DNA of 31,978 bases from a virus. Where the stretch lies: positions 1 through 31,978 of the IMG/VR virus record IMGVR_UViG_3300031974_003107, one strand, 5' to 3'. The notes under the pieces were generated by a model. That model made no database searches and was not told the DNA's origin. It saw nothing but the letters and a program-made list of their open reading frames with translations. Every line of letters starts with the position of its first letter. The stretch's first letter is position 1. Shown here one piece after another: positions 1 to 31,978 of this stretch. A program made the translations under genes and the position numbers.

Positions 1-188
1 TCCTCGCGAGGCGGGAGCCAGTTGCGAATATCCCCGCCAAATGTCTTGGCCTTCCATCCGTCGCCGCCAATCTCGCCCCACCCAGGCTGCTGCTGAATAT
101 CAACGCAGATGCATTCATATCCCGCCTCGGCCCAAGGTCGCACCATGTTCCCCGTCAGGTCAAACAGTGACAAAACAATCCCGCTCAC
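1..188 (-). CDS. DNA methyltransferase, N-terminal part (runs off left edge)
   Basis: The minus-strand frame opens with GTG at 188, seven bases after an AGGAGG ribosome site, and stays open for 62 codons to the window edge. The product begins SGIVLSLFDLTGNM and continues with a GYECICVDIQ segment. This matches the SAM-binding start (SLFDxTG, then an acidic VDIQ strand) of the small phage-encoded DNA cytosine methyltransferase-like proteins. Catalytic motifs lie outside the window, so the target base is unknown. The GTG overlaps the stop of the preceding 27-aa ORF (GTGA), so the two are translationally coupled. A likely role is modification of phage DNA against host restriction; this is inference from family and context. 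Confidence 0.65.
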   Translation of the reverse strand, partial: MSGIVLSLFDLTGNMVRPWAEAGYECICVDIQQQPGWGEIGGDGWKAKTFGGDIRNWLPPRE

Positions 189-268
189 AGCCTATCCTCC
201 TCGCGCCATACCCGCATCCAGAACACTTGCTGCGTGCGCTTGCACTCCCATTTAATGTTATACCACAT
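185..268 (-). CDS. 27-aa basic/aromatic microprotein, unknown
   Basis: An ATG at 268 overlaps the stop of the upstream gene (TGATG), and its own stop overlaps the GTG of the methyltransferase (GTGA). The peptide is rich in Trp, Arg and Glu (MWYNIKWE at the start). No family is recognised. The perfect couplings on both sides argue that it is translated, and it also carries the ribosome site of the methyltransferase in its last codons. It could instead be only a coupling ORF with no function of its own. Confidence 0.45.
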   Translation of the reverse strand: MWYNIKWECKRTQQVFWMRVWREEDRL

Positions 269-456
269 CAGCTAATCCACTCCCCAATCCGGCAAGCAGC
301 CTCGGCCATCTCGGCAAGGCATTGCTCCATGATTTCAGCCTCAACTGCATCCATGTCATGAGGAATAGGCGAATATTCGCTGTCAGCGATGCGGTAGAGC
401 TGGTCTAGCTGACACAAGCCCATTGGGGCCATGCATTGCGCGATGAAGTTAGACAT
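268..456 (-). CDS. 62-aa acidic small protein, unknown
   Basis: The start at 456 (MSNFIAQCM) follows AAGGAGGAAAGAC, an excellent ribosome site. A 12-codon upstream GTG extension is possible but lacks such a site. The protein is short and acidic with several Cys and Met residues and a helical C-terminal half (VEAEIMEQCLAEMAEAAC). No family is recognised. It is the first gene of the leftward transcript behind the promoter-like site at 482-509. Its leader layout (promoter, then AAGGAGGAAA) closely resembles that of the gene starting at 31703. Confidence 0.7.
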   Translation of the reverse strand: MSNFIAQCMAPMGLCQLDQLYRIADSEYSPIPHDMDAVEAEIMEQCLAEMAEAACRIGEWIS

Positions 457-481
457 GTCTTTCCTCCTTGTTGATGCCGTA

Positions 482-509
482 CGATTACACACGCAAAGGC
501 CCCGTGCAA
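482..509 (-). promoter_or_regulatory. Leftward promoter
   Basis: On the minus strand TTGCAC (504-509) is followed after 16 bases by TAATCG (482-487), upstream of the gene starting at 456. The same TTGCAC-N16 arrangement occurs at 31730-31757, and both lead into AAGGAGGAAA ribosome sites. The -10 is imperfect. Confidence 0.5.
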
Positions 510-523
510 GAAAAATCTGCCCG

Positions 524-552
524 TTGACTTCAAATTTTTGATGGCGTATGAA
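524..552 (+). promoter_or_regulatory. Rightward promoter, divergent from 482-509
   Basis: TTGACT (524-529), a 17-base spacer and TATGAA (547-552) form a good sigma70-like promoter pointing right, with a predicted start near 559. It is back to back with the leftward promoter; the two -35 boxes are about 15 bases apart, so the two transcripts are likely co-regulated. The first credible ORF on the right lies about 460 bases downstream. Confidence 0.5.
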
Positions 553-558
553 GGAAGG

Positions 559-1010
559 GTTGCCCCCGCACCTGCATCAACAGGCCGGGGGCTCAAAGAG
601 GCTGCGAACTAGGAACCCAACGCCTCCTTGGAAAGAGCTTTATTATATAAAGCACAGAACTTTTCAAGACAAGTGGGTTCCTGACATGCTCTGTGGCGAA
701 TGGATTTTTGCCCCCAAGTGCCGTTTAGGCTGCCGTTAAGGGTCTGGGACGCAACCGCATACCAAGTGACGGGCTAAAAGGCCCAGGCTGGGTAGAAGTC
801 GCTCGCTGGCTCTACTTGGCTCCCGTTGTGATGGCTTTCAGCTAACAAAGTGGTGATAGCACAACCTACCCGCCTCCAAGGCTAGCTAAGCGTGCAGTAT
901 GTCTCAGGTCTCAGACACCTCAAGGCGTTACTCTATAGAAGGTCCTGCAAGGGGCTTTCTATGCCTAGATCCCATCGTTGCCTAAGGCGTTCATCCCCTA
1001 AGACTAAGGA
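559..1010 (+). ncRNA. Candidate structured RNA / long leader of the early operon
   Basis: This 450-base stretch has no credible gene on either strand but many inverted repeats. (1) GCCCCCG/CGGGGGC (562-568/586-592) encloses CCTG/CAGG, right at the predicted transcript start. (2) AGGAACCCA/TGGGTTCCT (611-619/674-682) encloses GCTTTAT-TAT-ATAAAGC (637-653). (3) CCAAGT/ACTTGG (762-767/814-819) interleaves with ACGGG/CCCGT (769-773/822-826), a possible pseudoknot or switch. (4) GGGTAG/CTACCC (790-795/866-871) is stacked on GTTGTG/CACAAC (825-830/860-865). (5) An 11-bp hairpin lies at 935-962. Some of these exclude one another. It could be a structured RNA, a long regulatory leader, or an origin-like region. 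No known RNA family was recognised. Confidence 0.35.
935..962 (+). promoter_or_regulatory. 11-bp hairpin before the first early gene
   Basis: ATAGAAGGTCC pairs with GGGCTTTCTAT (two G-U pairs) around a six-base loop, TGCAAG. It ends 55 bases before the ATG at 1018 and has no T-tract, so it looks like a leader element rather than a terminator. Confidence 0.35.
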
Positions 1011-1017
1011 AGCAAAC

Positions 1018-1221
1018 ATGACTGAAAGAGATAAGCTAGACATACAGATTACTAGAGCACAAACTCCTAAGGAGTACCTAGTGGCCGCATACATGGCGCG
1101 GACTGGCCGTCATCCAGGCAATGAAATGAAGCTCTCAGAGATTGGGTCAATTGCAATCGGCAGAGACGTCACAACGTGGAAAGCCCTTAATTGGGCCAAA
1201 AAGCAATTATGCCAAAAATAA
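1018..1221 (+). CDS. 67-aa basic small protein, unknown
   Basis: The ATG at 1018 follows AAGGAAGCAAAC. The frame is open back to 892, but that part is Arg-rich, overlaps the structured leader and has no ribosome site. The product (MTERDKLDIQ at the start, KKQLCQK at the end) is basic and mostly helical. A segment around residues 20-60 could form a small DNA-binding helical fold, but no family is recognised. Codon use (CTA, AGA, ACT, AAT) is more A/T-rich than in the structural genes, suggesting separate acquisition together with the region upstream. It is the first gene of the rightward operon. Confidence 0.6.
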   Translation: MTERDKLDIQITRAQTPKEYLVAAYMARTGRHPGNEMKLSEIGSIAIGRDVTTWKALNWAKKQLCQK

Positions 1222-1275
1222 TTCTTGAACCTGGGCCGCTAGTGTGCGAGGTTAGCCACATCAAAGGAGATACAC

Positions 1276-1578
1276 ATGACAGATAAATGGACACACGCCG
1301 AAGCCGAGGCCCTTGGCAAGCTTCCACATGACGAGCGCGTTAAGATGCGCCTGGGCGAGCGCGTTAAGATGCGCCTGGGCGAGCGCTTGGAATGTACCTG
1401 GTGCGGTGATGATACAGCAGAACTGCGCTGGACTGGCTATGACACGCGCATGAATGACGCAAACCCGACATGCGAAGAATGCTGCCCTGACTTCTCAACG
1501 GGCGGGTGCGGCGATGCTGTGATGGATGGTCCGTGCTTTGATGATCTGCCAATTGCGCAGAAAGGAGTAAGCAAATGA
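1276..1578 (+). CDS. 100-aa Cys-rich putative zinc-binding protein
   Basis: The start follows AAAGGAGATACAC. The N-terminal third is charged and helical and contains a perfect in-frame duplication of ERVKMRLG. The remainder holds CTWCGDD (about residues 40-46) and CEECC (about residues 67-71), plus further Cys, consistent with a small zinc ribbon. No family is recognised. Its stop overlaps the ATG of the next gene (ATGA). Confidence 0.65.
   Translation: MTDKWTHAEAEALGKLPHDERVKMRLGERVKMRLGERLECTWCGDDTAELRWTGYDTRMNDANPTCEECCPDFSTGGCGDAVMDGPCFDDLPIAQKGVSK
1333..1386 (+). repeat. 24-bp perfect tandem duplication inside a gene
   Basis: Two identical 24-bp units (1333-1356 and 1357-1380) plus a 6-bp partial third unit encode ERVKMRLG twice. 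The length is a multiple of three, so the frame is kept. The absence of any difference between copies points to a recent event. Confidence 0.9.
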
Positions 1579-1829
1579 GTGATAAGCTACTGTCCGAAGC
1601 CGAAAACGCATACGTCGCTTTCAAAGACTATCAGTACGCTCTCAACGACTATCAGTACGCTCTCAACGATCCTCAGGGGGAGCATCCCGGAGTTGCCTTT
1701 TGGAAGCTTGAGGAAGCAATAAGCAAGCTGGGCGATGCCATTGATGATGTGACCGCAGACGCCAATGCCGGACAATACTTCGGCTTAACTGCCAAAAGAC
1801 GGATTTTTGTCCGAGATAAAGGAGCGTAG
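1575..1829 (+). CDS. 84-aa helical protein with duplicated heptapeptide, unknown
   Basis: The ATG overlaps the previous stop and follows AAAGGAGTAAGCAA. The protein starts MSDKLLSEAENAY, then carries DYQYALN twice in tandem (residues 18-31), and the central part (WKLEEAISKLGDAIDD) is amphipathic helix. No family is recognised. The next gene's ribosome site (AAAGGAG) lies inside its last codons. Confidence 0.65.
   Translation: MSDKLLSEAENAYVAFKDYQYALNDYQYALNDPQGEHPGVAFWKLEEAISKLGDAIDDVTADANAGQYFGLTAKRRIFVRDKGA
1626..1667 (+). repeat. 21-bp perfect tandem duplication inside a gene
   Basis: Two identical 21-bp units at 1626-1646 and 1647-1667 encode DYQYALN twice. They keep the frame and show no divergence. 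This is the second such event within 300 bp. Confidence 0.9.
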
Positions 1830-1832
1830 CAA

Positions 1833-2042
1833 ATGACACCACAAGAAACGTTCATTGTTGCCTTCGCGACTATTGCGATCAGCATCGTGCTTTTGATCTG
1901 TTTGGTATTGACTATTGTTCGACGGCTTAGCGAGATGACCCAAAGACAGAAAACCGCATTTTTTGTCTTCCTGGGTTTAGTTCTCTCCGCTGCATTCGCT
2001 TTCGGGATCACCGTCGACATTCACAACGGAGTGGCAGGATGA
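1833..2042 (+). CDS. 69-aa membrane protein, two TM helices
   Basis: The ATG follows AAAGGAGCGTAGCAA. Residues 8-28 (VAFATIAISIVLLICLVLTI) and about 43-61 (FFVFLGLVLSAAFAFGI) are hydrophobic, joined by a basic loop (VRRLSEMTQRQK). This gives a hairpin in the inner membrane with the basic loop probably cytoplasmic. It is not near the lysis genes, so a holin role is not favoured. The stop overlaps the next ATG (ATGA). Confidence 0.65.
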   Translation: MTPQETFIVAFATIAISIVLLICLVLTIVRRLSEMTQRQKTAFFVFLGLVLSAAFAFGITVDIHNGVAG

Positions 2043-2395
2043 CCATTGAAGAACTGAAGCAGGCGCTAGAGGCGGCAACGCCGGGGCCTTGGGAAGTGGA
2101 TGCATCATCTGATTATGGCACGGCGGTCTGTGAGAACGGCAACTCGTTTATTGCCGCGTGGACGCGGTCTATGCACCGTAAAAACTACCCACACAGAGCC
2201 AACGCCCGCCTTATCGTCGCAGCCGTCAACAACCTGCCCGCGCTGTTGAAGGTAGTGGAGGCGGCTGATTACCTGCATCGAGTTCGCACATCCTTGAGGG
2301 AGGTTGCTTCCGATCAAGAGGGGCGGCTGCCTTATTGCTATGAGGGCGGCTGGTCTGACCTAAGCAAAGCGCTGGAGGAGTTGAACGATGACTGA
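2039..2395 (+). CDS. Ead/Ea22-like phage protein
   Basis: This 118-aa protein starts TIEELKQALEAATPGPWEV and contains HRANARLIVAAVNNLPALL (about residues 52-70). The pairing of an ATPGPW motif with a later NARLIxAAxxxLPALL helix is a hallmark of widespread phage early-region accessory proteins annotated as Ead/Ea22-like. Their function is not established. The start has GGAGTGGCAGG upstream and a 4-nt overlap with the preceding stop; the end overlaps the next gene by 8 nt. Confidence 0.65.
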   Translation: MTIEELKQALEAATPGPWEVDASSDYGTAVCENGNSFIAAWTRSMHRKNYPHRANARLIVAAVNNLPALLKVVEAADYLHRVRTSLREVASDQEGRLPYCYEGGWSDLSKALEELNDD

Positions 2396-2975
2396 GCAAA
2401 ACACAGGCTGGAGAGACATCAGCACGGCTCCGAAGGATGGCACGCCCATTCTGATTACAGCTAGCGGGGTGAACCCTGTCGTCGCTTTCCAATCTGACGT
2501 GATGCCCAAGTGGTGGTTAAACCCGACGGGAATTGAGGTCGATTGGTTTGCTCCAACGAGCTGGCAACCCCTTCCCCCACCACCCGGAGAGGAGGCGAGC
2601 CGGAAGGATTGGCGCAAACTGGCGTGCGATGCAGCCGACCGTGTTGAGCATTTGCAGGAGGAGCTTGACACCCTCCAAGCCCGGTGCGACGAGCTTCGTG
2701 ACGAACTCTACCAGCTCAAGCTGCTGATTTGCGGCGGCGAGGGTGAGCCGGAGGGCGCAAACATGCTGACCCTTCGGGATGCTGACGAAATAGAAGATAG
2801 GTTGGACGCCCTCCAAGCCCGGTGCGACAAGCTGGAAGATGCTGCGCGACGCATACTTGAGTGGGATGCAGATCCAATTCGAGATGCACTGTTCGACGGT
2901 CGCGGTCATCCTAGCCGAGACCGATGGGGTGAGGACTTCGAAGCCCTACGCTCTGTAGTGGATGGAGGTGAGTGA
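2388..2975 (+). CDS. DUF551-like phage protein with coiled-coil tail
   Basis: This 195-aa protein has two parts. Residues 1-67 (GWRDISTAPKDGTPILI ... WQPLPPPP) match the DUF551 pattern (WxxIxxAPKDG to WxPLPxPP) common in phage accessory proteins. Residues 70-165 are charged and heptad-like, with two copies of LxxLQARCDxLxD about 46 residues apart, encoded by a 20-nt identical repeat. The start has GAGGAG upstream and an 8-nt overlap with the previous gene. Function is unknown. The coiled coil suggests self-association, and the C-terminal part may have been fused on later. Confidence 0.65.
   Translation: MTEQNTGWRDISTAPKDGTPILITASGVNPVVAFQSDVMPKWWLNPTGIEVDWFAPTSWQPLPPPPGEEASRKDWRKLACDAADRVEHLQEELDTLQARCDELRDELYQLKLLICGGEGEPEGANMLTLRDADEIEDRLDALQARCDKLEDAARRILEWDADPIRDALFDGRGHPSRDRWGEDFEALRSVVDGGE
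2671..2828 (+). repeat. 20-nt direct repeat (two copies) in coiled-coil segment
   Basis: The 20 bases at 2671-2690 recur exactly at 2809-2828, in the same frame, encoding LQARCD in both places. The 138-bp offset equals 46 codons, so recombination between the copies would delete or duplicate 46 residues in frame. Confidence 0.85.
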
Positions 2976-3055
2976 TGGAAACGTTTCTTTGGGGTGTTAC
3001 TTTCGGGCTTTGGCTAGCATTCGTCGCCATCTGCATATTGGAGGCAACACGATGA
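2975..3055 (+). CDS. 26-aa single-TM microprotein (copy 1)
   Basis: The ORF starts at the TGATG overlap with the preceding gene and ends at an ATGA overlap with the next. METFLWG is followed by a hydrophobic stretch (FGLWLAFVAICILEA), one membrane pass. It is the degenerate, shorter counterpart of the membrane protein at 3096-3251 (METLLYLIIVAL), with the same order of neighbours. Confidence 0.45.
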   Translation: METFLWGVTFGLWLAFVAICILEATR

Positions 3056-3096
3056 CCCTACGCGATAAACTCAAGGCACAGATGGAGGGAGAGTGA
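3052..3096 (+). CDS. 14-aa ORF, truncated copy of the 3248 gene start
   Basis: MTLRDKLKAQMEGE reads like the first nine residues of the gene at 3248 (MTIRDKLKA) followed by a stop. It is coupled by 4-nt overlaps on both sides. It is best read as a remnant of a duplicated cassette that now serves only to couple translation. Confidence 0.35.
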   Translation: MTLRDKLKAQMEGE

Positions 3097-3251
3097 TGGA
3101 AACCTTACTATACTTAATTATTGTAGCGCTAACGGCATTTGCGGCAATTGATGTCTATTTTCGAGATTGGAGGATGAGGCTGATAAGTGTTGTTCCGGTA
3201 GCGATATTCGCTGCGTTCGCTTTGGGCGTGGTAAAATGGGCGTTCTCATGA
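3096..3251 (+). CDS. 51-aa membrane protein, two TM helices (copy 2)
   Basis: METLLYLIIVALTAFAAIDV forms one hydrophobic segment, a basic loop (FRDWRMRLI) follows, then a second segment (VVPVAIFAAFALGVVKW). It has a GAGGGAGAG ribosome site and overlaps the ATG at 3248. It lies directly upstream of the ABA-sandwich protein, as copy 1 lies upstream of its truncated relative. Confidence 0.6.
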   Translation: METLLYLIIVALTAFAAIDVYFRDWRMRLISVVPVAIFAAFALGVVKWAFS

Positions 3252-3607
3252 CCATACGCGATAAACTTAAAGCCCTGACCGCACCTTGCCGCGAGGCGGA
3301 TGCGGAGATTGCGGTGATGTTTGGATGGGCGAAAGACAAGCCATGCGACCAATGGAAAAACAGTCTTGCTATCTGGTCTTACGGCGGCAAATGGTATCGC
3401 GATCCCCCCCGCTTCACCGCAAGTTTAGACGCCACAGTTGCGCTGGTGGAGCGGGAGATGCCGGGAAAGAGGTGGTCAGTTGTGTGCTACGGCAACAACG
3501 ACACGACAGCCACCATTGGCGACAGCGCGGATGATGCTTGGGCAGAACACACCTTCCCAGCCGTCGCCCTGCAGCTGGCACTGCTGGATGCGAAGGAGAT
3601 TGAGTGA
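3248..3607 (+). CDS. Phage ABA-sandwich domain protein
   Basis: The 119-aa protein starts at 3248 (MTIRDKLKALTAPCREADAE); an upstream extension to 3167 would only shadow the membrane gene. LKALTxPCREADAEIA, then YTASLDA-like (FTASLDATVALVE), WSVVCYGN and a closing PAVALQLALLDA helix follow the layout of the phage ABA sandwich family (PF18066-like). This family is common in phage and prophage early regions of proteobacteria and has no settled function. Coupled by ATGA upstream and TGATG downstream. Confidence 0.7.
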   Translation: MTIRDKLKALTAPCREADAEIAVMFGWAKDKPCDQWKNSLAIWSYGGKWYRDPPRFTASLDATVALVEREMPGKRWSVVCYGNNDTTATIGDSADDAWAEHTFPAVALQLALLDAKEIE

Positions 3608-3783
3608 TGGGTTACGAGAGGGATATGGACAGGATTGTCCAGCTAGCGAATGATGCCCGCATCGGCGTCATCCAGGAGCTGATCGAGAAGGCGCTAGGCA
3701 GTGAAGCCGATAACTACAAATCATATGATGGCTATGTTGCTGAATGGCTCAAGGCTCAGTTGGAGGAAGTCAGTGATGAGTAA
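3607..3783 (+). CDS. 58-aa acidic helical protein, unknown
   Basis: The ORF starts at the TGATG overlap and ends overlapping the next start by 8 nt. MGYERDMDRIVQLANDAR and VIQELIEKALGSEAD are helical and acidic. No family is recognised. Composition and coupling match its neighbours, so it is probably real. Confidence 0.55.
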   Translation: MGYERDMDRIVQLANDARIGVIQELIEKALGSEADNYKSYDGYVAEWLKAQLEEVSDE

Positions 3784-4000
3784 GGTCTCCCACTTCTCGC
3801 ACATGCTGCCAGAGGATGATATTGTATGTGAAAATGTATGGAAGATCTATGAGATGATAAGGTCTGAAGTGCAATCCGACTATGCGGGTAATTTCGACGC
3901 AACCGCAGCCAACAAGGAATGGGCTGTCGCGGCTCGGATGTTCATGACCGGGATGCGATACCAGCAAATGCAGAATGACTGCTCGGCGGATAAGGAATGA
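3776..4000 (+). CDS. 74-aa acidic protein, unknown
   Basis: The start at 3776 (MSKVSHFSHMLPEDD) overlaps the previous stop by 8 nt and has TTGGAGGAAGTC upstream. A longer frame to 3701 lacks a ribosome site and overlaps the upstream gene. Residues 40-65 (FDATAANKEWAVAARMFM) are helical. No family is recognised. Confidence 0.6.
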   Translation: MSKVSHFSHMLPEDDIVCENVWKIYEMIRSEVQSDYAGNFDATAANKEWAVAARMFMTGMRYQQMQNDCSADKE

Positions 4001-4143
4001 CACGCGATGAGATAATGCGCGATCCTGATTTGCGGGATGCGTATGAGGAGAGGGCGGGGATCCTGGAGTATGATGCCGGGATTCCCGCAACAGGGCAGAG
4101 AGTGCCGCGCTTATTATGGCGCGGAATTGGGCGCAATCATTGA
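3997..4143 (+). CDS. 48-aa charged protein, last gene of the rightward operon
   Basis: The ATG overlaps the preceding stop (ATGA) after TAAGGA. The product starts MTRDEIMRDPDLRDAYEE and ends with basic residues (LLWRGIGRNH). Its last 30 bases overlap, tail to tail, the end of the metallophosphoesterase on the other strand. A hairpin at 4105-4124 (CCGCGC/GCGCGG) lies in the overlap, with the other gene's stop codon in its loop. No function is recognised. Confidence 0.55.
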   Translation: MTRDEIMRDPDLRDAYEERAGILEYDAGIPATGQRVPRLLWRGIGRNH

Positions 4144-5301
4144 AAGCCCGCAAGTGTGGCGGTAAATCTCGCCATGCTCGCGATGATAGATAATCGCCTG
4201 AATATCCTTAGCCGACCTGTAGCCCTTGGCGTGGTGCCATGCATCAGATCCGGCTAGGGTGCGGGCGATTTCTACCGTGCACCCGGTATAGTCTTCCTGG
4301 ATCTTGCGGTGATGGAAGTGACCAATGAACCAAACTCGATGATCCGTTAGCGCCCAATCTTCCTTCCTGTCGCCCGCCATAATCATTCCCAGGTCATTCA
4401 TCTTTGGACCGTGGCCATGTGTGCTAGCGAACAGGCATTTGCCGAACCGCATAAAGCTAAACATGGACGGATCAACCGGAACCTCTACGCGCTTGTCATT
4501 CGAGTAATAGGCATTGAGGGACATGGCCAGCATCAGATAGCTGTGTGGGTCGTGGTTGCCCGGCCTATTCCAGACAATAACCCGGGCGTGCTTTTCCTTC
4601 AGCCGGTCGATTGCGTAGACCATCGCGCGAAAGGCCACCATCGCCACGCGGGCATAGCGACCATCAACGTCTAGCGTGTGGCCGCTGGCTGGCGTCCTGT
4701 TGCGGCTATCGTCAGCATGAAACATATCGCCCAAGTTGATAAACAAGCATTGCTCAGTGACAGGCGCGGCATCCACTAGCCGGTCAATAGATCCCGTCAA
4801 GCGGCGCTCAAACTCCACCAGGTCGAAGTTCTCGCCGACTTCTTTCTCCCAAGCGAGCATGCCGCAATGCGGATCGCCCATAGGGATAACCGTCATTAGA
4901 TCAGCATCGCAGCCAAGCGGGGCCGGTGATGGATTGCTTGCGCCCTTTACGCCCTCCGTTAGCGCGTCGATCATATCGCGCAGGCGGTCTATCTTGTCTT
5001 CCTCTAGCGGACTTTGCCGCTCCCATACCCGCTCTACATCGCCACCAGGACCGCGCTGGATTGTCACCTTGCCCATGCGATAGCCGGGAGCGGTGCCGCC
5101 CTCAAAGTGTCCAGGCGCATACCCTTGGCGCGCAGCTTCAGCCTTGGCGCTTTCTAGCGAGCGGTGAAACGCTTTGGCCGTACAGCCCAGAGCATCAGCC
5201 GCCTTGCGTTGTGAGCCGTGCTCAAGCCAAGCGCGGAGCCGTTCCTTCTGTAAGTCGGTGCGGGCGTAGTTTACAAGTGCGGGATCAAACGGTGTTTGCA
5301 T
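4114..5301 (-). CDS. Phage metallophosphoesterase with N-terminal HTH
   Basis: This 395-aa protein is chosen to start at 5301, seven bases after AGGAGG. Residues 15-52 (ERLRAWLEHGSQRKAADALG) look like a helix-turn-helix. From residue 138 the calcineurin-type phosphoesterase motifs appear in order: GDPHCG (142-147), LGDMFHADD (190-198), RPGNHD (246-251), THGHG (294-298) and GHFHHR (327-332), giving a complete dinuclear metal site. The substrate is unknown; nuclease or phosphodiesterase activity on DNA or nucleotides is likely. It is monocistronic, reads toward the early operon, and lies across a divergent region from the RNA locus at 5361. Confidence 0.85.
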   Translation of the reverse strand: MQTPFDPALVNYARTDLQKERLRAWLEHGSQRKAADALGCTAKAFHRSLESAKAEAARQGYAPGHFEGGTAPGYRMGKVTIQRGPGGDVERVWERQSPLEEDKIDRLRDMIDALTEGVKGASNPSPAPLGCDADLMTVIPMGDPHCGMLAWEKEVGENFDLVEFERRLTGSIDRLVDAAPVTEQCLFINLGDMFHADDSRNRTPASGHTLDVDGRYARVAMVAFRAMVYAIDRLKEKHARVIVWNRPGNHDPHSYLMLAMSLNAYYSNDKRVEVPVDPSMFSFMRFGKCLFASTHGHGPKMNDLGMIMAGDRKEDWALTDHRVWFIGHFHHRKIQEDYTGCTVEIARTLAGSDAWHHAKGYRSAKDIQAIIYHREHGEIYRHTCGLSMIAPNSAP

Positions 5302-5360
5302 GGGGTCGCCTCCTATATGTAGCGGGGGCATGATATACTAGGCACAATATATAGCAAGGG

Positions 5361-5389
5361 TTGACGCGCTAAACTCAACGCCCTAATAT
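5361..5389 (+). promoter_or_regulatory. Rightward promoter of the small RNA/attenuator locus
   Basis: TTGACG (5361-5366), a 17-base spacer and TAATAT (5384-5389) form the best sigma70-like match in the window, with a start near 5396. A GTTGA/TCAAC inverted repeat spans its -35 and spacer and could serve as an operator. A/T-rich TATATA on the left may hold the leftward promoter of the metallophosphoesterase, but no good -35 spacing was found for it. Confidence 0.6.
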
Positions 5390-5395
5390 ACCCAT

Positions 5396-5467
5396 ATCGC
5401 ATTTCCTTATTTTCTGGGGTGTGAGAAGCCCCAGCGCCCGGTCACCAAACCGCGCTGGGGTTTATTT
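5396..5467 (+). ncRNA. Putative ~70-nt small RNA or attenuated leader
   Basis: It lies between a strong promoter and an intrinsic terminator, with no ORF inside. The 5' end is unstructured and pyrimidine-rich (ATTTCCTTATTTTC), complementary to AAGGAAA-type ribosome sites. Three arms follow: CTGGGG (5414-5419), CCCCAG (5429-5434) and CTGGGG (5455-5460). The middle arm can pair with either neighbour, so an antiterminator and a terminator hairpin exclude one another. Confidence 0.45.
5426..5467 (+). terminator. Intrinsic terminator with competing upstream arm
   Basis: CCCCAGCGC (5429-5437) pairs perfectly with GCGCTGGGG (5452-5460); AAG/TTT extends the stem to 12 bp, and TTTATTT follows. The same CCCCAG can instead pair with CTGGGG at 5414-5419. 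Confidence 0.75.
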
Positions 5468-5586
5468 CTGCTTTAGCTGATCGAGCGCCCGGGTTGCACT
5501 TGCACACGTTGGCCGGTGTGTTAGGCGCGATGGGCTAAAGTTGCGGTCAAGGCTGGGCCGCGATCCATTGTTACAACTGGCAAACT

Positions 5587-5624
5587 GAGGGGGATTGCGT
5601 CTTGTACGTTCCCCCTCTTTTTTT
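5587..5624 (+). terminator. Intrinsic terminator
   Basis: GAGGGGGA (5587-5594) and TCCCCCTC (5610-5617) form an 8-bp stem with a 14-base loop, followed directly by seven Ts. It ends any transcript from the left and insulates the promoter that starts two bases later. The 120 bases before it hold no ORF; a doubled TTGCAC at 5494-5505 lacks a good -10. Confidence 0.85.
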
Positions 5625-5625
5625 G

Positions 5626-5654
5626 TTGCACGCCGGAAAATGCCGCGCTATACA
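5626..5654 (+). promoter_or_regulatory. Promoter of the 5680 gene
   Basis: TTGCAC (5626-5631), a 17-base spacer and TATACA (5649-5654) predict a start near 5661, giving a short leader with AAGGAGA before the ATG at 5680. Confidence 0.65.
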
Positions 5655-5679
5655 ATAGTCATCAACAAGGAGAGACACC

Positions 5680-5985
5680 ATGGCTAAGATTGAATCGGCA
5701 TTTGCATCCAACAACGTTGCTTCTGTACAGAATGCATTTGACTATGCTGCTGACCTTGCGGATGATGCATTTGTTTCTAACACGCCCGAGGCATATGCCA
5801 AGGCCGCCGATTTCAGCCTCATGCTGTTCGCCTTCGCTGAAAAGTGGGACTTCGATCTTAGCCCGATTGATTTTTCAGGTGCACCGACTTGCGAATTGTA
5901 CGAGCGGCGTGCGAAGGCAGAGGCTGTTGCTAGGGAAGATCAAGAGCGCCGCCGTCTCAACAAAGTTATGTTTGTCGGCTTCTAA
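5680..5985 (+). CDS. 101-aa protein, unknown, own promoter and terminator
   Basis: The ATG follows AACAAGGAGAGACACC. The protein is acidic and helical (NAFDYAADLADDAF, AYAKAADFSLMLFAFAEKW), with a charged C-terminal helix (EAVAREDQERRRLNK). No family is recognised. It is the only rightward gene between two long leftward blocks and has a complete transcription unit (promoter 5626-5654, terminator 6018-6049), the arrangement of a phage moron. An overlapping frame at 5690-5995 is Leu/Arg/His-rich and rejected as a shadow. Confidence 0.75.
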   Translation: MAKIESAFASNNVASVQNAFDYAADLADDAFVSNTPEAYAKAADFSLMLFAFAEKWDFDLSPIDFSGAPTCELYERRAKAEAVAREDQERRRLNKVMFVGF

Positions 5986-6017
5986 CTGCAATTAGGCATT
6001 GACCCGAATATATCGGA

Positions 6018-6049
6018 GAGGGTCGGGGTTATGCTCCGGCCCTTTCTTT
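6018..6049 (+). terminator. Intrinsic terminator of the 5680 gene
   Basis: GAGGGTCGG and CCGGCCCTT (6018-6026/6036-6044) pair over nine positions with G-U pairs, followed by TTTCTTTAT. The remaining bases to 6167 hold no credible gene. Confidence 0.7.
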
Positions 6050-6167
6050 ATGCGCCAAGATGTGTATGATGCAAGCATGCGTGAGACGGCCCCGGATGCC
6101 GCCATCTGAAAAGATGCGAACCACGCTAGGCGGGATCTGGTGATGCGCACACCATTTCCTGCCGCAC

Positions 6168-6593
6168 TTATTCCGGCTTCTGGTTTTGACCTACGTTGAC
6201 GTTCACGCCGCTTCCGGTTTTCTCAATCGTCCGGCCTACCACGTAACCGCCTAGCCCTACCGTTAGCAGGCCCCACATGCCTTCGGGGATTTCCAGGACT
6301 GCGACGGTCTGGATGCCGAACGCTTGCAGCCACGGGACTACGATATAGTTGTTTGCCAGGATAGCGCCGAACGTCAGCATAATAAGCGGTCGCCAGTTGC
6401 GCGCTAGCCAGCTCTCGCTTTGCGCCTCGGCCACCACTACGTCACGGGACGCCTCGACCAAGGCCGTTTCCTGGGCCAGCAATGCCAGCCGAAAATTGCT
6501 CTCGAACTCGGCCCGCTTGTCTGGATCCTCGATGTATTCGCTAATCAGGCTTGAAACAGGCCCGATGATGCGCTCAATAAATCTACCAATCAT
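6168..6593 (-). CDS. Holin, GTA/three-TM type
   Basis: The start is set at 6593 (MIGRFIERIIGPVSSLI) with CGGAGAG four bases upstream; the longer frame to 6686 overlaps the neighbouring gene and has no ribosome site. The 141-aa protein has an amphipathic N-terminal part, a charged helix (DPDKRAEFESNFRLALLAQE), then NWRPLIMLTFGAILANNYIV and GMWGLLTVGLGGYVVGRTIE as membrane segments. The NWRP turn followed by these helices is typical of the holin family found in gene-transfer agents and alphaproteobacterial phages (PF11351-like). It would form the inner-membrane lesion that releases or activates the endolysin. Confidence 0.75.
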   Translation of the reverse strand: MIGRFIERIIGPVSSLISEYIEDPDKRAEFESNFRLALLAQETALVEASRDVVVAEAQSESWLARNWRPLIMLTFGAILANNYIVVPWLQAFGIQTVAVLEIPEGMWGLLTVGLGGYVVGRTIEKTGSGVNVNVGQNQKPE

Positions 6594-6604
6594 GTCGCTC
6601 TCCG

Positions 6605-6880
6605 TTACCCAGCCCCGCCCGTAAACTTGATCCCAGCATAGGACAAGACAAAGGCAACCGCGCTTGCGATGCCGTGGCCGATCCACTTGGCCCGCTCTAA
6701 TGCCGTGATGCGCTCGTCATGCTTGGCAATGTATTCCGTGACCGCGCTATTGCGCTCGTGGCGCATTTCCTTATCAGCCTTTAGCCCAGCCTCGAAAGCG
6801 GCCAGCCGTTCAAGCGTTTCAATCTGCTTATCGCGGATTTCTTTGATTCCGTCTTCCAAGCGTTGCAGCTCATTGGTCAT
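6605..6880 (-). CDS. Coiled-coil membrane protein, XhlA-like lysis accessory
   Basis: This 91-aa protein consists of a long charged coiled coil (residues 1-65, ELQRLEDGIKEIRDKQIETL) and one C-terminal membrane segment (IGHGIASAVAFVLSYAGIKF). That layout is seen in haemolysin XhlA-like proteins that accompany phage holins and endolysins. The start overlaps the endolysin stop (ATGA). It could be a second holin component or an antiholin. Confidence 0.65.
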   Translation of the reverse strand: MTNELQRLEDGIKEIRDKQIETLERLAAFEAGLKADKEMRHERNSAVTEYIAKHDERITALERAKWIGHGIASAVAFVLSYAGIKFTGGAG

Positions 6881-7305
6881 GGCTTCCAGCCCTCCGGCAT
6901 AGCGTGCGAAAGGCCAAGATATTTCCCTTTAATCCGCGACCATGTGGCCGGGTTGTCAGGTGTGCGGTCTGTGCGCACATCGAGATGCATCATTGGGCCG
7001 GGCGTGGTGCCGGGATAGAACCCAATTCCAGAAGCGCCTGCACGCTTGGCCGCGTCGTACGCCCGGATGAATCCCTCGTTACCTAAACCCATAGGGAACA
7101 CGTCAGCCGCGCGCACCTCGCCCCATTTGTCAACGTTGTGCTGGGATAGATCATCGCGGCCACCGTGTCGGCCTAGCGCGTCGGCGTGCGGGCTAATCAT
7201 CACAGGAGCGCCCCAAATATCGCGAAAGTCGTCTAGCACTTCCAGGAGGTCTATTGACATAAGCTCCCACCACTCGCGGAACTCAGTTGGCCTAAAGTAT
7301 TTCAT
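6877..7305 (-). CDS. Endolysin, M15-type peptidase
   Basis: The 142-aa product has the zinc-site layout of M15 D-Ala-D-Ala-type peptidases: SQHN with His56, AADVF with Asp68, and MMHLDVR with His107, preceded by GIGFYPG. It would cleave peptidoglycan cross-links. No signal peptide is seen, so export would need the holin. It is the first gene after the tail fibre, and its leader contains a strong hairpin (7324-7353) before the ribosome site AGGCAGCAAC. Confidence 0.8.
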   Translation of the reverse strand: MKYFRPTEFREWWELMSIDLLEVLDDFRDIWGAPVMISPHADALGRHGGRDDLSQHNVDKWGEVRAADVFPMGLGNEGFIRAYDAAKRAGASGIGFYPGTTPGPMMHLDVRTDRTPDNPATWSRIKGKYLGLSHAMPEGWKP

Positions 7306-7323
7306 GTTGCTGCCTAATAGATG

Positions 7324-7353
7324 GTCGCGGCGTGCAATTGCAGAGGCCGCGAC
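7324..7353 (-). promoter_or_regulatory. Intergenic hairpin between tail fibre and endolysin
   Basis: GTCGCGGC pairs with GCCGCGAC over 8 bp. The loop contains the palindrome TGCAATTGCA. No T-tract follows, so it is more likely an mRNA stabiliser, processing site or weak attenuator than a terminator. Confidence 0.5.
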
Positions 7354-7365
7354 ACTATTGCCCGA

Positions 7366-10300
7366 TTATGACGCGATAAGGCCGTGGTTCTTGAGAGCCT
7401 TTACGATGTCGCTGATGCGATACGCGGTCGATCCAACGTTGCCGGTAAACGTGCTGTCGTCGTTAACGGCGGTGCCAGAGCCTGCGGTAAACCCGACAGT
7501 CTCCCCCGTGCCGGACTGCTGCGCGCCCAAAACCTTGGTGCCGCCATGCTTCAGGTCCGCGTTTACAAGATCCACGTCAGCCGCGCTGCCGTTAAGATCC
7601 GTGATCCTCAGATCGCCGCCAGATCCCTCTACAACGCCCAACTGCCAGCGCTGCGCGTACCCGCTATTCATCAGCCATAATTGGGTTGCGTCGTCCGCGC
7701 CAACAATAACAGTGGCGCTGCCCGGCCATGCTTTGGCGTCAGCGAGGGTTGCAGCAGTGTTGCCGAAGAAACCTTGATCGTTGCTTTCAACAGTAGAGTA
7801 TTTACCACGTTGAAACAGCTCGCCAATTCCCGTGGCGGTGTGCAGCGTGGCCGAATTCGGGTTATCAATGACTACGCCGCCCTCAAGGTAAACGTACCCG
7901 TCATCATTGTCGATAATCGAACCCGACCCAGCGTTCTTCGAGAGAACGCCCGCGTTCATCTTGAAGTAACACCCCGGGTTGCTGTTGGCCGTATGGTAAG
8001 CGTTGCCCTCCATAATGACTACCGAGGAAGATGCCGAGGTGTCTTTCAGCATGCCGCTGTTGACCGTAACAAACACGCGAGATGAAGATGTGCTCTCCAT
8101 CAGGAACATCGTGTCTGCCGTTTCGATGTTGGCCATGCCGATATTCAGGTGGACATCGCCAGCAGAACCAAACGCCTTGGCCCGGATGCCGAGGTCGCCT
8201 TTGAGCGACAGGGTGCCGAAATCGACCGTGAAGGCACGACCAGACACAGATGCGTTGTTCTGGATGTAGATGTTGTAGTCGGTGTCGTTCGTGTCACAGT
8301 AGATCGAAGCCAAGCCGATCCGAACGAAGTCGGGAAGTACGTCCGTCGAGCCAAGGTTGTTGATGATCAGGCCGTTGTCATACGCGCCGTTGAGGGAAAG
8401 CTTCCCGATGGTGGTGCGCGGAGCCTCAAGACTGATGCCCTCTTGCGTGGTGACACTGTTGCGGTAGTCGACAACGCAAGAGCCAACATACACGTCAAAG
8501 TATGCGACGTGGGTGTCGAATCCCGCCCCGGTGCAGTCACTGGCCATCACAGACTCAATATGCAGACCGCGCCCACAAATCTCACCGTTGCTGGTTGATA
8601 CGGTCGATGAGAACGCGTGACGGCAAGATATGGCTTGGATAACACCGATCTTTGCATTCCAGGAGCCAGAGACAGAGACGCCGTAACCCTGCCCGACGAA
8701 ATCACACTCACGGGCGCGAACATCGCCAACACGCGGGCGGATACAGTCTTGAATGATGAGGCCATTGCCCTCGGTGTGATGACAATCGAAGCGGTCAATA
8801 TCAGGCTCATAGAGCAGGTTCAGGACAAGGCCATTTTGCGCATTGGTGCCGCTGTTCAGATCATTGCCGACAATCTTTAGCTCACCGCGCACCTGGAACC
8901 TGTGATCCGTGTTGACCTTGCGAACCTGCGCGTTAGCTGCTGTGGTAAACGACGATACGAGCACAGGCGTTGTCAGCGTGAGGGTGTTGCTGGCAATGCT
9001 TTCAATCGTAGTCCACTGGCTTTGCTTGCCCGTATTGCCGCTCGACACAGCAGCCGTATCATCAGAGATTAGGATCGTATCACCAGCGGCAAGCCCGGTT
9101 GCATCCGTGACCGTGACCGTGTTGGATCCGCCCGCAGCGTTGCCGGTCAAGTTCCAGTCACCCGAGCCGCTGTCATTATCTAGGGCGCTGTTGATTTCCA
9201 TGAAGTTCACAACGCCCGTGGGGTTGTGGTTGGAGATATCAAAGGACGGATCTACCCATTTGACGTTACCGGCAATCGTGCGGGTAAACGGAGTGTCCAG
9301 GCGAACGGCATGCCCGCCAAAGTCCAGCCAAACGTCATTTGCCTCACAGTACGTAATAGCCGCGCCAATGGTGCTGTCGTCGTTGGTCGATCCGTCCGCA
9401 ACAACTCCAAACCATCGGATGTCATAGCAGTCACCGTCAACTCGGCGACGCCAAACGCCGCTTGCGCCCGTAACGTCAGAAGACGGAGGAACAATAACGC
9501 CCTCACTAGGGTCGCCCGTTACAAGAGCCGACTGGTCGCCCGACTGCCACACGAAATGGCCACCGCGCGCCGTGTCCTCTACGTAAACAGACGAATACAG
9601 CCCTGCGGACAGTGCCTTCAGCGCCGTGTAATTTGCTACGCGCTGGTTATCGTTATAAGCCTTGATGGACTGCTGAGACGCAAGCTTTGTGGCGCTGTCA
9701 GACGTTAAATCGTCCTCGTCAAGGAATGACGTGCCCGCAATCGTTCCGTTTAGCGTAAGGGATCCGTTAAACGTCCAGTTTCCAGTGATTGTCTCATTGG
9801 CCGCGCCCAGCAGGTCACCCGCGCCCGCAGGAGTCGCAAACGTCAGATTGCCAGCGCCGTCAGTCGTTACAACCTGCCCCGCCGCTCCGTCAGAGGTCGG
9901 CGCAGTGAAGGCGTCCACAAAAGCTTGCAGATTATCGTCATGCGCTAACACGTCAGAGCCGATTGCGACGCCGAGAGACGCGCGCAGCGTTGCCCCGCTC
10001 TCAACAACAAAATCCGTACCGTCGCCAATGATAACCCCGCCATCCGTAGGCGTGAGCCCCGAAATATCCTGCAAGTCTCCGTCAAGCTCAAGCGCAGTCC
10101 CGGCAAACGCCAAACCAGTGCCCAGCGTCATAAAGTTGACTTGGCCCGCGCTGTCATCCCAGAAAACCAGCCGGTCAGCGTTCGGATCTGTCACAACGCC
10201 CGCGAATGACACGTTGCCCAGCGTCAAGCCCGCGAAGGTTGGGCTGCTCGTCGTCAGGAGTGATTGGTCGCCCTGGAAAGTGATTACCGGGTAGCAAGTC

Positions 10301-10578
10301 AGGCTTGCAATCGGCACATTATCCTCATTGTGCGGCGTCACTGTTTCCGCAGAGTTGGTCAGGGTGACTTTAATGTCCCCGCCCGCGTCATTTACCCATA
10401 CCACTACAACGCCATTGGCGTCTGCGATTGCCGGGTTGGCAGATGCGGTGCCTAGCCCGCTTTCGGTGTAAATCGCGCGCGGCGTGGTTGTCCCTGCGTC
10501 GTACACGTTAAGCTTTGCCCCGCTATAGGGCGCGCCGTTCGTGTCTACAGCCTGCACAAAAATAGGTTTAGCAGCCAT
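7366..10578 (-). CDS. Tail fibre / tailspike protein
   Basis: This 1070-aa protein is the likely receptor-binding protein. Residues 1-100 (IFVQAVDTNGAPYSGAKLNV) resemble a virion-attachment head. About 100-310 is low-complexity beta repeats with NWTFNGSLTLNG-type motifs seen in phage fibres. From about 390, RWFGVVADGSTNDDSTIGAA matches the GAxGDGxTDDTxAIQ start of pectate-lyase-like spike helices, and a long region rich in I, G, N, V and D follows. The C-terminus (TGNVGSTAYRISDIVKALKNHG) looks like a trimer-closing tip. No catalytic residues could be assigned. Ribosome site TTGGAG. Last structural gene before lysis. Confidence 0.85.
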   Translation of the reverse strand: MAAKPIFVQAVDTNGAPYSGAKLNVYDAGTTTPRAIYTESGLGTASANPAIADANGVVVVWVNDAGGDIKVTLTNSAETVTPHNEDNVPIASLTCYPVITFQGDQSLLTTSSPTFAGLTLGNVSFAGVVTDPNADRLVFWDDSAGQVNFMTLGTGLAFAGTALELDGDLQDISGLTPTDGGVIIGDGTDFVVESGATLRASLGVAIGSDVLAHDDNLQAFVDAFTAPTSDGAAGQVVTTDGAGNLTFATPAGAGDLLGAANETITGNWTFNGSLTLNGTIAGTSFLDEDDLTSDSATKLASQQSIKAYNDNQRVANYTALKALSAGLYSSVYVEDTARGGHFVWQSGDQSALVTGDPSEGVIVPPSSDVTGASGVWRRRVDGDCYDIRWFGVVADGSTNDDSTIGAAITYCEANDVWLDFGGHAVRLDTPFTRTIAGNVKWVDPSFDISNHNPTGVVNFMEINSALDNDSGSGDWNLTGNAAGGSNTVTVTDATGLAAGDTILISDDTAAVSSGNTGKQSQWTTIESIASNTLTLTTPVLVSSFTTAANAQVRKVNTDHRFQVRGELKIVGNDLNSGTNAQNGLVLNLLYEPDIDRFDCHHTEGNGLIIQDCIRPRVGDVRARECDFVGQGYGVSVSGSWNAKIGVIQAISCRHAFSSTVSTSNGEICGRGLHIESVMASDCTGAGFDTHVAYFDVYVGSCVVDYRNSVTTQEGISLEAPRTTIGKLSLNGAYDNGLIINNLGSTDVLPDFVRIGLASIYCDTNDTDYNIYIQNNASVSGRAFTVDFGTLSLKGDLGIRAKAFGSAGDVHLNIGMANIETADTMFLMESTSSSRVFVTVNSGMLKDTSASSSVVIMEGNAYHTANSNPGCYFKMNAGVLSKNAGSGSIIDNDDGYVYLEGGVVIDNPNSATLHTATGIGELFQRGKYSTVESNDQGFFGNTAATLADAKAWPGSATVIVGADDATQLWLMNSGYAQRWQLGVVEGSGGDLRITDLNGSAADVDLVNADLKHGGTKVLGAQQSGTGETVGFTAGSGTAVNDDSTFTGNVGSTAYRISDIVKALKNHGLIAS

Positions 10579-10590
10579 TTATAAAACTCC

Positions 10591-10614
10591 AATAAAAAAA
10601 CCCGCTCAGGGGCG
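10591..10614 (-). terminator. Possible weak terminator before tail fibre gene
   Basis: On the minus strand GC-rich sequence (GCCCCTGAGCGGG) is followed by seven Ts. The adjoining stem is only 3-4 bp, though a stronger GGGC/GCCC hairpin lies just upstream. It may cause only partial termination before the fibre gene. Confidence 0.3.
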
Positions 10615-10646
10615 CCGCCCGCGTCCTGCACGGCATATGGATGAAC

Positions 10647-12737
10647 TCAAGATCCGCTTAGAAAGAAACCAGCGCCCTGCCCCGCAAGCACATCAGCAAC
10701 AGGCGCAGGTCCCTGAGAAGCCCGGTACACGCTGTCCATCTCGCTAAGGAAACGCTGCACAGCGGGGTCACTGCGACTTGTCGCCATAAGCAATCGTGCC
10801 AGATCGGCAGCAGCCTCTGGATCGTCACCACGAACAGCACCGGCAAGACGATGCCGAGCCATAAGCGTTCCAGAAGTATCCTCTACCAGATCGCCCGCGA
10901 ACTGCCTTCCTGCCCCCATCAACGCCGCCTGAGCATCCCGTCGGCCTTGCTGGCGGGCGTCCGTTGAGGAGTTAACCTCACGGCTAGCCACATTTTCAAA
11001 ACTGGCTCGGCGGTTTTCGCGCATGATGGTGTTCATCAGCTCATCGCCCGCTTCATCGCCCAGAACGATTTTCAATCGGTCGCGAACAATTGCTCGATTG
11101 AGCCGTGCGGCAGGGTTCCCGGTCTCCGCAGCGCCAGAAATTCTCTGATCCATCGCATCTGCCACACCTGCCAAGAAATTGCGCTGCTCTGACTGTGATC
11201 GCGAGCCATTGGCAAAGAATCTGCGCAACGCCCTCTCCTGCTGGGCACCCGGGCGGAATGCGCGCTGACCGAGTTCAAAAGCCTCCTCGTCACGGGCGGA
11301 TGAGCGCCACATTTGAGCGGCTTGGCGGTACTCAGGAGACTGCCGACTGATCTGATCGCGCATTTCTCGCGCCAAGTTCCAAAGACTGCCGGGGTTTTCA
11401 CCCTGCCGAGAGAGCCTTCGCGCCTCATTCTCTACAGCTCTGGCCAGCGCTCGCACGTCTCCCAATCTAATTTGATCTGGCATCCCGTCAGCATCGTCAG
11501 CGAATGCCGACAAGGCCACGCGAGCGTCGCCATCTCTTGCGGCCAGCTCGTCTGCATTTCGGAACGTCACGCCAGCCCGATTGGCTTGGCGAACCATCTC
11601 TCGCAGCCGAGGCGTCATGCGGCCCTGAACATCGTCAGCAGCATTGAACAGTGGGCGCGCTTGGGCTCGAATATCGTCTAGCTGAAGCAAAGCGCCAGCG
11701 CCACCCCGAGACCCGGTAGAACCCTCCACAGCATCAGCAAGTCGCTGCGCTCTACCGGCTTGGCGTTCAGACACTGCATCTCTGATAACAGCTTGGGCAT
11801 CATCGCCCATGCCTGCCAAGCCGATTGCAGTGGACTGTGCACGAGGGTTTTGCGCGGTCTCTGCCAGAAAATCACCGTCCAGAGCGGTTACGTCATCGAC
11901 GGTCAACCCTGCGCGCTCGGCTGCTTGCGTGCCGCGCGATACATTGCGGTTGCGCAAACTGCCATACAAGCGCCCATTTAAACCCGTCGCCCCACGCACG
12001 GCAGGCCCCATGAACAGGCCAAGCGTTCCGCCTTGAATGCCGCTCTCGAGGCGTCCATGATCATCGCCCTCTCCAATACCGACAACAGCGCCAGAGCCTC
12101 CGGATGTCAGGGCGGACATCAGGTACGGATGACGGCTAGCGAAGTTCAGCATCTGACGGGTCATGCCGGGAAAGCGCCGGGACAGCGAGCCAGCGACACC
12201 TGCCCCCGTTGCTCCACCGCCCGCAATCTCCAACAAGAATGAAGTGACTGGAGCATCCTCGCGGTTGCGAGCCAGACCTTCTCGGGCAGCGTCTGTGTTC
12301 TCCCGGTAAGCAGCCCCAGGATCGTTGCCGGTTGCTCCTGCCGCCAAGGCAGCCGTGCCGCCCATCACCTCATCTCCAAAGCCCAACGTACTGCCCTGGA
12401 ATGCCATCTGTGCGGCAGGCATCTCGTCCGCCAAAATCTCGGCAGGCGAACCGTCCATGCGTGTCGCGCGGTCAACCATGCGGGCAGCGCCCGTCACCAT
12501 CGTGCCCAGCGGATCACTAATCAGGTTGAGGGCATCCCTGCGCACATCGCCCCCTGAAGGCATCCCCGGCATCCAATTGCCTCGACGCTGCCCCGGCTCA
12601 GATAGCGGAGCCGCTTCACCCCGGCGGCGGGCCAACTCCGCACGCGCCTGCTCCGGCGTGATTTGTGCGGGCTGCTGTCTAGCTGCACGGCGGCGCTCAA
12701 GCTCCGCGCGGGCCTGCTCAGGCGTAATCTGCTGCAT
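10647..12737 (-). CDS. Large internal virion / DNA ejection protein
   Basis: This 696-aa protein starts at 12737, just after the upstream stop; a longer frame begins inside the upstream gene. The N-terminus holds two copies of QITPEQARAELxRRR (residues 3-17 and 24-38). The body is alanine- and arginine-rich and helical, with a glycine-rich hydrophobic stretch around residues 110-250 (MAFQGSTLGFGDEVMGGTAA, then AGGGATGAGVAGSL) that could insert into membrane. Its position between other internal proteins and the fibre corresponds to the P22 gp16/gp20 slot. Ejection function is inferred from position and composition, not from a catalytic motif. Confidence 0.7.
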   Translation of the reverse strand: MQQITPEQARAELERRRAARQQPAQITPEQARAELARRRGEAAPLSEPGQRRGNWMPGMPSGGDVRRDALNLISDPLGTMVTGAARMVDRATRMDGSPAEILADEMPAAQMAFQGSTLGFGDEVMGGTAALAAGATGNDPGAAYRENTDAAREGLARNREDAPVTSFLLEIAGGGATGAGVAGSLSRRFPGMTRQMLNFASRHPYLMSALTSGGSGAVVGIGEGDDHGRLESGIQGGTLGLFMGPAVRGATGLNGRLYGSLRNRNVSRGTQAAERAGLTVDDVTALDGDFLAETAQNPRAQSTAIGLAGMGDDAQAVIRDAVSERQAGRAQRLADAVEGSTGSRGGAGALLQLDDIRAQARPLFNAADDVQGRMTPRLREMVRQANRAGVTFRNADELAARDGDARVALSAFADDADGMPDQIRLGDVRALARAVENEARRLSRQGENPGSLWNLAREMRDQISRQSPEYRQAAQMWRSSARDEEAFELGQRAFRPGAQQERALRRFFANGSRSQSEQRNFLAGVADAMDQRISGAAETGNPAARLNRAIVRDRLKIVLGDEAGDELMNTIMRENRRASFENVASREVNSSTDARQQGRRDAQAALMGAGRQFAGDLVEDTSGTLMARHRLAGAVRGDDPEAAADLARLLMATSRSDPAVQRFLSEMDSVYRASQGPAPVADVLAGQGAGFFLSGS

Positions 12738-12738
12738 A

Positions 12739-13899
12739 TCAGTTGCCCCCGTTGGCGATGCGCTCAAGTTCTTCATCAGACATGCTGGCCAGTGCTGGCA
12801 TCTCCGGCGGGCTCACAAATTGCGGGACCGCTTGGCGCGTTGGAAAGCCGCGCTGCTCTGCCTGCTCGGCAAATGGCGCGATGCGCTCCTGCGCGACTCG
12901 CTGCTGCTGCCCAAAGAGCATTTCGGCGCGCCGCACAAAATCCGCGCGCTGATCCGGTGTAAGGCGCTCGCCGTTAACAATTCTGTTGTAAAAGCTCTGC
13001 ACCCGCTGATCGACACCGCCAGCGTTCTGAGCTGTCGCAAACTCACCCTCACGCACAGTTGACCCCGGGTCGAGCATCTTCATGTAGTTGAAGATCAAAG
13101 CGAGATCGCCCGCAGCACTCGGATCCTGCGCGGACGCCGCAATGCGAGAATACGCCTCCTCAACCTTGCGATAGCTCGCAATCATGCCCTCAGCGTCATC
13201 ACGCAAGCTATTAATATCACCCCATGACGGCTGGCCAGCCGCAGCCTCGTCCATTTCGAACCTGCGCCGGTCTGTAACGGCATTCATGCGGCTTGTGTCC
13301 GCGTTCTGCCGTTCTATGGCTCGGTTTGATTCCGCATTCGGGTTAATCGGGCCTTGGGTCAGGCGGCCACCTTGATAGGATGCGAGAACTTCGTTTTCAG
13401 CCTGCATCTGCGGGGCGTAAGCATCAAATACGGCTTGCGCATCAGTGACACGAGACGAAAGGACGGCAAGCACAGCATCAGACGACGCGGGGTCGCTTAG
13501 GAGTTGGTCATATCGTTCGATTTCTTCAGCCGGGACGCCCATTTGCATCAGGCGCGGGGCCTCAGAGCGGAAAGCAATAGAGCGCTGCTCAACGGGAACG
13601 TCGCGCAGTGAATTGGCCACACTACCAACTACGCCAAAAATCTCTTGCTGCCGCGCGCGCTCTTGTGTGTCCATTGTTGACACTTGGTCGCGGAAAGCCC
13701 CCATAATGTCAGCGTTGCCGGATCCTATCGCAAGGTTCTGCGCAAGCTCCCGGTCGCCCTGCATCAGAGCGCCTTGCACCTTTGCCGCCGTGTTCTGCAT
13801 CCCGCGCTGCTCTTGCATGGCCTGGGCCTGCTGCTGCTGCTGGTTAAGCTGGTTGCGGTATTCTTGGCCCGCCAAAAATGCGTTAATCACCTGAGACAT
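12739..13899 (-). CDS. Internal virion protein, ejection-type
   Basis: The 386-aa protein has a Gln-rich helical N-terminus (NQLNQQQQQAQAMQEQRG), a long helical centre and a conserved-looking segment LIFNYMKMLDPGSTVREGEF, then NRIVNGERLTPDQRADF at about residues 310-326. I know this segment from predicted internal or structural proteins of many podoviruses of marine and soil bacteria. It sits in the P22 gp7/gp20/gp16 ejection cluster. A role inside the capsid in DNA delivery is likely but inferred. Confidence 0.7.
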   Translation of the reverse strand: MSQVINAFLAGQEYRNQLNQQQQQAQAMQEQRGMQNTAAKVQGALMQGDRELAQNLAIGSGNADIMGAFRDQVSTMDTQERARQQEIFGVVGSVANSLRDVPVEQRSIAFRSEAPRLMQMGVPAEEIERYDQLLSDPASSDAVLAVLSSRVTDAQAVFDAYAPQMQAENEVLASYQGGRLTQGPINPNAESNRAIERQNADTSRMNAVTDRRRFEMDEAAAGQPSWGDINSLRDDAEGMIASYRKVEEAYSRIAASAQDPSAAGDLALIFNYMKMLDPGSTVREGEFATAQNAGGVDQRVQSFYNRIVNGERLTPDQRADFVRRAEMLFGQQQRVAQERIAPFAEQAEQRGFPTRQAVPQFVSPPEMPALASMSDEELERIANGGN

Positions 13900-13902
13900 T
13901 GT

Positions 13903-15021
13903 TTAGCCCCCAATTCCGAAGAAACCCGCGCCCGGCTTTGTCATAGCGCCCAGCCCGAAGCCGAGAGCGCTGCCGACGCCACCGATAGCGTTAGCCGTTG
14001 CATCGCCGCGCTGATACGCAGACTGCATAGCAGCGTTTGCCGCGTTGCCCATAGCGTTGGCAGCGTTAGCGCCGTATGCGCCCGCCGCGCTGGTCATGGC
14101 GCTTGTTGCCGGGCTAGTCGTCGGGAAGCCCGCAAGCAGGTTTGTGTAATTAGACAGGGCATTGCCAAAGTTAGCCGCCCGCGCGTTCTCTACCGCGTTC
14201 ATGCGAGCGCCGGAGAACTGCAAGCCCTGATTGGCAAGCGCGTTGTCAATTCGATCACGGTCGCGGTTAAACTCATTGGTAAATGCCGCGTTAAACAGCG
14301 ATTGGTTAAACCGCTCTGCACCGGCAACGCTTGGGTCTACTGTCGGCCCCAGGCCCAGCCCCGGCTGTGCCGCATCAGGCGCGCCCGCTTGCGTGGCCTG
14401 CGCGGTTGTGATCTGGTCTTGCACCGGCAGTTTGTTATCTGCGCCAGGGATAGAGCCAACATAAGCGGCGCTATTTGTCGCGGCGTTTGGTGCCAGTGCG
14501 TTGACGCCGGAAGCGCCCGCATTGGTTGGCATTAGCGGCATTTGTCGCCCTTCCTGCTGTCCGTGTCTGGCAAAATGAAACTCGCCATACTCGCCGCTGT
14601 CAATCTGGCCGTCTCCGTTGCGGTCAAAGCCTTGCGAGCGGATATAGTTGCGGTTCTGGGGCGAAAGGTTAGCAAACGCGCTCGACAGGCCCGAATTGTT
14701 GTTGACGTATCCGGCATAGTTAGGCGCTTGCGCTGCGCCCGCTTGGCCTGGCTGGCCCGCTTGCGATTGCCCCACCGGATCCCCGCCGAACAGCTCAAGC
14801 AGCATATTCTGGCGCTGAATGTCCGCCTGCCGGAATGGCTCGTTAAGCTGCACTTGCCGGTTAAAGATATCACGATGCAATGCCGTTTGCTGGTCAGCCG
14901 TTCGCGCCGCCGTGGCCGCTGCGCCTTTCGCCGCCTGCCGCTGCTGATTGGCACTGATAAGGCCAGTCCCCGCGCTAACCGCTGTGCTGGCTAGAATTGC
15001 CGCCGTTGTCCCGATAGCCAT
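13903..15021 (-). CDS. Ejection-type virion protein with EF-hand loop
   Basis: The 372-aa protein begins AIGTTAAILASTAVSAGTG, an Ala/Gly hydrophobic segment, then an Ala/Gln helix region, the usual look of podoviral internal proteins. Around residues 101-160 lies YAGYVNNNSGLSSAF, then DRNGDGQIDSGE (133-144), then HFARHGQQEGR. The 12 residues fit a calcium-binding EF-hand loop exactly (D1, N3, D5, G6, I8, D9, E12). The C-terminal 100 residues are Ala/Gly/Asn-rich with a glycine-rich tail. The ATG overlaps the acetyltransferase stop (TGATG). Location implies membrane or periplasm contact during DNA delivery. Confidence 0.7.
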   Translation of the reverse strand: MAIGTTAAILASTAVSAGTGLISANQQRQAAKGAAATAARTADQQTALHRDIFNRQVQLNEPFRQADIQRQNMLLELFGGDPVGQSQAGQPGQAGAAQAPNYAGYVNNNSGLSSAFANLSPQNRNYIRSQGFDRNGDGQIDSGEYGEFHFARHGQQEGRQMPLMPTNAGASGVNALAPNAATNSAAYVGSIPGADNKLPVQDQITTAQATQAGAPDAAQPGLGLGPTVDPSVAGAERFNQSLFNAAFTNEFNRDRDRIDNALANQGLQFSGARMNAVENARAANFGNALSNYTNLLAGFPTTSPATSAMTSAAGAYGANAANAMGNAANAAMQSAYQRGDATANAIGGVGSALGFGLGAMTKPGAGFFGIGG

Positions 15022-15443
15022 CAGTCAAGTCCCTTGTAATAGTTTCGCTCGCGCAGACGATACCCGCGCCGCTCATAGATTTTGCCCATTCGCTCGTCCG
15101 CTTTCTCGTCTATCGCTAGTGATATCATCAGAACGCCGTTTGCGCCCTTGTCTTTCGCCCATTGCTCAAATGCGTCTAAAAGCTCACGCCCGCCCTTATC
15201 CGCGAACCAGAACAGCTCCTGAGCCACAACGCCTCCGCCGAAATAGATAGGCGCAACAACACCGCCCAGGATGCCGGTGCCGTTTGTAAGCAAAACCGCG
15301 TCGTCGCTTTCGGTGATGCGGTGAAGCATTTCAAGCGTTGCATCGTCGCTAAACGGTCGATCCCGCCAGGGGCTAAACTCATGGAACCTGCGGCCCATCT
15401 CAAGAATGGCCGGAAAGTCTTCGGGCGTGGCTTGCTTAACCAT
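15021..15443 (-). CDS. GNAT-family N-acetyltransferase
   Basis: The 140-aa protein has the GNAT layout: QATPEDFPAILEMGRRF (strand and helix 1), a central GGVVAPIYFGGGVVAQELFW pair of strands, a helix (GRELLDAFEQWAKDKGANGV) and the closing MGKIYERRGYRLRERNYYK. The start at 15443 overlaps the upstream gene by 8 nt; an ATG six bases further up is equally possible. The Q/RxxGxG/A acetyl-CoA loop is not obvious. Similar GNAT genes occur inside podoviral structural operons. The substrate is unknown; a virion protein or a host factor is possible. Confidence 0.75.
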   Translation of the reverse strand: MVKQATPEDFPAILEMGRRFHEFSPWRDRPFSDDATLEMLHRITESDDAVLLTNGTGILGGVVAPIYFGGGVVAQELFWFADKGGRELLDAFEQWAKDKGANGVLMISLAIDEKADERMGKIYERRGYRLRERNYYKGLD

Positions 15444-15774
15444 CAGCATCTACCGATTGCGGGGTCTGCTGCCCACCCAGCTCATACGTCACGGTGTCGC
15501 CGTTAGGATCCACGTAGATCTTGCCGCCCTGAGCAATAACCGCGCCAAACAGAGACGCCGCAGGGCGCGTTTCGTACTGCTCAAGCACCACTTGCTCCTT
15601 TTTGTTCGCAGCAGCCGCAGATCCGCCATCCTGCGCCACGTGAATGTCAACCGTGGCCCCGCCCGACGCCTCGGTATATAGGGACAGTGTAGTAGGGCGC
15701 AAAATCTGCCCTGTCGGCGCAGTGTAAACTGCCGTAGATGCAGAGATTGACCCCTGCTTTGCAATGCTTGCCAT
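15436..15774 (-). CDS. 112-aa small beta-rich virion-region protein
   Basis: The product is predicted to be almost all beta strand (SASTAVYTAPTGQIL, ATVDIHVAQDG, YVDPNGDTVTYEL), with no catalytic motif. It reads like small head or tail decoration proteins. It sits between the needle-position protein and the acetyltransferase and overlaps the latter by 8 nt. Virion location is inferred from the operon. Confidence 0.6.
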   Translation of the reverse strand: MASIAKQGSISASTAVYTAPTGQILRPTTLSLYTEASGGATVDIHVAQDGGSAAAANKKEQVVLEQYETRPAASLFGAVIAQGGKIYVDPNGDTVTYELGGQQTPQSVDADG

Positions 15775-15775
15775 G

Positions 15776-16732
15776 TTATGACCCCAAGAAAGTGTTGAGA
15801 CGCTTCGGGCGCACGCGCACCGTTATGATGATGTTTTCCACTCGGAAATAGTCCTTGATGCTTGTCGCGTTAAACGTTCCGCCCGTGATGCAGTCAGTGC
15901 TGCCAGATACCGCGCCATCCGGTGCAAGCCGCAGCCTCGCCTTGATCTGTGAGTTAGTCCAAGCCCCGGTTAGCGGGTCGGGAACGTCCACAAAGAAGGT
16001 CTCGGCCTGCCGACAAACAACGTCCTCCGCTGTTGTATAGGACGCAGGGACCGCGTTAGTCGCCGTGCGCATGATAAGCGGATATTGCGAAAACTCATGC
16101 ACCAGCGATCCAACACTGTTTCTAAGCGAGACCTCCTCGTCCCATGAGAAATGCTCGAATGCGTTTTTCACGCAGATATTCTTATACCCCATACAGACCT
16201 CTAAGCGGTCGCCCGCCTCAAAGTCGAAAAGGTCAGTCTCCACAGTGATGGTCTCATAATCCGAGACCGCCTTAGTCGGCGTGCCTGTGCCTGGATACCA
16301 ATCCTCGCTTGCGCTGCTGCCAACAGCCACAACGCCGCTAAAGCCATCAACCGCACTAGGCCGCTCCACCGCCCCCGGAACGATAGAGCCCTTAGTAACC
16401 CTGCGGCTTTCAGCGATGGCCCGCAACGCTTCCATTTCGCCCCGCGCATTGCTCAATTCGCGTTCAAACCGCGCCGCAATATCCGCAGTCTCAAGCCGGG
16501 CAGATTGCACCTCCTGTGCTAGCCCGATTAACTGCTTGGCCTGCTGCGCGTTCTGGTCGGCCAAAAGGGCAAGCAGTTGCGTGTCATATGCCGCGTCACC
16601 GCCTTGCCCGCCCGCTTGGTTTACAACGGTCTCGATGACCTCGCGCAGCGCATCCTTTGCGGTGCCGTCAGGGTTTACCAGTGGCTCATTCGGCCCAGGC
16701 GATGCAATGGGGAATCGCACATCCCTTGTCAT
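15776..16732 (-). CDS. Virion protein in tail-needle position
   Basis: The 318-aa protein has a short N-terminal segment (RFPIASPGPNEPLVNPDG), a long helical heptad region (about residues 50-110, QQAKQLIGLAQEVQSARLE), then a beta-rich domain with Cys residues (EVCMGYKNICVKNAF). It follows the gp10-like gene with a 4-nt overlap, the place held by the gp26 tail needle in P22. A trimeric coiled coil with a C-terminal head fits a needle or fibre, but no sequence match to gp26 is claimed. Confidence 0.55.
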   Translation of the reverse strand: MTRDVRFPIASPGPNEPLVNPDGTAKDALREVIETVVNQAGGQGGDAAYDTQLLALLADQNAQQAKQLIGLAQEVQSARLETADIAARFERELSNARGEMEALRAIAESRRVTKGSIVPGAVERPSAVDGFSGVVAVGSSASEDWYPGTGTPTKAVSDYETITVETDLFDFEAGDRLEVCMGYKNICVKNAFEHFSWDEEVSLRNSVGSLVHEFSQYPLIMRTATNAVPASYTTAEDVVCRQAETFFVDVPDPLTGAWTNSQIKARLRLAPDGAVSGSTDCITGGTFNATSIKDYFRVENIIITVRVRPKRLNTFLGS

Positions 16733-18129
16733 GACTTCACCCGATCCACTGCAAGCCCCGTTACCGTAGCAGGCACCGGGTCCGATACCGCGACCTCTAG
16801 CAGCATAACAGGCGGGCTAAACCGGCCCAGCATTCCAAAGATTGCGCGTGTCAAATAATCACCAATCTTTCCAAAGCTGCGCGTTAGCTCATGTGACCAT
16901 GTGCGCCCATCGCGACTATACCGCAAAAGGACTTGCGGGTCACTGCCTTGCCCAGTGAGCAAGCCCACGCCCGTCATTAGCTCGATCGTAACATTGGCAA
17001 CAACGGGCCGGGCATCCTCCACCGGAACAATCGCCGTGGCCACACGCCGCACTGCGTTGCCGTTATGGGTGTAAACGTCGCGATCCACTTGGTAGATGCT
17101 TCCCGCCGTGGCATCGCCCGCGAACACGTCGCCATCCTTCTCGACAAAGATATGAGACAGATAGCGCGCCGCGTTAATCTCGCGCCTGCGGTGCCATGTC
17201 TGCGTGGCTACGTCATAGAAGTAATCGCCCACGCCCGGCATATGAACGCCGACAAACGTATGCCCGCCCCATTGATGCGCGCTAACGCGAACATTTACCC
17301 GGTCAGCAGTCGCCACATCCTCTAGCAGCCGCTCAATCGTATGCGTGGAGATTCGGCGAGGCTGCATGCCGTCCAAGCGATATACAATTCCATCATCAGC
17401 AACGACAAACAGGCCAAAGTCAGCAGATGCCACCGCATCGCGCCCCATGATGCCCTTATTAACCGCAAAGCCTGGACGGCGCACAAAAGGCGTTACCGTG
17501 TCGCCCGTCGAAACCCAACCCTCAGTCGATTGCGTGCCAAACAGGAAGACAGTATCGCCGTAAACGTGAAGGGCCAGCAGGTTGTCAGGCTCAGTCTCAG
17601 CCGTGGCGAAGGATGTATTCTCTACCGTTGTCGCGTCCGCCGGATCGCTCCACCAAAAACGCCCCGTGCCATCCTCAAGAAACACATGCCGCTGCGCAAT
17701 CTCGGCGCAATCCACAATGTCGCCCGTGGATGCGCCCACCGTGATGGACGCAATAGACCCAGTATCGACCTTGTAAGCGGTCCCGCCCGCTGTCATGACG
17801 CAATCAAGCTGGGATCCAGCAAAGCTAACGCCATCCGTGCCGGTAATCGTGCCGACCTCTGTCGGGATGCCGCTGGAATTGATGCGATACACGCGCAGCC
17901 CCGCAGCCGCGATAATGTCGCCGCTCAATAGCCCGTCAGCTTGAAACAGGCCACGCACATCGCCGTTTAGGCTCGTTGCGAAGCTTGATAGCCCAGGCGT
18001 AGGAATAAGCCTATACGGGCGATCTACGCGGTCGCCTGCCGCCTCGGCATACCAATTCTCTAGCTTTAGCGCTGGAAGTCCGTATGTGTCAGCGGAATAG
18101 GCGTTAGCGCCAAGGGGAATGTATTGCAT
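16729..18129 (-). CDS. gp10-like tail / DNA-stabilisation protein
   Basis: The 466-aa beta-rich protein begins MQYIPLGANAYSADTYGLPA and has repeats of strand-turn blocks (GVSFAGSQLDCVMTAGGTAY, FVVADDGIVYRLDGMQPRRI), compatible with the propeller fold of P22 gp10-type tail hub proteins. Its place after the connector and its length (P22 gp10 is about 470 aa) support the call. In P22 this protein caps the portal after packaging. The ATG overlaps the connector stop (TGATG). Confidence 0.7.
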   Translation of the reverse strand: MQYIPLGANAYSADTYGLPALKLENWYAEAAGDRVDRPYRLIPTPGLSSFATSLNGDVRGLFQADGLLSGDIIAAAGLRVYRINSSGIPTEVGTITGTDGVSFAGSQLDCVMTAGGTAYKVDTGSIASITVGASTGDIVDCAEIAQRHVFLEDGTGRFWWSDPADATTVENTSFATAETEPDNLLALHVYGDTVFLFGTQSTEGWVSTGDTVTPFVRRPGFAVNKGIMGRDAVASADFGLFVVADDGIVYRLDGMQPRRISTHTIERLLEDVATADRVNVRVSAHQWGGHTFVGVHMPGVGDYFYDVATQTWHRRREINAARYLSHIFVEKDGDVFAGDATAGSIYQVDRDVYTHNGNAVRRVATAIVPVEDARPVVANVTIELMTGVGLLTGQGSDPQVLLRYSRDGRTWSHELTRSFGKIGDYLTRAIFGMLGRFSPPVMLLEVAVSDPVPATVTGLAVDRVKS

Positions 18130-18470
18130 CAGTAATACAGTGCGCAGGTGTCAGCGTCAGGCTTTGAAACAAAGCGGCGAAGGTCGCGCAGCGCTTGCGG
18201 GCGTCTTGCGGCATACGGGTCGGCCTGGGAAGGCGGCAAGAACTCATGCGCCACCTCTGCCGCGACAAAATTCCGGTATGCATTGGCAACCCCGTCAGGA
18301 ATTGCGCTGCTCTCCCAATACGCAACCTCATCCGCTTCAAGCCATGCCTGACAGCGGTCAATTGCGTCCTCAGTAACGCTCGCGTCATGGGCGTTCGCGG
18401 TCTGCCCTTCTGGCAACTTGGCCAAGTAACGCAACACCAAATTCCGCATATCTGCTTTAGTTAATGCCAT
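18129..18470 (-). CDS. Head-tail connector / adaptor protein
   Basis: This 113-aa mostly helical protein (KADMRNLVLRYLAKLPEGQ, then AIDRCQAWLEADEVAYW) lies between capsid and gp10-like genes, the slot of the gp4 adaptor in P22-type phages. Helical bundle composition fits head-to-tail adaptors. Sequence identity to gp4 is not visible by eye, so the call rests on order and fold. Confidence 0.6.
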   Translation of the reverse strand: MALTKADMRNLVLRYLAKLPEGQTANAHDASVTEDAIDRCQAWLEADEVAYWESSAIPDGVANAYRNFVAAEVAHEFLPPSQADPYAARRPQALRDLRRFVSKPDADTCALYY

Positions 18471-18484
18471 GACGCGCCCCGCTA

Positions 18485-18676
18485 TTAATCAGCCTTGGGC
18501 CTGCTTGCCCATGTTGCCTTTTTCTCAGTGAAATGACCGTTACCGCGCAGCTTGGCAACAATCTCGCGCTCTGTAACCTTCGTGTATGCCTTGCGGCTAA
18601 ACTCATACCCGAAAACTTCTACACCCTCGCGGGCGTCCTCGGCGTTCGGGTCGCCGGTGAACTTAAACTCAGCCAT
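18485..18676 (-). CDS. 63-aa small virion-region protein
   Basis: The basic product begins MAEFKFTGDPNAED and includes VEVFGYEF and KLRGNGHFTEKK. Similar small proteins accompany capsid genes in podoviruses, but I know no function. It follows a strong terminator behind the capsid gene, so it is expected to be less expressed. The ribosome site is weak (CGGGGTTTAT). Confidence 0.65.
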   Translation of the reverse strand: MAEFKFTGDPNAEDAREGVEVFGYEFSRKAYTKVTEREIVAKLRGNGHFTEKKATWASRPKAD

Positions 18677-18684
18677 ATAAACCC

Positions 18685-18714
18685 CGGAAAAGTAGGGAGA
18701 GCCGAAGCCCTCCC
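18685..18714 (-). terminator. Intrinsic terminator with UUCG tetraloop, behind capsid gene
   Basis: On the minus strand GGGAGGGC-TTCG-GCTCTCCC (18695-18714) forms an 8-bp stem with a very stable UUCG loop, followed by TACTTTTCC. It would cut most transcripts after the capsid gene. Confidence 0.75.
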
Positions 18715-18723
18715 CGTTAGCGA

Positions 18724-19815
18724 TTAGCTGTCAGCAACAGCCGCGAAGTAACCCGTAACCACGCCGTGGTCTTTCAGGTCGTCGGTGTCGCCAGAGCCAG
18801 ATCCGAACGTCATCTTCTCGATGCCGCCCATTTCCATAATGGCGCAACCCTTCTTGCGGCCATAGTCAAACAGCTCCTCGGCAGACTTCCAGCGCTCTGC
18901 TACACCGTAGCCGAGAGCCTGAGCGCCGCAGAGATAGACCGGAGCCACGTCGATACCGCCAGCACCGACGCCGGAGATAACCGCAATATCTTCGATCTCT
19001 TTAACAATGATGCCATCCCAGAGGAGATCACCACCTTCAAACAGGCGGGAGTTTTCCATCTGGAGAGAGACTTCACGTTGAGCCTGCTGGATAGCCGTGT
19101 CAGCCTTCAGGTCACGCATAACCAGAGACGGAACGTAGCAGGTGTAGTAGTAACGACCGTTTTTCAGGCCCTCATCACGCACCGGGCGGATTTTCGGGCT
19201 AGCCGTGCGAGCCAGACGCTTCAGGAGCGAGAGGGCGCCTGAGTCGAGCTGGTCGTTTGTGTTGTCGATGTTCGCCAGGGACAGGGAATGGTCATTGGAC
19301 GAATTGTTGCCAACAGCAGAACCGAACAGAACGCGGTCAGCATTATCTACCAGCCAAGCATCCTTGGCAGCCTCAGAAGCGGAGCCGTAAGCGGTGCCGT
19401 TGATAGAACCCAGGGCCGTGATGATACGGTCGCGGGTATTTTCCATCGCCCAATCTTTCAGGGACGCCTTAGCGGCCTTGCGAAGGTCGATAGACGAGAT
19501 CTGGGCTTCCCAGCGGTCAGAGCGAACGCCGTTAGCGCGCTCTGCGATGGTCAGCTTGAAGGAGCGGCTATCAAGGGCCTCCTCGTTGCCTTCCAGCGTT
19601 GCGCCATTGGTTACACCAGCACCAGAGAGCTTGTTGACTAGCGCAAACGTTACGCTGTCGCCCTGCTTGGCGGTCAGGTCCTCTTTAACCTGGATAATAG
19701 AGTTTTGATCAGAGCCCATTTCACGGGCGAAGCGGTTCTCTGCGAGATGCTCAACAAAGAATTTATCATCCCACTGTTGAACAGTGAGGCCGGTAGCAGC
19801 AGACGTTTCAGCCAT
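18724..19815 (-). CDS. Major capsid protein, N4-gp56 / DUF4043 type
   Basis: The 363-aa protein starts AETSAATGLTVQQWDDKFF, with KQGDSVTFALVNKLSGAGVT, RSFKLTIAERANGVR and LKDWAMENTRDRIITAL following, and has the length and segment order of N4-gp56-family HK97-fold coat proteins. Later strands (YYYTCYVPSLVMRDLKAD; GDLLWDGIIVKEIEDI) agree. It follows the scaffold gene with a 75-bp gap containing two hairpins, has a GGAG ribosome site, and is followed by a strong terminator, all consistent with the most abundant virion protein. Confidence 0.85.
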   Translation of the reverse strand: MAETSAATGLTVQQWDDKFFVEHLAENRFAREMGSDQNSIIQVKEDLTAKQGDSVTFALVNKLSGAGVTNGATLEGNEEALDSRSFKLTIAERANGVRSDRWEAQISSIDLRKAAKASLKDWAMENTRDRIITALGSINGTAYGSASEAAKDAWLVDNADRVLFGSAVGNNSSNDHSLSLANIDNTNDQLDSGALSLLKRLARTASPKIRPVRDEGLKNGRYYYTCYVPSLVMRDLKADTAIQQAQREVSLQMENSRLFEGGDLLWDGIIVKEIEDIAVISGVGAGGIDVAPVYLCGAQALGYGVAERWKSAEELFDYGRKKGCAIMEMGGIEKMTFGSGSGDTDDLKDHGVVTGYFAAVADS

Positions 19816-19834
19816 GCTTTACTCCATCTATCTG

Positions 19835-19881
19835 GCCGGGACTAAGCCCGGCACTGAGAACGGGGCGTCTCTCGACGCTCC
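19835..19881 (-). other. Two hairpins in scaffold-capsid intergenic leader
   Basis: GCCGGG/CCCGGC (19835-19852) and GCGTC/GACGC around a four-base loop (19865-19878, extendable to 8 bp) lie between scaffold and capsid. No T-tract follows. They may stabilise or process the capsid message. Confidence 0.45.
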
Positions 19882-19890
19882 AACGGGTAG

Positions 19891-20703
19891 TTAGGGGTTG
19901 CGCATCCCCAAAGCCGCATCAAGCGACGTAGGGCCTGCCCATGACGGGCCTTTGCGATGCCCAGCGTTCCGCGTAGATGCGAAGTTAGCTGGGACGGGTT
20001 GGTTAGGAGCTTGTGGCGATGCTTGCGCCGCTTCTGCTTCAAGCCTTTCGCGAATCTCAGCCTCTACCCGCTCACGATATGCTTGCGGGTCGTCGCCAAT
20101 CTCTTGCATGGCCTGATGGCGCTTGTACTCCTTAACCGCATCCCCGCATGGGTCTTGCGATTTAGTGAGCTGCTGCACAACGCTCGGATTTTGGTGAAGC
20201 CATTGGTTAGTGGCCTCCCAAGTCTCCGCGCCGTGCGTCTGTCGCGCCATCATCTCAGACATTTGCAGCCGCGTTTGATATTGCGCCTGCTCAATCTGCT
20301 GCTGAATTGCTGCTTGGAAGCCTTGCGGGTCGTCGTAAGCATCCGGCAAGCCTTGCGGCTGGGAGTATTGTGCGAGCTGCGCTTGCATTTGCTGCTCACG
20401 CTGGCGAATAGCCTCCAGTTCTCGCTCGTACTGCTGCCGCTTTTCCTTTTCGTCCTTGTATGCGTGGTATGACCAGTCCTCAGACTTCTCGTCTGACTTT
20501 TCTTTCTTGGCAAACCTGCCCTTTTTGTCCCGCGTTGCTTCTGGCTCTGTATCTTCCGGCTTTTCCGGTTCCGGCTGCTCACCTGCATCCACAGTCTCTT
20601 GCGTAGCTTCAACCTCTACGGCCTCTGCTTCCATCTCCGGGGCGTTCTGATCCTCGGCCTCGCTCACGTTACCGTTGAGAGCATCTTCCAATTTAGTAGT
20701 CAT
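19891..20703 (-). CDS. Capsid scaffolding protein
   Basis: The start is set at 20703 (MTTKLEDALNGNVSEAED) after GAGG; the frame opens 21 bases earlier. The 270-aa protein has an acidic low-complexity N-terminus (Glu/Pro-rich to about residue 60), a basic patch (DKKGRFAKKEK) and a long Gln/Glu-rich coiled coil with DAYDDPQGFQ, and ends RNAGHRKGP ... GMRNP. Acidic start, coiled coil and short basic C-terminal region are typical of scaffold proteins, and it sits between portal and coat as in P22. Confidence 0.8.
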   Translation of the reverse strand: MTTKLEDALNGNVSEAEDQNAPEMEAEAVEVEATQETVDAGEQPEPEKPEDTEPEATRDKKGRFAKKEKSDEKSEDWSYHAYKDEKEKRQQYERELEAIRQREQQMQAQLAQYSQPQGLPDAYDDPQGFQAAIQQQIEQAQYQTRLQMSEMMARQTHGAETWEATNQWLHQNPSVVQQLTKSQDPCGDAVKEYKRHQAMQEIGDDPQAYRERVEAEIRERLEAEAAQASPQAPNQPVPANFASTRNAGHRKGPSWAGPTSLDAALGMRNP

Positions 20704-20785
20704 TGCATACACCTCGCCCGTCATAACGTCGGCGTCACGTCAAGCCCGTACAGTCCCGGCTTCGGACAAAGGGGCGTTGCCCCAA

Positions 20786-22540
20786 TTACTGCAAACGCGG
20801 CGTAGATGCCTCTGCGGCATCTGCTGCGGCTTGCGTAATGCTTTTCATGGCGTCGGCGCGTTTCTTCGCCGTATCCGCCTGCGTGTTCTCAATGTCGCTT
20901 TGCTTGCCAGCCATCTCTAGCTGTGCGGCCTGCTGCTGCATCATCTGCTGCATGGCCTGCGCCTGCGGGTCGTCGCCGCCCTGCAATGCGTCCAGGATCT
21001 TCTGCTTGTTGCGCAGATTCGGGGCCATCTCCACGGCCATCGTTGCGAACTGCGGAGGCATCTGCGCCAATACCGGCAGGATCTGCATGAACTGCTCGAA
21101 CGTCTCGCCCTGAAGGCTCACAGTATCCGGGGCGTCATCAATGATGATATCCACGTCCATCTGCGCTACCGGGTTCTGCACACCCACCACACGCCCAAAC
21201 GGGTCCATCATGGGGACATTCATGCCGACGAACTGCGCCGCGCCATCGTCATCCGTCACCCGGATCCATCGCTGCTCATTCCAGAATTGCTTAATGCGCC
21301 GCCAAATCATGCGATAAACCCGGCGATCCCATTGGCGAAGGCTATCGAGCAGGTCGCCCAGCTCAATCATCCCGCCCTGCTGCTGCGCCTGGATTGCCCG
21401 GCCCGACTGAGCGCGGCTTTCCTTGCCCGAAAGCGACGGGTTAGGCCCCATCATGTCAATTTCAGACTTGGCTTCCTGAAGCAGCGTTGTCTGTCCCATC
21501 GCAAGGTCAGTCGTATTCAGGACGTTGAACGCAAAGCCGGGGTTAGTCTCAATATACCCATTCGGGCGGGATAGCTGCCGCTTGGCCTCTGACACATCAT
21601 CCACCGCGCCCTTTTCAGCCTGCACCTGCCGCATGGTCAGAAGGTGGAGAGCCTTGGAGCGGCGCTTGTTGATCTCGTCCTGCGGGTCGATCATCTCGCG
21701 GACAACGCCATAGCGATTGTTCTCGCGGTCGACATAAGCGGAGATACACACGAACGGATGCTCAGGACGCCCATGCTCGTCAACGTAAGGGCTGATGCCG
21801 CTAGCCAGCTTCATGCTGTCGATAAACTCGCAGAAATACCAGCCCTGCGGGGTATCGTGCCACATCTGCACAACGCGAACGCGGTTCCGGGTCCGGTCGG
21901 TCCAGAGCGTATAACGCGGCTTGTCGTCGTATGTGTCGCCTACGTCCTCATTGCCAATCATGGCGGTTAGCTGATCTGCGTACTCCTCGCCGTACTTGGC
22001 AACAACATCATCCACGTCCTGCCAGATAACCATTCCCAGGTATTTGGCATCTGAAAAATCAGGGTTAGACGAATGAGGATCAGCAAAGAAACGATCAAAA
22101 GGAACGAGGTCTGCGCTGATTTCTGTCTGCCCATCATGCCTTTGATCTACGCCGATCTGCACCGCGCCAATGCCTTCAATAAGGCTATTCTTCCAGACCT
22201 GAGCGCGCACCGTATCCAGCTCGACATTCTCAGCCACATAGCGCAGAGCATCCGTTGCGGCCTCTGCCGCCTCCTCGTGGTTAGGCGTGCGGGGATAGGC
22301 CCGCGGGTCGGTTCTCTGCTGCTTTTCCAGCCCCGTGAGATAGTCAATCTTGCGCTTGATGCGGTTAATAACTACAGGCGGCTGTCCGCGCTTTTTAAGC
22401 TCGCTAACCTCCTCATCAGTCAGCTGCTTGTTGTCGTAATAGTCCCGGTCACGCTCGGCACGCTCCCGCGCATCGCGCATAGCGTCCTCTGCCGCAACAA
22501 ACCATTGCGAAAGCTGAGATGTGCTTACATAGTCTTCCAA
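20786..22540 (-). CDS. Portal protein, P22 type
   Basis: The 584-aa protein carries the P22-portal signature at its start: RDRDYYDNKQLTDEEVSELK, GQPPVVINRIKRKIDYLTGL and TDPRAYPRTPNHEEAAEAAT. It ends in a Gln/Met-rich helical tail (AQAMQQMMQQQAAQLEMAGK), like the barrel of long portals. It forms the dodecameric DNA channel and terminase dock. The start is a TTG at 22540 lying inside the terminase gene (16-nt overlap); no ATG is near, and homologous segments begin soon after. The TTG start may keep its level low. Confidence 0.9.
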   Translation of the reverse strand: MEDYVSTSQLSQWFVAAEDAMRDARERAERDRDYYDNKQLTDEEVSELKKRGQPPVVINRIKRKIDYLTGLEKQQRTDPRAYPRTPNHEEAAEAATDALRYVAENVELDTVRAQVWKNSLIEGIGAVQIGVDQRHDGQTEISADLVPFDRFFADPHSSNPDFSDAKYLGMVIWQDVDDVVAKYGEEYADQLTAMIGNEDVGDTYDDKPRYTLWTDRTRNRVRVVQMWHDTPQGWYFCEFIDSMKLASGISPYVDEHGRPEHPFVCISAYVDRENNRYGVVREMIDPQDEINKRRSKALHLLTMRQVQAEKGAVDDVSEAKRQLSRPNGYIETNPGFAFNVLNTTDLAMGQTTLLQEAKSEIDMMGPNPSLSGKESRAQSGRAIQAQQQGGMIELGDLLDSLRQWDRRVYRMIWRRIKQFWNEQRWIRVTDDDGAAQFVGMNVPMMDPFGRVVGVQNPVAQMDVDIIIDDAPDTVSLQGETFEQFMQILPVLAQMPPQFATMAVEMAPNLRNKQKILDALQGGDDPQAQAMQQMMQQQAAQLEMAGKQSDIENTQADTAKKRADAMKSITQAAADAAEASTPRLQ

Positions 22541-23823
22541 TTCTCGCCCCCGCTGGCTGGCTTCCGGTATCTGTTCTCCGGTGCCTTGGGTTTTTGCTGT
22601 TGTGGCTTCGGCCGCACTTGGCAGTTAACCGCGAACTCGCCGAACGCATCCGCGCCGTGGCTGTTCTCGTCATGCAAAGGTCCGCTATATGTCCCGGTCG
22701 CAGCGTTTAGCCTGCGCCGATAGTTGCGGAGCCTCTTAATGCCCTGCTGCGTCGTCTCTTTGTTAAAGCTTACAATGGGCATGATAGCCCGGCTTGCGTT
22801 GATCCGCTCGGCAGGCCCTTGAGCCACGCCAACCCGGATATTGTTCATTCCCAGCCCCATCAGCGTCTGATAGCGGCTCTTTGCCCCCGCGCCCCATTCC
22901 CTGACCTTTACATCGTGCGGCATGTAGTGCGCCGCGTATTCGTAAGGCTTGGGCTTGATAGCCTCGGCGATAATCATCTCAGCGCCATCGCCGGATGTTT
23001 CGTAGTAGTCTATGGCCCGGACTTGCTGCCGGTTCTCCTGGAAATACCACACCGCCGTGTAGTCATCCACGCCGACATCCCACGCCGTATAAACCGGCAG
23101 GGCCGGGTCATAGGGAAACGCGCCTATCCGGCCTTCCTTCTCAGCTTGGGCCAGCAGGCGGGCATAGTATGCGCCCTCAGTGACTACGCTATATTGACCG
23201 CCCCAAACATGCGCGGCCTTCTCGGGATCCGCCACATAGTCCGCTTCCATGTCCACACGCAGGACAGAGGGAAACCAGGGGTTACTGTCATAGTTGACCT
23301 TAACGCAGATTGCGTCATCGCGGCCCTGCTGCCGAAAGAACACGTCAACCGGGTCGTCCTCGCTATCGGGGTTCCAGGAGAACCAAATCTCTGAGCCCTC
23401 TTTACGGATAGTCGGGCGGAGCATGTCAAGCGAGCGCTGGCTAAGGCTCTGCGCCTCCTCCACCCAAGCTATGTCATAACCCTCAAGAGACTTGATGCTC
23501 TCGGCGCTGTAGTGCTGCATCCCCCGGAAGATGATGAGCGAACCGTTAGCGCCCCTGACCTCTGTATCTAGCACTTCAAAGAACGAGCCCAGGCCCAGCT
23601 TTTGGATCTTGTCAGAAAGGAGCTGCTTTACACTATCCTTGATGGTGTTCTGCACCTCACGGATGCACACCGCCCTAACAGGCTTCCTGTAGCACTCCTC
23701 GACAATCAATTCCGCGAAGAAATGAGACTTACCGGAGCCTCGCCCGCCGTATGCGCCCTTGTATCGTCTAGGCGCTAAGAGCGGAACAAAGTCCCTAGGT
23801 GTCTCTATCTGTAGGGTCGACAA
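22525..23823 (-). CDS. Terminase large subunit
   Basis: The 432-aa packaging ATPase/nuclease has Walker A GGRGSGKS (residues 26-33), Walker B with catalytic Glu in IAWVEEAQ (118-125), a coupling SWNP motif near 160, and an RNase H-type nuclease start at YTAWDVGVDDYTAVW (about 245-260). Organisation fits the Terminase_3 group. The start is a TTG at 23823 within the end of the small subunit gene (29-nt overlap), supported by ETPRDFVPLLAPRRYKGAY being the usual family N-terminus. It cuts concatemeric DNA and drives it through the portal. Confidence 0.9.
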   Translation of the reverse strand: MSTLQIETPRDFVPLLAPRRYKGAYGGRGSGKSHFFAELIVEECYRKPVRAVCIREVQNTIKDSVKQLLSDKIQKLGLGSFFEVLDTEVRGANGSLIIFRGMQHYSAESIKSLEGYDIAWVEEAQSLSQRSLDMLRPTIRKEGSEIWFSWNPDSEDDPVDVFFRQQGRDDAICVKVNYDSNPWFPSVLRVDMEADYVADPEKAAHVWGGQYSVVTEGAYYARLLAQAEKEGRIGAFPYDPALPVYTAWDVGVDDYTAVWYFQENRQQVRAIDYYETSGDGAEMIIAEAIKPKPYEYAAHYMPHDVKVREWGAGAKSRYQTLMGLGMNNIRVGVAQGPAERINASRAIMPIVSFNKETTQQGIKRLRNYRRRLNAATGTYSGPLHDENSHGADAFGEFAVNCQVRPKPQQQKPKAPENRYRKPASGGENWKTM

Positions 23824-24058
23824 TGCGGCGCTCTACTACGTTATGCTGATGGTTCAGCGGGTTATCTGGGTCGCCTGAGTGCTCTACTGCTTTTAGATCA
23901 GGAATAACTTTACCCAATAAAGTCTTAGCCGCGTTAACTTGGGAGGGTGTCATCTCTACCTCACCCATCACGTGCTTGGACAATCTGTTAATGATTTGGC
24001 TGCCCTGGATCTTCTCCCGGATCTCATCAGGAGTGCGCCATCCCTTTTTTCTTGGCAT
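23795..24058 (-). CDS. Terminase small subunit
   Basis: The 87-aa basic helical protein (IREKIQGSQIINRLSKHVMG, MTPSQVNAAKTLLGKVIPDL) precedes the large subunit with overlap. The SQ-RLxxHxxG and TPxQVxAAxxLLxKVxPDL pattern is well known in terminase small subunits of phages of proteobacteria. It recognises the packaging site. Ribosome site GGGAGA. Confidence 0.8.
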   Translation of the reverse strand: MPRKKGWRTPDEIREKIQGSQIINRLSKHVMGEVEMTPSQVNAAKTLLGKVIPDLKAVEHSGDPDNPLNHQHNVVERRIVDPTDRDT

Positions 24059-24060
24059 GT

Positions 24061-24411
24061 CTATCTCCCGTAGTATTTGATGCGGTTGCTTTCGTAATTC
24101 ACTACATGCAAGCGCAGCTCTTTGATGGATCCCGCCGCCGTGGTGATGCGGCTGTCTACATACCCAGTAGACGAGCCTGAGACCGTAAATGTCGCCGTTG
24201 TTGTGGTATTGCTTTCAGATGATACAGACGCGCCCTCTGCGTCATTTGTTACGCTTGCGATTGTGTCAGAGCCCAGCCAATCAGACCAATCAACCGTGAC
24301 CGGCAGGCTCTCATTGCGGTCCATGACAATCTCAGCCGCATTGCCGCGACGAAACAGGCCGCGCGTTATCATGCGCCCGTTTTCCAAAATCTTTACTGTG
24401 CGGTTAGACAT
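24061..24411 (-). CDS. Ig-like small structural protein
   Basis: The 116-aa protein starts at 24411 (8-nt overlap with the upstream gene; an ATG two codons earlier is possible). The middle (VTVDWSDWLGSDTIASVTND ... TTTTATFTVSGSS) has the Ser/Thr-rich strand pattern of Ig-like or BACON-like surface domains, often on head fibres. No catalytic motif. Location on the virion is inferred from the adjoining terminase and structural genes. Confidence 0.6.
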   Translation of the reverse strand: MSNRTVKILENGRMITRGLFRRGNAAEIVMDRNESLPVTVDWSDWLGSDTIASVTNDAEGASVSSESNTTTTATFTVSGSSTGYVDSRITTAAGSIKELRLHVVNYESNRIKYYGR

Positions 24412-25825
24412 CTTCATACCAAATCAAAGACGCAGAAACATCTGCCGCAGACCCCGAAGCCTTTTTAGCCTGCACAACGAAATTAAGCGTAGGCGGCAGG
24501 CGAATATCTAGCGAGGATAGATCAACAACAGAGCTAGACCCAGGCGCAACAACAACAGCCCCAAGGAGCCGCCCGCTAGTCACCGTTACAGCAGATGTAG
24601 AAACGTCGCTTACAAGGTTCGTTCCCGCTGCGGTGTAATCGAACTCTACGCCAAAATTGACGGATGAGCGGATCTCGACCTCGATATTCTTCGCGCCCTC
24701 GTTCGCAATCGTAAGCTCTAGCGGCTGGATCTCAACTTGGTTGAACTTGCCGTTATACGTCTTCCTGTTGCGAAGGGCCAATACGGTTGTGTATGACGTG
24801 CCTACGCTCTGGGTATTAGAGAACGCGCGCGGGTTACGTGTTCTGGCCCGCTGGCCCTGCGTGAAGCCTGCCATGCTTGCGCTTTTAACAATTAGATTAT
24901 CAGTGCTGCCCAAGCTTACCGCGTAGAGCCCGAGACGCAGAGACGGATTGCCCAGGCTTGGAGTGGTGTTGTAGTTAGGCCATTTAATTGTGTGCGCGAC
25001 CTCAAATCCGCCCGTTTCCGGGTTCTCGACAAGATACCGGATAACGCCGAACCCAAGATACTGGAACTCAATCTGATAGACATTGCCCTTCGTCGGGTCC
25101 AGCCATGTCATGTCATCGCCGCGCCAATCGGCATGGGCAACAAAATCGCTAGTTTTTGTAACGCCCGCCGTGTCCTGAGCAATGCTTCCCGTGGATGTGC
25201 TCGAGCTAAACGAATAAGCGCCGCTCTTCGCCCCGTCAGATAGTGCAGACAAAATAACTGTATCGTCTACCTGATCTGCGTGCCAGACTGACTGGTTAGC
25301 GCTATCGTTGATCCAGTCGGCAATTTCAAATGCGTTATGGTTTACCGTGCCGCTCGTTAGCGGAATAGTGTAAGCCGTACCGTTGAGCGTAAGTGTCAGG
25401 TTCTCTGATCCACTAGCAGCGCCCGTGACAGTGACAGTGCGGACCTCTGCCGCCCCACCGTAGCGATGCCACACGCCAAAGCTGGTCCCATTGTAGCCAA
25501 AGGATATCTCGTCGCCCAGGTTGACAAGGCCCACTCCCTGCCAGCTATTTGCGGCAGAGGACTCAAAAAGCGCCGTAAAACGCGCCATTGCGCCCTCACC
25601 CGGCTTATAGTTTACAGCGCGGAATGATTGAATTGCACCATACCCGCCTACACTTGTCCCCGTCTCTACCCGAAACAAGTTATTGGAAACGCCAGTGCTG
25701 CCGCCTGTTGCGGTGTATGCGCGGAAATTAGACGGCAGGAAATTGTATGTTGCAGCCGCCTGCACAAATGGGGTGTTTTCTGCGACTGCAAGCTCACCAA
25801 ATGCTGTGTAGCTGTTTTCTGTCAT
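24404..25825 (-). CDS. Predicted virion surface/structural protein
   Basis: The 473-aa protein starts at 25825 (MTENSYTAFGELAVAENTPF); an upstream TTG reads through terminator sequence and is not used. It is beta-rich with RFTALFESSAANSWQGVGLV, FGYNGTSFGVWHRYGG and LTLTLNGTAYTIPLTSG, then DPTKGNVYQIEFQYLGFGVI. I know this pattern from large predicted structural proteins encoded next to terminase genes in marine and environmental phages. It may be a head fibre or decoration protein. It is the first gene of the structural block and follows an intrinsic terminator. Confidence 0.65.
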   Translation of the reverse strand: MTENSYTAFGELAVAENTPFVQAAATYNFLPSNFRAYTATGGSTGVSNNLFRVETGTSVGGYGAIQSFRAVNYKPGEGAMARFTALFESSAANSWQGVGLVNLGDEISFGYNGTSFGVWHRYGGAAEVRTVTVTGAASGSENLTLTLNGTAYTIPLTSGTVNHNAFEIADWINDSANQSVWHADQVDDTVILSALSDGAKSGAYSFSSSTSTGSIAQDTAGVTKTSDFVAHADWRGDDMTWLDPTKGNVYQIEFQYLGFGVIRYLVENPETGGFEVAHTIKWPNYNTTPSLGNPSLRLGLYAVSLGSTDNLIVKSASMAGFTQGQRARTRNPRAFSNTQSVGTSYTTVLALRNRKTYNGKFNQVEIQPLELTIANEGAKNIEVEIRSSVNFGVEFDYTAAGTNLVSDVSTSAVTVTSGRLLGAVVVAPGSSSVVDLSSLDIRLPPTLNFVVQAKKASGSAADVSASLIWYEDV

Positions 25826-25834
25826 GAATACCCC

Positions 25835-25869
25835 AAAAGAAAAGCCCCGCAAGCCGAAACCTGCGGGGC
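25835..25869 (-). terminator. Intrinsic terminator ahead of the structural block
   Basis: On the minus strand GCCCCGCA (loop of ten) TGCGGGGC is followed by TTTTCTTTT. It ends leftward early transcripts just 10 bases before the first structural gene. No promoter-like pair was found between it and that gene. Confidence 0.8.
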
Positions 25870-25930
25870 ATATGTTGGCGGGCAGACCCTTTAACAGCGC
25901 GCCTAAATGCGACGCCGTACCAAAATTAAA

Positions 25931-26128
25931 TTAAGCTCTGCGGCCTTGCGCGTCCTTAACGCATACATGGCCAACAGAAACAGCAACGTCAGGCGCTTGC
26001 TCGTATAAATCCCGCGCTGCTTCATAGCACTCCGCAGCGGTCGCGAAGGTTAGGCGGTGCTCGGCCTGGATCTGCTCAGGCTGGCCGCTCTCGTTCAATA
26101 CGATAATCATGATAAGCAGCTTCCACAT
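25931..26128 (-). CDS. 65-aa secreted or membrane-anchored small protein
   Basis: The start at 26128 (MWKLLIMIIVLNESGQPEQI) has GGAGAG six bases upstream. A short basic/hydrophobic start (MWKLLIMIIVL) resembles a signal or anchor, followed by an acidic helical domain (AAECYEAARDLYEQAPDVAV) with two Cys and a basic end. No family is recognised. A damaged partial copy of its N-terminus lies just upstream (26185-26265). Confidence 0.6.
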   Translation of the reverse strand: MWKLLIMIIVLNESGQPEQIQAEHRLTFATAAECYEAARDLYEQAPDVAVSVGHVCVKDAQGRRA

Positions 26129-26247
26129 ATACAACTCTCCGCGCACTTGCTAGCCGATGCCTAGCCTAGCGAAATTCGTGCTTATCACTGGCCGCTCTCG
26201 TTCAATAAAATAACCATCTGGCCGCTCTCGTTCAATAAAATAACCAT
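26081..26247. repeat. 30-bp repeat: one diverged and two tandem copies
   Basis: A 30-bp unit is exactly tandem at 26188-26217 and 26218-26247. A third copy with a few differences is at 26081-26110, within the gene at 25931-26128. Homology of the upstream copy continues beyond the unit (GAAGCTCTTGATC versus GAAGCTGCTTATC, read on the minus strand). Confidence 0.9.
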
Positions 26248-26265
26248 GATCAAGAGCTTCCACGT
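26185..26265 (-). pseudogene. Partial paralogue of the 25931 gene, start lost
   Basis: Read leftwards, codons encode TWKLLIMVILLNESGQ, then MVILLNESGQ again, then a stop. This matches MWKLLIMIIVLNESGQ of the adjacent gene, but the start is ACG instead of ATG, the last ten residues are duplicated, and the domain is missing. A 20-aa peptide could still start at the ATG at 26247. Confidence 0.65.
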
Positions 26266-26266
26266 A

Positions 26267-26503
26267 TTAAACAGCCTTTACTGCGTCGCCCTTGGGAATG
26301 TGCCCATCTCGGACGTATCTCTCTAGCGTTGTCGCGAACCGCATCACATCGTCGCCGTAAACGCCCTCCGGGGAGCATTAGAAGGCAAACACCAGGCACC
26401 ACTTGCGAAGCTCGCGGTCATTATCTTCAATGGCTGCGTCAGCCCGCCCCCGCATGATTGCGTCAGGGTCCATTTCTGCTTCGATGCCGTCAGGGATAAA
26501 CAT
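26267..26503 (-). pseudogene. Small gene interrupted by an in-frame TAA
   Basis: From 26503 (MFIPDGIEAEMDPDAI, after CGGAG) the frame gives 41 residues ending WCLVFAF, then TAA at 26378-26380, then continues in the same frame for 36 sensible residues (CSPEGVYGDDVMRFATTLER) to a second TAA. Both halves look coding (acidic, balanced). Either the gene is broken by a nonsense change, or two ORFs or read-through is used. A different frame over the first half is a Lys/Arg/Pro-rich shadow. No family is recognised. Confidence 0.6.
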
Positions 26504-26589
26504 TGCATCTCCGTGCGGGGTGCGCGGCACACACGCCCTAAGTTAAGCATATTTAGCTATTTGGAGTTGACGGGGCCGCGCGTCTCTAC

Positions 26590-26608
26590 AATGCGCACGT
26601 GGCGCATT
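26590..26608. promoter_or_regulatory. Palindromic site, possible operator
   Basis: AATGCGC-ACGTG-GCGCATT is a perfect 7-bp inverted repeat with a five-base centre. It lies in a gene-free 160-bp stretch, downstream of a leftward promoter-like pair. Confidence 0.4.
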
Positions 26609-26622
26609 ATGTATTTCAGCCC

Positions 26623-26651
26623 CTCTTAACACATCATCTAGTGAAAGTCAA
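26623..26651 (-). promoter_or_regulatory. Possible leftward promoter
   Basis: TTGACT (26646-26651), 17 bases, TAAGAG (26623-26628). The -10 is poor. It would serve the genes at 26503 and below, and overlaps the neighbourhood of the palindrome at 26590. Confidence 0.35.
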
Positions 26652-26663
26652 TAATGCGGCACA

Positions 26664-26834
26664 CTACATATTGCGAAATCGCCACACCTGCCAAGGCCAG
26701 ATGATGGCCTCGCGCAGCGCCTCACGCTTGGGGTGCACTACTCCCAGCAGCTCTAGGTCAAGCAATGCGCGGGAATAGTATGCCCCGGCAGCGAAGGCAT
26801 AGGCGGCCAATACAGCACTTAAAATCCACACCAT
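26664..26834 (-). CDS. 56-aa single-TM protein
   Basis: ATG at 26834 follows GGAGCTAGTT. MVWILSAVLAAYAFAAGAYY is a membrane segment with the N-terminus first; a basic/amphipathic tail follows (PKREALREAIIWPWQVWRFR). No family is recognised. Its shape resembles small phage inner-membrane proteins. Far from the lysis cassette. Confidence 0.6.
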   Translation of the reverse strand: MVWILSAVLAAYAFAAGAYYSRALLDLELLGVVHPKREALREAIIWPWQVWRFRNM

Positions 26835-26836
26835 AA

Positions 26837-27310
26837 CTAGCTCCTTTCAAAAAACCGCCGCAGCGCTTCAGCGCCCGCAGCTAGATCCGCTAGGCAATGC
26901 CGCCTGTGCGGTAGATTAAGCGCGTGAACAGCATCCCGCGCACGTCGCCCAGCCTGCAATAAAGCATCGTCGGCTAGGTCATAAAACTTGCGGGCCTTCT
27001 CCTGGCGGTCAATAGCTTCCTGCTCGCCACCGGATAGCCCTTTCACTTTCTGCCCGTAATCGGCAACGCCTGTCTGTTCAACAAAGCCAGCACGGGCGCG
27101 CGCATTCTGGAAAGTCTCTAGCGCCTCTTTGTGCTCAGGCCGGAGCGGGAGATAGGATAGAACATTGCCAACCTCGCCGCCCTTAGCCTGCGCCTTGTGC
27201 GCTTGCATCTGATCTGTCGGCCCTACGCTTTGCGGCTCGCGCTCACTATTGCGGATTGCTCCGCTTGGTTTGCGCTTCCTAATCTTGCGGGGCCGTCCAG
27301 GTCTAGCCAT
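26837..27310 (-). CDS. 157-aa protein with basic AT-hook-like start, unknown
   Basis: Starts at 27310 (MARPGRPRKIRKRKPSG). RPGRPRK resembles an AT-hook and suggests DNA binding. The rest is helical, with QKVKGLSGGEQEAIDRQEKA and a C-terminal AAGAEALRRFFERS. Similar helical proteins with a closing LRRGLxALxRxF-type helix are seen in alphaproteobacterial phages, with no known function. There is no clear ribosome site; the start lies one base after the stop of the 29-aa ORF, so coupling is likely. A regulator is possible; this is a guess from charge and location. Confidence 0.65.
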   Translation of the reverse strand: MARPGRPRKIRKRKPSGAIRNSEREPQSVGPTDQMQAHKAQAKGGEVGNVLSYLPLRPEHKEALETFQNARARAGFVEQTGVADYGQKVKGLSGGEQEAIDRQEKARKFYDLADDALLQAGRRARDAVHALNLPHRRHCLADLAAGAEALRRFFERS

Positions 27311-27312
27311 TG

Positions 27313-27402
27313 TCAATCCATAAACAGGCAAACGGTGATGAGCGGGAGCCAGCATACAGCAAACGCCGCCCAGAGAATAACAGCCTTGGCCGTGGTCCTC
27401 AT
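27313..27402 (-). CDS. 29-aa single-TM microprotein
   Basis: MRTTAKAVILWAAFAVCWLP is a short basic start plus one membrane span. GGAGGGTGAT lies just upstream. The start is one base past the preceding stop, and its stop is three bases before the next gene. It is probably a coupled member of the operon. Confidence 0.5.
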   Translation of the reverse strand: MRTTAKAVILWAAFAVCWLPLITVCLFMD

Positions 27403-27403
27403 A

Positions 27404-27499
27404 TCACCCTCCAAACGGAATGGACAGAAGCGCCCAGCCGATAAAGAACAGGACAAGGGCCTGGCTCACGTCTTTGATGATTTCGCTAACTTGTTTCAT
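27404..27499 (-). CDS. 31-aa single-TM microprotein
   Basis: ATG at 27499 follows AAGGAGG with eight bases between; an in-frame ATG at 27520 contains this site and is not preferred. The product is MKQVSEIIKDVSQALVLFFI with a second half WALLSIPFGG, an amphipathic start and one span. First gene after the promoter at 27527-27554. Confidence 0.55.
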   Translation of the reverse strand: MKQVSEIIKDVSQALVLFFIGWALLSIPFGG

Positions 27500-27526
27500 A
27501 GCTGTTTCCTCCTTTGCCATGCCCCC

Positions 27527-27554
27527 ACCATACAGAAATGCGGGGGCTGGTCAA
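27527..27554 (-). promoter_or_regulatory. Leftward promoter
   Basis: TTGACC (27549-27554), 16 bases, TATGGT (27527-27532), then GGGGGCATGGCAAAGGAGGAAA leader. Same pattern as at 482-509 and 31730-31757. Confidence 0.6.
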
Positions 27555-27564
27555 GAATTATTTT

Positions 27565-27873
27565 CTAGGCCGATTGCGGCCCCTCCTTTTTGATCGTGTC
27601 TAGCTCGTCATCGTCAGGAATGCCGGTAGAATGGACGCGGATCTTAGTCCAGCCTGTGACAGCCTGCTTGCCGTCCTGATCCTTAAACTCGCGCACACGC
27701 CACGCAGCATAAGCAATAAGCATCTCAGGCGCGCAGTTAATCTTTAGCCCCTCGCCATCGGCCTCGATGCTCCCGGCGTGCATCTCGCAGAAGTCCCGCA
27801 GGATCAACCGGCAAAGGCTAGGCCGCAGCGGCGCGGTCTTAGTGCTTTCGTTGAATACCCAATCGTCAGTCAT
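27565..27873 (-). CDS. 102-aa protein, unknown
   Basis: Acidic protein (MTDDWVFNESTKTAPLRPSL, then CAPEMLIAYAAWRVREFKDQ). ATG overlaps the replication gene stop (ATGA). No family is recognised. A role in replication is suggested only by position. Confidence 0.6.
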   Translation of the reverse strand: MTDDWVFNESTKTAPLRPSLCRLILRDFCEMHAGSIEADGEGLKINCAPEMLIAYAAWRVREFKDQDGKQAVTGWTKIRVHSTGIPDDDELDTIKKEGPQSA

Positions 27874-28445
27874 GCGCCGTTCTCCCTTTCGCGCTTTCTA
27901 TCCACATAGCTTTTAGCATATGGGATAATGTTATAGCCAGCCTTGGCCGCGTAGCTGTTCTCGCCGTACTTCTTCCCGCCAATCGCCCGGCACCATGTCT
28001 GGATGCCCGCATCCGTCTTAATGACCGCCGTGGGTCGCTCAGGCGGGCTGTTAATGTGGGTCACGCCGATGCCCTCGCGATACACATCCGTTAGCGCCTC
28101 GTCAGGACAACCTACGCCCGCAAGCGCTTCCAGCATGTTCTTGACCTGCCCGCTTGCCTTGCGCCAATCGTCCGCGCTTGGATTTAGCTGCTCGCCACCG
28201 TACTGGACAGGCTCCGCGCGTGGTTGCCGGTCTTGCCGTTCGGCTTCACGCCTAACCCATGTGCGCCACGTTGCCAACCAGTCTAGCTTAACACCACCAG
28301 CCCCAGCGCGTGCCGCCCAGTAATCACGGAAGTTTTCAGCAATCCCGCGCGCCTCATGAGCGGTGAACCCTCGCGATATAGCGTAGTCAATGTAATCCGG
28401 GCCAGGTTGCCAGCCCGGATCTAGGCGCGTGCCTTTCTTGCTCAT
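27870..28445 (-). CDS. DnaT-like phage replication protein
   Basis: The 191-aa protein starts SKKGTRLDPGWQPGPDYIDY; about residues 38-66 read NFRDYWAARAGAGGVKLDWL, then ATWRTWVRR. The pattern FxDYWxAxxGxxxxKxDWxATWRxWxR is the C-terminal hallmark of many phage replication-initiation and DnaT/primosomal-type proteins. The remaining part is basic and without enzyme motifs. Overlaps the methyltransferase stop by 4 nt. It probably helps load a helicase at the phage origin. Confidence 0.65.
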   Translation of the reverse strand: MSKKGTRLDPGWQPGPDYIDYAISRGFTAHEARGIAENFRDYWAARAGAGGVKLDWLATWRTWVRREAERQDRQPRAEPVQYGGEQLNPSADDWRKASGQVKNMLEALAGVGCPDEALTDVYREGIGVTHINSPPERPTAVIKTDAGIQTWCRAIGGKKYGENSYAAKAGYNIIPYAKSYVDRKRERENGA

Positions 28446-29317
28446 GCCACACCGTCAAACAGCGAAGCCTTTTCAGCCTCGGCCTGGGTCAGAAACTTAG
28501 CCGCCTGCTTCGCATATTCCGGCTTCAGCTCGAACCCGATATATTTGCGATCCATCCGAATGGCCTCATGCCCGGTTGAACCAATGCCGTTAAACGGATC
28601 CAGGACCACATCGCCAGGATTGGAATAGAGCGTCAAGCATCTATCAATCACGTCAAGCTGAAGCGGGCAAATGTGCTTTTCGTCTTTCTCACCCTTGGCC
28701 TGCCGACCATTCAGAACGCGCGTCTGGTTTACATTCCACCAAACAGGGCTCGCCAGCTCTTGCCATTGGTCAACCGGCAGATCCTCCGGCGTATGCGTGA
28801 CCGGATCCGGGTTAGGCTCATCCTTGCGGAAGAAAAGCATATAATCCGGCATGCCGACGCGGCTCATGGCGCTATCTTTCTTCAGTTGCTTATACAGCAG
28901 CCCCAGCGCCTTGGTGCGCTGCATCTCAATAACCGGATCCTTCCAGATCGTACAACGCGCATGATACACAAAACCCGTTTCCGTGTGCGCCTTGATTAGA
29001 TCGCCGCTGAAGTCATGCAAGCCGATAAACCCATCCTTGCCCTTGCGCGCCGGGAGGTCGGTGCAATGCACGCAAATAATCCGGCCCGGCTTCATTGCGC
29101 GGTAAAGGTTCTGCGAGAAGAATTTATAATGCTCCATAAATTCATCATGCGAGGAGCAGTTGCCCATGTCCCGCTCGCTATCGGAATAGACAAACAAGTC
29201 AGAGAATGGCGGGCTGAAAATGGACAGATCAATAGATCCTTCCGGCATTCCGGCCAAAGCCTCGATGCAATCCGCGTTATAAATGGCCCAGTTGTCGCCT
29301 GTATAATCTGCTTTCAT
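28442..29317 (-). CDS. DNA methyltransferase, beta class (N6-A or N4-C)
   Basis: The 291-aa protein has catalytic motif IV SPPF at residues 35-38 before motif I DPFNGIGSTG at 240-249, the order of beta-class methyltransferases (PF01555 type), with KHICPLQLDVIDR preceding the SAM site and YIGFELKPEY after. SPPF is compatible with either N6-adenine or N4-cytosine. No cognate endonuclease is visible, so it is an orphan enzyme, likely for protection against restriction or for regulation. Its ribosome site AAGGAGG is in the end of the helicase gene. Confidence 0.88.
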   Translation of the reverse strand: MKADYTGDNWAIYNADCIEALAGMPEGSIDLSIFSPPFSDLFVYSDSERDMGNCSSHDEFMEHYKFFSQNLYRAMKPGRIICVHCTDLPARKGKDGFIGLHDFSGDLIKAHTETGFVYHARCTIWKDPVIEMQRTKALGLLYKQLKKDSAMSRVGMPDYMLFFRKDEPNPDPVTHTPEDLPVDQWQELASPVWWNVNQTRVLNGRQAKGEKDEKHICPLQLDVIDRCLTLYSNPGDVVLDPFNGIGSTGHEAIRMDRKYIGFELKPEYAKQAAKFLTQAEAEKASLFDGVA

Positions 29318-29320
29318 GGC

Positions 29321-30703
29321 TTATGCCTCCTTCATAAAGCTTGGAAGTGTGAACTCTTGCGCGCGATTGTATGCGCGTTTTGATGATGGCGATTGCGCCT
29401 CGACCATTGCGCGCGTCATGGCCTTTTTCATCTTGTCATGGTCAGCCGCTTTGCGTTGCACGTTCTGCCAGATCGGGATCTCGGTCTCTGCAATCACGAT
29501 ATGCGCATTAACCTCGCTATCCTGGCCGAACCGCCATGACCGCCTGACTGCCTGATAGTGCTGCTCATAACTATGGCTGATAGACGCGAACACTACTGTT
29601 TTTGCGTGCTGCCAATTCAAGCCGAACCCGGCAAGCTTTGGCTTCGTCACGATAACCCGCGCGCATCCGAACGTAAACGCATCAAGCGCCCGCTCCTTTT
29701 CTTCCGGCTTCATGTCGCCTCGGACCTCGATAGCGTCCGGGATAGCCTTCGCAAGCGCGGCGCTTTCGTCATTCGTCTCACACCATACAATCACCGCGCC
29801 CGTCTCGTTGTTGGCGATATATGCCGCCTTCTCGACACGCTCGGCAAGTGTTAGCCGTTTCTCCTTATGGATAGACGTTGCGGACTGGTCAGGGATGCGG
29901 AATAGCAGCCCATCCTGAACGCCTTCGGTTAGATCGGAATTAACGATGTGCGTATGATAGCGAAGCGGCGGCAGGATAAACCCATCATCGCATCCGCCAA
30001 GGTCAGAAGGCAAAGACGCCGCGCGCGCCCAGCTCGCAATCCATTGCCAGAACTCACGCTCGGCATGGCCCTTCAATCGCCAATCCTGGGAAGCTGTTGA
30101 CGTGTCATTGATAAACCAGCGGCAAAGCATCTCCCTACTGCCAAGGTTCCCCAAGAACTCCGAATGCGTGCCAAGCTCCATATGGTCATTCGGCGCGGGC
30201 GTGGCTGTCGCTGCTAGGCGATATGGCGTATCTTGAAACGCTGCGACAAGTGCGCGCTTAGTCGTGCCCGTGAACGCCTTTAGGATTGAGCTTTCATCAA
30301 GCACGATCCCGCCGAACCTGGAAACGTCCAGTTTCGACAATCGCTCATAGTTGGCGATGTTTACGCCCGGCGTTGCTTCATCATCATCACGGATAACTGT
30401 CGCCTCGACGCCGCAAGCCTCACACTCGCGTTGCATCTGGCGAGCCACCGCAAGCGGCGTCAGGATCAGCGCAGGCTTGTTGCTTGCAATGCGAGCCTCA
30501 TTGGCCATCGCCGCCTCAACACGTGACTTGCCCAGTCCGGTATCCAAGAATGCCGCAGCCTTGCCCTTTTCCGCGTTGAACTCAAGCGCGCGTTGCTGGT
30601 GTGCGAACAAGCCGTAATCAGTGCCGGATAAATCAAACCCGGCAGATTGCGTCATGCCGCCCTTGGCTGCGATGAAGTCGCGATATTCTGACAGATTAAA
30701 CAT
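29321..30703 (-). CDS. SNF2-like superfamily 2 helicase
   Basis: The start at 30703 (MFNLSEYRDF) follows GGGAGGAGTA. The 460-aa protein has AHQQRALEF (Q-like region, residues 34-42), motif I DTGLGKS (54-60), motif II LDESS (135-139, DESS in place of DEAH), motif III ATATPAPN (165-172), and a second lobe with a QAVRRSWRFGQ motif VI near residue 390. Such compact SNF2-like helicases are common in phage early regions. It probably acts in phage DNA recombination or replication. Directly followed by the methyltransferase with 3-bp spacing. Confidence 0.85.
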   Translation of the reverse strand: MFNLSEYRDFIAAKGGMTQSAGFDLSGTDYGLFAHQQRALEFNAEKGKAAAFLDTGLGKSRVEAAMANEARIASNKPALILTPLAVARQMQRECEACGVEATVIRDDDEATPGVNIANYERLSKLDVSRFGGIVLDESSILKAFTGTTKRALVAAFQDTPYRLAATATPAPNDHMELGTHSEFLGNLGSREMLCRWFINDTSTASQDWRLKGHAEREFWQWIASWARAASLPSDLGGCDDGFILPPLRYHTHIVNSDLTEGVQDGLLFRIPDQSATSIHKEKRLTLAERVEKAAYIANNETGAVIVWCETNDESAALAKAIPDAIEVRGDMKPEEKERALDAFTFGCARVIVTKPKLAGFGLNWQHAKTVVFASISHSYEQHYQAVRRSWRFGQDSEVNAHIVIAETEIPIWQNVQRKAADHDKMKKAMTRAMVEAQSPSSKRAYNRAQEFTLPSFMKEA

Positions 30704-30831
30704 TACTCCTCCCAAAAGTCATAATCATCAAACGGCATTGGCTCATCATCCATGACCGGCAGGGGCGCGTCACTGCCCCACCCGTCAAACTCCGTGAGCG
30801 CTTCGTGTTGTTCGCTTGAAATATTAAGCAT
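30703..30831 (-). CDS. 42-aa acidic microprotein
   Basis: MLNISSEQHEALTEFDGWGS leads to a strongly acidic tail (VMDDEPMPFDDYDFWEE). It starts inside the previous gene (8-nt overlap) and ends at TAATG with the helicase start. It might be a DNA mimic or a partner of the helicase, but no family is recognised. Confidence 0.55.
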   Translation of the reverse strand: MLNISSEQHEALTEFDGWGSDAPLPVMDDEPMPFDDYDFWEE

Positions 30832-31399
30832 TTCCGTATCCCATGCGCAGCTTAATGAACTCAATTAATAGTGCGTATTCCTGGGCACTCTGGCTTTCTC
30901 CGTGCGCGAGCTTCACGCGACACTCAAACTGCTCAAGCGTCCCAGAAAAACACCCTCGCGAGACCCCAATGCCGCCCTTGGACTTGAACGCGGTCAGCGT
31001 GCCGTTTTCAGATCCGACGTTGGAAAACCATAAGCACTCAGATCTGCCGTAGACCCGCGCATCGCCGCAGACCGCCGCATTGCCGTAGACCCACGCATTG
31101 CCGTAGACCTCCGCATTGCCGTAGACCCGCGCATCGCCGCAGACCCACGCATTGCCGCAGACCTCCGCATCGCCGTAGACCCGCGCATCGCCGCAGACCG
31201 CCGCATTGCCGCAGACCCGCGCATCGCCGTAGACCCACGCATTGCCCTCATGGCTCAAGTTGGCCTCTGCCTCTATCCAACCTCCAACATCTCCAATCGA
31301 CACGCCGATTGACTCAATAGCGGTGACAGCGCGGATCTGGCCAAGCGTCCGCGCCCCAATTGTCTTCGCCTTTCCGGTGAATTCGTACTTTCTAGGCAT
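30824..31399 (-). CDS. Hexapeptide-repeat (left-handed beta-helix) phage protein
   Basis: Starts at 31399 (MPRKYEFTGKAKTIGARTLG) with TTGGAG upstream and an 8-nt overlap with the preceding gene. Of 191 residues, 52-117 are eleven six-residue units of form G-[ND]-A-x-V-[YC], which fold as a left-handed beta-helix. It is flanked by GDVGGWIEAEANLSHEGNAW and a C-terminal domain (GSENGTLTAFKSKGGIGVSR, then GCFSGTLEQFE). The whole layout (KYEFTGxxK, GGWIExExNLS, hexads, TLTAF..., GCFSGTLEEFE) is known from phage and prophage proteins of YdcK-like shape with unproven function. Confidence 0.75.
   Translation of the reverse strand: MPRKYEFTGKAKTIGARTLGQIRAVTAIESIGVSIGDVGGWIEAEANLSHEGNAWVYGDARVCGNAAVCGDARVYGDAEVCGNAWVCGDARVYGNAEVYGNAWVYGNAAVCGDARVYGRSECLWFSNVGSENGTLTAFKSKGGIGVSRGCFSGTLEQFECRVKLAHGESQSAQEYALLIEFIKLRMGYGNA
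31049..31246 (-). repeat. 18-nt coding tandem array, 11 units
   Basis: Eleven units of 18 bp encode the hexads. Units vary in a few positions (Tyr TAC or Cys TGC; Asp GAT or GAC versus Asn; Trp/Arg/Ala/Glu at position 4). High similarity also leaves both other frames open, which creates spurious ORFs. Confidence 0.9.
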
Positions 31400-31703
31400 C
31401 GCTCCAAGTCTCCTCGCTTGCTTCCTTGCTCCAATGTTCAACCATATCAAACAGATCATCATTAGCCGCGTTCAAGCCGCCCTCGATGCAGTCTGCAACA
31501 TGTTGCTTGTCGCCCTCTTCCAGGCAATCGGACATGCCCTTTACAATCTCGACGGCCTTTTTCATATGCTCGCGCGCCGTGGCCAGTGCCACCAGGTCCG
31601 CGTTCATGTCGGCCCAGTCAAAGCGGGCAACACGACCAGCCTCGATGAAGTAGGGATTGTTTTCGTGTGCGCACTCTAGGCGCTCTTGGCGGGTGATGTT
31701 CAT
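31392..31703 (-). CDS. 103-aa acidic protein, unknown
   Basis: Start at 31703 (MNITRQERLECAHENNPYFI) follows AAGGAGGAAACGGC; the longer frame overlaps the promoter. The product is helical with LVALATAREHMKKAVEIVKG and a Trp/Glu-rich end. No family is recognised. First gene after the promoter at 31730-31757 and coupled to the hexapeptide protein. Confidence 0.65.
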   Translation of the reverse strand: MNITRQERLECAHENNPYFIEAGRVARFDWADMNADLVALATAREHMKKAVEIVKGMSDCLEEGDKQHVADCIEGGLNAANDDLFDMVEHWSKEASEETWSDA

Positions 31704-31729
31704 GCCGTTTCCTCCTTGGCTATGTCTCG

Positions 31730-31757
31730 ACAATACACGCAAGCCGGACAGGTGCAA
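31730..31757 (-). promoter_or_regulatory. Leftward promoter
   Basis: TTGCAC (31752-31757), 16 bases, TATTGT (31730-31735), just behind a strong terminator and 27 bases before the ATG at 31703. Likely the promoter for the helicase/methyltransferase/replication operon. Confidence 0.6.
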
Positions 31758-31778
31758 GCGAAAAATGACATTGGCTGC

Positions 31779-31822
31779 AAAAAAAGTGGCCCCGGCGGTG
31801 AAAGGAGGAAACCGCCGGGGCC
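31779..31822 (-). terminator. Strong intrinsic terminator
   Basis: GGCCCCGGCGGT (31788-31799) pairs perfectly with ACCGCCGGGGCC (31811-31822); on the minus strand AC and seven Ts follow (31779-31785). It separates the operon beyond the right edge from the promoter at 31730. The loop carries GGAGGA on the plus strand. Confidence 0.8.
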
Positions 31823-31867
31823 GATGCTCTACGGGGTAAGGAGGAGAAACCCCCGGAGCGTTCGTAT

Positions 31868-31890
31868 ACTATATATAGTGGCTCAGAGCC
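31868..31890. promoter_or_regulatory. Adjacent palindromes, possible regulatory site
   Basis: ACTATATATAGT (31868-31879) is a perfect 12-bp palindrome, joined to GGCTC-A-GAGCC (31880-31890). AGCCCGTC is repeated directly just beyond (about 31888-31903). It may be an operator or A/T-rich promoter core; no clear -35 pairing. Confidence 0.35.
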
Positions 31891-31910
31891 CGTCTAGCCC
31901 GTCATGCAGT

Positions 31911-31978
31911 ATCACATGCGCATTTCACTGCGTTTTGTGGCCTGCGCGCTTGAGTTCTCCCAATACTTCATTTCGATG
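31911..31978 (-). CDS. C-terminal end of a gene entering from the right edge
   Basis: The minus-strand frame is open from the edge to a TGA at 31911-31913, with ...IEMKYWENSSAQATKRSEMR at the end. Too little to name. The terminator at 31779-31822 lies downstream as expected for the last gene of an operon. It could also be a 19-aa ORF or noncoding. Confidence 0.35.

Follow-up and report, generated by a model that had tools for sequence, protein, structure and literature searches.

The window, that is, the whole stretch of DNA analysed here, is a virus record of 31,978 bases, classified as a linear and perhaps fragmentary sequence. On its gene content the virus is a P22-like podovirus, because genes for a terminase, a P22-type portal and a Phage_capsid_3 coat protein are present, all of them on the minus strand. 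Its host is probably an alphaproteobacterium, as judged only from an ar14-like RNA (described below) and weak phage kinship. The late genes run leftward on the minus strand, beginning with the structural proteins and continuing through a gene at 6877-7305 and the gene g6605 to a holin with three transmembrane segments that ends at 6168. The metallophosphoesterase gene, on the same strand, follows the holin and starts at 5301, with AGGAGG upstream of its ATG. Between the holin and the phosphoesterase genes lies a plus-strand cassette made up of a putative RNA region, a 101-aa orphan gene at 5680-5985 (the 5680 gene) with a good ribosome site, AAGGAG at 5667, and a terminator at 6005-6050 that refolds from an earlier hairpin.

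Elsewhere in the window, 30994-31350 on the minus strand encodes a repetitive protein of the YdcK beta-solenoid type (PF18836), in which short and nearly identical repeats are numerous. In addition, the gene-poor stretch 26160-26250 contains a near-tandem repeat, TGGCCGCTCTCGTTCAATAAAATAACCAT, around 26190-26248, which also resembles the sequence at about 26084-26112.

A cassette probably particular to this lineage

The intergenic DNA had no homologue in phages, plasmids, 50 related phage records or phage loci when searched by nhmmer and blastn. A lone 19-nt match in another phage record was rejected as a homologue since it lies inside a coding region. A covariance model built from the single sequence and run against 1 Mb of relatives and the 50 records recovered only itself and chance matches. 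The 5680 protein likewise matched nothing in PHROGs, in Pfam, among phages, in IMG/VR or in GTDB genomes, and no relatives of the phosphoesterase were confirmed in GTDB genomes. A terminase search found one relative that is 96% identical, the 9.4 kb contig of which stops short of the RNA region.

The closest phosphoesterase relatives are those of another phage record (61%) and of Pseudanabaena phage Pan3 (50%), and in both a gene on the same strand lies directly upstream of the phosphoesterase gene with no gap. By a loose ORF test, such a gene abuts the phosphoesterase gene in 68 of the 79 assessable relatives. Because of this arrangement in the relatives, the segment 5302-6167 looks like a lineage-specific cassette, most readily interpreted as having been inserted in this lineage. 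Lambdoid phages carry 'moron' elements, and the layout of the cassette appears comparable to theirs.

Promoter, terminators and structure of the putative RNA

The putative small RNA would extend in its long form from 5396 to 5624 on the plus strand, its start being placed from a sigma-70-type promoter, TTGACG-17-TAATAT, at 5361-5389. The initial annotation called this promoter near-ideal, which overstates a good site that agrees with the consensus at 9 of 12 positions. The promoter is intergenic and ranks fourth in the window by a weight matrix with approximate frequencies; matches of its quality are no more common than in shuffled sequence (7 found and 7.1 expected in 12 kb). Back to back with it on the minus strand stands a divergent promoter-like site, TTGCTA-16-TATCAT (5330-5357; rank 8 in the window), which suits the metallophosphoesterase gene. 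The -35 box of the RNA promoter is also covered by an inverted repeat (GTTGA/TCAAC), GTTGACGCGCTAAACTCAAC at 5360-5379, which is the sole such match in the window, where 0.15 would be expected, and is a possible operator.

No convincing ORF follows the promoter, as had been claimed. Among sense frames inside 5396-5624 that start before the second terminator, the longest has 19 codons from a GTG and lacks a clear ribosome site. The whole RNA (5396-5625) folds better than all but one of 200 shuffles (z -3.28), and the segment 5381-5460 ranks fifth for structure among 3190 scanned segments of 80 nt (z -4.67). The first terminator, T1 (5426-5468, inverted repeat I9, -24.3 kcal/mol), has a stem formed by 5426-5437 and 5452-5463 followed by TTTATTT, and would mark the 3' end of a short form. 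It is an intrinsic terminator as described but not a perfect one, in that the apical part of the stem is interrupted and an A lies inside the U tract (UUUAUUU). A read-through form would contain a long internal hairpin at 5469-5542 (-32.3 kcal/mol); the segment 5461-5540 is only moderately better than shuffles, with a z of about -2. The second terminator, T2, was confirmed at 5587-5624 (-18.9 kcal/mol), with arms GAGGGGGA at 5587 and TCCCCCTC at 5610 and seven T from 5618, and is the predicted 3' end of the long form.

No tRNA was found, and no part of the window matched any riboswitch, leader or sRNA family of Rfam above its gathering threshold. Within 5340-5680 the best Rfam matches, of about 14-15 bits, are at chance level.

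Below threshold, the minus strand at 31776-31865 matches ar14, an alphaproteobacterial sRNA family, with 32.4 bits (gathering threshold 58.8; E 1e-4). This segment (z -4.78) forms two tandem hairpins with anti-Shine-Dalgarno loops, CUCCUCCUU and UUCCUCCUUU, and the second hairpin is followed by U7. In members of the ar14 family, NfeR1 among them, there are three hairpins with CCUCCUCCC (PMC10746234), whereas two are present here. The segment is possibly a phage-borne ar14-like RNA, and as such is perhaps more interesting than the locus at 5396-5624. It had no DNA match in phages, and pattern hits for it in IMG/VR were rejected because they lie within open frames or fold poorly. Another phage record, G063 (the contig of L113), has a sub-threshold ar14-like match of its own at 68910-69024 (25.9 bits, E 2.5e-4).

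Competing hairpins and the proposed transcription control

The three arms named in the initial annotation are present, CTGGGG at 5414-5419, CCCCAG at 5429-5434 and CTGGGG at 5455-5460. The upstream arm is complementary to the 5' arm of T1, so that a first hairpin (5414-5434, -12.0 kcal/mol) and T1 could exclude each other. In prefix folding, the first hairpin is the minimum free energy structure of prefixes ending at about 5434-5456 and is displaced once the 3' arm of T1 has been made. The exclusion is thus possible, but the alternatives are far from equal, since T1 is stronger by about 12 kcal/mol and the antiterminator would be unable to compete unaided. By chance, a 6-nt competitor arm turns up in 4.3% of leaders after shuffling and in 5.4% of segments drawn at random from the window; of such random segments, 36% have a first structure at least as stable as the one here. 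Under a strict rule, a competitor arm was found at only one of 147 terminators in the phage DNA scanned, namely at this locus, which is therefore unusual at the level of a few per cent and not more. A search of IMG/VR with three-arm DNA patterns gave no homologue; its one chance match lies inside an open frame. At 6005-6045, an ordinary terminator at the end of a gene, a transient early hairpin is replaced in the same way. Overall, the case for an on/off switch at 5396-5624 is weak and close to chance expectation. Hairpin arms that compete beside a strong terminator are easily spotted by eye, and controls for stability and chance are needed.

These results bear directly on the proposal that the locus is a regulatory RNA or an attenuated leader. 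In the latter case T1, and perhaps T2, would control transcription from 5361, and read-through would express the 5680 gene, with the first hairpin stabilised by a factor or by a stalled ribosome. In favour of this, the three-arm geometry is real, prefixes ending at about 5434-5456 fold preferentially into the first hairpin, and the promoter-like site of the 5680 gene itself is weak (TTGCAC-19-TACAAT, 5626-5656, plus strand, rank about 75). As in transcription attenuators and riboswitch leaders, an upstream arm could exclude the terminator stem. Unlike them, the locus has strongly unequal stabilities, no arm of 5 to 7 nt upstream of T2 that could compete with it, and no Rfam match above chance; nor is there a credible leader peptide. 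Attenuation is thus unlikely, and this part of the proposal is unsupported. Instead, the RNA unit looks closed because T2 has no competing arm and the 5680 gene possibly has its own promoter downstream of T2. Together with the refolding at 6005-6045 and the ribosome site after T2, these features speak for a closed transcription unit rather than a controlled leader. The regulatory RNA is plausible, since it has a promoter of its own, lacks an ORF, is significantly structured, carries two terminators and stands apart from the next gene.

A leader that modifies the polymerase or controls late genes, like lambda pR'-6S-tR' or HK022 put, is improbable in the extreme. In the lambda 6S RNA, or pR'-tR' leader, a short phage transcript is ended by a terminator soon after the promoter, and here too hairpins and a terminator lie close behind the promoter at 5361-5389. 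However, the minus strand carries the lysis and structural genes, so such a leader has no late operon to open downstream on its own strand; past the terminator that follows the 5680 gene, the plus strand lies antisense to the late genes. Gene orientation has already largely refuted this explanation.

A more serious alternative, possible although on the doubtful side, is that the locus is ordinary intergenic DNA. A modest promoter and tandem intrinsic terminators would then keep the divergent phosphoesterase promoter and the 5680 gene insulated from one another, the first arm would be a 6-nt repeat that arose by chance, and any short RNA would be functionless. The chance rates of 4-5% for the arm and 36% for the first structure agree with this explanation, as do the transient refolding of a plain terminator, the frequency of promoter-like matches in shuffles and the lack of detected conservation. 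It accounts less well for the strong structure in the 5' part, for the separate structured stretch between T1 and T2, and for the rank of the promoter in the window.

A probable stand-alone small-RNA gene and its candidate target

The best explanation, in which confidence is evenly poised, is that this P22-like podovirus carries here a stand-alone small-RNA gene, with a short form of ~70 nt and a read-through form of ~230 nt; its transcription, ends and function are inferred. The gene would sit with the orphan 5680 gene in the lineage-specific plus-strand cassette. Host polymerase would start near 5396 and mostly stop at T1 to give an RNA of about 70 nt, while the fraction that reads through would stop at T2 and give an RNA of about 230 nt. 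In the computed folding path, the first hairpin would form during transcription and then be displaced by T1, and the AU- and pyrimidine-rich 5' end would be single-stranded before T1 forms and partly closed afterward. In favour of this gene are the intergenic promoter of rank 4, the lack of a convincing ORF, the structure and the two terminators in the same direction, to which the closed-looking unit, the absence of the cassette from relatives and a complement to g6605 may be added. Against it stand the failure to find a homologue and the promoter-quality matches that are as common in shuffles, together with the unexceptional energy of the candidate pairing, its p with the whole RNA as query and the partial closure of the pairing segment, all described below.

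If the RNA acts, it most likely does so by base-pairing through its 5' end. The suggested pairing of this end with ribosome sites is no more than generic: at gene starts, true Shine-Dalgarno complements reach 8 nt at best, one of the pairs being G-U. By length of complementarity, the best phage target would be the g6605 mRNA. Within the 5' 30 nt of the RNA, the segment CGCAUUUCCUUAU (5398-5410, plus strand) is a perfect 13-nt complement of this mRNA at 6762-6774 on the minus strand (AUAAGGAAAUGCG with the g6605 coding strand), at codons ~36-40 of the 91-aa gene. The g6605 protein has a coiled coil and a C-terminal membrane segment, and its family matches are weak; it is regarded as a lysis gene because of its position between the 6877-7305 gene and the holin. 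A complement of 13 nt was reached by 8 of 500 shuffled 5' ends when either strand was allowed and by 0.7% on sense strands. The post hoc p is 0.007-0.016 for the 5' end and 0.096 with the whole RNA as query. Moreover, the duplex is not exceptional by energy in an ungapped stacking scan with approximate G-U energies, and the pairing segment, computed to be open in the nascent state, becomes partly paired once folding is complete. The pairing with g6605 is thus a lead only, of low confidence.

Further matches between the RNA and g6605 were observed. A second colinear complement to the mRNA, CUUUAGC (5471-5477), was noticed post hoc and is not counted as evidence. The g6605 stretch 6738-6800, which includes the 13-nt complement, and the RNA have the 10-nt TGGGCTAAAG in common in the same sense, and the stretch contains a near copy of TCAAGGCTGGGC from the RNA, again in the same sense.

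The anatomy of this putative small-RNA gene resembles that of lambda OOP and P22 sar, which consist of their own promoter, a small RNA and an intrinsic terminator and are antisense to cII and ant, respectively, with the target at the same locus. Here too a short autonomous unit of this kind would stand among phage genes. In contrast, the transcript at 5396-5624 overlaps no gene, and its lone candidate target is 1.3 kb away and has a 13-nt complement. Both OOP and sar are described as short phage antisense RNAs in a review that also covers PAK_P4as15, which is antisense to the endolysin gene in Pseudomonas phage PAK_P4 and is proposed to delay lysis by pairing with the mRNA of a lysis gene (PMC12197685). 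Like PAK_P4as15, the RNA considered here is a phage RNA that is a candidate for pairing with the mRNA of a lysis gene. PAK_P4as15 is antisense at its gene, however, while the candidate pairing here would be in trans and over 13 nt only.

A further, very improbable elaboration is that the choice made at T1 acts as a seed switch. The nascent 5' end, CGCAUUUCCUUAU, would pair with the g6605 mRNA in trans until formation of T1 closed this seed in a 5' hairpin, and the phage would time lysis in this way. If this were true, the terminator of the RNA would hide the RNA's own seed. If the locus is transcribed, it would give a phage lineage that has received little study an orphan small RNA, for which the lysis cassette offers a concrete candidate target.
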